Origin: Halorhabdus sp. BNX81
Lineage (GTDB): Archaea; Halobacteriota; Halobacteria; Halobacteriales; Haloarculaceae
DNA length: 64,000 bases
NCBI RefSeq assembly: GCF_029229925.1
Contig: NZ_CP107254.1
Coordinates: 2,480,001-2,544,000, forward strand
Reading direction: 5' to 3'
In this document: positions 1 to 64,000 of the stretch, in pieces
Layout: each line of letters opens with the position of its first letter
Position numbering within the stretch: the stretch's first letter is position 1
Program-made: the position numbers and the translations under genes
The notes under the pieces: generated by a model
Told to the model about the DNA's origin: nothing
What the model saw: only the letters and a program-made list of their open reading frames with translations
Database searches by the model: none

Positions 1-517
1 TCGCCAGCACGCTGTTGACGTACGGCCCGGTGGTCTTTGCGTTGGTCGGGATCTGGCTGGAGGCGAACTTCCGCCAGGAGGAGATCGCCACGTCGACGCC
101 TTCTTCGAGTGCCTCTTCACCCAGGTACGCGCCCCACGGCCAGACGGCGATGGCGACCTTCACGGGGGCGTCACCGGGGTTCAGCCCGAGCATGTCGTAG
201 CCGTAGAAGGCGATCGGGCGGATGTAACAGGAGGGCAGGTCCTCGCGCTCGATGAGTTCGAGCGTGGCCTCGGTGAGTTCCTCGCGGTCGAAGGGGATCT
301 CCATCCCGTAGGGTTTGGCCGACTGATAGAGCCGATCGAGGTGCTCGTCCCACCTGAAGATCGCCGCGCCGTTGTCGGTGTCGTAGCTCCGGACACCCTC
401 GAAGACGCCCGTCCCGTAGTGGAGTCCGTGCGTGAGGACGTGCACTTGCGCGTCCTCCCAGTCGACGAATTCACCGTCCATCCAGATCGTCCCGACGTCC
501 ATGTCCTCGAAACTCAT
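1..517 (-). CDS. ilvE: Branched-chain amino acid aminotransferase (partial, C-terminus outside window)
   Basis: PLP-dependent transaminase of fold type IV that interconverts branched-chain amino acids and their 2-oxo acids in the cytoplasm. About 172 N-terminal residues are visible, from MSFEDMDVGTIWMDGEFV. Family-typical segments are HVLTHGLHYGTGVFEGVRSY near residues 26-45, and RPIAFYGYDMLGLNP followed by AIAVWPWGAYLG. The PLP lysine falls near the truncated edge (SSQIPTNAKTTGPYVNS). A TATA-like box lies about 28 nt upstream of the ATG, so the mRNA is probably leaderless. The remainder of the gene lies left of position 1. Confidence 0.9.
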   Translation of the reverse strand, partial: MSFEDMDVGTIWMDGEFVDWEDAQVHVLTHGLHYGTGVFEGVRSYDTDNGAAIFRWDEHLDRLYQSAKPYGMEIPFDREELTEATLELIEREDLPSCYIRPIAFYGYDMLGLNPGDAPVKVAIAVWPWGAYLGEEALEEGVDVAISSWRKFASSQIPTNAKTTGPYVNSVLA

Positions 518-540
518 ACTCGCGCAAAAGCACCCCTCCG

Positions 541-549
541 TTAAGAGTG
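541..549 (-). promoter_or_regulatory. TATA-like box of ilvE
   Basis: On the minus strand CTCTTAACG lies about 25-32 nt upstream of the ilvE ATG at 517. This is the spacing expected for a leaderless haloarchaeal transcript. It is a motif match only. Confidence 0.4.
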
Positions 550-580
550 TTCACGGTTCGTGTGGCTCAGGACCGGCCGA

Positions 581-1282
581 TCACCGCTCGTGAACGTGGA
601 CCGTCACGACATCGCCGTCCTCGACGCCGAGTTCCGTCCTGAGTTGATCGGGGGCGATGATCTCCAGTTCGGCGTCGTCGTAATGCGTCCGCTCGGGCGA
701 GACGACGTGAGCACCCTCGTAGGTGGCGGTATCGCTTTCGAGGGTGATCGGGTAGCAGTACGCCGGGCCATAGGTCCGGTCGCCGTCTTCCCAGCCATCG
801 ATCTGGACCGGATCGAGGGCGTTCATCCGCGCCCGGGCGCGGGCACTCCGGTCGTCCAGCGTGAGGTTGAAGGTGCCAGGATATGGCTCGTACCCGAGTT
901 TGTCGACGAACTGTCTATGATACCCCGACAGCGAGACGTAATGGCGACCCTCGCCCATGCCACTCTCGACTGAGCCCGACAGCGTGACGCCGATGCCGTG
1001 CTCGAAGATGCGCTGGTACTCGGCGTACTCCTCCTGGAGGAGGCGCTCGCCGTCGTCGGTGACCCGGACCCACTGGCCGTCGCTGACGATCTCCCGGGCG
1101 ACCAGATCGGCGTCCTCCAGGCGCTGGAGGCGGCGCGAGGCGGTCTGGGTGGAGGCGTCGAGTTTCGACGCGAGGCCGGAGCCGGTGATCTTGGCGTCGC
1201 CGTCGACCGCGCCGGCCAGCGCCAGCAGTTTCAGCGTCGCCAGTTCGGCGTATCCGATCGACTCGTCCGGGAGGTCTGCCAT
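581..1282 (-). CDS. ribK: CTP-dependent riboflavin kinase with N-terminal winged helix
   Basis: The archaeal DUF120 enzyme phosphorylates riboflavin to FMN using CTP. The 233-residue protein has a winged-helix domain at residues 1-90 ([20 protein letters not shown] recognition helix) and the kinase barrel from about 100, with [14 protein letters not shown] and YPGTFNLTL as characteristic loops. The fused HTH suggests it also acts as a regulator, as proposed for other archaeal RibK/RibR fusions. I chose the ATG at 1282 ([10 protein letters not shown]) over an upstream in-frame ATG at 1318 because the conserved domain begins immediately and the extra 12 residues look non-coding. Confidence 0.88.
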
Positions 1283-1318
1283 CGCCGCCGGCTTGGACGG
1301 GATTACGGATAAACACAC

Positions 1319-1569
1319 CGGGAGCGGCGACGGGCGTTCCCACGGACAGGGCTATAGGGATAGAAAAGGAGTCCAGTATTCGCACACGCACCTATTAGGG
1401 TACAGTCAGGACGGCCATGCGAGAGATAAGACGTGAATCTCGCATAGAATGTTCTCCAGAAGCTGTCCCCTTCGAGTACTCAGTAAAGGCGAGTAGTGTA
1501 GCAGAAAAGGGTGCCGGTCTAGACAAAATATTCACAAGAAATTTATCACGAGATAGTGTACTCTGATTC
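1319..1569. other. Intergenic region, no gene recognised
   Basis: A minus-strand reading frame crosses this region but has no acidic bias and no recognisable domain. ATTTATCAC near 1539-1547 is a TATA-like box 25-30 nt before the start at 1570. Confidence 0.35.
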
Positions 1570-1860
1570 ATGTCCGTGATCGGTCCCCTCCGAGCTGAAC
1601 CGTCACTCCGTCGCCCGGTTTTCGCTTGCACCGTGTTACTCGCGGTGATCCTGTTCGGCGAACGTATCGTGGTATCCACCCTTGAGGGGATTGTCAACGG
1701 TGCAGGCGATTTTCCGCTGTGGCTTCCTCGACTCGGAACGCTCGGAGAGACCTTCGTTTACTATCTGTTATTCTTCGACTTCCTCAAATTCGTCGTACTC
1801 CCGATAACGCTCATGTGGATCGCATACGCTTACGGTCGCTACAGTGCGGACCAATCTTGA
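1570..1860 (+). CDS. Small membrane protein of unknown function
   Basis: A 96-residue protein with two strongly hydrophobic stretches: about residues 16-38 (PVFACTVLLAVILFG) and 62-88 (ETFVYYLLFFDFLKFVVLP, then LMWIAYAYG). It begins with ATG at 1570, with a TATA-like element about 27 nt upstream. No domain is recognised. It stands alone between divergent and convergent neighbours. A GAGCG-N6-CGCTC hairpin directly after the stop (about 1862-1877) might serve in termination. Confidence 0.6.
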   Translation: MSVIGPLRAEPSLRRPVFACTVLLAVILFGERIVVSTLEGIVNGAGDFPLWLPRLGTLGETFVYYLLFFDFLKFVVLPITLMWIAYAYGRYSADQS

Positions 1861-2026
1861 GGAGCGATCTAACGCTCTATACGCACATCTATCTAGCCGG
1901 CTATTTCACTGTTGAAGACGGGTAAAGAAATGTAGCTGTTTGCTGGATACACGCTCTCTACGCAGCACACCGATTTTCGTAGTCCAAGGGCCTGTAACCT
2001 TTCTGAGTCAATATGTCTGCTACATC

Positions 2027-3019
2027 TCACGACCGGCCGCCCTTCGGTGTCCAGTCGGCCGTCGCCCCTTCGTCCCAGAAGTCGCTGTCGGGCGCGAGTT
2101 TCTCGACCCAGGTGTCCTCCTCCCGGGCGAGCATCGCGACACGGGAGTCCGTCGACTCCTTGATGACGTCGTGATCGGGCAGGAACTCGCCGACAGCTTC
2201 CGTGAAGGCCACCACGTCGTCGTGGTCGGGCATCGCCGTGCGGTCCAGCCGACCACGGGAGTGGCCGACGTGCATGTAGGCCTTCAACTCGTAGAAGTCG
2301 ACGTCCGCGCGATCCGCCATCGCGGCGTACCACGCCGGCCGATGCATGTTGTAGCCGTCGATCAGCGTCGTCCGGAGGACCGTCCGGGTGTCGTCCTTCG
2401 CGGCGAGGACGTCCAGCGTATCGATCAATCGCTCCCAGGCGTCGTCCTCAACCGCCTTGACGACGTCGTCGAACGTCCGGCGGTCCGCGGCGTCGACCGA
2501 GACGTACAGCTGGGTGGGATCACACTCCGCCAGCATCTCCGGGTCCGTTCCGTTCGAGACGAGGAAGGTCGTGATCCCGCGATCGTGAAAGGCCTCGATG
2601 AGTTCGGGCAGGTGGGGGTACAAGGTGGGCTCGCCGTCGAGGGAAATTGCAACGTGGCGGGGTTCCATGGCCTCCTCGAAGCGCTCGCGCGGAACGTCGT
2701 CGTTGCCGCCGTAGCCCGAGAGGAGCTTGCGCTGGAGGTCGATCGAGGCGTCGACGACCGCCTCGGGATCGTCCCAAGCGACGTCGTCGAGTTCGTAGGT
2801 GTGGCCGGCGTGATCCCGCCAGCAGAAGACACAGCGCTCGTTACACCGGACGACGGGCGTCATCTGGATGCAGCGATGCGATCGAATGCCGTAGAACGCG
2901 TACTTGTAGCACCGGCCCTCGCCCTGGAGTGCGTTGTCGGTCCACCCGCAGGTCTGGGCCGCGGTGTGGCCCTCGCTGTGGTAGTCGGGATCGGTGACCT
3001 GGCGGGCGTCGTCAGTCAT
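2027..3019 (-). CDS. taw1: tRNA-Phe 4-demethylwyosine synthase (TYW1/Taw1), radical SAM
   Basis: Catalyses condensation of pyruvate carbon onto N1-methylguanosine-37 of tRNA-Phe, the tricycle-forming step of wyosine synthesis. The 330-residue protein shows the two expected cysteine sets: Cys24, Cys37 and Cys50 at the N-terminus for the auxiliary 4Fe-4S cluster, and CNERCVFC (Cys59, 63, 66) for the radical-SAM cluster. ISLDGEPTLYPHLPELI matches the family's SAM-binding and substrate region. Length and order fit archaeal Taw1, which lacks the flavodoxin domain of eukaryotic TYW1. It is transcribed alone. Confidence 0.92.
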   Translation of the reverse strand: MTDDARQVTDPDYHSEGHTAAQTCGWTDNALQGEGRCYKYAFYGIRSHRCIQMTPVVRCNERCVFCWRDHAGHTYELDDVAWDDPEAVVDASIDLQRKLLSGYGGNDDVPRERFEEAMEPRHVAISLDGEPTLYPHLPELIEAFHDRGITTFLVSNGTDPEMLAECDPTQLYVSVDAADRRTFDDVVKAVEDDAWERLIDTLDVLAAKDDTRTVLRTTLIDGYNMHRPAWYAAMADRADVDFYELKAYMHVGHSRGRLDRTAMPDHDDVVAFTEAVGEFLPDHDVIKESTDSRVAMLAREEDTWVEKLAPDSDFWDEGATADWTPKGGRS

Positions 3020-3097
3020 TGCAGTTCGGTAGTCTATCGAGGCGCAAAAGGGTACGGAAAGCCACAGTCCCGAGATGTAGTCTCCCTTCCGAGTGCC

Positions 3098-3451
3098 TTA
3101 CTGGAGTTCGTCGACGAGCGCCGTGACCGCTTCGTCGACGATACCGCTCTCCAGACGGCCCTGCCAGAAGTCGATGTCCTCACTGTCGATCGATTGGACG
3201 CCCCACGGGACGATCCGACTCGTCTCCGGTGTCCCGCCACGAATCCAACTGTCCTCGGGGATCTCGATAAGTCCGTCCAGCCAGGATTTCGTGGTCAGCG
3301 TCACCGCGATGTACTGCTCGCCGTGGAACGGCCGTCCCTCGTGATTGGAGAGAACGAGCCACGGACGAGCAGCTTCGTCGCCCTTGAACGGATCGTCACC
3401 GAAGACGACGTCGCCCCGCTCGAAGATCGGGGCGGCTTCCTTATCAGTCAC
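3098..3451 (-). CDS. PemK/MazF-family toxin
   Basis: Probable endoribonuclease toxin of 117 residues. It opens with IFERGDVVFGDDPFKG and continues RPWLVLSNHEGRPFHGEQYIAVTLTT, which is the SH3-like MazF barrel with its RPxLVLS strand. The start is taken as the GTG at 3451, which overlaps the TGA of the upstream winged-helix gene (GTGA), so the two are translationally coupled. A longer reading frame from 3502 would overlap the partner by 54 nt and adds only low-complexity residues. RNase activity is inferred from the family. Confidence 0.75.
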   Translation of the reverse strand: MTDKEAAPIFERGDVVFGDDPFKGDEAARPWLVLSNHEGRPFHGEQYIAVTLTTKSWLDGLIEIPEDSWIRGGTPETSRIVPWGVQSIDSEDIDFWQGRLESGIVDEAVTALVDELQ

Positions 3452-3819
3452 TGCTCGCTCTCCGTGCTCGGATGGGATTCGCTGGGGGCGTGCTCGCGCC
3501 ATGCATCCTTCTCCTCCGCACCGAATTGCTCGTTGAACAGGGCAGTCGCTCGCTCGTAGCCACTGTACCCGTCAAGTCGATCGGCATCGTCGGTCACCGC
3601 CCAGTACGTCGCCTTGTGTTCGACGAGATCGCGGTCCTTCAATCGCGACAGCGCAGTGCTGACTGCGCCTTTTTCGATCCCCGTTTGAGAAGCGATCTCC
3701 TGGGCCTCGAACGCACGGTCCTCGTGCGCAGCGAGGAATCCCAAGACCTGATCGGGGGCGGAGAGCCCCTCGAGTTCCTCCTCGCGTGTGTTCTCGAAGG
3801 TTTCCCGATCGATGGACAT
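3448..3819 (-). CDS. Winged-helix (MarR-like) regulator, probable antitoxin of the MazF-type toxin
   Basis: A 123-residue protein with a compact winged helix at about residues 20-80 (FEAQEIASQTGIEKGAVSTALSRLKDRDLVEHKATYWAV), followed by an acidic, probably flexible tail. The final codons overlap the toxin start by 4 nt, the usual antitoxin-first order. Classical MazE antitoxins are AbrB- or RHH-type, so a winged helix here is a less common pairing. The C-terminal tail (YERATALFNEQF and onward) is the likely toxin-binding part. The antitoxin role is inferred from position. Confidence 0.68.
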   Translation of the reverse strand: MSIDRETFENTREEELEGLSAPDQVLGFLAAHEDRAFEAQEIASQTGIEKGAVSTALSRLKDRDLVEHKATYWAVTDDADRLDGYSGYERATALFNEQFGAEEKDAWREHAPSESHPSTESEQ

Positions 3820-3915
3820 GGATGAGTGACCGTACGTCGTCGACTGTAAAGAATGTTAGGAGTGAAAGCTATGAAAATGGCGTGAGTGACGACGAACCTA
3901 TACAGGAAAGCACGC

Positions 3916-3984
3916 TTCAGGTCGATTGCCGGCCCGTGGCGGTCGGTATGGCGGAACGAGCCGAGGACATCGAGTTCGTCGGAT
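3916..3984 (-). pseudogene. Fragment of a zinc-dependent alcohol dehydrogenase gene
   Basis: On the minus strand about 22 codons read DELDVLGSFRHTDRHGPAIDL. This closely matches residues NELDVLGSFRDANRYGPAIDL of the intact dehydrogenase about 1 kb to the right. Neither flank continues the similarity, so this is a remnant of a duplicated or replaced MDR dehydrogenase gene. It sits between two toxin-antitoxin loci in a non-coding patch. Confidence 0.6.
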
Positions 3985-4032
3985 CTCGGAGAGAATTTGT
4001 CGAGACCGGCCAGATGGGGACTGCGGTGCGAT

Positions 4033-4357
4033 CTACAGATACTGAATCGATTGATCGTCGTCAGAGCGGTGTTGTAAGTGCTCGTCGACGACTTTCACCA
4101 CGTCTCCGATCTGTCGTCCAGCCTGTCTGACGTAAATTATTCCAGTGTGCTCCAGTCCTTCGCCCTTGACGAGTGAGAGAAAGTCGTCGTCGAAAGTCAA
4201 CAGGAGCCAGTCGTTCTCGACGGCGTATCGCAGTTGTTCACGGTCAGGTTCACCGAGCGTTCCCTTCTCTCGCGGTATGGATCGTCCAGCCACGCCGGCG
4301 AAGTCCATCAGCGACGGGGATCCACATGCTCTCGTCACAGTACACCGATCGGGTCAT
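4033..4357 (-). pseudogene. DUF5615 (PIN-like) toxin, frameshifted
   Basis: From ATG at 4357 the frame encodes MTRSVYCDESMWIPVADGLR and GWTIHTAREG, then hits a stop after three more codons. The next frame carries the rest of the family: GTLGEPDREQLRYAVEND, LLLTFDDDFLSL and GIIYVRQ to 4033. The break lies near 4258-4270; one extra G (or loss of two bases) separates the frames. The conserved acidic residues of both halves are present, so the lesion looks recent. The ATG overlaps the TGA of the DUF433 gene (ATGA), preserving the antitoxin-toxin coupling. Confidence 0.7.
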
Positions 4358-4584
4358 GCCGGGGTCGGCTCCGAGGACGGCGATCGGAAGTCCTCGATGT
4401 GGTCGTAATAGTACGCCAGCGCTCGGTGGACGTCCGCGAGCGTGAGATCGGGATACAGTTGCGTGATCTCGTCCGGATCGTAGCCGCTGTGTTCGTACGC
4501 CGAGGCGATATCCTTCACCCGGATCCCTGTTCCCTCGACCGTCGGCGTGCCATCACTGTGGTCGGGGTCTCGAACGATTCCCAT
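4354..4584 (-). CDS. DUF433 family antitoxin
   Basis: A 76-residue protein beginning MGIVRDPDHSDGTPTVEGTG, then IRVKDIASAYEHSGYDPDEI and YPDLTLADVHRALAYYYDH, the classic DUF433 helix-turn-helix layout. DUF433 proteins are normally paired with DUF5615 PIN-like toxins, which is what follows here with an ATGA overlap. The partner is frameshifted, so this antitoxin may now be an orphan. A longer frame upstream (to 4683) is basic and unlike the family, so it was not used. Confidence 0.75.
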   Translation of the reverse strand: MGIVRDPDHSDGTPTVEGTGIRVKDIASAYEHSGYDPDEITQLYPDLTLADVHRALAYYYDHIEDFRSPSSEPTPA

Positions 4585-4712
4585 ACTGACTCTTTGGACG
4601 CTCTGCAACTTCAACTTGCGGTCGCATGGAGTCGCTGACCAGAAGTATGCTGATCCAGTTTTCGAGCTCGTCACTGGTGGCAAGCCCGGTTCTGCTCGTC
4701 AACAGCAGCCTA

Positions 4713-5747
4713 CTACTCCCCGATCGAGATCATGCCCTTGATCGCGTCGTCGTCATCGTGGGCGCGCTCGAAGGCTTCCCTGACGTTGGCAAGCGGTTCG
4801 GTGAAGTCGGCGATCCACTCGATCTCGGCGGCACCCTCGGCCAGCAGGTCGATCGCCGGGCCATAGCGGTTGGCGTCCCGGAACGAACCCAGCACGTCGA
4901 GTTCGTTGGTGATGATCTCTAAGGCGTCGACCTCCACCGTCGCCTCGTCGGCCAGGCCGATCATGACGACCGTGCCGCCGCGACGGGCCGCGTCGATCAG
5001 CGCCTCGACGTCGGGTTCTGAGTCGGTCGCCTCGAAGACCACGTCGGCACCCCGGCCGTCGGTGTATTCCTCGACGGTCGCGGCGAAGTCGCCCTCGCGG
5101 ACGTTGACCGTTGCGTCCGCGCCGTGTTCTTCGGCGCGTTCGAGTTTGCTGTCGACGATGTCGCCGACGATGATATCGGTCGCGCCCGCCGCCCTGGCAG
5201 CCTCCATCGTGACCGAGCCGACGGTCCCGCCGCCCAGGATCGCGACGGTGTCGCCGTGGCCGACGCTCCCCCGGCGGGTCGCGTGGAGGCCGACCGCGAA
5301 GGGTTCACACAGCGCGCCCTCGACCTGGGAGACGCTGTCGGGGAGAACGTGGGCGAGGTTCGCCGGCCAAGCGACGTACTCCGCGAACGCGCCGTCAAAG
5401 GGCGGCGTGGCCATGAAGTCGACGTTCGGACAGAGGTTGTACTCCCCGCGGCGACAGTGCTCGCACGTGCCACAGACGATGCCCGGTTCGAGTGCGACGC
5501 GGTCGCCGACGTCGATTCCCTCGACGTCGTCGCCGACCGCGGCAATGACGCCCGCGCTCTCGTGGCCAAGCAGGAGCGGGTCCTCGACGACGTAGTCGCC
5601 GATCCTGCCGTGCTCCCAGTAGTGGACGTCGGACTTGCAGATGCCGACGTCGGTCATCTCGACGAGCACCTCGTCGCTCGCCGGCGTCGGTCGCTCGCGC
5701 TCCTCGAACTCGAACTCGAGATCTTCAGTGAGGACTGCCGTCTGCAT
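4713..5747 (-). CDS. Zinc-dependent medium-chain alcohol/polyol dehydrogenase
   Basis: MDR-superfamily NAD(P)-dependent dehydrogenase of 344 residues. Catalytic zinc ligands lie in VGICKSDVHYW and GHESAGV. The structural zinc lobe is CGTCEHCRRGEYNLCPN. The Rossmann glycine motif is AILGGGTVGSVTMEAARAAG. Overall it most resembles sorbitol/xylitol dehydrogenases, but the substrate cannot be read from sequence. ATG at 5747 follows a TATA-like box by about 25 nt. A longer frame from 5783 would start inside the promoter. Confidence 0.85.
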   Translation of the reverse strand: MQTAVLTEDLEFEFEERERPTPASDEVLVEMTDVGICKSDVHYWEHGRIGDYVVEDPLLLGHESAGVIAAVGDDVEGIDVGDRVALEPGIVCGTCEHCRRGEYNLCPNVDFMATPPFDGAFAEYVAWPANLAHVLPDSVSQVEGALCEPFAVGLHATRRGSVGHGDTVAILGGGTVGSVTMEAARAAGATDIIVGDIVDSKLERAEEHGADATVNVREGDFAATVEEYTDGRGADVVFEATDSEPDVEALIDAARRGGTVVMIGLADEATVEVDALEIITNELDVLGSFRDANRYGPAIDLLAEGAAEIEWIADFTEPLANVREAFERAHDDDDAIKGMISIGE

Positions 5748-5769
5748 GGCCCGAGATTGCTGGGCCAGC

Positions 5770-5779
5770 GGTATATAAC
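5770..5779 (-). promoter_or_regulatory. TATA box of the zinc dehydrogenase gene
   Basis: Minus-strand GGTTATATAC ends about 23 nt before the ATG at 5747, consistent with a leaderless or near-leaderless transcript. It also argues against the longer upstream start. Confidence 0.5.
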
Positions 5780-5907
5780 CCACAGACTACGATCGAACAG
5801 GTCACTCGAAGTGTCGTTCGTTCCGATGAACGCCGTACCCTCCGGGATCCGGGCTGCTCGCTTCGCCATCTCGTAATCCCTATGGTCGCCGGTGGAATAC
5901 CGTGGGT

Positions 5908-7659
5908 ATGTTCCTGACATTCCGCGACGAGGTCGAGGCCGCACTGTCCGAGGCACTCTCGGCGCTCGACCTGCCGACCGACGATCTGGGGATCGAACGC
6001 CCCCCGGAAGACGTCCCGGCGGTCCTGGCATCCAGCGCCGCCTATCGACTCGCCGACGTGGCGGGCGCACCGCCACCGAAGATCGCCGCCGACATCGTGG
6101 GCGAGATCGACCCAGCCGAGTACGACTACGTGGGAAGCGTCCAGACCCAAGGCCCCTACGTCAACTTCCTGCCGAGCGATCGGTACTTCGAAGGGACGCT
6201 CGAAGCCGCCCAGGCAGACGACTACGGCACGCTCGAAGCCACCGGCGACTCCGTCGTCGTCGAGCACACCAGCGCCAACCCGACCGGCCCGGTCCACGTC
6301 GGGCGGGCGCGCAACCCCATCGTCGGCGACGCACTGGCTCGTGTCCTCGAATACGCCGGCAACGACGTCGAGCGTCACTACTACGTCAACGACGCCGGCC
6401 GCCAGATCGCCGTCTTCACCTGGGCCTACGAGACTTTCGACGAAAGCGACCTCCCCGAACCCGAGCGTGAGTCCCCCGAGTACGAGATGGTCCGGTACTA
6501 CCGGAAAGCCAACGACTACCTCGAGGAAGCCAGCGAATCGGAGCAGGAAGCCGCCGAGGACGAGATCGGGGCGATCCTCCAGGGCTTAGAGGAGGGCGAC
6601 GAGGAGACCTACGAGCGCGTGAGCGAGGTCGTCGACACCGTGCTGGGCGGGATGACCGAGACCCTCGGACGGCTGCCCGCCGAGTTCGACGAGTTCGTCA
6701 AGGAGACCCGATTCATGCGCGACGGGTCGACCGACGACCTCGTCGATCGCCTCAAGGAACTCGACGCCGCCGTCTTCGAGGAGGACGCCTGGCAACTCGA
6801 CCTGCCGGACTTCGAGAAGAACCTCGTCTTCCTCCGGTCGGACGGGACCTCGCTGTACACCACACGAGATCTCGCCCACCACGAGTGGAAGTTCGACAAC
6901 TACGATCGGGCGGTCACGGTGCTCGGCGAGGACCACAAGCTCCAGGCTGATCAACTCTCCTCGACGCTGGAGCTACTCGGTCACGACACCGACCGCCTCC
7001 AGCAGGTCTTCTACTCGTGGGTCAACCTGCCCGAGGGCGGCATGAGTACCCGCGAGGGCACGGGTGTCGACCTCGACGACCTGCTCGACGAGGCGATCGA
7101 TCGTGCTCGCGAGGAGGTCGAGGACCGCCTCGAGGACCGCCAGCGGAGCGACGACCTCGACGGGGCGGACGTCGAGCGCATCGCCCACCAGGTCGGGATC
7201 GGGGCCGTCCGGTACGACGTCGTCGCCAAACAGCCGACGAAGGGCATCACCTTCGAGTGGGACCGCGCGCTGGACTTCGAGGCCCAGTCCGCGCCGTACG
7301 TCCAGTACGTCCACGCGCGGTGTTGTGGTATCATCGACGAAGGGAAAGACGCCGGCTACGAGGTGCCCGAGACGGTCAGTGCGGCGACGCTCACGACCGA
7401 CGAGGAGCGGGACCTGCTGCGTGCGATCGCGCGGTTCCCCGGCGTGATCGAGCGGGCGGCCGATGAACTCCGGCCGCACGTCGTCGCGACGTATACCCGC
7501 GACATCGCCGAGGCGTTCAACGCCTTCTACCGGGAGTGTCCCGTGCTGGACGCCGACCCGGAGACACGGGCGGCCCGGCTGGCGCTGGTCGCCGCGGCGC
7601 GAACGACCGTCGCCAACGCCCTCGACGCGCTGGGTGTCGAGGCACCGGATTCGATGTAA
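5908..7659 (+). CDS. argS: Arginyl-tRNA synthetase
   Basis: Class I aminoacyl-tRNA synthetase charging tRNA-Arg, 583 residues. The N-terminal Add-1-like domain is followed by [19 protein letters not shown], where HVGR is the HIGH signature. [15 protein letters not shown] replaces KMSKS, as usual in ArgS. The DALR anticodon-binding domain closes the protein ([20 protein letters not shown] onward). The ATG at 5908 is preferred to the in-frame GTG at 5902. The gene stands alone and faces the MinD-like gene. Confidence 0.93.
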
Positions 7660-7698
7660 GACAGGTTGGGAGAAGAGATCCCCGCCGGAACGGACGTC

Positions 7699-8514
7699 TC
7701 AGCGACCGAAAACGCCGAAGACGCCGCCGGACTCTTCGTCGTCGGCCTCCTCGCCGTCTTCGTCTTCCTCGTCCTCGGGGAACCAGACGGTGTCCTGTTC
7801 GTCGATGGATTTCGCTGGTTCACCGATCAGGACAGCTTCGAGAATCTCGCCGAGCCGTCGGTAGGCCTCCGCCGCGGGGCTGTCGGGGGAGTTCAGCACC
7901 AGCGGTTCCTCGGTCGTCGCCTCGGAGTCTTCGGGGACGATGGCGAGCAGGTCCGCCCCGAGATCGTCGGCGACGAGTTCGACGTCTTCCGGGCCGGTCG
8001 CCCGCGTCAGGATCGACCCGATGACCTCGCCGTCGACGCGCTCGGCCAACCCCGCGGTCTTGTTCGCGTCGCCGACCGCGACGCTGTCGGGCGTCGTGAC
8101 CAACAGGACGCTATCGGCCAGCCCCAGCGGGACCGTGGCCTCGTGACTCAGCCCCGCGCCGGTGTCGATCAACACGACGTCGTAGGCGTTACTCAGCGTC
8201 TTGATGACCTTCCGAAGTTTGGCGGGATCGGCGTCGGCGAAGGCCTCCAGGCTCTGCTCGCCCGGGACGACCGTCAGCCCACCGGGCGCTTCGGTCAGCG
8301 TGTCGCTGACCGCGGCGCGCTCGGCGAGCACCTCGTGGAGACTGCTGTCGTACTCGACGTCGACCATCGCCGCGAGGTTCGCCATGCCGAGGTCGGCATC
8401 GACGACGACGACATCGTACCCTGCGTCCTCGAGTGCGACACCGACATTGACGGCTGTCGTCGTCTTCCCGACACCGCCCTTGCCGCCTGCGACAGTAAAG
8501 ACGTGCCCCGTCAT
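7699..8514 (-). CDS. MinD/ParA-type P-loop ATPase
   Basis: A 271-residue deviant-Walker-A ATPase. It starts MTGHVFTVAGGKGGVGKTTT, then VVVDADLGMANLAAMV, and carries the Walker B region DVVLIDTGAGLS. These proteins position membrane or chromosomal partners by ATP-dependent dimerisation. Haloarchaea encode several MinD paralogues, some affecting archaellum and chemoreceptor placement, and the specific role here is unknown. The C-terminus is an acidic tail ending GVFGVFGR, which could be a small amphipathic membrane anchor. ATG at 8514 is supported by a TATA box about 30 nt upstream. Confidence 0.83.
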   Translation of the reverse strand: MTGHVFTVAGGKGGVGKTTTAVNVGVALEDAGYDVVVVDADLGMANLAAMVDVEYDSSLHEVLAERAAVSDTLTEAPGGLTVVPGEQSLEAFADADPAKLRKVIKTLSNAYDVVLIDTGAGLSHEATVPLGLADSVLLVTTPDSVAVGDANKTAGLAERVDGEVIGSILTRATGPEDVELVADDLGADLLAIVPEDSEATTEEPLVLNSPDSPAAEAYRRLGEILEAVLIGEPAKSIDEQDTVWFPEDEEDEDGEEADDEESGGVFGVFGR

Positions 8515-8540
8515 TCGCGTGTTTTGATAGTCACGAGGCA

Positions 8541-8550
8541 AGCATATAAA
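8541..8550 (-). promoter_or_regulatory. TATA box of the MinD-like gene
   Basis: Minus-strand TTTATATGCT lies 27-36 nt upstream of the ATG at 8514. The rest of the 8515-8774 gap also contains two imperfect copies of a GACGACCCAC-centred sequence about 54 bp apart, of unknown meaning. Confidence 0.5.
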
Positions 8551-8774
8551 GCCCCGCGTCCGTGCAGTTTCCGTGCAGTCGAACTGATCCACGTGTCGGG
8601 TGGGGAGACAGTCGCTTGCACCGTCCCGGACGACCCACGCCTACCGGTCAAATGGGACGGCGCACGCAAGCCCGCCGAGTGGGACGACCCACACCTGCCG
8701 GCCGAGACGTGCATGCGAGCGGCTGACGGGCGCGGTCAAAGCATACTTACCGGTCATCCGACTAGAGACGCGTA

Positions 8775-10028
8775 ATGAGTAGCCAGGAAGGGCACGGGGA
8801 ACAGAGTGACCGCCAGAAATACGAGTTCCGGAAAGTGATCGAGGAACTCGAAGACTACGACGGCAGCGGCACCCAGCTGGTGACCATCTACGTACCCGAC
8901 GACACGCTGATCAGCGACGTGGTGGCCCACGTCACCCAGGAGCACAGCGAAGCGAGCAACATCAAGTCCAAGGACACCCGGACGAACGTCCAGGACGCGC
9001 TAAAAAGCATCAAGGACCGACTCCGGTATTACGACAACAAGCCGCCGGAAAACGGCCTCGTGCTGTTCTCCGGAGCCGTCGACACCGGCGGTGGCCGGAC
9101 GGACATGATCACTCGCGTCCTCGAAAGTCCACCCCAGCCCGTCCAGTCGTTCCGCTATCATTGCGACTCTGATTTCCTGCTCGAACCGCTGGAAGGCATG
9201 CTCGAGGACAAGGGCCTGTTCGGCCTGATCGTCCTCGATCGCCGGGAGGCCAACGTCGGCTGGCTCCGGGGCAAGCGCGTCGACCCAGTCAAGTCCGCCT
9301 CCTCGCTCGTTCCCGGCAAGCAGCGCAAAGGTGGTCAGTCCGCACAGCGCTTCGCCCGGTTGCGGCTGGAAGCGATCGACAACTTCTACCAGGAGGTCGC
9401 GGGCATGGCCAACGACCTGTTCGTCCCCGAGCGCCACGATCTCGATGGCATCCTCGTGGGCGGGCCCTCGCCGACGAAAGACGAGTTCTTAGACGGCGAT
9501 TACCTCCATCACGAAATCGGCGACATGGTGCTGGGGAAGTTCGACGTCGCCTACACCGACGAGTCGGGACTGCACGACCTCGTCGACGCCGCCGAGGACG
9601 TTCTCGCCGAACACGAGATGCTCCAGGACAAGCAGGTCATGGAGCGCTTCTTCAAGGAACTCCACGACGGCGATCTGGCGACCTACGGGTTCGACCAGAC
9701 CCGCCAGAACCTCATGATGGGGTCGGTCGAACAACTCCTCATCAGTGAGGATCTCCGAAAGGACGCCGTCACCTACGAGTGTCCGAACGGCCACGAGGAA
9801 CACGAACTCGTCGACCGAAGCACCGAGACCCCGGCACACACCTGTACGACCTGCGGCGAGACCGTCGAGACTGGTGAACGGGAGGACGCCATCGAACACC
9901 TGATCTCGATCGCCGAACAGCGCGGGACCGAGACGGTCTTCGTCTCGACGGACTTCGAGAAGGGCGAACAGCTACTGACGGCCTTCGGCGGCGTCGCCGG
10001 TATTCTGCGGTACTCGACGGGTATCTGA
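8775..10028 (+). CDS. prf1: Peptide chain release factor aRF1
   Basis: Archaeal class-1 release factor that recognises all three stop codons and triggers peptidyl-tRNA hydrolysis. In the 417-residue protein the stop-codon-reading NIKS motif is at about residues 62-65 and the catalytic GGQ loop at about 183 (KQRKGGQSAQRFARLR). The C-terminal domain holds a CPNGH...CTTCGE zinc ribbon, typical of archaeal aRF1 and absent from many eukaryotic eRF1s. ATG is at 8775. It is monocistronic. Confidence 0.95.
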   Translation: MSSQEGHGEQSDRQKYEFRKVIEELEDYDGSGTQLVTIYVPDDTLISDVVAHVTQEHSEASNIKSKDTRTNVQDALKSIKDRLRYYDNKPPENGLVLFSGAVDTGGGRTDMITRVLESPPQPVQSFRYHCDSDFLLEPLEGMLEDKGLFGLIVLDRREANVGWLRGKRVDPVKSASSLVPGKQRKGGQSAQRFARLRLEAIDNFYQEVAGMANDLFVPERHDLDGILVGGPSPTKDEFLDGDYLHHEIGDMVLGKFDVAYTDESGLHDLVDAAEDVLAEHEMLQDKQVMERFFKELHDGDLATYGFDQTRQNLMMGSVEQLLISEDLRKDAVTYECPNGHEEHELVDRSTETPAHTCTTCGETVETGEREDAIEHLISIAEQRGTETVFVSTDFEKGEQLLTAFGGVAGILRYSTGI

Positions 10029-10232
10029 TCGGGTTGCCAGTCGGGAGCGTCGAAAAGTGCCACGTCGGCACGGGGAATGCCGACACGGCGTCGAGACAAC
10101 GCCAGTGGGTTGGGGATCGGTCGTCGAATGGCGTCTCGGGCGTTCGGTGCGGACGCAGGGTTCTGCCTCCGCACACAACAGTATGGCTTGAGAGTAAGTA
10201 TACACGATGCCTAACTGATTGGGTACTACAGC

Positions 10233-10625
10233 TCACAGCAACTGTTCGAGTTGGCGGCGTCGCCCCTCGAGGTCGACCGACGGCTCGACACCGTCGGCGA
10301 TCGACAGCCGGTCGATCACGAGCAGCGGGTCGACGCCCGCGCGTTCGACGTTCGCGAGCAGCGCCGAGATTTCCTGGCGGTGGATCGCGAGCGAGGAGAG
10401 CAACCCGACGACGAGTGCCATCGGGATCGCAGCCTCGGACTCGGCCGGAAAGGAATCGTCGATCCGCCGGAAGTCCGACGACTCCTCGGGCGGGTCGGCG
10501 ACTGGTCTGAGCTCCAGACAGCGGGGACAGATTGCCGCACCGGGGTCCTCGCCGGGGAGGTACTCCCGCAAGTCGGCTGGAACGGCGAACGCGAGCATCC
10601 GGGAACCACATGCCGGACAGTCCAT
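10233..10625 (-). CDS. Haloarchaeal zinc-ribbon protein (DUF6276-like)
   Basis: A 130-residue protein opening MDCPACGSRMLAFAVP, with a second CPRC knuckle at about residues 33-36, so a four-cysteine zinc site is likely. The rest is acidic and mainly helical (FPAESEAAIPMALVVGLLSSLAIHRQEI). It resembles an uncharacterised family restricted to haloarchaea. The biochemical role is unknown. It is transcribed divergently from the RNase P (HARP) gene. Confidence 0.7.
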   Translation of the reverse strand: MDCPACGSRMLAFAVPADLREYLPGEDPGAAICPRCLELRPVADPPEESSDFRRIDDSFPAESEAAIPMALVVGLLSSLAIHRQEISALLANVERAGVDPLLVIDRLSIADGVEPSVDLEGRRRQLEQLL

Positions 10626-10751
10626 GCCTGACGTACGCGGACCCCGGGCAAAAAGGTACGCCGTGGGGTGACCACGCCCGCCGTGGCAGGGCAGCCCTGA
10701 CGGTCAGCCGTCGCCGGAGCACATTTGAGGTCAGGGTGAGAAGCGTTCACT

Positions 10752-11411
10752 ATGGCCGAACGTCCGCTGAAGCAGCGATTCGTCCTCGACACGTCGGTGT
10801 TCATCACGCCGGAGATCCGGGAGGACGACGAGGACATCGAAGAGGCCGTCGATCGCCTGCTCGACCTCGTCGCGGCGGCGAAACTCGAACACAACATCTC
10901 GTGTTACATGCCGCCCTCGATCAACGACGAACTCACGACGATGCTCAGAGATCGGGACGTGAGCACCGAGACGATCGCCAAACTCGACACCTGGGTCATC
11001 ACCAAGAGTCCGGCCCAGTACGAACTCATGATCCCGGCCGAAATCGTCTATGGATTCATCGACGAGATGAGCGAGCGGGTCAACCGCGGCCTTCGAGTCT
11101 CGGAGAAGGCCGTCCGCAAAGCCGAGCAGTCACGCGACGAGCAGGAGACGGACAGCGAACACATGAGCGAGGTCGACCAGGTCATCTCGGATCTCCGGGA
11201 CGAATATCGGCGGGCACTCCGCCAGGGCGTGCTCGACTCCAGAGAGGACTTCGACCTGTTGATCCTCGCGCGCGAACTCGAAGCCGGCGTCGTCACGGAA
11301 GATACCGGCATCATCAACTGGGCCGAGGACTTCGGTCTGCGGTATCTGCGGGGACGGTCGTTCCCGTCGTTACTCGAGGAGTATTTAGCGGCAGGTGAGC
11401 GGATCGACTGA
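10752..11411 (+). CDS. RNA-free RNase P (HARP family, PIN domain)
   Basis: Formerly annotated as 'RNA ligase partner protein' (UPF0278). The family is homologous to the Aquifex protein-only RNase P that removes 5' leaders of pre-tRNAs. This 219-residue copy has the PIN-like start [17 protein letters not shown] and the C-terminal acidic cluster [30 protein letters not shown], split by the helical insertion ([18 protein letters not shown]) that mediates oligomerisation in HARPs. Haloarchaea also have the RNA-based enzyme, so this is probably an auxiliary activity. Confidence 0.85.
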
Positions 11412-11620
11412 GCAATCGTCGCGCCTGCGGGCGATTCTCGATTTGAAATTTGACACTCTCGGTTTCGGTCGGCGTATTATTTGCGAAAGCCATAATACCG
11501 CAAAGCCAGTGGCTCCAGTACCGACTACGCTATGGGACGCCATCACGCTATATATCGGCCGACACACACGAACGGGGTCGTACCGGGAGATCGACTACAG
11601 CGGAGATCGTCCACCCAGCC

Positions 11621-12874
11621 ATGATCGTGGGCGTACCGACAGCGTCCGGCGATGAAACCCGTGTCGCAGTGGTCCCCGGGGTCGCCGAGGACCTCCTCGA
11701 GGATGGTCACGAAGTACTCCTCGAAGCCGGGGCCGGCGAGACCGCCGGGTTCGACGACGACGCCTATCGCGAGGCAGGCTGTGACGTCCTCGACGACCGG
11801 GCGGCGGTGTTCGATCGCGCTGACGTCATCTTCGAGGTGGAAGCGTTGGGCGCAATCGAGGACGGGGACGCCACCGTCTATCGCGAGGGACAAACCGTCA
11901 TCGGGTTACTCGGGCCCTACGACGTCGATGACGACGTTCTGGAGGCACTGGCCGAACGGCAGGTTAGCACGTTCGCGCTCGAACTCATCCCGCGGATCAG
12001 CCGCGCCCAGAGCATGGACGCGCTGTCGTCGATGGCCAACCTCGCGGGCTACAAAGCGATGGTGCAGGCCGCGAGCGAACTCGACAAGCTCGTGCCGATG
12101 CAGATGACCGCGGCGGGAACCGTCCAGCCCGCCGACGTCTTCGTGATCGGCGCGGGCGTCGCCGGCCTCCAGGCGATCACCACTGCTGACCGACTCGGGG
12201 CGTCGGTCCGGGCCTACGACATCCGGCCCGAAGCCGCCGAGGAGATCGAAAGCGTCGGGGCGGACTTCGTCGAACTCGATGTCCACGCCGACGACGCCGC
12301 CGACGAGGAAGGTCACGCCCAGGAGATGGACGAAGAGTTCTACCGGAAACAGCGCGCCCAACTCGCCGAGGTCGTCGCCGAGGCCGATGTCGTCATCACG
12401 ACGGCGGCGATCCCGGGTGGACCGGCCCCCCGGCTCGTCACTGAAGACGCCGTCGCCGCAATGGATCACGGCTCCGTCATCGTCGACCTGGCCGCCGACG
12501 GCGGGGGCAACTGCGACGTCACCCAACCCGACGAACGAGTCGAGTACGAAGGGGTCACGGTCTTTGGGCCGACGAACCTGCCCTCGACGCTGCCCCGGAC
12601 GGCGAGTGAGCTGTACGCCAACAATCTCCGGAATCTCTTCGAGCTTCTGGTCGAGGAGGGCGAGTTGACGATCGACATCGACGACGAGATCGTCGACGCG
12701 ACGCTGCTCACCCACGACGGAACGGTCAGAGCCCCCCACGAGGACGATAGCGAGTCCGACGGGGGCGATTCGAGTGACGGCGGGGAGGAGGCCACCGACG
12801 CGGACGACGAGCACGGTGACGACACGAATGGAGACAGACAGAACCAAACGACCGATGGAGGGAACGATGCGTAA
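11621..12874 (+). CDS. pntA1: NAD(P) transhydrogenase subunit alpha 1 (NAD-binding domain I)
   Basis: Peripheral dI subunit that binds NAD(H) in the proton-translocating transhydrogenase. The 417-residue protein starts MIVGVPTASGDETRVAVVPG. It has the RQDR-like catalytic region around SRAQSMDALSSMANLAGYKA, a Rossmann fold (DVFVIGAGVAGLQAITTADRLGA), and ends in a low-complexity Asp/Ser/Gly tail of about 50 residues. ATG at 11621 replaces a longer frame from 11450 that lacks homology. A TATATAT box at 11547-11555 suggests a 5' UTR of about 45 nt. It is first of three genes. Confidence 0.92.
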   Translation: MIVGVPTASGDETRVAVVPGVAEDLLEDGHEVLLEAGAGETAGFDDDAYREAGCDVLDDRAAVFDRADVIFEVEALGAIEDGDATVYREGQTVIGLLGPYDVDDDVLEALAERQVSTFALELIPRISRAQSMDALSSMANLAGYKAMVQAASELDKLVPMQMTAAGTVQPADVFVIGAGVAGLQAITTADRLGASVRAYDIRPEAAEEIESVGADFVELDVHADDAADEEGHAQEMDEEFYRKQRAQLAEVVAEADVVITTAAIPGGPAPRLVTEDAVAAMDHGSVIVDLAADGGGNCDVTQPDERVEYEGVTVFGPTNLPSTLPRTASELYANNLRNLFELLVEEGELTIDIDDEIVDATLLTHDGTVRAPHEDDSESDGGDSSDGGEEATDADDEHGDDTNGDRQNQTTDGGNDA

Positions 12875-12916
12875 GTCACCCCGCGGCGGGACAGCCCACA
12901 CAAGGAGGGCAGAGCC

Positions 12917-13198
12917 ATGAGTCTCGTCACCAACCTTACGCTGTTCGTGCTCGCGGCCTTCCTGGGCTATGAGATCATCACCCAGATCCCGACGAACCTC
13001 CACACGCCGCTGATGTCAGGCTCGAACGCCATTTCGGGGATCACGCTGCTGGGCTCAGTGCTGGTCGCCGGCTCGGGCGAGACCACGCTGGCGACCGTCC
13101 TTGGCTTTCTGGCGGTCGTGATGGCGACGATCAACGTCGTCGGCGGCTATCTCGTGAGTCACTTCATGCTCGCGGAGTTCAACCAGGGTGGTCGCTGA
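12917..13198 (+). CDS. pntA2: NAD(P) transhydrogenase subunit alpha 2 (membrane domain)
   Basis: A 93-residue membrane subunit contributing part of the proton channel (dII). It has three hydrophobic segments: LTLFVLAAFLGYEI, AISGITLLGSVLVAG and TVLGFLAVVMATINVVGGYLV. The conserved THLHTPLMSGSNAISG-type motif appears as TNLHTPLMSGSNAISG. It lies 42 nt after pntA1, and its TGA is one nucleotide before the pntB ATG, so translation is likely coupled. Confidence 0.92.
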   Translation: MSLVTNLTLFVLAAFLGYEIITQIPTNLHTPLMSGSNAISGITLLGSVLVAGSGETTLATVLGFLAVVMATINVVGGYLVSHFMLAEFNQGGR

Positions 13199-13199
13199 G

Positions 13200-14642
13200 A
13201 TGGCCGACGGTGTTCTCGGGAGTCTCCCGCCGGCGGCGATCGAACTCGCGTATCTGGCCGCAGCGATCCTGTTCATCCAGGGGCTGCGGGACATGACCCA
13301 CCCGCGGACGGCGGCCCGTGGGAATCAGCTCTCCTCGGGCGGGATGTTCCTGGCCGTCCTCGCGACGGTGCTTTACTTCGAGATCGTCTCGCCGCTGTTG
13401 CTGGCCGCAGCGCTCCTGATCGGCGGGTCGATCGGCGTCTGGCTCGCCGTCAGCGTCGAGACCACGGAGATGCCACAGCTGGTCGGGCTGTTCAACGGGT
13501 TCGGCGGCGGGGCCTCGGCAGTGGTCGCCGGGGCCGAACTGGTCGACACCGTCGATCCCGCGACAACTGCATCCCTCTCGGCCGATCTGACGGTCTCGGC
13601 GGCAATCGCCGGCATCATCGGGTCGGCGACGCTGTTCGGCAGCCTTATCGCCGCCGGAAAGCTCCACGGCATGGTCGGCGACCCGCCTCTCAGCGGGACG
13701 GCCGGCCAGGCACTCCAGGGACTCTTCCTGCTCGGGGCCGTCGTCGCCGGCGGGTTCCTGGTGGTCCAGACCGGAATCCTTGGGGGCGATCCGTTGACAA
13801 CGTGGCTCCCCTCCTACTGGGTGCTGGTAGCCGCGGCGTCGGTGTTCGGCATCGTCTTGGTGTACCCGATCGGCGGCGCGGACATGCCGGTCGTGATCGC
13901 CCTGTTGAACTCGATGTCCGGGCTCGCGGCGGCGACCACCGGGTTCGTGCTGGACAACACGGCGCTGATCGTCGCGGGGACCCTGGTCGGCGCGGCCGGG
14001 CTCATCCTCACGTTCATCATGTGTGAGTCGATGAACCGCCCGCTACTGGACGTCCTCTTCGGGACCATGGGCGGCGACGACGAAGATGTCGAAGACATCT
14101 ACGAAGGCAACATCACCGAGACCTCGCCCGAAGAGGTCGAAATGCTGCTCGAAGTCGCCGAACGGGTCGTCGTCGTCCCGGGCTACGGGATGGCCGTCGC
14201 CCAGGCACAACACGCCGTCGCGGAACTCGCGGAACTCTTAGAGGAGGACGGCGTCGACGTCGAGTTCGGCATCCACCCCGTCGCGGGCCGGATGCCGGGG
14301 CACATGAACGCGTTGCTGGCAGAAGCTGACGTGCCCTACGACAAGATGCGGGAACTCGAAGAGATCAACCCGAAATTCTCCCAGACCGACCTGGTGATCG
14401 TCACCGGGGCCAACGACGTGGTCAACCCCTCGGCCAACGAAGACGAGAACAGCCCGATCGCGGGCATGCCCGTGCTGGAAGTCTGGGACGCCGGGACCGT
14501 CGTGGTCAACAAGCGCAGCCTGAGTTCCGGCTTCGCTGGCATTCCGAACCCCCTGTTCGCGAAGGACAACACGAGTATGCTGTTTGGCGACGCCCAGGCG
14601 TCGATGCAGGACCTCGTCAGCGCGTACAAGGAAAACCGGTAG
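13200..14642 (+). CDS. pntB: NAD(P) transhydrogenase subunit beta
   Basis: A 480-residue integral subunit supplying the remaining membrane helices of the proton channel and the NADP(H)-binding dIII domain. The N-terminal half carries at least eight hydrophobic segments. The C-terminal third has VVVVPGYGMAVAQAQHAVAEL (the NADP-binding GYGxA), HPVAGRMPGHMNALLAEA and VIVTGANDVVNPSA, the standard dIII signatures. ATG at 13200 directly follows the pntA2 stop. The complex links NAD and NADP pools to the proton gradient. Confidence 0.94.
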   Translation: MADGVLGSLPPAAIELAYLAAAILFIQGLRDMTHPRTAARGNQLSSGGMFLAVLATVLYFEIVSPLLLAAALLIGGSIGVWLAVSVETTEMPQLVGLFNGFGGGASAVVAGAELVDTVDPATTASLSADLTVSAAIAGIIGSATLFGSLIAAGKLHGMVGDPPLSGTAGQALQGLFLLGAVVAGGFLVVQTGILGGDPLTTWLPSYWVLVAAASVFGIVLVYPIGGADMPVVIALLNSMSGLAAATTGFVLDNTALIVAGTLVGAAGLILTFIMCESMNRPLLDVLFGTMGGDDEDVEDIYEGNITETSPEEVEMLLEVAERVVVVPGYGMAVAQAQHAVAELAELLEEDGVDVEFGIHPVAGRMPGHMNALLAEADVPYDKMRELEEINPKFSQTDLVIVTGANDVVNPSANEDENSPIAGMPVLEVWDAGTVVVNKRSLSSGFAGIPNPLFAKDNTSMLFGDAQASMQDLVSAYKENR

Positions 14643-14866
14643 CTAGCGCCTCCTCATCGGTGGCGTCCCCTTCGCTCACACATCGATCGCTCCCCAGTTT
14701 CGTTCGCACCGAGTTCTTCCCGTCCGTAGTCGTCCGTCCAGTCGATCAAACGGCATCCGACCTCCACGAACGACCAACTGGCCCAAACGAAACCACCGCC
14801 TTGCCAAATAAATTATCCATTACGGAAAGAGATAGATCCAAATCGACAAAATATGATTGCGTGTTC

Positions 14867-14887
14867 GGGAACCTTTAAGTAGTTCCC
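14867..14887 (+). promoter_or_regulatory. dpsA promoter: inverted repeat enclosing the TATA box
   Basis: GGGAAC-N9-GTTCCC is a perfect dyad, and the nine-base spacer CTTTAAGTA is itself the TATA-like element. The dpsA ATG is at 14906, 19 nt past the dyad, so a protein bound here would block TBP/TFB. The site is seen directly; the regulator (possibly an iron- or redox-sensing repressor) is inferred. Confidence 0.55.
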
Positions 14888-14905
14888 ACCAGTACGTTGT
14901 CGTGT

Positions 14906-15454
14906 ATGAGCCAGAGCGAGCACGTACTCAAGACGGCAGGCGAGGTCGAAGGATCCGACGGACTGCGAATGGACGCGGATCGCGCCGAGGAGATCGTCGA
15001 CGCACTGAACACGGACCTGGCAGCGACGTACGTCCTCTATCACCAGCTTCGCAAGCACCACTGGAACGTCGAGGGCGCGGAGTTCCGTGACCTCCATCTG
15101 TTCCTTGGCGACGCGGCCGAGAACGCCGAGGCCTTCGCCGACGAACTCGCCGAGCGTGTCCAGGCACTGGGTGGGGTGCCCCACGCCAGCGGCGCGACGC
15201 TGGAGGCCGAGTCCCCCGTCGAACCGGAAGACGAGAACGTCTACGACATCCGGACCTCTCTCGAAAACGATCTGGAGATGTACGGCGACATCATCGAGAC
15301 CCTCCGGGAGCACGTCGAGCTGTTCGACAACCTCGGCGACCCGACCACGGCGGAGATCATCCGCGAGAACATCGTCACCGTCGAGGAGGACGCCCACCAC
15401 ATCGAGCACTACCTCGAGGACGACACGCTGGTCACCGCCGACGCGATGGAGTAA
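14906..15454 (+). CDS. dpsA: DpsA ferritin-like DNA-protection/iron-storage protein
   Basis: Dodecameric Dps-type mini-ferritin that oxidises Fe(II) with peroxide and stores Fe(III). In the 182-residue protein the inter-subunit ferroxidase signature is YHQLRKHHWNVEGAEF, then LHLFLGDAAENAEAFADELAERV, with the expected His, Asp and Glu ligands. The C-terminal helix HHIEHYLEDD follows. ATG at 14906 is preferred over a TTG nine bases upstream. The transcript is probably leaderless, driven by the dyad-flanked TATA box just upstream. Confidence 0.94.
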   Translation: MSQSEHVLKTAGEVEGSDGLRMDADRAEEIVDALNTDLAATYVLYHQLRKHHWNVEGAEFRDLHLFLGDAAENAEAFADELAERVQALGGVPHASGATLEAESPVEPEDENVYDIRTSLENDLEMYGDIIETLREHVELFDNLGDPTTAEIIRENIVTVEEDAHHIEHYLEDDTLVTADAME

Positions 15455-15472
15455 CGCGGCGCTGCGTTTCAG

Positions 15473-16297
15473 TCACTGATCGATCCCGTCGGCGATCGTC
15501 GACGCGACCCGGGCGTTCGTCCGGTGGTCGATCGCTTTTGTCTCGAAGATTGCACGCGCACTCGCGAGTGCTGACTCGTCGCGTTCGAAGGAGAGACCCG
15601 GGTACTCGACAGCGGTCAGGACGAGCGCTTCGGGCGCAGCCGGCGCGACGCCCGCGGGCCCCTCAACCGGGTCGTCCCCGAGCAGCCGCTCGATCCGGTC
15701 GGTCCCGGCCGCCCCGCTGGCGACGGCGTCGATGACGGTGACGGCCCGTCGGACGAACTGTCGGGGGAACCCGTCAGCGCGGAGCGTGACGACCAGGAAG
15801 TCCCCTTCTCGCCGTAGATCCCCGGAGAGATCCCGGACGGTCCCCGTGTCGTCGGGCGTGAAGTTGTGAAAGTCGTGTTCGCCGGTGAGGGCGTCGAGTG
15901 CCTCTTTCGCCCGCGACAGCGAGGCGTCCGGCGCGTGGAGGTGATAGGTGTACTCGCGGGCGACGGCGTCGTGGGTTGCGTGAAACTCGGCGGGAGCCTC
16001 GGCGCTCGCCCAGGCACGGACGTCGGCCGGGAGTTCGCTGTTGAGCGCCGCCGGCGAGAGCCACTCCGGGCAGTCGAAGGCGACGGTCTGGGCGAGCGCG
16101 GAGACGCCGGCGTCAGTCCGTCCGGCAGCGGCGTATCCCGGCGGAACATCGTTTGCGGACGTATCGAAGACTTCGAGATCGGCGAGCGCGTCGAGGATCG
16201 CGTCCGAGACGGTCGCCACGTCGGGCTGGCGCTGGAAGCCGTGGAACGGGCGGCCGTCGTAGGCGATCCGGAACGCCCGTCGCGAAACGTCGGTCAC
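15473..16297 (-). CDS. truA: tRNA pseudouridine(38-40) synthase TruA
   Basis: Isomerises uridines 38-40 of the anticodon arm to pseudouridine. The 274-residue protein has RIAYDGRPFHGFQRQP at the start, the catalytic Asp in AAGRTDAGVSALAQ (about residues 57-70), and AREYTYHLHAP and FPRQFVRRAVTVIDAV in the second half. It begins with GTG at 16297 (MTDVSRRAF), since no ATG lies near the conserved start. It converges with dpsA, whose stop lies only 18 nt away. Confidence 0.92.
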   Translation of the reverse strand: MTDVSRRAFRIAYDGRPFHGFQRQPDVATVSDAILDALADLEVFDTSANDVPPGYAAAGRTDAGVSALAQTVAFDCPEWLSPAALNSELPADVRAWASAEAPAEFHATHDAVAREYTYHLHAPDASLSRAKEALDALTGEHDFHNFTPDDTGTVRDLSGDLRREGDFLVVTLRADGFPRQFVRRAVTVIDAVASGAAGTDRIERLLGDDPVEGPAGVAPAAPEALVLTAVEYPGLSFERDESALASARAIFETKAIDHRTNARVASTIADGIDQ

Positions 16298-16369
16298 GGG
16301 TCGAGTTCGACGGAGCGGACCCTTCGAGGTTTCGACACCGTCTTCCCTCCCGTGGGCGTCGCCGGCATC

Positions 16370-17680
16370 TCAAGGGTCGTTCGTCGAATCGGATCGTCCG
16401 CTGTTCGCTGAAACCATCCGATGGACGCCGTACCCGCCGACGCCGGCGAACAGTGCCAGTCCCCCCACGACGGGGATCGAGACGTCGAAACCACCACCAG
16501 AATCCTCATCGAGCGCGTAGACGTGTCCATCGGGGCTTCCGATGTAGACGCTGCCATCGGCAACGACCGGCGAGGAGTAGTGGATATCAATCGACCCGAC
16601 AGTCCAGCGTTCCGTCCCGTCAGTCCCGTCAAGGGCATACAGCGTCGACTCGACGTTCCCGACGTAGACAGTGTCGTCCGCGACGGCCGGTGCCGTATTG
16701 ACAGTTCTCCCCGTCCGGTAGGACCACTCCTCGTGAACCTTGCTCGCATCGATCGCGTAGACGTGTTTGTCCCCCGAACCGACGTACACCGTCCCGTCCG
16801 CGACGGCCGGCGACGACCAGATCCATCTGCCCGTCCGGTAGGTTCGCTCCTCGCCCGTCTGGAACGTCCACTGCTCCGTGCCATCGTCAGCGTCGATCGC
16901 ATAGACGGCCCCCCTGTCGCCACCGATATAGACGACCCCGTCGGCGACTGCCGGCGACGACGCACGGATTCCGCCCTCGGGTTCGAACTCCCATCGGCGT
17001 GTGCCGTCTTCGGTATTGATCGCATAGAGGCGATAATCGCTGGCGACGTAGACAGTCCCGTTGCGGACGGCCGGTGACCCGGACGGTCCTGCTCTCGTTC
17101 CCGTTCCGTACGTCCACTGCTCGACCCCGCTGGCGGCGTCGATAGCGTACAGCAGCCGGTACTTGCTGCCGATAAAGAGCGTCCCATCGGCGAGGACTGG
17201 CGAACAGCGGACACTATATGGGGTTTCAAACGTCCAGACTTCGGTGCCGTCCGTCGCGTCGACAGCGTAGACGTTCCCGTCAGTACTTCCGAAATAGACG
17301 ACCCCATCCGCGACTGTGGGCGAGGAATAGATGTTCAGTTCGGTCTGGAATGTCCATTCCTGGGAGCCGTCCGCAGCATCGAGGGCGTACATCTGTCCAT
17401 CGGCGCTGCCGACGTAGACCGTCCCGTCGACGACCGCCGGGGCCGACTCGTAGTAGTGCCCCTCGATATCGGCCCGCCAAGCCACGCCGGCGCGTTCGGT
17501 CGGTCCTGTATGCCCGCGAGCGTGGCCCGTGTTCCCGTTGTCGTATCCGAGCTGCCCCCAGTCCTCCCCAGTAGTGTCCGCTGTCCCATCGGAGGCGGTG
17601 GTCGAACCGATTTCGGTCACTCCGAGCCCTGCGATCGTCTGTAGATATTGCCGTCGAGTGGGGACCATCAGCTGTTTCAT
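16370..17680 (-). CDS. Tat-exported PQQ-like beta-propeller protein
   Basis: A 436-residue secreted protein. The N-terminus TRRQYLQTIAGLG is a Tat signal. It is followed by about eight repeats of the form PAVxDGTVYVGSxDGxxYALDAxDGxxxWxFxT, the PQQ-binding-like eight-bladed propeller. A hydrophobic C-terminal segment (SIPVVGGLALFAGVGGYGV) precedes a polar tail and probably anchors it outside the membrane. PQQ repeats in haloarchaea usually act as scaffolds; no enzyme function is assigned. The first ATG (17680) follows GGGGGAG directly, and an ATG at 17668 is the alternative. Confidence 0.82.
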   Translation of the reverse strand: MKQLMVPTRRQYLQTIAGLGVTEIGSTTASDGTADTTGEDWGQLGYDNGNTGHARGHTGPTERAGVAWRADIEGHYYESAPAVVDGTVYVGSADGQMYALDAADGSQEWTFQTELNIYSSPTVADGVVYFGSTDGNVYAVDATDGTEVWTFETPYSVRCSPVLADGTLFIGSKYRLLYAIDAASGVEQWTYGTGTRAGPSGSPAVRNGTVYVASDYRLYAINTEDGTRRWEFEPEGGIRASSPAVADGVVYIGGDRGAVYAIDADDGTEQWTFQTGEERTYRTGRWIWSSPAVADGTVYVGSGDKHVYAIDASKVHEEWSYRTGRTVNTAPAVADDTVYVGNVESTLYALDGTDGTERWTVGSIDIHYSSPVVADGSVYIGSPDGHVYALDEDSGGGFDVSIPVVGGLALFAGVGGYGVHRMVSANSGRSDSTNDP

Positions 17681-17785
17681 CTCCCCCAAAGATCGTGCCC
17701 GTTGAAATAATTTCTGACTAACATTTCGGCCTGCAACGCACGGATTCCGGGGGATATTTCGCTTTGACGCACGGATCACCGAGCG

Positions 17786-18454
17786 ATGAACGTCGGCTTC
17801 GACCTCGACGGCGTCCTCCTGGACTCGGCGGCCGATCTCGCGTGGCTCGACCGCGGACTCGACGCCGCGTTGGCCGAACTCGACATCGAACAGACCGAGT
17901 CCAACCGGCGAAAACTCTACCCCGACGCGCTGGCTGACCTCGAAGCCGTCGCTACCGAGTTCGATGTCGAACCGGACCGCCTGTGGGCGGCACGAACCCG
18001 CAACTACACCGAGGCGAAGATCACAGCCATCCAGTCCGGCGAACTCATGCCCTTCGAGGACCTCGACGCCATCGAGCGCGTGACCGACGAAACGCTGTTC
18101 TGCGTGAGTAACTCCCCCCAGGAAGTCGTCGAGGCGTTCCTCGAAACCACGGGCTACGACGAGGCGTTCGACGTGGCTGTCGGTCGCGGGCAATCACGGA
18201 AAGCACTCGATCGACTCAAGCCCGATCCGGCGATGTTCGAGCCGGTCGCCGACGCGCTGGGCGAGGGCGAGTACGTCTACGTCGGCGACCGCGACAGCGA
18301 CCGCGAGTTCGCCGCCCGGACCGGCATGGGCTACGTCCATCTCGATCGTCGCGAGCGGACGCTCGCCGAGGCGGTCGAGACGATCGAAGACGAGGCCTGG
18401 GAGTCCCCCAACGGTACAGCGGTAGACGCGGAGTCGACGCCCGAATCGAGGTGA
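17786..18454 (+). CDS. HAD-superfamily hydrolase (phosphoglycolate phosphatase-like)
   Basis: A 222-residue phosphatase-type protein. Motif I is FDLDGVLLD (nucleophile Asp6, acid/base Asp8), motif II FCVSNSP, motif III the Lys in RLKPDPAMFE, and motif IV YVGDRDSDREFA. A helical C1 cap lies between motifs I and II. Substrate is unknown; gph-type or pyrophosphatase-type activities are possible. It is divergent from the propeller gene and followed closely by a small membrane protein. Confidence 0.85.
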   Translation: MNVGFDLDGVLLDSAADLAWLDRGLDAALAELDIEQTESNRRKLYPDALADLEAVATEFDVEPDRLWAARTRNYTEAKITAIQSGELMPFEDLDAIERVTDETLFCVSNSPQEVVEAFLETTGYDEAFDVAVGRGQSRKALDRLKPDPAMFEPVADALGEGEYVYVGDRDSDREFAARTGMGYVHLDRRERTLAEAVETIEDEAWESPNGTAVDAESTPESR

Positions 18455-18482
18455 AGGATTTTGGGCCGGCAGTACGTATTGG

Positions 18483-18734
18483 GTGCCAGTGGCTGACACC
18501 GACCGACCGAGAATCGAGTCGCGATCGCGTCGACTGCTCGCGTATCTGGGGCACAACCGCGATCAGTTGTTCGTCGACGCGGCCGTGTTGCTATCGTGGA
18601 TCATCGCCTCGGCGGCCGCCTTTCGCTGGCTGACGCTCCCCCAGTGGGCACATTACCTCGTGCTGTTCGTCGGCATCGCCGTCTACGCGAAACTCACCCC
18701 GGCGTGGGAGCGACCGTATCGGAGCCCCGATTGA
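18483..18734 (+). CDS. Small haloarchaeal membrane protein
   Basis: An 83-residue protein with two transmembrane stretches (QLFVDAAVLLSWIIASAAAF and YLVLFVGIAVYAKLTPAW). It starts at GTG 18483, 28 nt after the HAD gene, probably in the same transcript. No function is recognised. Its stop codon abuts the stop of the opposing membrane-protein gene. Confidence 0.6.
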   Translation: MPVADTDRPRIESRSRRLLAYLGHNRDQLFVDAAVLLSWIIASAAAFRWLTLPQWAHYLVLFVGIAVYAKLTPAWERPYRSPD

Positions 18735-19994
18735 TCAGACCGGCAGTGGCGTGTGACGCAACAGTGGCAGCAGCGTCGCCACGAGCCACAGTAAAACGCC
18801 GAGACGGACGTGACTCACCTGCTCGGGATCGCGGCGTTCGTCGCGTGAACTCCCGGCGGCGATCAGCCCGAGCGCGACCGCCAGCGCACCGCGGTAGACG
18901 AGCATCGTCAGCGAGAGGTGTGAAACCCCCAGATACGAGTAATCGAGGAGGACTGCGGCCACGAACCCGAGCGACGCGCCGGCAAAGGCCCGCGGGCGAT
19001 CGAGCTGTCGGGCAAGCAGGTACGTCACGGTCGGAAGGCCGACGAAGAGAACGGGATAGAGCCCAAAGGCGATCGTCTTCGGCGTAACGTCGAGTGCGCG
19101 CTCGAGTTGGATACCGAGCACTCGGACCGAAAGTGTCACCACCACGATGCCGGCAGCAAGAAGGAGCGTCCGGCTATCCTGTGTGGGAACCCGCTCGCGA
19201 ACACTCGAAGCAACGCCCGAGAGCCGGGCGGTGAACGCGCCGAGGAGAACGACTGGCAGCACGGACGCGACGCTCACGCCGAGGTCACGGAGGTCGACGA
19301 TCGTCAACCAGCGATCGAAGTCAGACTGGTCCCCTCCAACGGGTATCCGCCGGATCTCGGGCGCACTCGACCCGGCGACGAGTTCGCGTTCGAGATGGGA
19401 CTGTGACTTCTCGACGCTCGTGACGACGTGTCTGCCCATGAACCAGTCCCAGTGTTCGTGGTGGGCCTGCATCGCCGTCCACTCGCCGTCGCCGTCGGGG
19501 GACGTGTACGCCCGGATGTGGTGACGGCTCCCGAGGTAGGTGCCGTCGTGGACCTGGTAGTCGACGGTGAGCCACTCGCCGGCCGTCCCGTCACCGCCCG
19601 CATCGGCCAGGTAGACGTACCGGTTCGAGCCGGTCGTGAGATCCCACTGGACCGCCGGATCTGTCGCCTCGGCAGCGGTCGGATCCGCGGCGATCGGCTC
19701 CGTCGGTTCGTCCGTGACGTTCCAGTCAGCCATGTCCCGCCCGAGGAACTGCCCGCGGACGGCCGACGGATCGCCGTAGACGAGTGCGTTCAGCGCGAGC
19801 GTTGCCCGATCGAAAGAGTAGCCCGTGCTCGTATACGACCATAGCTGTCGATCAGTGTCTTCGAGCGAGAGATACGTCGGTTCGACAGCGGACTCGCCGA
19901 CGGCTTCGGTCACGACGAACGAGCCCAACGATCCGGCCAGGAGCACGGCTCCCAGGACGACCAGCGCCGTCGCCGGACGGAGTTCGACCGCCAT
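18735..19994 (-). CDS. Polytopic membrane protein with large extracellular N-terminal domain
   Basis: A 419-residue protein of unknown function. Residues 8-30 form a signal anchor (ATALVVLGAVLLAGSLGSFVV). About 210 mostly soluble residues follow, rich in Asp, His and Trp (HHEHWDWFMGRHVV). At least five hydrophobic helices fill the second half. This layout is common among uncharacterised haloarchaeal membrane proteins. It is not obviously in an operon. Confidence 0.7.
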   Translation of the reverse strand: MAVELRPATALVVLGAVLLAGSLGSFVVTEAVGESAVEPTYLSLEDTDRQLWSYTSTGYSFDRATLALNALVYGDPSAVRGQFLGRDMADWNVTDEPTEPIAADPTAAEATDPAVQWDLTTGSNRYVYLADAGGDGTAGEWLTVDYQVHDGTYLGSRHHIRAYTSPDGDGEWTAMQAHHEHWDWFMGRHVVTSVEKSQSHLERELVAGSSAPEIRRIPVGGDQSDFDRWLTIVDLRDLGVSVASVLPVVLLGAFTARLSGVASSVRERVPTQDSRTLLLAAGIVVVTLSVRVLGIQLERALDVTPKTIAFGLYPVLFVGLPTVTYLLARQLDRPRAFAGASLGFVAAVLLDYSYLGVSHLSLTMLVYRGALAVALGLIAAGSSRDERRDPEQVSHVRLGVLLWLVATLLPLLRHTPLPV

Positions 19995-20065
19995 CGACGC
20001 GATCTATGGTATCGACACCCAAAGAAGTGTTCGTCAGCGAACGGACCTCAGTAGACGACAGCAGC

Positions 20066-21370
20066 TCAGACGAGATCGTCGTACGTGGGCCGGTCGTGGT
20101 CGCCGGGGAAGTCCGCGACCGGCACCTGAACCTGGTCGCCCGAGGCCATGTCCTTGATCGTGATCTCGTCGTTTTCGAGATCGCGCTCGCCGACGATGAT
20201 CGCCGTCTCGGCGTTGATCGAGTCGGCGTAGTCGAGTTGTCCGCCGAAGGATCGATCGGAGACGTCGGTCTCGACGACGTGGCCGCGTTCCCGGAGCTCG
20301 CGAGCGATCCGCGACGCGACCGAGCGGGTCTCGCCAACCTGCAGGACGTAGTAGTCCGTCGAGAGTTCTTCTTCCGGCCAGACGCCGGCGCGCTGGAGGA
20401 GAAGTGGCAGCGTCGAGTTCATCACGCCCGGCGCGACGCCGACCGCCGGGGTGGGCTGGCCGCCGAAGCTCTCGATGAGGTCGTCGTAGCGGCCGCCGCC
20501 GAAGACCGCCCGCGAGACCTCGCCCACGGAGTCGAAACACTCGAAGACGACGCCCGTGTAGTAATCGAGTCCGCGAGCCGTCTCCAGGGAGATCGTCGTG
20601 TACTGTCGGACGCCGAAGTCCTCGGCGGCCGCGAGGACGGCTTCGAGATTCTCGACGGCGTCGGCGACGCGATCTGTGCCCGCGAAGTCGGTCAACTCGT
20701 CGAGGTCGTCGGTCGCCAGCAGGGCGTCGAACTGTTCGGCCTGATCATAGGAGAGCCCGGACTCCGTCAGGAGATCGTAGTACTCCGCTTCCTCGATCTT
20801 CGCGCTCTTGTCGACGGCCCGGATCGCGGCCCGCTGATCCACGTCGGCGTCGAAGGCCTCCAGGAGACCGCCCAGAATGTCACGGTGGGAGACACGGAAG
20901 TCGAAATCGTCGGCGTCCAGCCCGAGGTTCGTCAGCGCGTCGGCGGCGAAGGCCAGAATTTCGGCGTCGGCCTCGGGTTCCTCGCTGCCGAAGATGTCGA
21001 CGTTGGTCTGGTAGAACTCCCGGAAACGGCCCTGCTGGGGTTCCTCGTAGCGCCAGAACGGCCGCGTCGAGTACCACTTGATCGGTTTCGAGAGGGCCTG
21101 TTGTTTCTCGACGACCATCCGGGCGACGGTGGGCGTGAGTTCGGGCGTCAGCGCCACGTCGCGGCCGCCCTGGTCCTCGAAGCTGTAGAGGTCCTCGGTG
21201 ATCTCCTCGCCGCTCTTCTCGACGTACATCCGCGTCTCCTCGATAGCGGGCGTCGCGATCTCGCGGAACCCGTACCGGGCGGCGGTGTCCTCGACCGTGT
21301 CGATGACCTCCCGGTGGGCCGCCATCTCCGCGGGATAGAAGTCGCGAAACCCTTTGATACCGTCGTACAT
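20066..21370 (-). CDS. hisS: Histidyl-tRNA synthetase
   Basis: Class II synthetase charging tRNA-His, 434 residues. Motif 2 region is WYSTRPFWRYEEPQQGRFREFYQ. The histidine-specific segment is LARGLDYYTG-like, here TARGLDYYTGVVFE. Motif 3 appears as AVFGGGRYDDLIESFGG, and the anticodon-binding domain closes the protein. It starts at ATG 21370 (MYDGIKGFRDFYPAEM), the usual archaeal HisS start. Confidence 0.95.
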   Translation of the reverse strand: MYDGIKGFRDFYPAEMAAHREVIDTVEDTAARYGFREIATPAIEETRMYVEKSGEEITEDLYSFEDQGGRDVALTPELTPTVARMVVEKQQALSKPIKWYSTRPFWRYEEPQQGRFREFYQTNVDIFGSEEPEADAEILAFAADALTNLGLDADDFDFRVSHRDILGGLLEAFDADVDQRAAIRAVDKSAKIEEAEYYDLLTESGLSYDQAEQFDALLATDDLDELTDFAGTDRVADAVENLEAVLAAAEDFGVRQYTTISLETARGLDYYTGVVFECFDSVGEVSRAVFGGGRYDDLIESFGGQPTPAVGVAPGVMNSTLPLLLQRAGVWPEEELSTDYYVLQVGETRSVASRIARELRERGHVVETDVSDRSFGGQLDYADSINAETAIIVGERDLENDEITIKDMASGDQVQVPVADFPGDHDRPTYDDLV

Positions 21371-21459
21371 ACCACCGCGTTCGGCCAGCGGGCGTTTGAA
21401 CCCTTCCTTCCGGTCGCGTCGGGAACACCGACGGATACTCTATTCCGTAGGCGACCAAG

Positions 21460-21657
21460 TCAGTCCTGTCTGTCGCCGTGGTTGGATCGGTTCTCGATCG
21501 GATCGACGGCAGTCTCCATCCACGTCTCGATGGTATCGTCGGAAAAACCGCCGTCGATGGCGTCGGCCGTGGCAGCTCCGAGAAGACCGGCGGATGCGGC
21601 GGCGTGCTCGGCGTCGGCAATCGTCCAGAAGCGGTCGCGATGGTCGATTGGTCTCAT
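21460..21657 (-). CDS. Small protein co-translated with the PIN toxin
   Basis: A 65-residue acidic protein, MRPIDHRDRFWTIADAEHAA and onward. Its ATG overlaps the TGA of the PIN-domain gene (ATGA), so it is the third member of a coupled cassette. No domain is recognised; it is predicted mostly helical (AASAGLLGAATADAI). A longer frame starting at 21711 would lie inside the upstream gene and is less likely. It may be an accessory factor. Confidence 0.5.
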   Translation of the reverse strand: MRPIDHRDRFWTIADAEHAAASAGLLGAATADAIDGGFSDDTIETWMETAVDPIENRSNHGDRQD

Positions 21658-22265
21658 GGAAGGAACTCGTCCGGAAGATACTTCGAGCAATCGACCGGGA
21701 TCGCTTCCCATGCTGCCGTGATCGCTTGATACCCTGTCCAGCCTTCCCCCTGGAGTATATCACCGCATGCGTTACAGAACGCTTCTTCTGTACACGCTTC
21801 CTGCTCTAACAGAAGGTAGAGAAGAAACGTCGGGGCAACTGCTCTTCCTGTCTCTGTATCGGCGTCATCGAATACTCGATTGATGGATCGTCGTCCGTGT
21901 TTGTCCATCAGGATCGCGAAGCGATATTCGTCCAGATGTTGTTCGATTTCGGTCTGCAGTGACGTTTCCCCGGCATCTTCGCCGTGTGGGCGCGGAACGC
22001 ACGTGACGACTGTGAATGACTCATTTGTGTTGTCGTCGAACGGTTCCCGGGCAATCTTGCTTCCATAATGCAGCCGCCACTCCCTTGTTCCTTCGGGGGC
22101 GTGCGCCGAGGTTTCTGAAATATGACGAGACAGCTCTTGATAACAGACATTCGTCGTCGTAATCTGGAGAGTATCAACGATGGCTTCCCAGAGATCTGTG
22201 TTCGCGACGGCGATCAGCGCATCTGTGTCAGCAATGACTGGATGGCGTTGTTCGTCTCCCGCCAT
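21654..22265 (-). CDS. PIN-like domain protein, probable toxin
   Basis: A 203-residue protein beginning with PIN-type strand VIADTDALIAVANTDLWEAI (Asp13, Asp15) and the Glu of CYQELSRHI. The distal acidic site is in FAILMDKHGRRSINRVFDD. PIN toxins cleave RNA with Mg2+ held by these acids. It starts 2 nt after the stop of the upstream antitoxin-like gene and overlaps a small downstream gene. GC and codon use are lower than in neighbours, which fits transfer. Toxicity is inferred. Confidence 0.65.
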   Translation of the reverse strand: MAGDEQRHPVIADTDALIAVANTDLWEAIVDTLQITTTNVCYQELSRHISETSAHAPEGTREWRLHYGSKIAREPFDDNTNESFTVVTCVPRPHGEDAGETSLQTEIEQHLDEYRFAILMDKHGRRSINRVFDDADTETGRAVAPTFLLYLLLEQEACTEEAFCNACGDILQGEGWTGYQAITAAWEAIPVDCSKYLPDEFLP

Positions 22266-22267
22266 CC

Positions 22268-22576
22268 CTATTCCTGATAGACGCCACTCGTGTCGAGTTC
22301 CATCGCGTCCTCGAAGGCGGCCGCCTCCCGCTCGATCTCCGCGATGCCGTCCCCGATCAGCACCTCCGCCACCTCCTCGGAGATTTCGCCCTGCTCGTAT
22401 CGGCGGTGGATTTCGATCTTTTCTTCGTCCGACAGCGTTTCTCGGAGCTTCTCCTTGAGGCCTTCTCGGGCCAGTTCACTGACGTTGATGCCGCCGAGAC
22501 GGATCTGATCGACGACTTTCGAGGCCGCCTTCTCGGTCTCCCCCCGGAACTGGACTTTGTCGTTGTTTGCGGCCAT
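22268..22576 (-). CDS. Probable antitoxin of the PIN cassette
   Basis: A 102-residue protein starting MAANNDKVQFRGETEKAASK, with SELAREGLKEKLRETL and EKIEIHRRYEQGEISEEVAEVLIG. The short N-terminal strand followed by helices suggests a ribbon-helix-helix DNA-binding domain, then a helical toxin-binding tail. It sits first in the cassette, 2 nt from the PIN gene. ATG at 22576 is chosen over a distant upstream ATG in non-coding sequence. Confidence 0.6.
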   Translation of the reverse strand: MAANNDKVQFRGETEKAASKVVDQIRLGGINVSELAREGLKEKLRETLSDEEKIEIHRRYEQGEISEEVAEVLIGDGIAEIEREAAAFEDAMELDTSGVYQE

Positions 22577-22708
22577 CCTACTCTCATTTCTACCCCCACC
22601 GCAATAGATGTTATGACGCGCCATCCATGTCATTACAGCTGCCTGCATCAGGCACGAGCGTGCAACCGGTAAGCAATAGAGTTCAAGAGGATACGACTGG
22701 CTGGAGAC

Positions 22709-23302
22709 TCACTCCCGCCGTCCACGCACGACCGACTGGACGTGCTCGGGGAAAATTTCGCCAATTGCGTCCTCGCCGTACTCATCCGCCAGCACGGCTC
22801 TGAGCTCGTGCTCGTAGTCGCCCTTCGCCAGTTGTTCACTCGGCCCCGTCTCGATCCGGAGCAACTCACCAGCCAGATCGTCGATCGTCTCTCGACCGTA
22901 GCCGGCGAGTGGCGCGACGTACTGGACGCCGTGACGGTCTTCGAGACTCTGCGCAACTGATCGCGACACCGTCGGCGCACGGTCGTCCCGCCGGGTCCCG
23001 TCTCCCACAGCATCGAACCCGACCTCGGCCACGGCTTCGAGGGTCGCTTCGTGGACCTGCTGGATGCCGTTGCGTGGATAGCCATCGTCGACCATCCGCT
23101 CGATTGCGTCCTCGGCGACGGCGCGGTCGAGTTCGACGGTCTCGTGGGCGAAACCAAGGGACTCGGCTGCCTCGCGGGCGTTCTCGGCGGCGTCGGTCAC
23201 GCCGAACGTGGCCGCCACGAGCGTGACGTCGAAGAAGGGGTCAGCGAGCAACGCCGCGAGCGCGGAGTCCTTGCCCCCGCTGAACGAGAGCGCGAGTTCC
23301 AT
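22709..23302 (-). CDS. PP-loop ATP pyrophosphatase (asparagine synthase/DUF7411-like)
   Basis: A 197-residue N-type ATP pyrophosphatase beginning [19 protein letters not shown], with the SGGKDS PP-loop. VAATFGVTDAAENAREAAESL and DAVGDGTRRDDRAPTVSRS are the following nucleotide-binding elements. Such enzymes adenylate a substrate for thiolation or amidation; the substrate here is unknown. Its ATG overlaps the TAA of the PDCD5 gene (TAATG), so it belongs to the S19e-PDCD5 operon and may serve translation or RNA modification. Confidence 0.78.
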   Translation of the reverse strand: MELALSFSGGKDSALAALLADPFFDVTLVAATFGVTDAAENAREAAESLGFAHETVELDRAVAEDAIERMVDDGYPRNGIQQVHEATLEAVAEVGFDAVGDGTRRDDRAPTVSRSVAQSLEDRHGVQYVAPLAGYGRETIDDLAGELLRIETGPSEQLAKGDYEHELRAVLADEYGEDAIGEIFPEHVQSVVRGRRE

Positions 23303-23652
23303 TACCGGCGTTTGATGTCGAAACTCTTGGAGTCAGGCGTCAGCTCCCGGAGGAGCTCTTCCATCTTTTCGTCGTCGATCTTGCCCTGGATACGGCCGCT
23401 CTGGGCGATCGCGACGAGTTGACTCTCGACCTGCTCGGCGACCTGCGGCTTGGACATCTTCAGCGTGTTGAGCCGCTTGCGGGCGTCGTCAGTCAGGTGC
23501 TGGCGCAGGACGGCCTTCTTCTGGGCATCGGCGCGCTGTTGGGCCGCTTCACGGGGGTTTCCACCACCCTCCTGTTGGGCCTGGTCGCGAAGCTGCTCCA
23601 TTTTCTCCTCGCGAAGCTGTTCGAGTTCGTCGTCGGATGGCTCGCCACTCAT
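23302..23652 (-). CDS. PDCD5-family DNA-binding protein
   Basis: A 116-residue archaeal homologue of eukaryotic PDCD5/TFAR19. A charged N-terminal helix ([20 protein letters not shown]) precedes the three-helix core with [24 protein letters not shown] and [17 protein letters not shown]. Family members bind DNA non-specifically; the archaeal role is not settled. It lies 87 nt downstream of rps19e, a conserved archaeal pairing, and overlaps the next gene by one base. Confidence 0.9.
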
Positions 23653-23739
23653 GGTTGTAGATAGGTTGTCGATTCCGGGGGAAAACGATTTCGCTACTCC
23701 GCGACCGATGTCGCGGTCGCCGGGCGGAAACGGCGAGTG

Positions 23740-24201
23740 CTAGGCGTAGCGTTCGAGTTCCGGTCGGTCGAGATCCTCGATGACCGCTTCGGCCGTCTCG
23801 TCGAGCAGAGCCTGTCCCTCGGCGGTGATGCGTCGGCCCTCGCCCTCGGCGGTCGAGACGTAGCCGGCGTCTTCGAGTTGCTGGAGCGCCGTCCGGACGA
23901 TGTTGCGACTCCCGTCAACCTGGTGTTTCGGACGAACCTGATAGCGGTTGGTTCCCTGCTTGGTTCCGCCGTAGGCGGTCGCGAGCGTACCGACGCCGAC
24001 CGGGCTGTCGACGGCGACCTTCCGGAGGAGGCTCGCGGCGCGGGTCTCCCAGAAGTCCTCCTGCTCGGGTGCCAGTTCGCGACCGGTGCCGGTGGTGGTG
24101 AAAGTGAGCCATTCGGGCGCTTCGATCGCACTGTCCTCGGCAAGTTCCTCGGCCACGGCCTCGATGAGATCCTCGGCCGGGACGTCGTAGAGCGTCGTCA
24201 T
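23740..24201 (-). CDS. rps19e: 30S ribosomal protein S19e
   Basis: Archaeal/eukaryotic-type small-subunit protein needed for late 30S maturation. The 153-residue protein starts MTTLYDVPAEDLIEAVAEEL. The core is FWETRAASLLRKVAVDSPVG, then YGGTKQGTNRYQVRPKHQVDGS and RTALQQLEDAGYVSTAEGEGR, matching the S19e winged-helix fold. ATG at 24201 sits about 25 nt downstream of a TTAAAT box, so longer upstream frames are rejected. It heads the S19e-PDCD5-PP-loop operon. Confidence 0.95.
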   Translation of the reverse strand: MTTLYDVPAEDLIEAVAEELAEDSAIEAPEWLTFTTTGTGRELAPEQEDFWETRAASLLRKVAVDSPVGVGTLATAYGGTKQGTNRYQVRPKHQVDGSRNIVRTALQQLEDAGYVSTAEGEGRRITAEGQALLDETAEAVIEDLDRPELERYA

Positions 24202-24223
24202 TGACGTATCCTTCCCCGTGGCG

Positions 24224-24233
24224 TCATTTAAGC
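24224..24233 (-). promoter_or_regulatory. TATA box of the rps19e operon
   Basis: Minus-strand GCTTAAATGA lies 23-32 nt upstream of the rps19e ATG, giving a leaderless mRNA. Confidence 0.5.
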
Positions 24234-24293
24234 GCATCGTTGTCCGGAAGGTCGTCTGGGCCGCGTTCACACGCCAAGGGTGCAACCCAGTCG

Positions 24294-25319
24294 TTACGAA
24301 GATCGATAGCGTTCTCCCAGAATGGCTGCCGTACTGCCCCCGACGAGCATGGTGAGCCAGTAGGTCGAAAGTCGGTAGATGACGACGCCCGCGCCGGCAA
24401 CCGACGCGGAGAGCCCCGTCGTCGAGACGACCAGCGCGATAAAGGCAGCCTCGATCCCACCGAGTCCGCCGGGCAGTGGTGTGATTGCCGCGATGGAGGC
24501 GACCGGGACGACGACCAGCATCGCGACGAACGGGACGACGTGGCCGAGCGACGCCATCGACAGCCACAGCGCCGTCGACAGCGACAGCCACCCCGCTGTC
24601 GAGTACAGCGAGGCGAGCGCGAGCGTCCGGCGACTCCCGGCGACCCGATCGATCGCGGTGAAAAATCCCTCGATGCTATCCTCGACAGCGTTGCGTTCCG
24701 GGGGTTCGATCCGCGGGAGCACGTCGCCGACGCGGCGAATCACCGGCGTCAACAGGGCAACGACCACACGCTCGATCTCGTAGCGGTATCGCCATCCGAG
24801 CAGCGTCGCCCCGAGGAACGTTGCCGCGAGCAACCCGACCGCGGCCGCCGCGAAGTAGAGATTCTGATCCAGGTTGGCTGACTCGACGGCGAACGCGCCG
24901 AGTCCGATCGTCGCCAGCCCGATCGAAGGCACGAAGTGGAGCGTATCGACGCTCGCGATCGCAGCCAGGCCGGTCTCGTAGTCGCTATCGGCGGCCTCCG
25001 AGACGAGCAACGCAGCGACGGGTTCGCCGCCAGCCTGTCCAAAGGGCGTGATGGCGTTCGAGAAGACGGCCGAGGAGAACACCGGGATCGCAGTCCGGGC
25101 GGGAACCGGTGATCCGAGCGCACCGAGGACCGTGTGCAGCGACATCCCCCAACAGGACAGCCAGACGAAGGTCATCGTCACGACGGCGAGGACCAGCGGG
25201 AGGCGGGCGCGCGAAAGATGGCTCACCAACGCGTCGATACCGACCGCCCAGAACAGCAATCCGAGTACGGCGAGCGCACCGGCGAACCCGGCCAGCGTCG
25301 TCTTCCGATCGCCGTTCAT
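24294..25319 (-). CDS. Flippase-like membrane protein (lysylphosphatidylglycerol synthase TM family, AglD-like region)
   Basis: A 341-residue polytopic protein of the UPF0104/LPG-synthase transmembrane family, with about eight helices. Signature elements are FSNAITPFGQAGGEPVAALL (family NxxTPxGxxGGEP) and TPLPGGLGGIEAAFIAL (PGGLGGxE). In haloarchaea this module occurs free or fused to glycosyltransferases such as AglD, and is thought to move lipid-linked sugars or polyisoprenyl phosphates across the membrane. The substrate is unknown. It diverges from thiL. Confidence 0.85.
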   Translation of the reverse strand: MNGDRKTTLAGFAGALAVLGLLFWAVGIDALVSHLSRARLPLVLAVVTMTFVWLSCWGMSLHTVLGALGSPVPARTAIPVFSSAVFSNAITPFGQAGGEPVAALLVSEAADSDYETGLAAIASVDTLHFVPSIGLATIGLGAFAVESANLDQNLYFAAAAVGLLAATFLGATLLGWRYRYEIERVVVALLTPVIRRVGDVLPRIEPPERNAVEDSIEGFFTAIDRVAGSRRTLALASLYSTAGWLSLSTALWLSMASLGHVVPFVAMLVVVPVASIAAITPLPGGLGGIEAAFIALVVSTTGLSASVAGAGVVIYRLSTYWLTMLVGGSTAAILGERYRSS

Positions 25320-25448
25320 GGCCGCGACTCACGAGTGGGGGCGATTTGAACCCACCGGAACCGGGTGACTGTCTCGACCGGGCCAGGCCGACGACGCTCC
25401 GGACTGATCGATCGCCGGGCGTATTACGAACGGGACCGAATCCCGGCC

Positions 25449-26327
25449 ATGGACGAGCGGAGCGCACTGGGGCTGATTGCCGAGCATCTGGATCCCGCGG
25501 GCGACGACGCGGCAGTCGTCGACGGACTCGTCGTCACGATCGACATGCTCCACGAGTCGACGGACTTCCCTACCGGGACGACCCGTTACACCGCCGGCTG
25601 GCGGGCCGTCGGCGCGTCACTATCGGACGTCGCCGCGATGGGCGGCGAGGCGACGGCGGCGGTCGCGGTCTACGGGGCACCGACGTTCGAGGGCGAGGCG
25701 ATCACGGCGTTCGTCGACGGGGCGCGGGACGTCTGTGCGGCAGTCGACGGTGCCTACGTCGGTGGCGACCTGGACGAACACGACGAGTTCACGGCGGCGA
25801 CCGCAGCGGTCGGGCGAGCCGACGATCCCGTATTGCGCTCGGGTGCGTCCCCCGGCGATATCGTCTGTGTGACTGGAACGCTCGGCCGAAGTGCGGCCGC
25901 GCTCGGCTTCTTCGACGCGGGCGAGCACGACCGGGCCAACGACCTGTTCCGGTTCGAGCCGCGGGTCGCCGCCGGACGCGCGCTCGCCCCGTACGCGAGC
26001 GCGATGATGGATTCCAGCGACGGACTCGCCCGCTCGCTCCACCAACTCGCCGAGGCCAGCGACGTGGGCTTCGCCGTCGAGTCGCCGCTGCCGATCGACG
26101 ACGCACTCGTCGAGATTACCGATCCGGAGGAACGCCAGGAGCTAGCCGTCTCCTTCGGCGAGGATTTCGAGCTCGTGTGTACGATCCCGGAGGAAAAACT
26201 CGACGCCGCTCGCGAGGCGTCACCGACGGAACTCACGGCGATCGGCCAGGTGACCGACGACGGAGCGGTAGCACTCGACGGCGAGCCCCTTCCCGATCAA
26301 GGATACACGCACGGCGAATCGGGCTGA
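25449..26327 (+). CDS. thiL: Thiamine-monophosphate kinase
   Basis: ATP-dependent kinase making thiamine diphosphate, the last step of cofactor synthesis. The 292-residue AIR-synthase-fold protein starts MDERSALGLIAEHLDPAGDD. The metal and nucleotide elements are GDDAAVVDGLVVTIDMLHESTDF, RAVGASLSDVAAMGGE, YVGGDLDEHDEFTAA and MMDSSDGLARSLHQLAE. ATG at 25449 is chosen because the domain begins directly after it, and upstream sequence (from 25365) is arginine-rich and unlike the family. Confidence 0.9.
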   Translation: MDERSALGLIAEHLDPAGDDAAVVDGLVVTIDMLHESTDFPTGTTRYTAGWRAVGASLSDVAAMGGEATAAVAVYGAPTFEGEAITAFVDGARDVCAAVDGAYVGGDLDEHDEFTAATAAVGRADDPVLRSGASPGDIVCVTGTLGRSAAALGFFDAGEHDRANDLFRFEPRVAAGRALAPYASAMMDSSDGLARSLHQLAEASDVGFAVESPLPIDDALVEITDPEERQELAVSFGEDFELVCTIPEEKLDAAREASPTELTAIGQVTDDGAVALDGEPLPDQGYTHGESG

Positions 26328-26347
26328 GCGGGGCGAACGGACGCCGC

Positions 26348-27271
26348 TCAAACGTAGCCCAGCGACTCCAAGCGCTCCTCGACGTCGCCGTCGTCGGTAG
26401 TGGCCGATCGCGTCTCTCCGCCGTGAATCTCCCGTCGCACCTCGAAGGGGAGTTCGACCCAGGGGACGGCGGTGAGTTCCTCGTCGGCGATCCCGGGCGG
26501 ATGGCCGTAGATATCGATCGGCAACGGCGAGACGCGCTCGCCGAAGAGGTTGCCGTGGTCGCTGGTGACGACGGTCTTGCCGTCGAGTGCCTCGACGAGT
26601 CGCTCCACGGCAGGGAGTGCACGCTGGAGGTTCTCCTCGTAGGCGTCCCAGACCTGGTCCTCGTCGGCCACACCGGCGTCGAGACGCTCCCAGGCCGAGG
26701 GATAGGCCCGATCCTCGCGGCCGTCGAGAAAGGAGCCCTGCGCGGCGAGATCCGCCCCCGCCTCACCGATGAAGGGGTAATGAGGTTGCATGTAGTGGAC
26801 GATAAGCCGCTTTTCCGGGTACGTCTGGGCGACATCGAGTGCGCGGTCGGTCATCGTCTCGGGCAGGACCGTGTCGGTTTCCTCGTCCCAGCCGTCTCGC
26901 CAGACGTGTTCGACGTGGGCGAAGTCACCGCCGTGATTGGCCACCTGCGGGCTCGCAGTCACGTAGACGGTGTCGGGATGATCGCCGGCGAAGTTCTTCG
27001 AGAGGAAATCGCTGGTGTGACTCGCGTTGGAGTTGACCCGCTCGGCCGGCACGGAGAACGGGTTGTTCGCTTCGAAGACGTCGTACCGACAGGCATCGAG
27101 GACAACGAGCGTGTCCCAGTCGCGGTCGGCATAGGAGATCGTCTCGTAGTCCTGGCGGACGAACGGCCGGACGAGCCGGGCTTTGAGTTCGCGTTTGAGG
27201 ACGCTCGCTGTCGAGAACTCGCTGGGGAGCCATCGGATGAACGACGCGATCGGTTCGGGGAGAGAGACCAC
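26348..27271 (-). CDS. Sulfatase/alkaline-phosphatase superfamily protein
   Basis: A 307-residue cytoplasmic-type member of the phosphatase/sulfatase fold. WDTLVVLDACRYDVFEANNPF carries the metal Asp and possible nucleophile Cys/Asp region. HYMQPHYPFIG and VVTSDHGNLFGERVSP (Asp-His metal ligands) follow. Haloarchaeal relatives are often found near glycosylation or polysaccharide genes, but the substrate is unknown. It starts at GTG 27271 (MVSLPEPIASF). Confidence 0.75.
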   Translation of the reverse strand: MVSLPEPIASFIRWLPSEFSTASVLKRELKARLVRPFVRQDYETISYADRDWDTLVVLDACRYDVFEANNPFSVPAERVNSNASHTSDFLSKNFAGDHPDTVYVTASPQVANHGGDFAHVEHVWRDGWDEETDTVLPETMTDRALDVAQTYPEKRLIVHYMQPHYPFIGEAGADLAAQGSFLDGREDRAYPSAWERLDAGVADEDQVWDAYEENLQRALPAVERLVEALDGKTVVTSDHGNLFGERVSPLPIDIYGHPPGIADEELTAVPWVELPFEVRREIHGGETRSATTDDGDVEERLESLGYV

Positions 27272-27354
27272 GGGTAGTGGTCCCAGCTACTGGGCACTGC
27301 CCGAAAAGCGTATCGCGTTCGCGTCAGCCGCCGGCATCCCGCGTGGTCGGGAGC

Positions 27355-28491
27355 TCACGCCAGCACGATCTCGATCGGGATCGGCATGAAACACAGCGCC
27401 CCGAGTGCGAACGTGAGTGCCGCGATCGCCAGCCGCCCGACTCCGAGGGAGTCCTCGCGGAGCGGCGTCGCCGAGCCGGCCCGAACCATGACCAGCGCGA
27501 GCACGCCCCAGATCCCCCAGAGAATGGTCGACTGGGTGTACTCCGTCAGGAAGTACAACCCGCCGGCCATCGCGAACAGAACCCCGGGAACCGCCGCGGC
27601 GACCGTCTCCTGGCGCGGTCCAAGCGTTGCCCGAAGGATGTGCCCGCCGTCGAGTTGACCGACGGGGATCAGGTTGAGGAAGGTCACGAACATGCCGACC
27701 CAGCCGCCGAAGACGACCGGGTTGACAGCCAGCCCCTCGCCGTACCCGGTCGGCTGGCCGACGAGATCGGCCAGCAACGTGAGCAACAGCGGATCGTTGA
27801 ACCGGATCGAAGCGCCCCCCTCGGCCGCCTGGATGGCCTGCTCGGGGACCGCGATCGGATCGAGATGGAGACCGATCACCGTCACGGCCATCGTCGCGGC
27901 GAGGCCGGCCAGCGGGCCGGCGACGCCGATATCGAAGAGGGCTTTCCGGGACGGGATCTGCCCGCGCATCCGAATGACCGCCCCCATCGTCCCGATCGGC
28001 GGCGGGACCGGGATGAAGTAAGGGAGACTCGCGTCGACACCGTGGTAGCGACTCATTACGTAGTGGCCGAGTTCGTGGGTCGCAAGGACGCCAAGCACGG
28101 CGGCAGTAAAGGGCCAGGCCCGGAGCAAGTTGAGCGGGTCACCCGCGATATCGATGTAATACCACATCGTCCCCGCATACAGCGTCGTTGCGACCGTGAG
28201 GACGAACATGACGAGATTGCCCCACGGGATGCCGTCGATACCGGGAGACTCCGGCTCGGCGACCAGGGCATACGGCGCGGGGCTACCGTCGCCGTGACGC
28301 CGCGTCACCGAGACGTCGTATCCCCGCTGGGCGAACAGCGGCGCGACCTCCTTCGAGAGGTCTCCCGCCGGGATCAGCGGCTCGCCGATGTATCTAATCT
28401 CGTCGTCGTCACGTTCGACCCGGTAGACGTGAAACACCGACGTCAACGCCCCAACACTGGGAGGGCTACGCGACGGCTCCTCGGATGACAT
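27355..28491 (-). CDS. Site-2 protease family zinc metalloprotease (M50)
   Basis: A 378-residue intramembrane protease. A soluble N-terminal domain of about 90 residues precedes the helices. The zinc site is LATHELGHYVMSRYHG (HELGH) with the third ligand in FLNLIPVGQLDGGHILRATLG. PYFIPVPPPIGTMGAVIRMRG is the conserved S2P loop. Targets in haloarchaea are not established. It is the first of two S2P-type proteins in the window; the other carries PDZ-like repeats. Confidence 0.88.
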   Translation of the reverse strand: MSSEEPSRSPPSVGALTSVFHVYRVERDDDEIRYIGEPLIPAGDLSKEVAPLFAQRGYDVSVTRRHGDGSPAPYALVAEPESPGIDGIPWGNLVMFVLTVATTLYAGTMWYYIDIAGDPLNLLRAWPFTAAVLGVLATHELGHYVMSRYHGVDASLPYFIPVPPPIGTMGAVIRMRGQIPSRKALFDIGVAGPLAGLAATMAVTVIGLHLDPIAVPEQAIQAAEGGASIRFNDPLLLTLLADLVGQPTGYGEGLAVNPVVFGGWVGMFVTFLNLIPVGQLDGGHILRATLGPRQETVAAAVPGVLFAMAGGLYFLTEYTQSTILWGIWGVLALVMVRAGSATPLREDSLGVGRLAIAALTFALGALCFMPIPIEIVLA

Positions 28492-28577
28492 CTACGTGGC
28501 TCTGAAGAGTTGGTGACGTAAAACACCGACGCCCGTGCGGGGAACCAGCGGGGCCGGGGGCAGGGCAGAGCAGTGAG

Positions 28578-28835
28578 TCAGGCCGCTTCGACGCGCCAGG
28601 TGGTCGCACTCGTATACGACCACTTCTCGACGTGGAGGTCCGGAGCCGATTCGCTGAGTTTGACCATGATCGCGCCGATCTCCTTGGGCGAGAGGTCAAC
28701 CTCGTCGGCGATGAACTTGCTCTTGAAGTACATCTCGCCGTCGTCGGCTTTACGCTTCAAGAACGCGCGTAGCCGCTGTTCCTTGCTGGCAGTCGACTCC
28801 TCGCGTTCCGGGGAGGGCGTTGCTTGTGCGCTCAT
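28578..28835 (-). CDS. Small winged-helix protein (DUF7123-like)
   Basis: An 85-residue protein with a winged-helix core, KEQRLRAFLKRKADDGEMYF, then IADEVDLSPKEIGAIMVKL and a final strand KWSYTSATTWRVEAA. It has homologues across haloarchaea and is probably a DNA- or RNA-binding regulator. GAGGT seven bases before the ATG is a plausible Shine-Dalgarno site. A TTTATATG box about 40 nt upstream (28873-28881) gives a short 5' UTR. Confidence 0.75.
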   Translation of the reverse strand: MSAQATPSPEREESTASKEQRLRAFLKRKADDGEMYFKSKFIADEVDLSPKEIGAIMVKLSESAPDLHVEKWSYTSATTWRVEAA

Positions 28836-29156
28836 GTGAATTACCTCGATTTTGTGTATCGACTACAGCTACATATAAAGGGGAGAACATTCGGGTTGCT
28901 TCGGGACGTTTCAGTCGTTTGTGGGGGTGACGGCTACGTTTTAGGACCTTTTTAGAACAGTCGATATATTTTATAGACTTTTCTTAGACTTTCTTTCATA
29001 TATGAAATATTGATTTTATCTCGCCCGTATGCGGTCCCCAGGGCGTCGAAAACGCCCGGGTTGCCGCCGAGAACCATGTCCAGAGAGCGTCGCGCGACGA
29101 GAGGGGCGGGACGCGCTTGATAACCCTTAAGAGTGAATCGGGGTTACGCCGATTCA
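28836..29156. other. Divergent promoter region with an AT-rich core
   Basis: No gene is seen. Positions 28950-29010 are markedly AT-rich, with several TATA-like strings (GATATATTTTATAG, TCATATATGAAATATTG). Together with the flanking TATA boxes of the two divergent genes this is a regulatory region or possibly a small RNA locus. Confidence 0.4.
29122..29131 (+). promoter_or_regulatory. TATA-like box of pyrH
   Basis: AACCCTTAAG ends about 26 nt before the pyrH ATG at 29157, supporting that start over the in-frame codon at 29133. Confidence 0.4.
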
Positions 29157-29849
29157 ATGAACGTCGTCGTCTCTATCGGTGGAAGCGTGCTCGCGCCCGA
29201 TCTCGATGCTGACCGCGTGGCCGGTTACGCCGACGCACTCGCAGCGTTGGACGCCGCAGGACACGAAGTCAGCGTCGTCACCGGCGGTGGAACCGTCGCC
29301 CGGGAGTACATCGAGGCCGCCCGGGCACTCGACGCCAACGAGATGGAACTCGACCACATGGGGATCGCCGTGACGCGATTGAACGCCCGACTCCTGATCG
29401 CAGCACTCGGCGAGCGCGCCGCGCCCGAACCGGCCGAAACCTACGAGGACGGACGGGAAGCACTCCGGCGCGGCGACATCCCGGTCCTGGGCGGAACCGT
29501 CGCCGGGCAGACGACCGACGCCGTCAGCGCCGCCTTCGCCGAATACGTCAACGCCGACCTGCTAGTGTACGCCACGAGCGTCCCCGGCGTCTTCGACGCC
29601 GACCCCGACGTGGATGCTGAGGCCACCAAGTTCGAGACGCTTTCCGTGGGTGAACTCGTCGACGTGATCGCCGATATCGAGATGAATGCCGGGTCCAACG
29701 CGCCGGTCGACCTCCTGGCGGCGAAACTCATCGAGCGATCGGGTATCCGGGCGATCGTCCTCGACGGCAGCGATCCCCAGCGAGTTCGCGAGGCGGTCGA
29801 AGACGACGCCCACGACGGGACCGAGATCGTTCCGAACGGAGAAGCGTGA
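29157..29849 (+). CDS. pyrH: Uridylate kinase
   Basis: Archaeal amino-acid-kinase-fold UMP kinase that makes UDP from UMP. The 230-residue protein starts MNVVVSIGGSVLAPDLD (phosphate-binding GGS). VVTGGGTVAREYIEAARAL, LDHMGIAVTRLNARLL and VLGGTVAGQTTDAVSAAFAEY follow, with YATSVPGVFDADP near the nucleotide site. ATG at 29157 is supported by a TATA-like box about 28 nt upstream. lysS follows after 54 nt. Confidence 0.93.
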   Translation: MNVVVSIGGSVLAPDLDADRVAGYADALAALDAAGHEVSVVTGGGTVAREYIEAARALDANEMELDHMGIAVTRLNARLLIAALGERAAPEPAETYEDGREALRRGDIPVLGGTVAGQTTDAVSAAFAEYVNADLLVYATSVPGVFDADPDVDAEATKFETLSVGELVDVIADIEMNAGSNAPVDLLAAKLIERSGIRAIVLDGSDPQRVREAVEDDAHDGTEIVPNGEA

Positions 29850-29859
29850 GGCGTATACG

Positions 29860-29907
29860 ATGACATACATCGGAAACATCGTGGGTTCGGAGGGCGAAGG
29901 ACGATGA
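29860..29907 (+). CDS. Possible 15-codon mini-ORF ahead of lysS
   Basis: ATG at 29860 opens a 15-codon frame (MTYIGNIVGSEGEGR) whose TGA overlaps the lysS ATG (ATGA). GGAGGG inside it lies about 9 nt upstream of the lysS ATG and would serve as its Shine-Dalgarno site. It may be a leader peptide or simply chance. Confidence 0.25.
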   Translation: MTYIGNIVGSEGEGR

Positions 29908-31544
29908 CCGAACAGAACCCCTACGCCACGATCGAGGACGGCACGGCGACGTTCTGGGCCGACGCCGTCGCCGACGCGATCGAAGCGCGCGATCCGGATG
30001 AGCCGATCGTCATCAAGGGTGGCGTCTCGCCGTCAGGTGTCCCACACATCGGGCACCTCAACGAGATCGTCCGGGGGTACGTCGTCGCCGAGGTATTGCG
30101 CGAGCGCGGTCACGAGGTCCGACAGGTGTTCACCAGCGACGACAAGGACCGCCTGCGGAAGATCCCCCGGCGACTCGCCGACCTAGAGTGGAACGTCGTC
30201 GGACTCGGCGAAGTTGACGCCGGGGCGCTCGGCCGGAACCTGGGCAAGCCCTACACGTCGGTTCCCGATCCCTTCGGATGCTGTGACTCCTACGGCGCAC
30301 ACTTTACGACCCTGCTGGCCCGGAGCGCGGAGTTGCTCGATGTCCCGATCGAGGTCGTCTCGAACACCGAACTGTACGCCGAAGGCGACTTCGAAAACCT
30401 GACGCGTCACGTGCTGGAAAACCGAAATCGCGCGCGCGACGTTCTCAGTGACTACCAGGCGAGCGTCGACGACGACTACGTCCCCTTCCAGGTCGAATGT
30501 TCGTCCTGTGGCATCCTGACCGACGGAGTCACCGACGTCGACCCCGCGGCCGGGACGGTCGCCTACGAGTGCTGTGACGTGACGGTCGGCGAGGAGACCA
30601 TCGAGGGCTGTGGCCACGACGGCGAGGTGAGCCTGCGCGAAGGCAAACTCCCCTGGCGCTTCGAGTGGCCGGCCCAGTGGGACGTCCTCGGTGTCGACTT
30701 CGAGCCCTTCGGGAAGGACCACGCCGAAGGCTCCTGGCCCTCCGGTGTCGACATCGCCCGGAACGTCCTCACCGTCGAGCCGCCGGTGCCGATGGTCTAC
30801 GAGTGGTTTACCCTCGACGGCGAGGCGCTGTCCTCGTCGTCGGGCAATATCGTCACCGCCGCCGAGGTGCTCGAGCTGGTCGAGCCGGCCGTCCTCCGGT
30901 ATTTCTTCACCAAGGACCCGCGCAAGCAGCGGGACTTTTCGATCGCCCACCTCGACCAGCTCGTCGACGAATTCGACCGGCTCGAAGCCGTCTACTTCGG
31001 CAAGCAGGACGCCGACGAGGCGGAACGAGAACGAGCCGAGCGGGTGTATCCGATTGCCGTCGACGAGCCGCGCGAGGAGCGGATTCGCATCCCCTACACG
31101 TTCGCAGCGGTGCTCGGGATGACCGACGATCCCGATCTCCGCGAGGAGATCGCCCGTCGCGAGGGGCATATCCCCGACGACGCCCCGGAATGGGCGGTCG
31201 AGGAGGCACTCGAACGCGTCGATCGCGCTCGCGCGTGGGCGCGCCGGACCGACAACGCGTTCAACTACGATCTCAAGCGCGAGGAGTTGCCCGACGTGGA
31301 CTTCGACACCGGAACGGGGGCCGCCCTCGACGACCTCGCGGAGTTCGTCGCAGCCGGCAACGACGGCGAGGCGATCCAGGCAAAGATCTACGAACTCGCC
31401 GACGAATACGACCTCGAAGTGAGTGAGTTTTTCGCGGCTGGCTATCGATTGCTGTTCGGGCTCGAGGAAGGACCCAAGCTCGGGCCGTTCCTGGCGAAAC
31501 TCGACCAGGCGTTCGTCGTGGATCGGCTGCGACGCGACCGATAA
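29904..31544 (+). CDS. lysS: Class I lysyl-tRNA synthetase
   Basis: Archaeal class I LysRS, 546 residues. IKGGVSPSGVPHIGHLNEIVRG contains the HIGH signature, and LDGEALSSSSGNIVTAAEVL holds the KMSKS equivalent (SSSSGN). A cysteine-rich insertion (CSSCGILTDG ... CCDVTVGEETIEGCGHDG) probably binds zinc. The C-terminal helical cage recognises the anticodon. It lies downstream of pyrH, probably in the same transcript. A tRNA-Lys(UUU) gene is elsewhere in the window. Confidence 0.95.
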   Translation: MTEQNPYATIEDGTATFWADAVADAIEARDPDEPIVIKGGVSPSGVPHIGHLNEIVRGYVVAEVLRERGHEVRQVFTSDDKDRLRKIPRRLADLEWNVVGLGEVDAGALGRNLGKPYTSVPDPFGCCDSYGAHFTTLLARSAELLDVPIEVVSNTELYAEGDFENLTRHVLENRNRARDVLSDYQASVDDDYVPFQVECSSCGILTDGVTDVDPAAGTVAYECCDVTVGEETIEGCGHDGEVSLREGKLPWRFEWPAQWDVLGVDFEPFGKDHAEGSWPSGVDIARNVLTVEPPVPMVYEWFTLDGEALSSSSGNIVTAAEVLELVEPAVLRYFFTKDPRKQRDFSIAHLDQLVDEFDRLEAVYFGKQDADEAERERAERVYPIAVDEPREERIRIPYTFAAVLGMTDDPDLREEIARREGHIPDDAPEWAVEEALERVDRARAWARRTDNAFNYDLKREELPDVDFDTGTGAALDDLAEFVAAGNDGEAIQAKIYELADEYDLEVSEFFAAGYRLLFGLEEGPKLGPFLAKLDQAFVVDRLRRDR

Positions 31545-31656
31545 CGGTCGGTTAGACGTATCGTCACACGGGTCAGGTTCGTGTCGTCGCCGCCGGGCTG
31601 TGGAATGTGAATTCGTAACGCAATCCTCTTTGCGGGAGAGGGCATCCCCACACGTA

Positions 31657-33417
31657 ATGGTCGATACGCTCACGCTGGTCCTCGCGGGCGTTCTTGCGTA
31701 CTCCCTGGGAGCGATGGCCTTGCAGCGTCGCGGCTTTCTGCCATCCTTTCTCCACGTCTCGGGGCCGATCACCACGATCCATACCAAGCGTGGCCGGGCG
31801 TTTCTCGACTGGCTCGCCGGTCCCAAGCGGTTCTGGCGAGCTTTCGCAAACGTGGGGGTCGGATTCGCGCTGTTCGTCCTGGTCGGGATGTTCCTGACAG
31901 TCCTGTTTTCGGGATTCATGAGCCTCCAGCAACCGGGTGCGAACCCGATCCAGGAGCCGAAAAACGCCCTGGTCATCCCGGGCCTCAACGACTTCCTCCC
32001 GCCCGCGGCCGCGCCGGAGATCATCTTCGGGTTGCTCGTCGGCATGGTGGTTCACGAAGGGGGCCACGGCTTGCTCTGTCGGGTCGAAAACATCGACATC
32101 GACTCGATGGGCGTTGCCCTCCTGACGATCATCCCGCTGGGCGCGTTCGTCGAACCCGACGAGGAGAGTCGGGCCGAAGCCGACCGCGGCGCCCAGACCC
32201 GAATGTTCGCAGCCGGGGTGACCAACAACTTCGTCGTCACGGCGCTCGCCTTTCTCCTGCTCTTTGGCCCGGTCGCGGGCTCGATCCAGGCCGTCGGGGG
32301 CGTCGCCGTCGGCGGCGCACTCCCGGGATCGCCGGCCGCCGACGCGTCCCTCGGGGAGGGTGACGTGATCACGGGGATCAATGGGACCGAAGTGACCAAC
32401 CAGTCGACGCTGACCGACGCACTCGGGAACACCGAGAGCCGGACGGTCGCGGTGTCCCTCCACGGCGGCGAGACCAAATACATTCAGCGGTCGGTGTTCG
32501 TCACCGTGGCCCTCCTCGAGGGGCCGCTTGCCGTCGATGAGGGCGACACGATCACGAGCGTCAACGGGACGAGTGTCCACACCGTCAGCGGGCTGGTCGA
32601 GACCATCGAGAACCGGTCGGTTGCGACACTCGAAACGGCCGACGGAAACCGGACGACCGGGCCGATCGGCGCGTACGTCAGCCGCGTCGCCGAGGACGGC
32701 CCCTTCGCCGAGGACGGCGGCCCGGCGGGCGAATCAGTCGTCATCACTCACTTCGATGGGGAGCGGATCGTCGGGCAGAGTCAACTCACCGATGCGCTCG
32801 ACGGGACTGCACCCGGCGACGAGGTCGACCTCGTCGCGTACGTTGACGGCGAACGCCGAACGTACACCGTCACGCTCGGGGAGAACCCACGTGACGACAC
32901 CGGGTTTCTCGGCGTCGTCGGCATTCAGCCCGGGATCAGCGGCCTCGTCGTCAACGACTTCGGCATCCAATCGTACCCCGCCGAGACCTACCTCGGCATC
33001 CTCGGCGGCGACGTCGGCCTGGACAGTTCGCTCGCCCAGCAGATCCTCTGGATCGTGACGCTACCCTTCGCGAGCGTGGTCAACCCCAACATCGCGTTCA
33101 ACTTCGCCGGCTTCCTCGGGCCGATCGCTGACTTCTATACCATCCAGGGGCCGCTCGGCGGCCTCGGCGGCGGGGTGTTCGTCGCGGCGAACCTGCTGTT
33201 CTGGACTGCCTGGATCAACCTCAATCTCGCCGTGTTCAACCTGATCCCGCTGTTTCCGCTGGACGGCGGCCACTTGCTCCGGACGGGAACGGAAGCAATC
33301 GTGTCTCGAACGCCGATCAACAAGCGCTGGGCTGTCCGCACCGTGACTGTCTCGGTCGGACTCGTGATGTTCGGAAGCCTCATGTTGATGTTGTTCGGCC
33401 CGCAGTTGCTTGCCTGA
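31657..33417 (+). CDS. Site-2 protease (M50) with duplicated PDZ-like domains
   Basis: A 586-residue intramembrane metalloprotease. The HEGGH zinc motif is in LLVGMVVHEGGHGLLCRVEN and the third ligand in FNLIPLFPLDGGHLLR near the C-terminus. Between them lie two PDZ-like units, each with the carboxylate-binding/turn pattern EGDVITGINGTEVTNQSTL and EGDTITSVNGTSVHTVSGL, and a third possible unit around GESVVITHFDGERIVGQSQL. The long membrane-separated insertion suggests substrate gating outside the cell. ATG at 31657 is favoured; a longer frame from 31423 runs inside lysS. Confidence 0.87.
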   Translation: MVDTLTLVLAGVLAYSLGAMALQRRGFLPSFLHVSGPITTIHTKRGRAFLDWLAGPKRFWRAFANVGVGFALFVLVGMFLTVLFSGFMSLQQPGANPIQEPKNALVIPGLNDFLPPAAAPEIIFGLLVGMVVHEGGHGLLCRVENIDIDSMGVALLTIIPLGAFVEPDEESRAEADRGAQTRMFAAGVTNNFVVTALAFLLLFGPVAGSIQAVGGVAVGGALPGSPAADASLGEGDVITGINGTEVTNQSTLTDALGNTESRTVAVSLHGGETKYIQRSVFVTVALLEGPLAVDEGDTITSVNGTSVHTVSGLVETIENRSVATLETADGNRTTGPIGAYVSRVAEDGPFAEDGGPAGESVVITHFDGERIVGQSQLTDALDGTAPGDEVDLVAYVDGERRTYTVTLGENPRDDTGFLGVVGIQPGISGLVVNDFGIQSYPAETYLGILGGDVGLDSSLAQQILWIVTLPFASVVNPNIAFNFAGFLGPIADFYTIQGPLGGLGGGVFVAANLLFWTAWINLNLAVFNLIPLFPLDGGHLLRTGTEAIVSRTPINKRWAVRTVTVSVGLVMFGSLMLMLFGPQLLA

Positions 33418-33807
33418 ACGGTATTTAACTCTTTTCCCGACCTGCCATCCCGGAAGGTCTGGATCGGGTAATAAGTACTACCGCCCGGTACGTGCTATTG
33501 CGAGGTTCCCGGTGAACACCGGCCCACCAAGGATTCGGTGCCTCTGACAGCGCCGGTCCTCCTTGCTTTCCCGTTGACCGCGACGGCCCACTGACCAAAG
33601 GTCCCCGACGTGACGGCCCTCCGGCGGATCCGTCGTGGTCGTGAATACTCTGGGACCCGATCCGAGTGTATGGATCTCCGACTCGCGAGAAACGGTGGAC
33701 CCGAGCGATCGAACCACCGCCGCAGCTGTCGCTGACCAGCGCGGCACGTCGCTCGTGCAGTCCGTCGTTCCGTAGATTCATACTTCTCGTCGTCATAGTT
33801 CCGATAG
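33418..33807. other. 390-bp intergenic region, no protein gene recognised
   Basis: No frame here has haloarchaeal acidic bias. The plus strand shows TATA-like GTATTTAAC (about 33420) and GTAATAAGTACT (about 33468), then a perfect CCGGTG-AA-CACCGG inverted repeat at about 33510-33523 and further short GC-rich dyads. A non-coding RNA is possible. RNase P and SRP RNA core motifs were looked for and not seen. TCATACTTC near 33777 is the likely TATA box of the nreA gene. Confidence 0.35.
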
Positions 33808-35088
33808 ATGCGGCTCGACGACTATATCGAAGGCTTCGAGCGCGACGAGGCCGCCGAGAAGCGCCGCCTCGCCGAGGAGAAGTCCTATGCGATCACCGAT
33901 CACCTCGAAGACGTCGAGCGACAACTCGAGGAGACCCTCCAGGGCGACGCGCTCTTTGGCTCGACCGCGCCCGAGATCTTCGTCGGGCGCTCGGGCTACC
34001 CGAACGTCTCCTCCGGCGTGCTCTCGCCGGTCGCCGACGACGGCGACCCGACGGACTTTGCGACCAGCGGCCAGTGGTACGCCAACGGCCTGGGGATCGA
34101 GGACGTCCTCCAGCGCCGGACGGGCCTGCTGAACTCCCAGCGCTCGGCGAAGGTGGACGTGAATGACGTCTGGGATGGGTTCGTCGGCACCCAGCGTGAA
34201 GTCGCCATCGCCGACCGGCCCGTCGATGTCGAGATCGGGCTGGACGGGACGCCCGATTTCGACCTGACCACTGACGACATCTCCACGCCCACGGGCCCGC
34301 GGGCACGGGCGACCGAAGCCACACTCGCCGAGAATCCCCACGTCCCCCGTCCCGTCGAGAAGACCCTCGAGGACGACGACTGGCGCGCGGAAGGCGCGAT
34401 GACGTACCTCTACCGGAAGGGCTTCGACGTCTACGATGTCAACACCATCCTCTCGGCGGGCGCGCTCGGACAGGGCCGAAACCGGCGACTCGTCCCGACG
34501 CGGTGGTCGATCACCGCCGTCGACGACACGGTCGGGCAGTATCTCCACGGGGGGATCCACAACGCGAACACCATCGACGAGACCCAGGTCTGGTACAACG
34601 AGTACATGGGCAACCGCTACTGGATCATCCTCACGCCCGGGGACTGGGAGTTCGAGCTCGTCGAGATGAAAGCCCCCGAGAGCGTCTGGAACCCCCTCGG
34701 GGAGACGCACTACCTCGCCAGCGCCCACGAAGGTTACGAGGGCCGGAGCAGCTACGTCGAGGAAACCGCCGGGGCCTACTATGCATCCCGACTCGGGGTG
34801 CTCGAACACCTCGTCGACATCGATCGACAGGCCAAGTGTCTCGTCCTTCGGGAGGTGACCGACGACTACTGGGCCCCGGTCGGCGTCTGGCAGGTCCGGG
34901 AGGGCGTTCGCAACGCCTTCGAGGATCCGGAGGGGCTGCCCGACGCGCTTTCGGGCCGATACGGCGAGGCCGGGAGTTTCCGGGACGCCGTGACGAGCGT
35001 AACCGAGCAGCTCCCGGTGTCGCTGACGGCACTGCGCCGGAAGTCCGAGATGGTCGCCGGCCTCCAGGCGACGCTGTCGGACTTCTGA
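33808..35088 (+). CDS. nreA: DNA repair protein NreA
   Basis: Archaeal DUF650/DUF651 protein implicated in repair of alkylation and mitomycin C damage together with PCNA. The 426-residue protein has FVGRSGYPNVSSGVLSP and GRNRRLVPTRWSITAVDDT as hallmark segments. The last seven residues, QATLSDF, form a C-terminal PIP-box (QxxLxxF) for PCNA binding, as in Haloferax NreA. Some bacterial/archaeal relatives have an N-terminal zinc knuckle, which is absent here. TATA box is about 28 nt upstream. Confidence 0.92.
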   Translation: MRLDDYIEGFERDEAAEKRRLAEEKSYAITDHLEDVERQLEETLQGDALFGSTAPEIFVGRSGYPNVSSGVLSPVADDGDPTDFATSGQWYANGLGIEDVLQRRTGLLNSQRSAKVDVNDVWDGFVGTQREVAIADRPVDVEIGLDGTPDFDLTTDDISTPTGPRARATEATLAENPHVPRPVEKTLEDDDWRAEGAMTYLYRKGFDVYDVNTILSAGALGQGRNRRLVPTRWSITAVDDTVGQYLHGGIHNANTIDETQVWYNEYMGNRYWIILTPGDWEFELVEMKAPESVWNPLGETHYLASAHEGYEGRSSYVEETAGAYYASRLGVLEHLVDIDRQAKCLVLREVTDDYWAPVGVWQVREGVRNAFEDPEGLPDALSGRYGEAGSFRDAVTSVTEQLPVSLTALRRKSEMVAGLQATLSDF

Positions 35089-35166
35089 GACGGACGGGGA
35101 TCGTCGATAGCGTGAGCCCGGCGAAAGAGCCATCCCTTATTTGCACGCCGACTCCAAAGCCGAACT

Positions 35167-36033
35167 ATGACCGACGACACCGCCGAGGACCTCGGGGAGA
35201 CCCTGGACCTGCGGGAGTACGAGGCCACGGCGCTGACGCAGTTGCTCACGCTCGGGCGGACGACCGCGCCGAACCTCGCCGAGGCGACGGGGATCCCGCG
35301 CGCCCGGATCTACGACGTGCTCGACACGCTGTCGAATGCCGGCTACGTCAAGGAGATCCCGGGCCGGCCAAAGGAGTACGAGGCCAAAGACCCCGAGACG
35401 ATCCTCGAACGGGCGGTCGAGAACCGCCGGCAGTCTTTCGAGTCGGCCCGGGCGGAGATCGACACCTTTCGCGACCAGTTCGTCTCGGAGTTCGGCCCCG
35501 TCTACGAGCGCGCCAGCGAGGACGTCACGCCGACCGAGGACCTGTTTCACGTCGTCGACGTCGGCGAGCCAAGCGAGACCGAAACCCGCCGACTCTACGG
35601 GTCGGCCGACGAGGAGATCGCCGTCATCACGAAGAGTTTCGCGTACTTCGAGTCGGTTCGCCCTGCGTTCGAAGCTGCCTACGACAGCAATGTCCCGATC
35701 CGAGTCCTGTTGCTCGATCCTGACCACCTCTCGGCGGAGAATCGTACCGCCCAGGCAGACGTGATCGAGACGCTCCAGGCCGACTTTCCGGATGTCGCGT
35801 TGCGCTACAGCGAGAAGGCCCTCCCCTGGCGCGGGACGATCGTCGATCCCAGCATGGACTACGAGACCGGCGAAGCGATCATGCTGGTCGAGGAAAAGGA
35901 CGTCCCGCTGTCGATGCGACAGGCCGCCGTCACCGAGAACGGCTCCTTTGTCGCCGGGTTGGGCCGGTACTTCGAGTTGATCTGGGAGTACGACAGCCGG
36001 CCGGTGGATGAGGACGCCGATCGGTCGGACTGA
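35167..36033 (+). CDS. TrmB-family transcriptional regulator
   Basis: A 288-residue regulator. N-terminal winged helix: EYEATALTQLLTLGRTTAPN, then EATGIPRARIYDVLDTLSNAGYV. A coiled segment (RRQSFESARAEIDTFRDQF) dimerises it, and a C-terminal phospholipase-D-like effector domain (LFHVVDVGEPSETETRRLYG ... IVDPSMDYETGEAIMLVEE) follows. TrmB proteins sense sugars or other ligands; the ligand is unknown. It precedes hemL by 69 nt on the same strand. Confidence 0.88.
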   Translation: MTDDTAEDLGETLDLREYEATALTQLLTLGRTTAPNLAEATGIPRARIYDVLDTLSNAGYVKEIPGRPKEYEAKDPETILERAVENRRQSFESARAEIDTFRDQFVSEFGPVYERASEDVTPTEDLFHVVDVGEPSETETRRLYGSADEEIAVITKSFAYFESVRPAFEAAYDSNVPIRVLLLDPDHLSAENRTAQADVIETLQADFPDVALRYSEKALPWRGTIVDPSMDYETGEAIMLVEEKDVPLSMRQAAVTENGSFVAGLGRYFELIWEYDSRPVDEDADRSD

Positions 36034-36102
36034 CGAGGCGACGGGAGACATCCGTCCGGCGGAACCCACACCTACTTTTCTCCCCGGCGGCAACGACCGG
36101 CC

Positions 36103-37437
36103 ATGAACCACGAGCGCTCCCGCGAGCTGTACGATCGCGCGCTGTCGGTCGCCCCGGGCGGCGTCAACTCCTCCGTGCGGGCGATCCAGCCGTACCCCTT
36201 CTTCGTCGAAAAGGGCGACGGCGGGCACGTCATCGACGCCGACGGCAACCGCTACCTGGACTTCGTGATGGGCTACGGCCCGCTCCTGCTGGGCCACGAC
36301 CTCCCGGAACAGGTCCAGTCGGCGATCCAGCAGCGCGCCGCCGAGGGCCCGATGTACGGCGCGCCGACGGAGGTCGAGGTCGAACTCGCGGAGTTCGTCG
36401 CCAGACACGTCCCCAGCGTCGAGATGGTCCGCTTCGTCAATTCGGGGACCGAGGCGACCGTCTCGGCCGTCCGGCTGGCCCGCGGCTATACGGGACGGGA
36501 CAAGATCGTCATCATGCAGGGCTCCTATCACGGCGCTCAAGAGTCGACGCTCGTCGAGGGCGAGGGCTGTCACACGAGCCCGTCGAGTCCCGGTATTCCG
36601 GAGAGTTTCGCCGAGCACACGATCACCGTCCCGTTCAACGACGAGGAATACGTCGAGGGCGTCTTCGAGAGCCACGGCGACGAGATCGCGGCCGTCCTGA
36701 CCGAACCCATCCTCGGCAACCACGGCATCGTCCATCCCGTCGAGGGGTATCACGAGACCCTCCGGGACCTCTGTGACGACTACGGGTCCCTTCTGATCTT
36801 CGACGAGGTGATCACGGGCTTCCGGGTCGGCGGTCCGCAGTGCGCCCAGGGCAAGTTCGGCATCGAGCCCGACGTGACCACGTTCGGGAAGATCGTCGGC
36901 GGCGGGTTCCCGGTCGGTGCGATCGGCGGGAAAAGCGAGATCATCGAGCAGTTCACGCCCGCCGGCGACGTCTTCCAGTCGGGCACCTTCTCGGGCCACC
37001 CGGTCACGATGGCCGCCGGGCTGGAGACGCTGCGGTACGCCGCCGAGAACGACGTCTGGGAGCACGTCAACGATCTGGGAGCGCAAATGCGCAAGGGCCT
37101 GACCGACATCGTCGCGGATCGCGCCCCCGAGTACACCGTCGTCGGGTCGGACTCGATGTTCAAGGTGATCTTCACCCGCGACGGGGCGAGCGGCGAAAAC
37201 CACTGCGGGTCGGGGTGTCGCCAGCGCGAGTCCTGTCCGAGCTACGACGCCTGCCCGAAGAACGGCGCGGACGTGGATCGGGCCGAGACCGAACGCTGGG
37301 AGCGCCTGTTCTGGCCGGCGATGAAAGATCAGGGCGTGTTCCTGACGCCCAACCAGTTCGAATCGCAGTTCGTCTCGGCGGCGCATACTGAGGACGACAT
37401 CGAGGAGGCACTCGAAGCGTACAAGGAAGCGCTGTAG
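36103..37437 (+). CDS. hemL: Glutamate-1-semialdehyde 2,1-aminomutase
   Basis: PLP enzyme making 5-aminolevulinate from glutamate-1-semialdehyde in the C5 tetrapyrrole pathway. The 444-residue protein has [35 protein letters not shown] and [18 protein letters not shown], with the PLP lysine in FGKIVGGG. Oddity: residues about 366-386 insert [20 protein letters not shown], four cysteines in a pattern suited to metal binding and not found in bacterial HemL as I know it. Confidence 0.94.
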
Positions 37438-37634
37438 CGCGGTGTCAATCTGACGTGGCGAGACACTTATCGAAGACAGCGAACACGGTATTTGTCTCGA
37501 AATTTTGGGATCGAACTGTACAAGATATAGAGGATCTATGCATCACTCGGTCACTGTTGATGTCACGCGGATGTTAGTGAATCGATTGCTCAGTAAGCGT
37601 GCGATTTTGCCCCACAGTTTTCACCTATGCGGGG

Positions 37635-37871
37635 ATGTACTACGGTATGGTGACTCGCCCGTCTCTCCGAGGATTTGGCGCAGCCATTGTTGTTGGCGTC
37701 GCTGTCATCTGTATGGGAGTGATTGTGCTCGGCTTCATCATGCCCGACCGACTCTTTGAGAGTACTGTGGGATTAGTCGCCTTCTTCGCCGCGGGGCTGT
37801 TGATGGTCGTCTGTGCCGTCATTGCGAATCTCTACGATCTGCGAGGGATTCTCCACGATGAGTTCGGCTGA
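37635..37871 (+). CDS. Small two-helix membrane protein
   Basis: About 78 residues from ATG 37635, MYYGMVTRPSLRGFGAAIVV and onward, with two transmembrane stretches (GAAIVVGVAVICMGVIVLGF and VGLVAFFAAGLLMVVCAVIANL). The start could also be 37599 or 37647. Function is unknown. It borders a decayed accessory region. A minus-strand frame overlaps it but is less protein-like. Confidence 0.5.
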   Translation: MYYGMVTRPSLRGFGAAIVVGVAVICMGVIVLGFIMPDRLFESTVGLVAFFAAGLLMVVCAVIANLYDLRGILHDEFG

Positions 37872-38033
37872 TAACTCATTGAACGTTCGAAGATCGGGAT
37901 CGTATGCGCCGCCCACGACAATCTTCACACCGAGGGCACTGCCTGCTGCCGAAACTGGCCCCGACGAATAATTCAAGGTGACGGTGACATTGCACTGACG
38001 ACCGCGCCAGTTAGTACTTGTTCGAGAAAGAAT

Positions 38034-38341
38034 GGCAGTGTTTAGTTTAGCAGGAATCGCTTCCAACAGCCAGAAAGCCCCGAGTGGCTCCGATTGAGGG
38101 CCTCGTTGCGCTCCTCACTGCGTTGCGGTGCTTACTTCGGCCGTCGTCCCGGAGCCACTCGCCCCTTTCAGTCCCGCCCATGCCGGTTGACCAACCGGCC
38201 TAGGGTGGGACTGAAAGGGGCCGCGCTCTCAGCGCACCCCGACGACGCAAGCACCTGCCGGAGCGCAGCGAGTCGCGGTAGCTGAGAGCGCGGGGGCTTT
38301 CTGGCTGTTCTCAACCGTGACTCGATTAACTAAACACCGCC
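38034..38341. mobile_element. 308-bp MITE-like element with terminal inverted repeats and 8-bp target duplication
   Basis: The ends are GGCAGTGTTTAGTTTA on the left and GGCGGTGTTTAGTTAA on the right (reverse strand), 16 bp with two mismatches. Inside them the inverted AACAGCCAGAAAGCCCC is repeated. GAAAGAAT flanks both sides (38026-38033 and 38342-38349) as a target-site duplication. The centre is a near-perfect stem, CCCCTTTCAGTCCC at 38162-38175 against GGGACTGAAAGGGG at 38207-38220. No transposase is encoded, so it must be moved in trans. Confidence 0.75.
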
Positions 38342-38349
38342 GAAAGAAT

Positions 38350-38588
38350 TACCGCTCCAACCACGCGTTACTTCACGTTATATCCACTCACAGCGCACTT
38401 CGTTTAAGCGTTCGTCTGTATCGACCGATTCGAGCAGTATTGATTCCGACACCCCACGGTGACCGATTCGCGCCCTCCATCTTGCACGCCAACCAGTAAC
38501 AATATCAAAACCTGATCGTTGTTTCACTCAGTTAGGAAAGGGCCAGTGATGATTGTGCAGCCCCTCACTCCGCCACTCCAAAACCTGC
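38350..38588. other. Intergenic remnant region
   Basis: About 240 bp of lower GC sequence with no recognisable gene, between the MITE and the DUF234 remnant. Confidence 0.3.
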
Positions 38589-38868
38589 TCACGTGAGCGC
38601 TTCGACGACGTCACCGGCACTGAACAGTTTCAGATCGTCGCGTTCGTCAGCCGCTTCTTCGACTGCCGAGGTGAATCCACTCCGGGAAAAGAGCGCGTAC
38701 GTCTCGACCCGATCGCCCCCGTCTTCTGGCGTCCATCGAAGTTCCTCGACGTGATCCTGGAGGGTCGCGGACGCGTCGTACCCGAGCGGCGCCTGCGTGA
38801 ACGTGCACTCGCCGACGATCAGCGTCTCGCTCGTCGTGATTCTCACCACGTCGATCTCGTGACTGATC
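38589..38868 (-). pseudogene. C-terminal remnant of an archaeal DUF234 ATPase
   Basis: The minus-strand frame reads EIDVVRITTSETLIVGECTF, then APLGYDASATLQDHVEELRW and ETYALFSRSGFTSAVEEAAD. This is the PD-(D/E)XK-like DUF234 tail of archaeal AAA ATPases (IDVV and VGEC carry catalytic-like positions). The ATPase domain of several hundred residues is missing. The sequence upstream is replaced by tandem repeats, so only about 90 codons survive. Confidence 0.6.
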
Positions 38869-38869
38869 G

Positions 38870-38914
38870 TACTTTGAAGTTTGATACTCTGAAGTATCAT
38901 ACTTGGAAGTATCA
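38870..38914. repeat. Three 15-bp tandem repeats with internal dyad
   Basis: Units are TACTTTGAAGTTTGA, TACTCTGAAGTATCA and TACTTGGAAGTATCA, immediately adjacent. The second contains GATACT-N4-AGTATC across its boundary, an operator-like dyad. The array lies just upstream of the remnant DUF234 frame. Confidence 0.6.
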
Positions 38915-39017
38915 TTATGAGTGTAGCGAATGCCACCGTCCTAGGGGACAGCGATCATCGCGACAGGCCGGTTCGTCGCCCTTTTCTCCCCCACTTGCCT
39001 ACGCCGACATAACTCGC

Positions 39018-39638
39018 ATGGACCCGGAGGACAACCGCCGGAGCTGGGCCGAACGCGACGGCGCCTATTCGCCGGAATACTACGCCGAAATCGGAGAGAA
39101 CGAGGTGAGCGAGACGCTCGCGACCGTCATCGAATACTACGCGAGCGAAGACGCGAGCATCCTCGAGATCGGGTGTGGCTCGGGTCGCCACCTGGACCAC
39201 TTACTCGGCGTCGGCTACAAGGACCTCGCCGGGATCGACATCAACGACGAATCCTTCGAAGTCATGGCCGAGGAGTACCCGCGACTCGCCGACACCGGGA
39301 CCTTCCTCAGCGGCGCGATCGAGGACCATCTTCCGAAGTTTCCCGACGACGCCTACGATGTCGTCTACTCCGTCGAGACCCTCCAGCATGTCCATCCCGA
39401 CGACGAATGGGTGTTCGAGGAGTTGGTCCGGGTCACCGGCGACCTGCTGATCACCGCCGAGAACGAGGGCAATCGACCGAATCGGGGCCCGGACGCCGAG
39501 GACGTGAGCTACGTCAACGACGACTTTCCGCTCTATCACCGCGACTGGAAGGCCGTCTTCTCCGATCTGGGGCTGGCCCAGATCGTCTGCGAGCGGACGA
39601 ACCGCGACACGATCCGGGTCTTCCGGGCTCCTGAGTAG
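39018..39638 (+). CDS. SAM-dependent methyltransferase, class I
   Basis: A 206-residue methyltransferase. Motif I ILEIGCGSGRHLDHLLGVG binds SAM, LAGIDINDESFEVMAEEYP carries the acidic residue for the ribose, and VVYSVETLQHVHPDDEWVFEELVR is motif IV/V. Substrate is unknown, and the type is common (UbiE/small-molecule-like). ATG at 39018 begins MDPEDNRRSWAERD; an upstream extension in frame runs into non-coding sequence. Confidence 0.82.
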   Translation: MDPEDNRRSWAERDGAYSPEYYAEIGENEVSETLATVIEYYASEDASILEIGCGSGRHLDHLLGVGYKDLAGIDINDESFEVMAEEYPRLADTGTFLSGAIEDHLPKFPDDAYDVVYSVETLQHVHPDDEWVFEELVRVTGDLLITAENEGNRPNRGPDAEDVSYVNDDFPLYHRDWKAVFSDLGLAQIVCERTNRDTIRVFRAPE

Positions 39639-39665
39639 TGTGCTCCCGGACGCAAGCAGAGCGAT

Positions 39666-39998
39666 CTACCGAACCATCGTTAACAGCATCTTGAATGGCT
39701 CTGCTGCCGCGACCGCGTGGGGCGTGTCGGCGGGAAAGACGATCGACTCGCCGGCCGCCAGTTCGTAGTCGGTCCCGTCGATCGTGACTTCGGCCGTGCC
39801 GTCGAGTACCTGCAGGAGTGCCTCGTGAGGCGCGGTGTGCTCGCTGATCGTCTGGCCTTCGTCGCAGGCGAACACCGTTAGCGTCGCGGCCTCCCGATCG
39901 ACCAGCGTTCGGCTCACGATCGCGCCGTCCTGATAGTCTAGCAAGTCTTCGAGTTCGAGTACCGATCCCGCGAGGTCCGCCAGTTGATCGTCGCTCAT
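39666..39998 (-). CDS. Cupin-domain protein
   Basis: A 110-residue single-domain cupin. Motif 1 is EHTAPHEALLQVLDGTAEVTIDG and motif 2 FPADTPHAVAAAEPFKMLL. It has metal-ligand histidines in both motifs. Small stand-alone cupins bind a metal or ligand; no reaction can be assigned. It faces the methyltransferase gene. Confidence 0.85.
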   Translation of the reverse strand: MSDDQLADLAGSVLELEDLLDYQDGAIVSRTLVDREAATLTVFACDEGQTISEHTAPHEALLQVLDGTAEVTIDGTDYELAAGESIVFPADTPHAVAAAEPFKMLLTMVR

Positions 39999-40096
39999 AC
40001 CGGCCGTTCGATCGGCCGAGGTTTGGGCCTGCCGGTGAACATGTTCGACCAGGTGGAACCGACATCGCTACGGGTCGGCCGAGCGAGTTGAAAACC

Positions 40097-40540
40097 ATGC
40101 GCGTCAGTGTTATCGGAGGGAGTACGGTCGGCGAGGAGTTGTACGACCAGGCTCGTGAAGTCGGCCGGTTGCTGGCCGAGCGCGGCCACGAAGTCGTCTG
40201 TGGCGGCCGCGGTGGCGTCATGGAAGCAGTTGCCCGGGGCGCGACGGAAGCGGGTGGCCATACGATCGGCATTCTCCCTGGAGCGGACCGCGGGGCAGCC
40301 AACGAGTACATCGAGACGCCGATCGCTACTGGCCTCGGCAACGCACGTAACGCCCTGGTCGTGGGCAACGGCGACGCCGCGATCGCCATCGACGGCTCGA
40401 CGGGCACGCTCTCGGAGATCGCGCTTGCGCTCGACGCAGGGAAACCGGTTGCCGGCCTGGATACGCACGACATTGCGGGCGTCAAAGCCGTCGAGACGCC
40501 ACAAGCCGCCCTCGAATACATCGAGTCAGCACGGCAATAG
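40097..40540 (+). CDS. TIGR00725/LOG-like nucleotide-binding protein
   Basis: A 147-residue Rossmann-like protein: MRVSVIGGSTVGEELYDQAR, VVCGGRGGVMEAVARGATEAGG, TIGILPGADRGAANEYIETP and DGSTGTLSEIALALDAGKPV. This is the GGRGGVMEAV...G(T/S)GTxxE layout of the TIGR00725 family, related to LOG phosphoribohydrolases and Moco carrier protein. The exact ligand is unknown. ATG at 40097 is preferred to TTG at 40088. Confidence 0.8.
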   Translation: MRVSVIGGSTVGEELYDQAREVGRLLAERGHEVVCGGRGGVMEAVARGATEAGGHTIGILPGADRGAANEYIETPIATGLGNARNALVVGNGDAAIAIDGSTGTLSEIALALDAGKPVAGLDTHDIAGVKAVETPQAALEYIESARQ

Positions 40541-40541
40541 G

Positions 40542-42059
40542 CTACGCCAGCCAGTCGATGAACGTCCCCTCCAGTAAGGTCTCGCGCTGCCGATTGATGT
40601 ACTCGGCCTGCATCCCCCAGATCGCCTCGCCGAGCGGGACGCCGTCACGGACCTGCCGGCGGACGTAGTCGTGTTTGAACCGGGCCGGCGTCATCCGCCG
40701 ATCCAGGCGCTCCCGAAGCGGTTTGATGTACCGGTGAGCTTGCTCCGTCGAGAACCCCCGCAACTCCAAGCCGTCGCGGGCGTGTTCGAAGAGGTCGCCG
40801 TAGAGTTCGTCGATCGCGGTCGTCTCGCCGCTGCCCGTAATCCAGGTCATCTCGGCGTCCAATCCATCGCGAGCGGCAGCGTAGAAGTTCTCGCGGGCGC
40901 GTTCCCAATCGAGTTCGCGCACGGGGTGTTCCCGACGTGGAAGACTTTCCAGAAGCCCGGCGAAGACAGCCGTAAAGGCGACCGCGTCACGGATTGTCGG
41001 CTGCCCGGGCAGCGGGCGGAACTCGATGCGAGCGTTGGCCGCCGAGCGTGTCGCCCCGTCGAAGACCGGTCGGACCCATCGCCAGTAACTGCCGTGCTTG
41101 TGTCGGATATGAGCGAAGCGATCGTCGAAACGGTCCCCGCGATCGATGTCCATCGGGACGATCAGCGGGTCAGCGACGATCCGGTCGATCGCTTCCTCGA
41201 CGGAATCCAGATCCCGGGGGAACCGAACCTTCGGTTCGACGTCGCTTTCCGCGGACGGATTGAGGACGGACTCGAAGATGCCGATCCGGTGTTCCATGTG
41301 GGCGTCGGCGACGATCTCCCGATCGTGGGCGTCGTCGTAACACTCCGGCGGGAAAAATGGGGAATTGACACCCAGGGCGAGTAGTGGGCCGGCTACCCGG
41401 AGGGCGTACCGGAAGTGCTCGGGCAGATCAGGGGCATGCGGGACCTGATAGTGGGGCTGGATCGACGTGATGAGACTCTCCGGCATGACGGTATCGGCCT
41501 CCAGGGAGACGTGCGGGGCGTCGAGGCGGAAACGCGAGGGGTAGTCCGTGTTCGCCATCGCATGATACCGGACGCTGTCGGACATGTTCGTCCCGATCCG
41601 GATCCCGTCCTGCTCGACGGAATCACAGAGGTACTCGACCGCGGTCTCGCCGTTGGGTGGGACCGTCCACAGCCCATCGCTCACCAGTCTGATGTCCTCG
41701 GCCCCCGTTCGCTCGATGGCCGGCGCGAGGTTGGCCTGGAGCTGTCGTTGCTGGGCTTCGAGGCCGTGATCGTTCAACGGCAGCGGACTGGTCTGCATTT
41801 CGGCGTTGTGCAGGCCGAGTTCCTTCTCGAAACCGATGCGTTCGAGCAACTGACGTGGCACCCGACGGAGGGCGTCCGTCCGGTCGTCGGCCGCGTAGAG
41901 TTCGAACTCCAGGCCGATGATCGCCTGGTTGTTGTCGAAGGTTCCAGCTCTGACGGCGGCTTTGAGTTCCTGGGCTTCTTCCTCGGCCCGCGCCTGGAAC
42001 GCCTCACGATCGACCGACAACGCCTCGCGGACTGCGGCAGCGAGTTCCGAGGCTGACAT
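40542..42059 (-). CDS. Glutamate-cysteine ligase family protein
   Basis: A 505-residue ATP-grasp-like ligase of the GCS2/YbdK type. FELYAADDRTDALRRVPR near residue 52 and IGTNMSDSVRYHAMANTDYP, IEFRPLPGQPTIRDAVAFTA match the glutamate/ATP site. Haloarchaea use gamma-glutamylcysteine as a main thiol, but the known GshA is shorter, so this longer protein may ligate another amine. It ends head to head with the LOG-like gene stop (1 nt apart). Confidence 0.72.
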   Translation of the reverse strand: MSASELAAAVREALSVDREAFQARAEEEAQELKAAVRAGTFDNNQAIIGLEFELYAADDRTDALRRVPRQLLERIGFEKELGLHNAEMQTSPLPLNDHGLEAQQRQLQANLAPAIERTGAEDIRLVSDGLWTVPPNGETAVEYLCDSVEQDGIRIGTNMSDSVRYHAMANTDYPSRFRLDAPHVSLEADTVMPESLITSIQPHYQVPHAPDLPEHFRYALRVAGPLLALGVNSPFFPPECYDDAHDREIVADAHMEHRIGIFESVLNPSAESDVEPKVRFPRDLDSVEEAIDRIVADPLIVPMDIDRGDRFDDRFAHIRHKHGSYWRWVRPVFDGATRSAANARIEFRPLPGQPTIRDAVAFTAVFAGLLESLPRREHPVRELDWERARENFYAAARDGLDAEMTWITGSGETTAIDELYGDLFEHARDGLELRGFSTEQAHRYIKPLRERLDRRMTPARFKHDYVRRQVRDGVPLGEAIWGMQAEYINRQRETLLEGTFIDWLA

Positions 42060-42068
42060 GTTCGCGGG

Positions 42069-42293
42069 TTACAAGCGGAATGTCTTCAACGTGGTGTCTC
42101 GGCCGTCGAGCAGGAGAAACGGAGTCCCTTCCGGCTTCCTCACTGAAATGGGCCAATATTGCTGACTCTGTGTCAGTGCCAGCCCCTTCTCGAAGAAGCC
42201 AGCGACCTGAATCGACGCTGGCGAGTAGGGTGAGAGGGCGAGTGTCGTAGCTTCCGGATATTCTTGCCGCGAGATGGGAGTTCGGGAAGGCAT
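42069..42293 (-). CDS. Hypothetical small protein (uncertain)
   Basis: Seventy-four codons from ATG 42293, ending QQYWPISVRKPEGTPFLLLD and GRDTTLKTFRL. The C-terminal half looks protein-like, but it is basic and of lower GC3 than neighbours. CCTAAAAGACC about 20 nt upstream could be its TATA box. It may be a real orphan or a remnant of transferred DNA. Confidence 0.35.
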   Translation of the reverse strand: MPSRTPISRQEYPEATTLALSPYSPASIQVAGFFEKGLALTQSQQYWPISVRKPEGTPFLLLDGRDTTLKTFRL

Positions 42294-42340
42294 TACCACG
42301 GAGAGCGGTCTTTTAGGGCTGTACGCGCTACGAATGATCG

Positions 42341-42409
42341 ATGAGTAGACGGCAGCTAATCGCAGCGCGAACCTGGACAACACTTGCGGAGGGACTGAGC
42401 GATGAGTGA
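42341..42409 (+). CDS. Possible 22-codon leaderless mini-ORF
   Basis: ATG AGT AGA opens a 22-residue frame, MSRRQLIAARTWTTLAEGLS and two more residues, ending inside the start of the next small gene. TTTTAGG at 42310-42316 is placed to make the mRNA begin at this ATG. Very short, so the call is tentative. Confidence 0.25.
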   Translation: MSRRQLIAARTWTTLAEGLSDE

Positions 42410-42518
42410 CACTGACAGCGAGGACGAGCACCTCGAGAACGTCGAGGACGGCTGTGGCTGTGCGGAAGTCTGGGAACACCTCTCGGCGGAGCGCGAGCGG
42501 ACGGCCACCGACGATTGA
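42402..42518 (+). CDS. 38-residue acidic CxC protein
   Basis: Begins MSDTDSEDEHLENVEDGCGC, then AEVWEHLSAERERTATDD and stop. It is highly acidic, with a CGC motif at residues 18-20 that could bind metal. GGAGGG at 42388-42393 is a well-spaced ribosome binding site 8 nt from the ATG. The codon use and acidity are typical of genuine small haloarchaeal proteins. Confidence 0.6.
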   Translation: MSDTDSEDEHLENVEDGCGCAEVWEHLSAERERTATDD

Positions 42519-42564
42519 ATCGCGGCGAGACGTTTTTAGCCATACAATCCGTCCCACCATACGA

Positions 42565-43263
42565 ATGAGTGACGAGACGCAGGGGCCGGGGATGCCCACT
42601 GACCGGGAGTCGCCGGTCGGCCAACCGGTGATCCGTGGTGACCCGGACGCGACAGGCGAGCACGCGAACCGGGCCGTCGAGTTCGATCCAACCGACGACG
42701 AGAGTCTCGAAGCGGCGGCGACGACCGTCCGCGCCTTCGCCGAGAACACTGTCGGCGACGAGGACAGCGTCTACATGCTCCGGGGTGCGGCTGCCTGTGC
42801 GGCACTGGTCCGTGGTGTCGGTTCCTACAAAGCGGCTGCCGAACGGGCCGGCGGCGAGACGACGGTCTCGTTCATCCGGAAGTGGTCTCGGGTCCACGAC
42901 TTACCCCGGTCGATCCGCCGACACGTCGCGAAGGGCGAGATCGCGCCGACCGCAGCCAAACACATCGCCCGGGTCAGCGGGACGTCACGGTTCTTGCTGG
43001 CGTTTGCGATCCTGGACCATGGCTTGACCGTCCGGGAAGTTCGGACACTGGCGAGTGAGATCACCGACGGGGCGGATCCGGCCGTCGTCCTCGGTCAAGC
43101 CGGATATCCACTCGGCGAACTCACGATCCGGTTGCCGGTTGAGGCCTATTGTGAACTCCGGCGGCGAGCCTCATTGGAGGACGAATCCCCCGGGTCGCTC
43201 ATCGCCGCGGCGCTGGCCGATCACTACGACGCGGTCGGGGAGTCCGATCGGCGGCAACCGTAA
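42565..43263 (+). CDS. Haloarchaeal HTH protein (DUF7119-like)
   Basis: A 232-residue protein. RGAAACAALVRGVGSYKAAA and GETTVSFIRKWSRVHDLPRS form a likely helix-turn-helix, followed by HVAKGEIAPTAAKHIARVSG (ParB/KorB-like helices) and a C-terminal RHH-like part (IRLPVEAYCELRRRASLEDE). It is probably DNA-binding and conserved beside this tRNA-Lys in relatives, though I cannot check that. ATG at 42565 is backed by a TTTTTAG box about 28 nt upstream. Confidence 0.72.
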   Translation: MSDETQGPGMPTDRESPVGQPVIRGDPDATGEHANRAVEFDPTDDESLEAAATTVRAFAENTVGDEDSVYMLRGAAACAALVRGVGSYKAAAERAGGETTVSFIRKWSRVHDLPRSIRRHVAKGEIAPTAAKHIARVSGTSRFLLAFAILDHGLTVREVRTLASEITDGADPAVVLGQAGYPLGELTIRLPVEAYCELRRRASLEDESPGSLIAAALADHYDAVGESDRRQP

Positions 43264-43297
43264 GGACTTAGCCGGCAACTCCCCCATGAGCGAGTGA

Positions 43298-43371
<74 letters not shown>

Positions 43372-43858
43372 TTGTCCTGCGAACGATAGTGAGCAGTGAC
43401 AACGCCCATGGGAATTGAATCAGGGAGAGGGAGGTGAGCGAGCGAAGCGAGCGAACGGGAACGACCGTGGTTCAATTCCCATCCGGCCCGCTAAACTTTT
43501 CTCGTCGGGTTCGTGCGTGGCGCGAACTGGGTGGCGGCTTCGCCGCCACCGGTATCAGTTGCGGGCCGTCGGCCCGCAACTCACTCCTCGAAAGCTTTAG
43601 TATCCAAAAGCCGGACGCTCACTTCGTTCGCGTCCGGTGAAACGACTCGCTTCGCTCGTCGTATACTTGACGTGGGGAATTGAACCGGGGAGCCGCAGCC
43701 CCGGAAGCACAGCGAACGAAGTGGGCAAGCATCCCGGAACGTCTTCACTCGCTTCAAATCCCACCGGCAACGATTTCACGAAACGGTGTTCGACCAGCAG
43801 CTGTCGAAGTGTGGACAACAGCAAAAATGAGTGCTCGATGATCTACCCGACAGCCCTA
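43372..43858. repeat. Decayed integration region with partial tRNA-Lys 3' copies
   Basis: Positions 43469-43490 repeat exactly the last 22 bp of the tRNA (43350-43371), as an att site would. Near 43405-43420 the T-arm is present in inverted orientation, and further degraded T-arm-like pieces occur near 43672 and 43757. Two perfect hairpins sit between: GTGGCGGC-TTC-GCCGCCAC and GTTGCGGGCC-GTC-GGCCCGCAAC. No integrase gene is visible. Confidence 0.65.
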
Positions 43859-45097
<1,239 letters not shown>

Positions 45098-45134
45098 TGT
45101 GAGATACCAACAAAACAAATGACATTAGTCCAGC

Positions 45135-45150
45135 TATATAAATCATTCTA
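45135..45150 (-). promoter_or_regulatory. Promoter of the CBM13 xylanase gene
   Basis: Minus-strand GAATGATTTATATAGC, about 40-55 nt before the ATG, contains the TATA box TTTATATA. Its context is nearly identical to that of the second xylanase gene, implying shared control and a 5' UTR of roughly 10-20 nt. Confidence 0.5.
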
Positions 45151-45332
45151 TTTCTATGGAACGACATATTCGGGGGAGCTACTAGTCAGTAACAGTTGAC
45201 TGCGAGCCGGCGAACGATCGACTTTCGAGGGCGACCTGTCGAAGCGCACTCCGTGTATTCCGCAATTATACGCCCCGAAAGCAAGCGAGGCGAGTTATAC
45301 GAGAGAGCGCCAGTGCCGTTCGGAAAGTCACC

Positions 45333-46943
45333 TCACGTGATCGTGACGGTCACCTCGTCAGTCGTCGACGTCCCTTCGTTGTTGGTCGCGGTGAGTGTGA
45401 CAGTGTAGCTGCCGGCGGACTGGTAGCGTTCGTCGATGTACCAGCCGGAGCCGGTGACACCGTTGCCGAGATCCCACTCCAGCGAGGAGATGTAGTTCCC
45501 GGATCCAGTGGTGTCGTTGATGTTGAACTGCACGAGGTCGCCGGTGCTGGCCGAGGTGGTGTTCGGATCAATCTCCGCAACGAGATCGCCGCTGGTACCG
45601 CCACCACCGCCACCAGTACCGCCATTACCGCCCCCTCCGCCACCGCCGCCGCCTCCGCCGCCTCCGCCACCGCCACCGTCAAGCGAGAGGTCGATGGTGT
45701 TGAGGTCCCACCAGCTCTCGTCCATGGAGACGCGGATCACCTGCTGTCCGGCGTCGAGTGAGACACCCGAGGTCGAAACCGTCTCCCAGGAGTCCCAGCC
45801 CCCGGTGGCGCCGAAGCTGACGTTCCCGGAGACGTTCTGTCCGTTGACTTCGAGGTGGAAGGAACCGCCGCCCGAGTCAGAGGCGACCAGCGCATCGAGG
45901 GTGTAGTCACCGGATTGCTGGACGTCGACGGTGTACTCGACCCACTCGCCGGACTCGATGTAACCGATCGAATAGCCCGAGCCAGCGGAGTTCGAGGAGA
46001 TGTCGACGCCTTCGCCGGTCCGCATGGCACCGCCCTCGTTCTCGGACGTGTTGTCGCTGTAGGCGACGCCTGAGCCACCCTGGTCGTACTCCTCGGCCGG
46101 AATGGTGCCGGGGATGCTGTGCGGCGTTCCGTTGTAGGGCTGCTGGCTGCCGGAACCGCCGCCACCGCCTCCACCGCCACCACCGCCACCACCGCCACCG
46201 CCGCCACCGCCACCGCCGGAACTGCCGACTGTGACGCTGGAACTGCCGCTGGATTGGTAGCCCTCAGTGGCCAGGATCTGGTAGTCGTGGCTCCCCATGT
46301 TCAGGCCCGCGCTTTCCCAGGCGTCGAAGTGATTCGAAGTGGTGATGGTGCCGCTCGTCCGGGAGTTCTGTCGAATGGACCAGTACTGCGTGAACGTCGC
46401 CGTCCCTTCGATCGAGGGTTTCTCGACTCGCTCGGACGTGTACATCTCGTACGTGGAGCCGTCAGTGGTGTGGGTCCCCTGGGACTGGTCTCCGGGCTTG
46501 TAGCTGCCGTAGTCCTCGATGATGTAGTACTCCACCAGCGGATCCGTCGTCCACCCGTAGAGACACAGGTAGGAGTTGCCCTGCGGGTTGTAGTTCGCAG
46601 TATACTCGATGTCCCGGTCCGAGCCGGTCTGCCAGCCCTTGCCGCAGACGAAGTTACCCGTGTCGTTCCAGTCGACACTGTAACTGCCACCGGACTCAAG
46701 CGTCATTTCGACCGAGCCCTGGTCGTTCGTCCAGAACGAGTAGAAGTACCCGTCGTGAGTCCCGGTCTGGTTCTCGGTGATCGCAGCGGCCGGACTCGCG
46801 ATGGATCCGACGCCGAGTCCTGTCGCCACGGTCGCCGCTGCCCCTTTCAAATAGCTCCGACGATCAACCTGTCCGAGCAGTTCGTGTTCGTTCGATTCGC
46901 CGCGCCGTTCGTTCGGTGTATCTCCGCCGTCGTGTCGACTCAT
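45333..46943 (-). CDS. GH11 endo-1,4-beta-xylanase with CBM6 and PKD domains, Tat-exported
   Basis: A 536-residue paralogue of the neighbouring xylanase. Same Tat signal ([19 protein letters not shown]) and GH11 domain, with Glu138 in [16 protein letters not shown] and Glu227 in [12 protein letters not shown] glycine linker of more than 20 residues leads to a CBM6 ([17 protein letters not shown] ... [16 protein letters not shown]). A second long glycine linker then leads to a PKD domain ([20 protein letters not shown] ... [12 protein letters not shown]). Family roles: xylan hydrolysis and binding to xylan or glucan. Confidence 0.93.
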
Positions 46944-46981
46944 TGTGCTTTTCTCAGCACACTAGTAAGACACATCCACCC

Positions 46982-46997
46982 ATATAAATCATTTCAT
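46982..46997 (-). promoter_or_regulatory. Promoter of the CBM6-PKD xylanase gene
   Basis: Minus-strand GAAATGATTTATATGG contains TTTATATG about 40 nt before the ATG at 46943. It shares ATGATTTATAT with the paralogue's promoter, so the duplication included the control region. Confidence 0.5.
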
Positions 46998-47141
46998 TTC
47001 GAATTCCATAGCCAACTGAAGGTGCAACAGTGTGATACCGCCAAAAGCAGTGGATCGCATGCACGGGGAAATCCAACTATCATCGGCGAGGTCGTGACTG
47101 AATCACAACCCCGGAAATCACCACCAGGTCAGCGAGTGACT

Positions 47142-47906
47142 TCACTGACCGGCTGCGATCGAAGGTTCTTCTACAGCGGGATCGACAGCGGAGACGATCG
47201 ATGCTAACCGTTCAATCCCATCGAGGAGCCGTGGACTCGGCTGATTGAGCAACGAATCGTCGATCGCACAGACCTCGGCGTCGAGGTCCCACTCGCGTTC
47301 GACCAGCGCCCGCGTCGATGGCTCGCCGGCCCCGCAGTGATGGACGACCGCGAAATCAGGATCGGCTGCTTCGACGGCCGGGCGATCGATCTTTCGGGAG
47401 CGATCGCCCGGCTCGACGAACGGGTAGCGACCGCCCGCGACGCGGACGGCCTCGGGCACCCAGTTGCCGGCTGCCATCGGCGGATCGCCCCATTCCTCAC
47501 AGTAGACCACCGGTCGGTCCTTACCGTCGAGTGTGACGTTTCGAATCCGGTCGATGCGATCGCGGGCCCGTTCTTCGAGGCGCTCGCCGCGCTCCGGGAG
47601 CCCGATCGCATCGCCGATCGTCCGGAAGCTCGACAGGACATCATCGAGCGTGGCCGGTTCCGCGTGGGCGACTCTGAACCCGTCATCGCGCAACGCATCC
47701 CGCAGGTCAGCCTGAAGCTGATCGTTCGTGAGCACCAGGTCGGGGTCAAGATCGGCGATCCGGTCGAGATCCGGGTTCAGCCAGCCGCCGAGGCGAGGGA
47801 CGTCCGCGACCTCGCAGTGGGCGGTAACCCCGACCAGCCGATCGTCGGCGTCGAGGGCCTGGACAATCGACGTGGCACTTGGAGCCAGCGAGACGATTCG
47901 ATCCAT
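47142..47906 (-). CDS. BtuF-like cobalamin/metal-chelate binding protein, cytosolic form
   Basis: A 254-residue helical-backbone metal receptor: RIVSLAPSATSIVQALDADD, VGVTAHCEVADVPRLGGWLN and LVLTNDQLQADLRDAL match the ABC periplasmic-binding fold of BtuF. There is no signal peptide or lipobox, so it is not a classical extracellular receptor. Several haloarchaea have such signal-less copies of unclear role. VVYCEEWGDPPMAAGNWVPE is the family's typical second-lobe loop. Confidence 0.8.
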   Translation of the reverse strand: MDRIVSLAPSATSIVQALDADDRLVGVTAHCEVADVPRLGGWLNPDLDRIADLDPDLVLTNDQLQADLRDALRDDGFRVAHAEPATLDDVLSSFRTIGDAIGLPERGERLEERARDRIDRIRNVTLDGKDRPVVYCEEWGDPPMAAGNWVPEAVRVAGGRYPFVEPGDRSRKIDRPAVEAADPDFAVVHHCGAGEPSTRALVEREWDLDAEVCAIDDSLLNQPSPRLLDGIERLASIVSAVDPAVEEPSIAAGQ

Positions 47907-48010
47907 GACCGTCCATCGAGACGCGAGCCTAAACAGTGTCGGGGTGTGGGCATCATTGCGGGGGTTCGATCCGAAGTAGCCACAGCATCAGCGGAGTGGT
48001 GCCAGAGACC

Positions 48011-49441
48011 TCATTCGAACTCGACGGTCTTGACGACTTCGAGGAGCGCAGATTCGTCGAGATCGCCGGCGACGACGACAGTCTGGCCGTTCTCGGACCA
48101 CTGGGCGACAGTCAACTCGTCCGCCCCAAGCCCCGGGATGTCGGCCTGCGCACCCGAGAGTTCGGAGAGAGTTACGGACCGATCGCCGGCCAAGTTCCTT
48201 CGACCGTCAGCACCGAACTCCTGGAGGACAGCCGAGTCGGATTGGAGGACGGTGATCGCGGTTCCATCGGCGGTGTACTCGCCGATGGTCACGGAGACGG
48301 GGCGTTCGAGGGCGCTTCCCTGTTCGAACTGCCAGTCCTCACTGGGGACAGCGAGGGGATCGCTGGCACTCGCCCGAAGCGCCGCCAGCGAGTCGACGCG
48401 TATCTCGCTCCCGAGTTCGGTCGACGCCATCGGTGGCTCGAACGTGCTGTCGGCCGGCGACACGTCGAATCGAGTCTCCATTTCGACAGTGAGGCTTCCC
48501 TGGGGCGTCGTCAGTTGCTGCTTGACGACGGCCGCGTCGTCGGTCCGGACCCACAGCGTGAGTTCCCCATCGCGCTCGGGAGTCGAGACTGCCACGACGT
48601 GGACTTCTTGGCCGTCTACGGTCGTCGTTTCGATCCGTTCGGCGGTCAGGTTCGTCTCAGCGAGGAGCGTCGAGACCGACCACTCGGCCGGATCGAGCGA
48701 GATATTTTCCGCACTCCAGTTGTGGTCCATCGACGCGTGGCTCCAGTTTCCAACCGCGAACTCGCTGTCGTTCCACTTCTCAGGAATCGCACTCTGGTTC
48801 CAGTCCGCAGAGAGTTCGCTCTCGTTCCACGCTTCGGAAACCGTACTCTCGTTCCACTCAGCAGGGAGCTCAGTGTCACTCCACGCGTCCTGAACCGCAC
48901 TCTCGTTCCATGCAGCTGGGAGGTCACTCTCGTTGACCGCGTCGCGGACCCGTTCGACTGACTCGTTGTCGAGGCCCTCGTCCCACGTCAGGTCGGCGTC
49001 TGGCTCGGAGAGAAACGCGTCCAGCCCAGCCATCGGGGCAGTGCCGTTTGAACGACTGAACGAGACATTGCCAAGTGCGGAACTGCCCCGGACGACGAGC
49101 GGCGAGGCGAGTTCGGAACTCGATAGCCACGACGTGTTGCCGTCGTAACCGGCAAGAAGGTACTCGCCCCCGTCAGAGACGTTGACGCGCATCCGTCCCT
49201 CGGCCGTAGCGACTGACTCGACGGAGAACTGCCCGGTAGTGTTTTCACCGTTGACAGTTACTGTCGCGTCGACGACTACCGAGTCGGCCGTCCGGTACTG
49301 TTCCTCGACATCCGATAGAACGGCCTCGCCGGTCGGACCGTCGGCGACCACGAACCCGGCAGCGGCCGCGATGCCGAGGACGCCGACGACGAGGGCGGCG
49401 AACCCGACGAGGCGGATCGCACCCCGACGTGTAGAATCCAT
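48011..49441 (-). CDS. LolA-like membrane-anchored protein with Trp/Asn nonapeptide repeat
   Basis: A 476-residue exported protein. Residues 9-32 are a signal anchor (IRLVGFAALVVGVLGIAAAA). The LolA/DUF2092-like part begins near 40 and continues in the second half (ETTTVDGQEVHVVAVSTPE ... LWVRTDDAAVVKQQLTTPQG). Inserted at about 168-250 is a repeat with tryptophans every nine residues (178, 187, 196, 205, 214, 223, 233, 242), most units reading WNxS. It is divergent from a MacB-type ABC exporter. Confidence 0.75.
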   Translation of the reverse strand: MDSTRRGAIRLVGFAALVVGVLGIAAAAGFVVADGPTGEAVLSDVEEQYRTADSVVVDATVTVNGENTTGQFSVESVATAEGRMRVNVSDGGEYLLAGYDGNTSWLSSSELASPLVVRGSSALGNVSFSRSNGTAPMAGLDAFLSEPDADLTWDEGLDNESVERVRDAVNESDLPAAWNESAVQDAWSDTELPAEWNESTVSEAWNESELSADWNQSAIPEKWNDSEFAVGNWSHASMDHNWSAENISLDPAEWSVSTLLAETNLTAERIETTTVDGQEVHVVAVSTPERDGELTLWVRTDDAAVVKQQLTTPQGSLTVEMETRFDVSPADSTFEPPMASTELGSEIRVDSLAALRASASDPLAVPSEDWQFEQGSALERPVSVTIGEYTADGTAITVLQSDSAVLQEFGADGRRNLAGDRSVTLSELSGAQADIPGLGADELTVAQWSENGQTVVVAGDLDESALLEVVKTVEFE

Positions 49442-49539
49442 CGAGTGTTTACAGGAGCCTGAGCAACTTAAACGGCGGGACAGGGGCGATAGGGGAACCG
49501 GATAGAACGTTCAAACGTGTCCAGAACGTGAATGTAGAT

Positions 49540-50250
49540 ATGGACGAAGCGGCGGACCGCCAGTCGGTCGTGTCACTCGCGGACGTCCGCAAGGAGTACT
49601 CTCTTGGCGGGACAGTGACCGCACTCGACGGGGTCGATCTGACGCTGCCGGACGGCTCGTACACAGCAGTTATGGGACCCAGCGGCTCCGGGAAGAGTAC
49701 GCTGTTGAATCTCATCGGCGCACTTGATACGCCCACCTCGGGGACCGTCACCGTCAACGGGACTGCTGTTTCGGAACTCTCCGAAAGCGGGCGAGCACGA
49801 CTCCGCGGCACGGAAATCGGGTTCATCTTCCAGACGTTCAACCTGATGCCACGACTGACCGCCAGCGAAAACGTCGCACTCCCCCTCGTCTTCGCCGAAT
49901 GGGACCGACGCGAGCGGGCCGAACGCGCCCGCACCCTCCTCGAACGCGTCGGACTCGGGGACCGACTCGATCACTTGCCACAGGAACTCAGCGGCGGCCA
50001 ACGCCAGCGAGTTGCCATCGCCCGCGCCCTAGCAGCCGACCCCGCGCTCCTCCTGGCCGACGAGCCGACCGGGAACGTCGATACTGACACCGGCGAGGAG
50101 ATCATGTCGCTGTTCGCGGACGCCCACGACCGGGGCAACACGATTCTGCTGGTGACCCACGAGCGTCGGATCGCCGAACACGCCGACCGGATCATCCACG
50201 TCAGAGACGGCGTCCGCGAGCGGACCGAGCACCTGGGAGGTGACGACTAA
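49540..50250 (+). CDS. ABC transporter ATPase (MacB/LolD type)
   Basis: A 236-residue ATPase. Walker A GPSGSGKSTLLNLIG, Q-loop GFIFQTFNLMPRLTASEN, signature ELSGGQRQRVAIARALA, Walker B LLLADEPTGNVD and the H-loop LVTHE are all present. The LolD/MacB/FtsE class drives mechanotransmission rather than solute import. ATG at 49540 is preferred to GTG at 49528. Its TAA overlaps the permease ATG (TAATG). No Shine-Dalgarno is obvious. Confidence 0.92.
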   Translation: MDEAADRQSVVSLADVRKEYSLGGTVTALDGVDLTLPDGSYTAVMGPSGSGKSTLLNLIGALDTPTSGTVTVNGTAVSELSESGRARLRGTEIGFIFQTFNLMPRLTASENVALPLVFAEWDRRERAERARTLLERVGLGDRLDHLPQELSGGQRQRVAIARALAADPALLLADEPTGNVDTDTGEEIMSLFADAHDRGNTILLVTHERRIAEHADRIIHVRDGVRERTEHLGGDD

Positions 50251-51491
50251 TGGACTGGCGAGAAGGGGTTCGGATGGCAGTGCGAGCGATCGCCGGCCAT
50301 CGGCTCCGGTCGGCACTGACGGTTGTCGGGATCGTCATCGGCATCGCGACGGTGATCGCGTTCGCGAGTTTCGGCGCGAGCGTCCAGACCGACGTTGTCG
50401 GCGAGTTCCAATCAACATCGGCGAGTGAGGTCTACATCGTCTCCGGTGGCGGGTTCCTCTCGGGCGGTGGGCCGCCCGGGGCCGACGTGGGGCTGACGAC
50501 CCCGGTCGTCACGACGCACGACCTCGAACAGTTGCGGGCGATCGACGGCACGCGAGCGGTGCTCCCACGAGGATCGGTACCCATCTCGTCGCTGACCTAC
50601 GCGAACCAGACGGTCACACCCGGGAGTCTGACGGCGACCACCGCCGCCGCCCTCGACGGTGAGATCGTCGCAGGACGGGCCTTCGAGTCCGGGACGAACG
50701 AGATCGTGCTCAACGAGATCGCGGCCGCGCAGTTCGACTCGAATGTGACCGTCGGGGACCGGATCGAGGTCGCTCGCGAGGGGACGACGTCGTTCACAGT
50801 CGTCGGCATCACGGCCGGGGCACGCGGTGGGTTCTCGGAACTCTCAGCGCCCGGCCCGGAGTTTTACGTCCCCGTCGATCCCCATTACCGGACCACCCAG
50901 GCGTCACCGGCGGTCGGCGTCGACCAGCGCGCGTACTCCCAGGTGACGATCGTGGCAGACGCTGGCCGTGTCTCGGAAGTGCGTGACGCGGTCGAGGCCT
51001 ACATTCAGACCGAGTCCGACGCCCGACAGCTCGCGGGCGAGGACGGCCAGGTGACCGTCCAGTCCACGGAAGACGTCGTCGGTGGTATCCAGGCCGTCCT
51101 GCAGGACATCACGCGACTCATCACCGGGATCGGCGTGCTCGCGCTGATCGTCGGTGCCTTTGGCATCGCCAACATCATGCTCGTCAGCGTGACCGAGCGC
51201 ACGAAGGAGATCGGGATCATGAAGTCGATGGGCGCGACCAACCGGGAGATCCTCGGGCTGTTTCTGGCCGAGTCCGTCCTGCTGGGTTCGCTGGGGGCCG
51301 TGATCGGCATCCCGCTGGGCCTCGGCGTCGGCTACGCCGGCTCGGCCTACGCCGAGGTCGGGTTCACGATCCCCGTCGACTGGGTCGTCATCGCCATCGC
51401 GATGGGGATCACGATCGGGGTCGTTGCCGGGCTGTACCCGGCCTGGCGGGCCGCACGCGTCGATCCGATCGAGGCCCTCCGCTACGAGTGA
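50250..51491 (+). CDS. ABC transporter permease (MacB/FtsX type)
   Basis: A 413-residue permease. The first helix (RLRSALTVVGIVIGIATVIA) is followed by an extracellular MacB-PCD domain of about 220 residues (including PGPEFYVPVDPHYRT), and three C-terminal helices (TGIGVLALIVGAFGIANIML and onward) with the coupling segment TERTKEIGIMKSMGATNREIL. The partner ATPase gene overlaps by one base. Together with the divergent LolA-like gene it suggests handling of lipidated or membrane-associated cargo. Confidence 0.92.
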   Translation: MDWREGVRMAVRAIAGHRLRSALTVVGIVIGIATVIAFASFGASVQTDVVGEFQSTSASEVYIVSGGGFLSGGGPPGADVGLTTPVVTTHDLEQLRAIDGTRAVLPRGSVPISSLTYANQTVTPGSLTATTAAALDGEIVAGRAFESGTNEIVLNEIAAAQFDSNVTVGDRIEVAREGTTSFTVVGITAGARGGFSELSAPGPEFYVPVDPHYRTTQASPAVGVDQRAYSQVTIVADAGRVSEVRDAVEAYIQTESDARQLAGEDGQVTVQSTEDVVGGIQAVLQDITRLITGIGVLALIVGAFGIANIMLVSVTERTKEIGIMKSMGATNREILGLFLAESVLLGSLGAVIGIPLGLGVGYAGSAYAEVGFTIPVDWVVIAIAMGITIGVVAGLYPAWRAARVDPIEALRYE

Positions 51492-51575
51492 GCGTTGCGG
51501 ACGCCGCGAGGGGCGACCGGTAACCACCCGGATCGATCGCGGAATACTTGACCAGGGGTTGCCTACGGGACGCTA

Positions 51576-52586
51576 ATGGACGGGCCGCTGTGGACCGAGC
51601 GACACGCGCCGACGATCGACGAGTTGCCACAGCCCGAAGTACGTGACCAGCTCCGGGGGGCACTCGACGATCCGATGAACCTGCTGGTTCACGGCCCCGC
51701 CGGCGCTGGCAAGACCGCCGCAGTCCGGGCGTTCGCCCGTGAGGCCCACGCCGACGTCGAGGCCGATCTGGTCGTGATCAACGTCGCGGACTTCTTCGAT
51801 CTGACCAAGAAAGAACTCGCCGAGGACCCCCGATTCGAGCGGTTTATCACGCCCAAACGCCGCCGGGAGTCCTCGAAGGCCGACCTCATCAATCACGTGC
51901 TCAAGGAGGCCGCGAGTTACACGCCGGTTTCGGGGTCGTACAAGACGATCCTGCTGGACAACGCCGAGCGGATGCGCGAGGACTTCCAGCAGGCGCTGCG
52001 CCGTGTCATGGAGCAGTACTACGAGGCGACGCAGTTCGCCATCGCCACCCGCCAATCCTCGACGCTGATCCCGCCGATCCGTTCGCGGTGTTTCCCCGTG
52101 ACGGTCCGCGCGCCGACCCACGACGAGACCGAGGCCGTCCTCCGGCGGATCGTCGAGACCGAGGACGCCGACTACGACGACGAGGGGCTGGAATACGTCG
52201 CAGGGTACGCCGGCGGCGACCTTCGGAAGGCGATCCTGGGGGCCCAGACGACCTACGAGAAATCGGGCGAGATCACGATGAACGCGGCCTACGAGGCGCT
52301 GGGGGAGGTCCGGACCGACGAGGCCGTCGAGGCGATGCTTTCCGCCGCCGAGGCGGGCGACGTGACCGACGCACGGTCGACGCTCGACGACTTGCTCGTC
52401 GACGAGGGTCACAGCGGCGTCGAGGTACTGGAGGCACTCCTCCGGGTCGGTCGCTCGCGATATTCCGGCGATCGGCTGGCACGGCTGCATCGGGTAGCCG
52501 GAGAGATCGATCTCGACCTCGCGGAAGGGACCGACGACCGGTTGCACCTCTCGCATTTGCTCGCCGAACTTGCCGCCGAAGCGTGA
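51576..52586 (+). CDS. rfcC: Replication factor C small subunit (RfcC type)
   Basis: Clamp-loader AAA+ subunit that helps load PCNA, 336 residues. Walker A is HGPAGAGKTAAVRAFARE. The Walker B is atypical, TILLDNAERM, where LDNAE replaces LDEAD as in the second haloarchaeal small subunit. The arginine finger motif is IPPIRSRCFPV (SRC). The helical collar closes the C-terminus. It starts at ATG 51576 with a TATA-like GAATACTTG about 28 nt upstream. Confidence 0.9.
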   Translation: MDGPLWTERHAPTIDELPQPEVRDQLRGALDDPMNLLVHGPAGAGKTAAVRAFAREAHADVEADLVVINVADFFDLTKKELAEDPRFERFITPKRRRESSKADLINHVLKEAASYTPVSGSYKTILLDNAERMREDFQQALRRVMEQYYEATQFAIATRQSSTLIPPIRSRCFPVTVRAPTHDETEAVLRRIVETEDADYDDEGLEYVAGYAGGDLRKAILGAQTTYEKSGEITMNAAYEALGEVRTDEAVEAMLSAAEAGDVTDARSTLDDLLVDEGHSGVEVLEALLRVGRSRYSGDRLARLHRVAGEIDLDLAEGTDDRLHLSHLLAELAAEA

Positions 52587-52665
52587 CCCTCGCCCGGGCG
52601 AGGGGCCGTACCGACCTCTTCGAAATCCTTATACACGCTTGTAGGGGACATATGAACAACGAACC

Positions 52666-52977
52666 ATGGACATCGACATCATCGAAGAGGAGGACAATCC
52701 GATGTTGCATCGGACCGACGTCCGATTCGAGGTCGCCCACGAGGAGGCGACGCCGTCGCGGCTCTCTATCCGGGATTCACTGGCCGCGATGCTCAACAAG
52801 GACGCCGCAGAAGTCGTCGTGCACGAACTCGATACGACCTTCGGCATGCGAAAGACCGTCGGCTACGCGAAGGTGTACGACGACCCGGAGTACGCGCGTG
52901 AGGTCGAACAGGACCACATGCTCGAACGCAACAAGATAGTGGCTGAGGACGGCGAGTCCGAGGCAGAGGAGGCCTGA
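52666..52977 (+). CDS. rps24e: 30S ribosomal protein S24e
   Basis: A 103-residue S24e homologue: [40 protein letters not shown] and [20 protein letters not shown], the usual family order, with an acidic C-terminal tail. CCTTATACAC lies about 32-40 nt upstream. Its TGA is 1 nt before the S27ae ATG, making a conserved two-gene unit. Confidence 0.95.
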
Positions 52978-52978
52978 G

Positions 52979-53113
52979 ATGGCGCGTCACGAACTCTACA
53001 ACGACGACGGAACCACCGACCGTGAACTGTGCCCGCGGTGTGGCGACGCGTTCCTCGCCGACCACGGCGACCGCACGCATTGCGGTCGGTGTAGCTACAC
53101 CGAGTGGAACTGA
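52979..53113 (+). CDS. rps27ae: 30S ribosomal protein S27ae
   Basis: Just 44 residues: [20 protein letters not shown], then [20 protein letters not shown] and TEWN. Two CxxC pairs (CPRC and CGRC) form the zinc ribbon expected of S27ae. It follows rps24e directly, the standard archaeal arrangement. Confidence 0.95.
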
Positions 53114-53220
53114 CGCGCGTCGCCTGAACGACCCGGCCGAACTCACCGTCGAGACACTTCTTTGTATGCAGAAGCTGTTCCCCTCGGGTTTTTGACCGCC
53201 AGCGGACGCTGTGCCTGCTA

Positions 53221-53237
53221 TTCTCACACCGTGAGAA
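53221..53237. promoter_or_regulatory. Perfect 17-bp dyad upstream of the SDR gene
   Basis: TTCTCAC-ACC-GTGAGAA is a perfect inverted repeat, 50-66 bp before the ATG at 53287. It is the likely binding site of a dimeric regulator of the dehydrogenase gene. It could also be a hairpin after rps27ae, though it lacks a T-tract. Confidence 0.45.
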
Positions 53238-53286
53238 ACCGATCACTGTTCTTTGCGTGTGTCCCGCCAAGTATTCGTCGGAGAGC

Positions 53287-54036
53287 ATGTCAGAGCTACA
53301 GGACGGCGTCGCGATCGTGACGGGCGGAAGTACCGGTATCGGTGCGGCAACGGCCAGGCGGTTCGCCGACGAAGGAGCGAGTGTCGTCGTCGCGGACGTC
53401 AACGTCGAGGACGGTGAGGGAACGGTCGCCGAGATCGTCGAGGACGGTGGGGAGGCGACGTTCGTCGAAGTGGACGTCAGCGATCCCGCTGAAGTGGAGG
53501 CGATGGTCGAAACGACGGTCGACACCTACGGCGGCTTGGACTTCGCCGTCAACAACGCCGGGATCGAAGGCGAGAACGCCGGCACCGCTGACCAACCCCT
53601 CGAGAACTGGGAGCAAGTCATCGACGTCAACTTGAAGGGAGTCTTCCTCGGGATGCAGGCCGAGATCGACGCGATGCTCGAAGACGGCGGCGGGGCAATC
53701 GTCAACATGTCCTCGATCGCGGGCCAGGTCGGGTTCCCGAATCTCACGCCGTACGTCGCAAGCAAACACGGCGTGATCGGCCTGACTAAGACCGCCGCGG
53801 TCGAGTACAGCGAGGCAGGGGTCCGCGTCAACGCCATCTGTCCGGGGGTTATCGAGACACCGATGGTCGAGGCCACCGACCAGGAGATGATCGAGCAGAC
53901 GATCGCCGCCACGCCGATCGGCCGGCTGGGCGAACCGCCGGAGATCGGCGACGCGGCCGTCTGGCTGTGTTCGGAGGAAGCCTCCTTCGTCACGGGCGAA
54001 TCGCTCGTCATCGACGGCGGATACGTCACCCAGTGA
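53287..54036 (+). CDS. Short-chain dehydrogenase/reductase
   Basis: A 249-residue classical SDR. The cofactor site is IVTGGSTGIGAATARRFADE (TGxxxGIG), with VDVSDPAEVEAM and VNNAGIEG. The catalytic Ser-Tyr-Lys are in NMSSIAGQVGFPNLTPYVASKHG, and the C-terminus ends GESLVIDGGYVTQ. Asp after the second strand (VVADVN) favours NAD over NADP. The substrate is unknown (glucose-1-dehydrogenase-like overall). GGAG before the ATG is a ribosome site. Confidence 0.87.
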   Translation: MSELQDGVAIVTGGSTGIGAATARRFADEGASVVVADVNVEDGEGTVAEIVEDGGEATFVEVDVSDPAEVEAMVETTVDTYGGLDFAVNNAGIEGENAGTADQPLENWEQVIDVNLKGVFLGMQAEIDAMLEDGGGAIVNMSSIAGQVGFPNLTPYVASKHGVIGLTKTAAVEYSEAGVRVNAICPGVIETPMVEATDQEMIEQTIAATPIGRLGEPPEIGDAAVWLCSEEASFVTGESLVIDGGYVTQ

Positions 54037-54110
54037 GGCCGGGGCCCACAACGAATCCCGACCGGATCGAAGTCGTCTTTTCCGTCGGCCACAGAATCCG
54101 GATAGACTGA

Positions 54111-55766
54111 ATGGCACCGACTGGAACTGATGACGTCGCGTCCGCGGACCGAATTCTCGGCATCGAGGGAACCGCCTGGGCCGCGAGCGCGGCCGTCTAC
54201 GACGTCGAGGCCGACGACGTCACCATCGAGACGGACGCCTACGAACCCGACAGCGGCGGGATTCACCCACAAGAGGCGGCCGAACACATGCGCGAGGCCA
54301 TCCCGCAGGTCGTCGAACGGGCACTCGACATCGCCCGCGAGCAGGCCGCCGACGCGGGCGAAGACCCCGACGAATCGCCGGTCGACGCGGTCGCCTTCTC
54401 CCGGGGGCCGGGCCTCGGTCCCTGTCTGCGGATCGTCGCGACGGCCGCGCGGGCGCTGGCCCAGCGCCTGGACGTACCGCTGGTCGGCGTCAACCACATG
54501 GTCGCCCACCTGGAGATCGGTCGCCACCGGTCGGGCTTTTCCGCGCCGGTGTGTCTGAACGCCTCCGGCGCGAACGCCCATATTCTGGGGTATCGCAACG
54601 GCCGGTATCGCGTCCTCGGCGAGACGATGGACACCGGCGTCGGCAACGCCATCGACAAGTTCACGCGTCACCTCGGGTGGTCCCATCCCGGCGGGCCGAA
54701 GGTCGAAAAGCGGGCAAAAGACGGCGAGTACATCGACCTGCCCTACGTCGTCAAGGGGATGGACTTCTCCTTTTCGGGAATCATGAGCGCCGCCAAGCAA
54801 GCGATTGACGATGGGGAGCCAGTAGAGGACGTCTGCTATTCGCTCCAGGAGAACATCTTCGCGATGTTGACGGAAGTCGCGGAGCGGGCCCTCTCGCTTT
54901 CGGACGCCGACGAACTCGTCCTCGGCGGGGGTGTCGGGCAGAACGATCGCCTCCGGGAGATGCTCGGAGCGATGTGCGACCAGCGCGGGGCTGATTTTTA
55001 CGCGCCCGAACCCAGATTTCTCCGGGACAACGCGGGGATGATCGCCGTCCTGGGGGCGAAGATGTACGACGCGGGCGATACGATCGCCGTCGAGGACTCC
55101 CGGGTTCGGCCGGACTTCCGGCCCGACGAGGTTGACGTGACCTGGCGATCCGACAAGGCCGTCGGGTCGTGGACTCGCTCGAAGGACGACGATGCCGTCC
55201 AGGGGGCCGAAGCGACCGTCACTGTCGAGGACGGCCGCGTCAGGAAGGAGCGCCAGCCACGGACCTACCGCCATCCGACGCTCGACGAACGCCTCCGGAC
55301 CGAGCGGACGCGCGAAGAAGCCCGACTCACGAGCGAAGCGCGCCGCGTCGGCGTCCCGACGCCGGTCGTCCACGACGTCGATCCGAAGGAGGGTGTCCTG
55401 GTCTTCGAGCGCGTGGGCGAGCGGGATCTCCGTGAGGCCCTGACACTCGATCGGGTCCGGGACGTCGGGCGACACCTGGCGACGATCCACGACGCGGGGT
55501 TCGTCCACGGCGATCCGACGACGCGAAATGTCAGAATTTCAGAAGATCGCACTCACCTCATCGACTTCGGCCTGGGCTACTACACCGGCCACGCCGAGGA
55601 TCACGCGATGGACCTCCACGTCTTCGCCCAGTCGCTGGCTGGAACCGCTGACGATGCTGAAACGCTCCAGGAGGCCGCCGAGGAGGCCTACCGCGAGTCG
55701 AGCGGGCGGGGTGAGGCCGTTCTGGACCGTCTCCGGGAAATCGAGGGCCGCGGGCGGTACCAGTGA
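54111..55766 (+). CDS. Kae1-Bud32 fusion: KEOPS tRNA threonylcarbamoyltransferase and kinase
   Basis: Bifunctional KEOPS component for N6-threonylcarbamoyladenosine at position 37 of ANN-decoding tRNAs. Residues 1-340 are Kae1: RILGIEGTAWAASAAVYD, VAFSRGPGLGPCLRIVATAA, the metal-binding HMVAHLEIGRHRSGF and LGGGVGQNDRLREML. From about 375 is the Bud32 kinase/ATPase: LVFERVGERDLREAL, FVHGDPTTRNVRIS (catalytic Asp) and HLIDFGLGYYTGHAEDHAMD (DFG). The fusion is usual in haloarchaea and some methanogens. Confidence 0.95.
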   Translation: MAPTGTDDVASADRILGIEGTAWAASAAVYDVEADDVTIETDAYEPDSGGIHPQEAAEHMREAIPQVVERALDIAREQAADAGEDPDESPVDAVAFSRGPGLGPCLRIVATAARALAQRLDVPLVGVNHMVAHLEIGRHRSGFSAPVCLNASGANAHILGYRNGRYRVLGETMDTGVGNAIDKFTRHLGWSHPGGPKVEKRAKDGEYIDLPYVVKGMDFSFSGIMSAAKQAIDDGEPVEDVCYSLQENIFAMLTEVAERALSLSDADELVLGGGVGQNDRLREMLGAMCDQRGADFYAPEPRFLRDNAGMIAVLGAKMYDAGDTIAVEDSRVRPDFRPDEVDVTWRSDKAVGSWTRSKDDDAVQGAEATVTVEDGRVRKERQPRTYRHPTLDERLRTERTREEARLTSEARRVGVPTPVVHDVDPKEGVLVFERVGERDLREALTLDRVRDVGRHLATIHDAGFVHGDPTTRNVRISEDRTHLIDFGLGYYTGHAEDHAMDLHVFAQSLAGTADDAETLQEAAEEAYRESSGRGEAVLDRLREIEGRGRYQ

Positions 55767-55845
55767 GCAGCGAAGGCTGGACCGTGGTGTGATAACCGAA
55801 AGCGTCTCCGAGCGACTCAAGTACCGCCGTTGCCCTACGTAGAGT

Positions 55846-57942
55846 GTGTTCCAGCAGGTCACGCAGGTCGATACGCTGTTCCTCCACGAGGACGGCGAGG
55901 ACTTCCAGGTGGTCGTCCAGCGCGACGGCGAGCGCGTCCTCGGCGGTCGCCTGGAGGTCAAAGAGACCGAGGCAGGTCCCCGACCCGCCCGCCTCCGGGT
56001 CGAGCGAGGGAGCCAGGAGGACCTCCGCAGCCCCGACCAGTTCGTCGAACTCGCCCGCCGGGCGGGTCGGATCCGGGTTTCCGAGCAGACCTCGCCCCGG
56101 GGTCGCCGCGTCGTCCGCGAGTTACTCGACGCTTACCAGCTCGAGGCGAAGGTGGTTCGGACCTGCCGGTACTGTGCGTCGGCCGGCAAATACTCGCCGA
56201 TCACGAGCGAGACGGCGATCGACGCCGACGGCGAGGACATCTGCCCGTCGTGTGCGATCACGGAACTCGAACGCGAACTCGCCTACCACGGCGACGTAAC
56301 CGGGACGGCCCGCGATCGACTTGAAGAACTCTTATTGGACGTCCAGGACCTCGAACGCATCGTCAATCTCCTCTCGGGCGAACTCGACCCGGAACTCACG
56401 AAGTTCGACGAGATCAGCGCCACGGTCGAGGACATCGACCTAGTGCCGACGGACTCGCTGTCGTTGCACCCCGGCATGCAGCAGAAACTTGAGGGGCAGT
56501 TCGACGAACTCCTGCCCGTCCAGAGCCTCGCCGTCGAGAACGGCGTTCTCGAAGGCCAGGACCAACTCGTGGTCTCGGCGACCGCAACGGGGAAGACGCT
56601 GATCGGCGAGATGGCCGGCATCGACCGCGTGCTCAACGGCAAGGGGAAGATGCTGTTTCTGGTCCCGCTGGTGGCGCTGGCAAACCAGAAGTACCAGGAC
56701 TTCCAAGAAGAGTACGGCGACATCGCCGACGTGAGCCTCCGGGTTGGATCGAGCCGAATCCGCGGGGACGGCGGTGGGTTCGATCCCAGCGCCGACATCA
56801 TCGTCGGTACCTACGAAGGGATCGACCACGCCCTCAGAGTGGGTCACGACCTCGGTGACATCGGGACGGTCGTCATCGACGAGGTCCACACCCTCGGCGA
56901 GGGCGAACGCGGCCATCGCCTCGACGGCCTCATCTCGCGGCTGAAATACTACTGTGAGGAAGGCGGGCGGACGGCGGCCCGCTCGAACCGCTCCGGCGGG
57001 GGCGGATCGAGTTCGAGCGCCCAGTCGGGCGACACCCAGTGGATCTACCTTTCGGCGACGGTGGGGAATCCAGGGTCGCTCGCGGACTCGCTGTCGGCAA
57101 AACTCATCGAGTTCGAGGAGCGCCCCGTTCCGATCGAGCGCCACGTCACCTTCGCCGACGACTACGAGAAGGTCGACATCGAGAACAAACTCGTCAAGCG
57201 GGCTTTCGACACGAAATCCTCGAAGGGGTATCGCGGCCAGACGATCATCTTCACCAACTCCCGGCGGCGGTGTCACGAGATCTCCCGCCGCTTGGAGTAC
57301 TCCTCGGCCCCCTACCACGCCGGCCTGGACAACAAGCGCCGCGGCGAGGTCGAGACCATGTTCGCCGATCAGGAACTGTCCGCGGTCGTGACAACGGCAG
57401 CGCTGGCAGCGGGTGTCGACTTCCCGGCCTCGCAAGTCATCTTCGACTCCCTGGCGATGGGGATCGAGTGGCTCACCGTCCAGGAGTTCTCCCAGATGCT
57501 CGGCCGGGCGGGTCGCCCCGATTACCACGACAAGGGCACGGTGTATCTGCTGGTTGAGCCCGACGGCGTCTATCACAACAGCCAGGAGATGACCGAGGAC
57601 GAGGTCGCGTTCAAGCTGCTGAAAGGCGAGATGGAACCCGTGAGGAGCCTGTACGACGAGAGCGCGGCCGTCGAGGAGACGCTGGCGAACGTCGTCGTCG
57701 GCGGGAGCGCCGCCAAGCGCCTCAACGACCGGATGCTCGGGGAGGTGCCCACGAAGCACGCCATCGGCAAGCTCCTCGAGTACGAGTTCATCGACGGCCT
57801 GGAGCCGACGCCGCTGGGTCGGGCCGTGGCGCGGCACTTCCTCTCGCCCGACCGGGCGTTCCTGTTGCTCGACGGGATTCGCAAGGGGAGGGATCCGTTC
57901 GACATCGTGGCGGAGGTAGAATTCGCCGACGAGGAGCTGTGA
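55846..57942 (+). CDS. DEAD/DEAH-box helicase of the haloarchaeal DUF5814 type
   Basis: A 698-residue SF2 helicase. A unique N-terminal domain has a four-cysteine zinc site (CRYCASAGKYSP and CPSC). Then come Q-motif LLPVQSLAVENGVLEGQ, Walker A VVSATATGKTLIGEMAG, DEVH box VVIDEVHTLGEGERG, motif III YLSATVG and motif VI QMLGRAGRPDYHD. It starts at GTG 55846. Its last 87 bp are repeated downstream, marking it as an integration target. The stop is at 57942. Confidence 0.9.
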   Translation: MFQQVTQVDTLFLHEDGEDFQVVVQRDGERVLGGRLEVKETEAGPRPARLRVERGSQEDLRSPDQFVELARRAGRIRVSEQTSPRGRRVVRELLDAYQLEAKVVRTCRYCASAGKYSPITSETAIDADGEDICPSCAITELERELAYHGDVTGTARDRLEELLLDVQDLERIVNLLSGELDPELTKFDEISATVEDIDLVPTDSLSLHPGMQQKLEGQFDELLPVQSLAVENGVLEGQDQLVVSATATGKTLIGEMAGIDRVLNGKGKMLFLVPLVALANQKYQDFQEEYGDIADVSLRVGSSRIRGDGGGFDPSADIIVGTYEGIDHALRVGHDLGDIGTVVIDEVHTLGEGERGHRLDGLISRLKYYCEEGGRTAARSNRSGGGGSSSSAQSGDTQWIYLSATVGNPGSLADSLSAKLIEFEERPVPIERHVTFADDYEKVDIENKLVKRAFDTKSSKGYRGQTIIFTNSRRRCHEISRRLEYSSAPYHAGLDNKRRGEVETMFADQELSAVVTTAALAAGVDFPASQVIFDSLAMGIEWLTVQEFSQMLGRAGRPDYHDKGTVYLLVEPDGVYHNSQEMTEDEVAFKLLKGEMEPVRSLYDESAAVEETLANVVVGGSAAKRLNDRMLGEVPTKHAIGKLLEYEFIDGLEPTPLGRAVARHFLSPDRAFLLLDGIRKGRDPFDIVAEVEFADEEL
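57856..57942 (+). repeat. Helicase 3'-end repeat, copy 1 (functional end)
   Basis: The 87 bp encode AFLLLDGIRKGRDPFDIVAE and then VEFADEEL and the stop. The first 38 bp are identical to the copy at 59205-59291; remaining differences are mostly synonymous. Confidence 0.85.
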
Positions 57943-58321
57943 GAGTGAATTCACAACAGTGCCACTGCCAGTTTTCGAGGGTTTGTGATGCCGAACGTCG
58001 ATACTCTCCTGCGAAACCTTCGAAACAAAAGCCTCAAATCCGAACCGCTAATCGTGTGCAAAGCGAAGCCGTGAAGGAACAATGGAGGTCACAACCGGCC
58101 GAATCGTGTAATTTACACGGTTCATTCTTCATATTAGAAATGAAGAGATTTGACGAAGCAAGCTAGAGTGTGGGTGAAGGCTGATGTCTATTATCTGGAT
58201 ATGGTCGAAAAGTATTGTTGGATTTTAACGTCATATAGTCTTTACCTTCAATTTGAATACTCATACAGTTATATATGATATAAAAGAATTTAATAGACAG
58301 GGATGAGTTAACCAATCTGCA
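57943..58321. other. Left part of an AT-rich insert
   Basis: GC falls sharply after the helicase stop. A perfect CGTGTAA-T-TTACACG dyad lies at 58105-58119. Sequence from about 58140 is over 60% AT, with GAATTTAATAG near 58287 as the likely TATA box of the orphan gene. No protein gene is recognised. Confidence 0.45.
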
Positions 58322-58999
58322 ATGTCGGATGGCAAGAACAAGGCGACTACGTCTAGACGAGAAGTCATCAAAAAGATCGGTTTGGGCGGAGCAACCTTTT
58401 TGGGAGGAGCGACAGCTACAACCGGAGCGGCGGCACTTGAAAGTGACTGGACTTCCGGAACTGTAGTAGTGACATCTGATAGCGGCGAATGGGACTATCA
58501 GATTACGATGGCAGACCCGCATAATAATAAACCGCCCATTCAAAAAGGTGACAATACCGAAAGCGACGATAACATTAGTGGTCCAGACTCCTCTGGGGAA
58601 GACAAACTAAAGAACTGGGCTACGGGAACAATAAAGGAAGTTGATAGCGACGAATATCACTTCCCCGATACGGTGATGTCGATAATTGTTTCATTGAAGG
58701 GGACTAGTCGCGGGGTGATTTTCAAGCAAAACAGTGGAGCCGGAGGTGGTAACGTGAAAGTAACCGGCAGTGACCCTTGCGGTATGGATTACGAATTCAC
58801 GGTAGCTGGAGATATTATTGAACCCCACTACTTTATTGAAGACAACGACAATGTTTGGGGCAACCAAGTGTATGGCCATATGGAGGACGGTGGCGAGGAT
58901 AGATATGGTGCGCTGGGTTATATCCATGAAGTAGAGGTCTCTGATCCACAAACAAACATGTCTGGAGGGATTCAGGTTACATTTGATCCTGACAATTGA
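58322..58999 (+). CDS. Tat-exported orphan protein in AT-rich island
   Basis: A 225-residue protein with Tat signal SRREVIKKIGLGGATFLGGA (residues 11-30). The mature part is acidic, Gly/Asp-rich and beta-predicted, with one Cys (SDPCGMDYEF). No family is recognised. Codon use is much more AT-rich than in the rest of the window (AAT, GAT and AAA are common), indicating transfer from a lower-GC source. It is flanked by copies of the helicase 3' end. Confidence 0.7.
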   Translation: MSDGKNKATTSRREVIKKIGLGGATFLGGATATTGAAALESDWTSGTVVVTSDSGEWDYQITMADPHNNKPPIQKGDNTESDDNISGPDSSGEDKLKNWATGTIKEVDSDEYHFPDTVMSIIVSLKGTSRGVIFKQNSGAGGGNVKVTGSDPCGMDYEFTVAGDIIEPHYFIEDNDNVWGNQVYGHMEDGGEDRYGALGYIHEVEVSDPQTNMSGGIQVTFDPDN

Positions 59000-59204
59000 T
59001 ATTTAAATTAATGTATTTTTAACAAACTATCCTTATCCCCAACGGTTTATCTGTGAGTATCTTTTAAAAACAGATCTGACACAACACATTCTATATCGTG
59101 TCACATCGCGCGTCAGCTCAAGATATTTAATTAACTCCTTAGAGATCGCCGAGAAGCTCGACACTATCGAGTGAGGCCAAAATGTGAGATCAACCTTTGT
59201 GTAG
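59000..59204. other. Right part of the AT-rich insert
   Basis: An AT-rich stretch with several TTTAA-type strings. A short in-frame piece (EIAEKLDTIE then stop) near 59140 could be the tail of a lost gene. No complete gene is seen. Confidence 0.35.
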
Positions 59205-59291
59205 GCGTTCCTGTTGCTCGACGGGATTCGCAAGGGGAGGGACCCTTTCGACATCGTGGCGGAAGTCGAGTTCGCCGACGAGGAATTGTGA
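59205..59291 (+). repeat. Helicase 3'-end repeat, copy 2
   Basis: The same 87-bp length as copy 1, and it ends in an in-frame TGA. It encodes the identical residues AFLLLDGIRKGRDPFDIVAE and VEFADEEL with only synonymous changes, although nothing translates it. GC rises again from here. Confidence 0.85.
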
Positions 59292-59309
59292 CCGGACGAA
59301 AAGCCGGTC

Positions 59310-59759
59310 TCAAAGAGCGTTAACGTCATCGAGATATTCGGAGACCGCCACGAGGAAGTCTCGATACCGACCCAGGTCCTGAAGGGCGTCGTAGACGATG
59401 TCCTGATCGAGGACATCACCGTACTCGTGAGCCAACACGTTCCGGAACATGGCAGCTTCCGCCATCGACTCGGCCGTCTCCTTGGACAGGACGCCGACCT
59501 CGCCGAGTCGCCGCATCGTGGCGGCGTTCGATCCGGGTGAGTGCCCGTCGATGTCACGGACCAGCATTCGGCCGATATCGATGCAGGCCTGGCTTGCCTT
59601 CTCGAAGCGACGTTCGACGACGTCACGGGTCTCCGGTTGCTCGCGGAACGACTCCCGGGAGACCGACTGGTTCGCAGCGAGAACCTCGAGACACGTCTGG
59701 ACGTATTCGGCCTTTTCGACGATGGTCTCCAACCGTTCCGGGTCGTGTGAATTCGACAC
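59310..59759 (-). CDS. hepT: HEPN-domain toxin HepT (DUF86)
   Basis: A 149-residue HEPN RNase. Four long helices are predicted, and the active-site motif is FRNVLAHEYGDV (Rx4H with the following Tyr, which MntA AMPylates in characterised pairs). It starts with GTG at 59759, 3 nt after the MntA stop. Antitoxin-first order and the pairing with an MNT nucleotidyltransferase define a type VII toxin-antitoxin system. Confidence 0.88.
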   Translation of the reverse strand: MSNSHDPERLETIVEKAEYVQTCLEVLAANQSVSRESFREQPETRDVVERRFEKASQACIDIGRMLVRDIDGHSPGSNAATMRRLGEVGVLSKETAESMAEAAMFRNVLAHEYGDVLDQDIVYDALQDLGRYRDFLVAVSEYLDDVNAL

Positions 59760-59762
59760 GCC

Positions 59763-60233
59763 TCATCCACCCGTCTCGACGAGCTGGTTGATATTCTCGA
59801 TCGTCCTGTCGAAGCGTTCGCGCAACGCTTCTTCGGACCGTCGTTCGTCGGCGCGCTCGTCGAAGCGTTCCCGTAATCGTTCGATCCGATCGTCAGTGCC
59901 GACGAGAACCGTTCCATGGGCGAATGCCGCCCGACCGACGCGTGGATCGATGTCGGAGACGAGCGCCAGGTCGAGGTCGTTGCGGTCCAGCGCGACCGAA
60001 AGGTCCGTCAGAAGCGAAAGGAACGCATCCGTCCGCTCCTTGACAGCCGATTCGAATTCGACGACGATATCGACGTCACTGGTCGGGTCGATCCGACCAG
60101 TCACCTGTGAACCGAACAGCACAGCCACCCGGACTGGATGGTCGGCCAGCACCTCGCGGAGCCGATCCGGCTCAACCGGTCCGGGATCTGTCGGACGGCG
60201 AGGACCATCGCCCTGGTCGAATCGGTCGCTCAT
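59763..60233 (-). CDS. mntA: MNT nucleotidyltransferase antitoxin MntA
   Basis: A 156-residue minimal nucleotidyltransferase. The catalytic motif is LFGSQVTGRIDPTSDVDIVV (GSx10DxD). An additional Asp is in RNDLDLALVSDI. It ends in a long Arg/Glu-rich helix (RIERLRERFDERADERRSEE). In known systems MntA inactivates HepT by AMPylating the tyrosine beside the RNase motif. ATG at 60233 is chosen; the open frame extends far upstream but in arginine-rich non-coding sequence. Confidence 0.87.
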   Translation of the reverse strand: MSDRFDQGDGPRRPTDPGPVEPDRLREVLADHPVRVAVLFGSQVTGRIDPTSDVDIVVEFESAVKERTDAFLSLLTDLSVALDRNDLDLALVSDIDPRVGRAAFAHGTVLVGTDDRIERLRERFDERADERRSEEALRERFDRTIENINQLVETGG

Positions 60234-60331
60234 CGTCGTAATATTGGTCAGCCGAGGACAAACATATTGTGGTGGCCGGGAGGTATCGTGGTGGCTACGG
60301 TCTGACGCCACTGGGTTAGCGCCCGCACTGA

Positions 60332-60396
60332 GGGCATCCGCAAGGAAAGAGACCCCTTCGACATCGTCGCTGAGGTCGAACTCGCCGACGAGGATT
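60332..60396 (+). repeat. Helicase 3'-end repeat, copy 3 (diverged)
   Basis: Encodes GIRKERDPFDIVAEVELADE, matching the helicase tail GIRKGRDPFDIVAEVEFADE except for two residues, with more synonymous changes than copy 2. It lacks the stop at the expected place and the first 22 bp. It closes the HepT/MntA segment on the right. Confidence 0.75.
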
Positions 60397-60499
60397 CTGA
60401 CCCCGGCCGGCGTCATCCTCGCCCAACCGGAGTGTCGATCCGACGACCATTGATAAAAACTTTTGCTGGAGACAGGGCAAGGTTCGGACAATCCCCTCC

Positions 60500-61633
60500 A
60501 TGCGAAACCGAACACGGATCTGTGCCGTCCTCGGGGTCCTCGTCGGGCTGAACGTCCTGTTCGTGGTTGCGATCCTCTGGGCCTACGGCGTGCTGTTGCC
60601 TGGGGTCGTCGCCGGGACGATCGTCTTCGCACGTCACGGGACTGTGAGTTTCGACCTCCTCCAGCTTCCCGTCTCCTGGCAGACAGTCGCCGTCCTCGTC
60701 GCCGGCTTCCTCGGCGCACAGCTGTACTACGGCTACAAGCGCGTCCTCGCACACACGCAGCGCGGGCGCGAAGACGCGGATCATGCTGTCGCGGGGATCG
60801 TCCGCCGGCTGGCGATGACAGCGGACATCCCCGAACCCGGCGTCCGGGTCGTCGACGACGACGAACCGAGCTGTTATACGGTCGGCCGGTTCACCGACGC
60901 GACGATCGTCGTGACCACCGGATTGATCGAGCGACTCGACGCCGACGAACTCGCGGCCGTCCTTGCCCACGAGGTGGCACACGTCGGAAACCGGGACGTG
61001 ACGCTGATGACCGTCACGACGCTGTTTCTGGAGATCGCCGAGCGTGCCTATCGGGCGGCGCGACTCGCACGCCGGGCGATCCAGTCGCCCGGTGACGTCT
61101 CCGTCCGTGGGAAGGTCGCCCTCTACTGGTTCCTCCCGCTGGTCGCGCTGACGTACGTCTTCGTCGCGCCGATCCTCTGGCTCTTCCCGACCGTCGCCGA
61201 CTGGGCGACCCGAACGCTCTCGCACGCCCGAGAGTACGCCGCCGACGCCGCGGCTGCCCACATCACCGGCCGACCGCTGGCGCTGGCGACCGCGCTCTCC
61301 TCGCTGACGGAATCGGGTCACCACACGCCCGAGAAGGACCTGCGGACGACCACGATGCAGGCGCTGTCGATCGTGCCGTCGCCGCTGATCGACAGTCGAG
61401 CGGTTCGCTCAGTCCCGACCCCTGCCCGACCGCCGGACGACCACGAGCGTCGCGACCGCTTGCGGGCGTGGCTCGACGGCGAAACGCCGGGGGTCGAAAC
61501 GGCGGGTGAGCAACGCAGCGGCGCAACGGGACACACCCACCCGCCGGTCGGCGAACGGATCCGCCGGTTGCAGCAACTGGCCGCGGCGGCCGAACGAGAT
61601 GGTGGAACGGCCGAACGGGAGGGAAAGCGATGA
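60500..61633 (+). CDS. HtpX-like M48 zinc metalloprotease
   Basis: A 377-residue membrane protease. Two N-terminal helices (ICAVLGVLVGLNVLFVVAIL and WQTVAVLVAGFLGAQL) precede the zinc motif LAAVLAHEVAHVGNRDVTLM (HEVAH). Two more helices and the third ligand (SHAREYAADAAAAHITGRPL) follow. It probably degrades misfolded membrane proteins. A GATAAAAACTTTTG box lies about 40 nt upstream. It overlaps the DUF4129 gene by 4 nt (ATGA). Confidence 0.9.
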   Translation: MRNRTRICAVLGVLVGLNVLFVVAILWAYGVLLPGVVAGTIVFARHGTVSFDLLQLPVSWQTVAVLVAGFLGAQLYYGYKRVLAHTQRGREDADHAVAGIVRRLAMTADIPEPGVRVVDDDEPSCYTVGRFTDATIVVTTGLIERLDADELAAVLAHEVAHVGNRDVTLMTVTTLFLEIAERAYRAARLARRAIQSPGDVSVRGKVALYWFLPLVALTYVFVAPILWLFPTVADWATRTLSHAREYAADAAAAHITGRPLALATALSSLTESGHHTPEKDLRTTTMQALSIVPSPLIDSRAVRSVPTPARPPDDHERRDRLRAWLDGETPGVETAGEQRSGATGHTHPPVGERIRRLQQLAAAAERDGGTAEREGKR

Positions 61634-63315
61634 CGGACGCCCGCCGCGCGCTGTTCGCGCTGGGAGCCGTCGTCTGCCTGATCGTCGTCGCGAGTGCGCT
61701 CCCGGCTGCCGATCCGCGGCTCGACCCGCCCGGGACCGACGGCGGGGACGTCGTCGCCGGGCAGTGGGATTCGGGCGATCGGAACGCGACCGATCCCGCC
61801 CAGCAGGCAGCCGATACCAGTACTGACGAACAGCCGAGCGACGACGAGGACGAGGATCGATTGATCAGGATCGACGGCTCACCCGTCCCGGGGACCCGGC
61901 TGACAGTCGGGACCGATACCGACGACCCCTTCGAGACGAAAACGATCACCGTCGACGGCGACGTAGTCGGCGACACCGATCTCGGAAACCTCGACGTCCG
62001 CGTCCCCTATGCCGAGGAGATGACGATCGGGATCCAGGGCGAGGAGACGAGTCGGACGGTCGACATCGAGACGAACGCGACGATTTACGAGCAGTCCGCG
62101 GCCGCGCCGAACGGGACGCTGTCGGTCACCGCCAGCGTCGAGACGGAGCCAGTCCCCGGCGCGGTCGTGACGGTCGACGGCGAGAAGGCCGCCTCGACGG
62201 ACAGCGAGGGAGACGCGACGGTCCCGTTGCCGCCCTCGGCAGGGCCAGTCGAGATCGGCGTCGAACGGGGGCCAGTCACCGCCGAGCGGGTCGTAGACGT
62301 CCCCGAGCCGACAGTCTCTTTCGCCACACCCATGCTGTTCCCCGGATTCCCCGCACACGTCGTCGTCTCGGCCGACGGCGCACCTGTCAGTGACGCACGC
62401 GTCGAGATCAGCGGTGAGTCAGTCGCCACGACTGGGGGCGACGGCAGAGCGATGGTCTGGTTGCCGGTCGACGATTCGGCGACCGTGAGGGCGACAGTCG
62501 GGACGGAATCGGCGACGACGACGGTCGGCAACCTGTACTTCCGACTCGCTGCCGTGGTCGTGATCGTCCCCGGACTCGTCATCGGCGGCGTCCTGACGTA
62601 CCTCAAACTCGCCGCGCTCCGGCAGCGACGCCGTGCCAAAGGCGTCGTCGCCGTCTTCGTCGGGCTCGCCGGCGTCCTCGAAGGGCTCTCCGGCGCGATC
62701 GGTCGCCTGCGCCGTTCGCTCGCCGACTGGCCGAAGTCCGTCGCGTCGATCGGCCGTCCGTCGTTGTCCGGACTCGGTGGATGGCGCTTGCCCGCCATCG
62801 GAACCGCGATCTCGATGCCGTCGCTGGGTGGGATCGCGGTGTCACTGCCGTCGTTCGGCTCGCTTCGAGACGCCGTCAGCGGCTCGCCGAACGGCTCCAG
62901 CACATCGCGTTTGGGCCCCAATCGGCTCGTCGAGTGGCTCAACGGCGACGAGAGCGAGGAAGCCGACGACGTCGTCGAAGAGCCCACAGACACGGACGAG
63001 CCCGCCGTCTCGCTCACCCCGAGAGAGGAGATTCGGGCGGCCTGGCACGGGTTCGTCGACCGGCTCGACCTGAGTCGCCGCGAGACGGTAACGCCCGGGA
63101 CGGTCGCTCGCCGGGCCATCAGAGACGGGTTCCCCGCAGACAGCGTCCGGCGACTCCTCGCGATCGTGCGTGAGGTCGAGTACGGCGGGCGAGAGCCCTC
63201 ACCCGATCGCGTCGCCAGCGCTCGGGCGGCGGCTGGCGACCTGATCACCTTCGAGGACGACGAGGAGGACCCACCGGGAGCGGAGGACGGCTCGACAGGG
63301 GTGAGCGGAGAATGA
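61630..63315 (+). CDS. DUF4129-domain membrane protein
   Basis: A 561-residue protein with an N-terminal signal helix (LFALGAVVCLIVVASALPAA), an extracellular part with two carboxypeptidase-regulatory-like (Big/CNA) beta domains (PVPGAVVTVDGEKAASTDSE; APVSDARVEISGESVATTGG), one transmembrane helix near residue 310 and a C-terminal DUF4129 region (TPREEIRAAWHGFVDRLDLS ... TVARRAIRDGFPADSVRRLL). Usually found with MoxR, DUF58 and transglutaminase genes, suggesting a cell-surface complex. It overlaps both neighbours by ATGA. Confidence 0.85.
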   Translation: MTDARRALFALGAVVCLIVVASALPAADPRLDPPGTDGGDVVAGQWDSGDRNATDPAQQAADTSTDEQPSDDEDEDRLIRIDGSPVPGTRLTVGTDTDDPFETKTITVDGDVVGDTDLGNLDVRVPYAEEMTIGIQGEETSRTVDIETNATIYEQSAAAPNGTLSVTASVETEPVPGAVVTVDGEKAASTDSEGDATVPLPPSAGPVEIGVERGPVTAERVVDVPEPTVSFATPMLFPGFPAHVVVSADGAPVSDARVEISGESVATTGGDGRAMVWLPVDDSATVRATVGTESATTTVGNLYFRLAAVVVIVPGLVIGGVLTYLKLAALRQRRRAKGVVAVFVGLAGVLEGLSGAIGRLRRSLADWPKSVASIGRPSLSGLGGWRLPAIGTAISMPSLGGIAVSLPSFGSLRDAVSGSPNGSSTSRLGPNRLVEWLNGDESEEADDVVEEPTDTDEPAVSLTPREEIRAAWHGFVDRLDLSRRETVTPGTVARRAIRDGFPADSVRRLLAIVREVEYGGREPSPDRVASARAAAGDLITFEDDEEDPPGAEDGSTGVSGE

Positions 63316-64000
63316 GCGCTCTCAAGTCACTGATCGACACAGTAGGTCGCTTCCGTCTCGAGAACCCGGAGCGCGTCGGCGTCGGCGTCGTCCTCGTCGG
63401 TGGGACCGCGGCCGTCCTGACGCTACTCGTCGGGAGTTTCGTCGCCGTCTCGGGCACGCTGCTGGGCGTATTACACGGCCTGGCAGTGTTGTTGCCGCTG
63501 ATCGGGACGGCCATCGTGCTGGTGACGGCCTGGTGGGGGCTGAAAGGAGCAGTGACTGAGGAAACCCGACCCGACCCGCTGGTCGACGGTGAGCCGCCGG
63601 AACGTGGCAGCATTCGGTCGGTTCGAGACGTCTCCGCCGGGAATCCGATCGAGCAGGCGGCGACCGACCGGTATCGCTGTCAACGCGACGAGGCCGAAAC
63701 GGACGTCCGGGGCCGATTGCACGACGGGGCGATCCGGACGCTGGTCGCGAACAACGGCCTCGGACGGGAAGCCGCTCGGGACGCGATCCGGACGGGCGAG
63801 TGGACCGACGACCCTGTCGCGGCCGCGTTTCTCTCGCCGACAGTTTCGCCGCCCCTCGCCGAACGACTCCGCGGCGCGATCGACCCGGGCGCAGCTTACA
63901 CCCGCCGGGTTCGACGCACGCTCGCGGCGATCGAGGCGATCGGCGCGACGACGCCCGGCGAGACGGCGGAGACAGCGTCCGACGCGGATCCCTCCGCCGA
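63312..64000 (+). CDS. DUF7269-like membrane protein (partial, runs off the window)
   Basis: Starts at ATG 63312, overlapping the DUF4129 stop. At least 229 residues are visible. Two hydrophobic helices (VGVGVVLVGGTAAVLTLLVG and LGVLHGLAVLLPLIGTAIVL) are followed by a cytoplasmic Arg/Asp-rich helical part (DVRGRLHDGAIRTLVANNGL). It fits the protein that sits between DUF4129 and DUF58 genes in haloarchaeal clusters. The C-terminus lies beyond position 64000. Confidence 0.75.
   Translation, partial: MSALKSLIDTVGRFRLENPERVGVGVVLVGGTAAVLTLLVGSFVAVSGTLLGVLHGLAVLLPLIGTAIVLVTAWWGLKGAVTEETRPDPLVDGEPPERGSIRSVRDVSAGNPIEQAATDRYRCQRDEAETDVRGRLHDGAIRTLVANNGLGREAARDAIRTGEWTDDPVAAAFLSPTVSPPLAERLRGAIDPGAAYTRRVRRTLAAIEAIGATTPGETAETASDADPSA

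Follow-up and report, generated by a model that had tools for sequence, protein, structure and literature searches.

Why the 3′ end of one helicase gene should occur three times in succession, with other genes lodged between the copies, is the question raised by this part of the window, the whole 64,000-nucleotide stretch of Halorhabdus sp. BNX81 DNA that was analysed. The anchor gene encodes a DEAD/DEAH-box helicase of 698 residues (55846–57942, plus strand), and a whole-genome search with its end finds exactly three direct copies of that end, all on the plus strand at this locus, and no full-length helicase paralogue there. Copy 1 (57855–57942) is the functional end of the gene. Copy 2 (59204–59291) is displaced and has 92% DNA identity over 88 nt; 28 of its 28 residues agree with the helicase end, every DNA change being synonymous. 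Copy 3 (60330–60394), the oldest, is degraded, with 82% identity over 65 nt, and may begin at perhaps ∼60300, with an internal deletion common to H. salina. The first-pass annotation had recognised the three direct copies, at coordinates that were off by 1–2 nt, as well as the almost exclusively synonymous changes in copy 2 and the greater divergence of copy 3; the length of 87 bp that it gave for copy 2 is corrected to 88 bp. Copies 1 and 2 match perfectly over their first 39 bp, and their 7 differences all lie within the last 49 bp. The identical block could be an att-like core or could have arisen by chance.

The cargo between the copies is of two kinds, as had also been noted from the sequence. 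The AT-rich insert between copies 1 and 2 (57943–59203), the newest by position, has a GC content of 0.42–0.46, compared with ∼0.62–0.68 in the helicase, and holds one orphan ORF of 225 residues with a Tat-like signal (58322–58999, plus strand). The orphan has no Pfam match; its relatives are a 29% identical protein in genome G043 and a partial match (37%) in the same genome. An origin from a virus or plasmid was considered and rejected, with no match in viral contigs and, in plasmids, one 27% match and no DNA match. Nor did a search of relatives, viral contigs and plasmids find a donor allele against which the right junction of the insert could be read. The second interval, from copy 2 to copy 3, has on its minus strand genes for HepT (59310–59759; PF01934, HEPN), a putative toxin with the R-X4-H-X-Y motif RNVLAHEY, and for MntA (59763–60230; Polbeta/NTP_transf_2, a minimal nucleotidyltransferase), a putative antitoxin with a GS-X10-DXD motif. 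The adjacent HEPN and nucleotidyltransferase genes both carry their catalytic motifs, and on the strength of sequence the pair would belong with the MntA/HepT system, with which it shares gene pairing and both motifs (PMC7641770). A conserved region upstream of mntA (60231–60275, minus strand), common to all four helicase-linked cassettes, is its likely promoter. The M48 peptidase gene beyond copy 3 (60500–61633, plus strand) is the original downstream neighbour in this clade. Neither the insert nor the cassette has an ORF for an integrase or other recombinase, in agreement with the first reading.

Additional helicase ends are uncommon at this gene. They are seen in four genomes of the surveyed order, among the matches listed, and an order-wide profile search shows the helicase site unused in ∼390 other haloarchaeal genomes, again among the matches listed. 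All the other helicase loci tested lack a second helicase end, over distances of up to 10 kb. When weak second helicase matches were re-examined in 58 genomes, most proved to be in long ORFs at distant loci; duplication of helicase paralogues was rejected as a source, the weak matches being mostly elsewhere and not beside the helicase.

Relatives show the locus in several states. G072 has an empty site, in which the helicase stop is followed by 103 bp and then the M48 peptidase. In G073, which has the MntA/HepT insert only, the helicase is followed by HepT (+20), MntA (+470), a degraded end (∼+1045), the start of an SLC13 gene (its first ∼60 codons), a helicase tail of 280 bp and the M48 peptidase (+1719). 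SLC13 is the gene usually found behind the helicase in this family. The helicase tail of G073 resembles G072 (0.917) more than it does the complete helicase gene of its own genome (0.886), and we therefore take the tail to be the resident end and the present gene end to be the newcomer. H. salina (G070) has the helicase, HepT, MntA, a degraded end and then the gene that stands directly behind the helicase in G071, which thus provides the empty site for the H. salina cassette. In G091, from another genus, HepT and MntA again follow the helicase, with a second end, ∼100 bp long, behind them, and in G093 and similar genus mates the cassette is absent at the helicase. The four HepT proteins of these helicase-linked cassettes share 70–99% identity with the query, compared with ≤61–62% for the next best in the order, and none of 40 other MntA/HepT cassettes examined is at a helicase. 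The H. salina hepT contains an in-frame stop.

From these comparisons, MntA/HepT and copy 3 form the older unit, with a layout common to the window, G073 and H. salina, and the unit of Tat insert and copy 2 came later, as judged by position. Repeated insertion behind the helicase, with differing cargo, a donor-like end beside the cargo and the older end displaced outwards, as proposed in the first-pass annotation, therefore stands; neither identical cargo in every relative nor a full-length paralogue, either of which would have spoken for duplication and decay, was found. What finds no support is its site-specificity. Measured back from the stop, the displaced end begins at 88 nt for the Tat insert, ∼100 nt in G091, ∼283 nt in G073 and perhaps ∼140 nt for the Halorhabdus MntA/HepT unit, so that no fixed att core with the same boundary is seen in these independent events.

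The same arrangement occurs at many other genes. Direct repeats bracket 20 of 101 toxin-antitoxin loci, compared with 8 of 700 random placements (Fisher p 2e-13); with uniform 0.9-kb flanks, the bracketed loci are HepT 10/42, PIN 4/30 and ParE 6/29. For comparison, core genes gave none (0/30; ordinary helicase ends 0/21, SLC13 genes 0/9). Given the values for ordinary helicase ends and random placements, the repeats at our helicase are far above chance. Several of the eight random hits fall inside toxin-antitoxin loci. At the 40 other MntA/HepT loci, 12 have direct repeats with a score of at least 30 in the ∼500 bp on each side, and reverse-complement controls reach at most ∼20. Each bracketing repeat is a piece of the neighbouring gene and is place-specific, mostly unrelated from locus to locus and shared by orthologous loci and by the two contigs of G114; the repeat pairs are 73–100% identical.

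Within the same genome (G000), an unbiased repeat scan covered 1.14 Mb of the 2.83 Mb; candidates were sorted by hand, many pairs being tandem paralogues that were set aside, and genes lacking a Pfam match were named from their sequences. An end duplication of the SRP54 gene brackets a 106-residue membrane protein, that of a GTPBP-like gene an M48-like protein and an orphan, and that of an XPD-like gene a lipoprotein. A 56-bp end duplication of a chlorite-dismutase-like gene surrounds a second MntA/HepT pair, at a site that is empty in G072. Further duplicated ends belong to an SDR gene, a glycerate kinase (GK) gene, a gene with a PIN insert (143787–145023) and, twice, the helicase. All 9 clear gene anchors in G000 are duplicated at the 3′ end and 0 at the 5′ end (p 0.004, for anchors chosen by hand). 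Cases of the 5′ type occur in other genomes (L293, L243).

The GK/SDR locus appears to give the clearest view of mechanism. Its alleles are GK-TA1-SDR in G072 and GK-TA2 in G068, neither insert being present in G069–G071, and G000 and G073 both have GK-TA2-SDR′-GK′-TA1-SDR, in which GK′ is 93% identical to the GK end of G072. The arrangement suggests that two alternative insert alleles were fused through one junction of unrelated gene pieces, a fusion that would have duplicated both gene ends. A truncated piece of another gene from the same neighbourhood thus stands at the end of the insert in two loci, SLC13 in G073 and SDR in G000, and the junctions SLC13′|helicase′ and SDR′|GK′ each accompany a junction within a homologous gene.

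These features lead us to favour, as probable though well short of certain, a reading in which the helicase, like many other anchor genes, has had donor DNA added behind it by one-sided joining. The donor, a linear fragment from a relative, would comprise the 3′ part of the anchor gene and the DNA downstream of it. It would recombine homologously with the resident anchor gene, and its other end would join illegitimately within that gene, 50–300 bp before the stop, perhaps at a double-strand break. The gene would stay intact but end in donor-type sequence, and behind it would come the cargo, a displaced resident end of variable length and the old neighbour; repeated events would stack their cargos. 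At the helicase, an old event would have brought MntA/HepT and a later one the Tat orphan. The SLC13 fragment of G073 would be explained by a donor that carried helicase, cassette and SLC13 in that order, was cut within its SLC13 gene and was then attached there to the resident helicase. Microhomology-mediated end joining is present in Haloferax, and haloarchaea possess both this pathway and homologous recombination (PMC2700283, PMC7521656). Homology-facilitated illegitimate recombination, in which linear DNA has one homologous and one illegitimate end, is known from bacterial transformation and conjugation (PMC3240628), and the variable displaced gene end and the truncated gene at the far junction are the likenesses to it here, drawn from archaeal genome sequences.

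Some observations count against one-sided joining. The Tat insert has no known donor allele; the strict 3′ bias in G000 would not be predicted by plain one-sided joining without selection; the perfect 39-bp block with which copies 1 and 2 begin is what an att core would look like; and vertical descent of the cassette is not rejected (AU p 0.125). The 3′ bias could instead reflect a dedicated process acting at gene ends as a routine route of haloarchaeal gene capture, driven for example by breaks at transcription ends or by an undescribed enzyme in trans, with toxin-antitoxin hitch-hikers locking the inserts in, but we regard this as rather unlikely.

The tree result bears on the idea of a single ancient MntA/HepT insertion, inherited vertically and lost elsewhere by recombination between the repeats, with no recent mobility. 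In favour of such an insertion, the outer end is degraded in the same way in the window and in H. salina, down to the apparent internal deletion. Against this, the helicase tree groups the window with G073 (AU 0.998), whereas the cassette tree favours the window with H. salina; the conflict is suggestive and not significant, the grouping of window and G073 being the topology that survives at the AU value given above. The outer ends, moreover, have lineage-typical 3′ parts, both G073 and the Tat insert would require separate later events, and G091 has its own cassette at a site where its genus mates have none. We consider the ancient insertion doubtful.

If a recombinase, since lost or supplied in trans, had integrated elements specifically at the helicase 3′ end, each bringing its own gene end, the gene would be restored and older ends displaced outwards; the differing cargo accords with this, as does the 39-bp block that opens copies 1 and 2. 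SCC-like and CIME elements behave in this way at gene 3′ ends, restoring the end and stacking repeatedly behind one gene, but their integration depends on a recombinase acting at an att core that is short and fixed, and neither is found here. With boundaries that vary by event, the same pattern at many unrelated genes, no other use of the site in ∼390 genomes among the matches listed, and no recombinase, the helicase end was rejected as an att site. Precise site-specific integration, moreover, would not yield inserts that end in a truncated piece of another gene, as two do, and we judge it unlikely.

Insertion with long target duplication was described by Nobusato et al. (2000) and Furuta et al. 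(2010) for restriction-modification genes, as outlined in PMC3874152, PMC1643837 and PMC3031569. In that outline it resembles our loci in that a small, recombinase-less, addiction-type module lies between variable direct target repeats of ∼100 bp and that relatives have a single copy and no insert, as in G072 and G071 at the helicase and G072 at the chlorite-dismutase-like gene. It differs, as far as the outlined cases go, in that the cargo here is MntA/HepT, PIN, DUF5615/DUF433 or orphans, in haloarchaea; that the targets are mostly gene 3′ ends, with copies differing at up to a quarter of positions; and that inserts stack and, at two junctions, a truncated piece of another gene is present. 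One-sided joining would give the same products as such insertion, and the loci are best explained as an archaeal, toxin-antitoxin-rich variant of it. An undescribed transposition-like process, of the kind first proposed for restriction-modification genes, would carry the cargo to new genes as one unit and make long target duplications on insertion. It would account for the long variable duplications seen here around addiction modules, and there are earlier reports of it (PMC3874152, PMC1643837, in outline). It is nevertheless improbable, in that repeats only 73–100% identical are not fresh copies and that an allelic donor better fits cargo fused to a truncated second gene of the donor locus. 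A tandem duplication of the helicase end in place, decaying afterwards and receiving its cargo from unrelated sources, suits copies that are direct and close. It is highly improbable, however, as the duplication is confined to the gene end, the copies directly adjoin the cargo, relatives have the same cassette between ends or none, and no full-length paralogue is at the locus; the empty and single-insert sites already contradict it.

On the favoured reading, one-sided joining behind many anchor genes, the excess of toxin-antitoxin cargo would perhaps come from retention, as an insert lost through recombination of its flanking repeats would take the antitoxin with it; addiction modules may in this way persist by preventing loss of the repeat-flanked inserts around them. 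It looks as if small cassettes, often toxin-antitoxin, are added directly behind genes, without an integrase, widely in this haloarchaeal group. Their signature of duplicated gene end, cargo and displaced older end is frequent and marks transposase-less acquisitions of toxin-antitoxin genes and orphans in archaea; it gives the order of acquisition, and sometimes the junction reveals a fragment of a further, truncated gene. A second example within the window concerns a dehydrogenase-like gene (4713–5783), of which a displaced piece (3918–3982, minus strand) is 78% identical to its partner at 4845–4909. Here the repeat does not reach the stop of the gene but breaks off 132 nt before it, and a toxin-antitoxin-like DUF5615/DUF433 pair (4033–4674, minus strand) lies between its two copies.

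Behind the helicase gene of H. salina (L116), the HepT reading frame is interrupted by an in-frame TAG near residue 20 and the adjacent MntA gene is intact; as read from the sequence, this locus appears to be a decayed toxin whose antitoxin has been kept. At the helicase locus of a second Halorhabdus relative (L119 in G073), a truncated SLC13 transporter gene, represented by its 5′ part, occupies roughly +1150 to +1340, counted from the stop codon of the helicase, and an intact SLC13 copy is present elsewhere in that genome; in this family, SLC13 is common near the 3′ end of the helicase gene. At the locus from another genus (L121 in G091), the stretch from about +1100 to +1370, behind the second helicase end, begins with a small membrane-like ORF, which is followed by a 16-nt repeat of the helicase gene end; next comes DNA like that found downstream of the helicase in genus mates. 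This region is perhaps a second, stacked insert.

Within the window itself, a dehydrogenase-like gene and a 65-bp piece of the same gene bracket a toxin-antitoxin-like DUF5615/DUF433 pair (3918-4909), and the adjoining locus (3098-3819) carries a possible PemK-like toxin, a candidate from sequence, with a small HTH-like gene.

Elsewhere in the BNX81 genome, SDR and glycerate kinase genes enclose two stacked toxin-antitoxin alleles (L367, G000:C1:2064602-2069058) that relatives such as G072 and G068 carry, and at the junction both the SDR and the glycerate kinase ends are duplicated. Duplicated 3′ ends of the SRP54 gene (G000:C1:363900-364760) and of an XPD-like gene (G000:C1:2061927-2062806) each surround one small orphan, a membrane protein and a lipoprotein respectively, and a toxin-antitoxin pair is therefore not the invariable cargo. 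Behind the chlorite-dismutase-like gene of H. salina lies a short, geneless insert of about 100 bp (L322 in G070), flanked by a duplicate of that gene's end; G068 has an insert at the corresponding position (L321), and the two inserts share a GCGCGAGCG-type motif.
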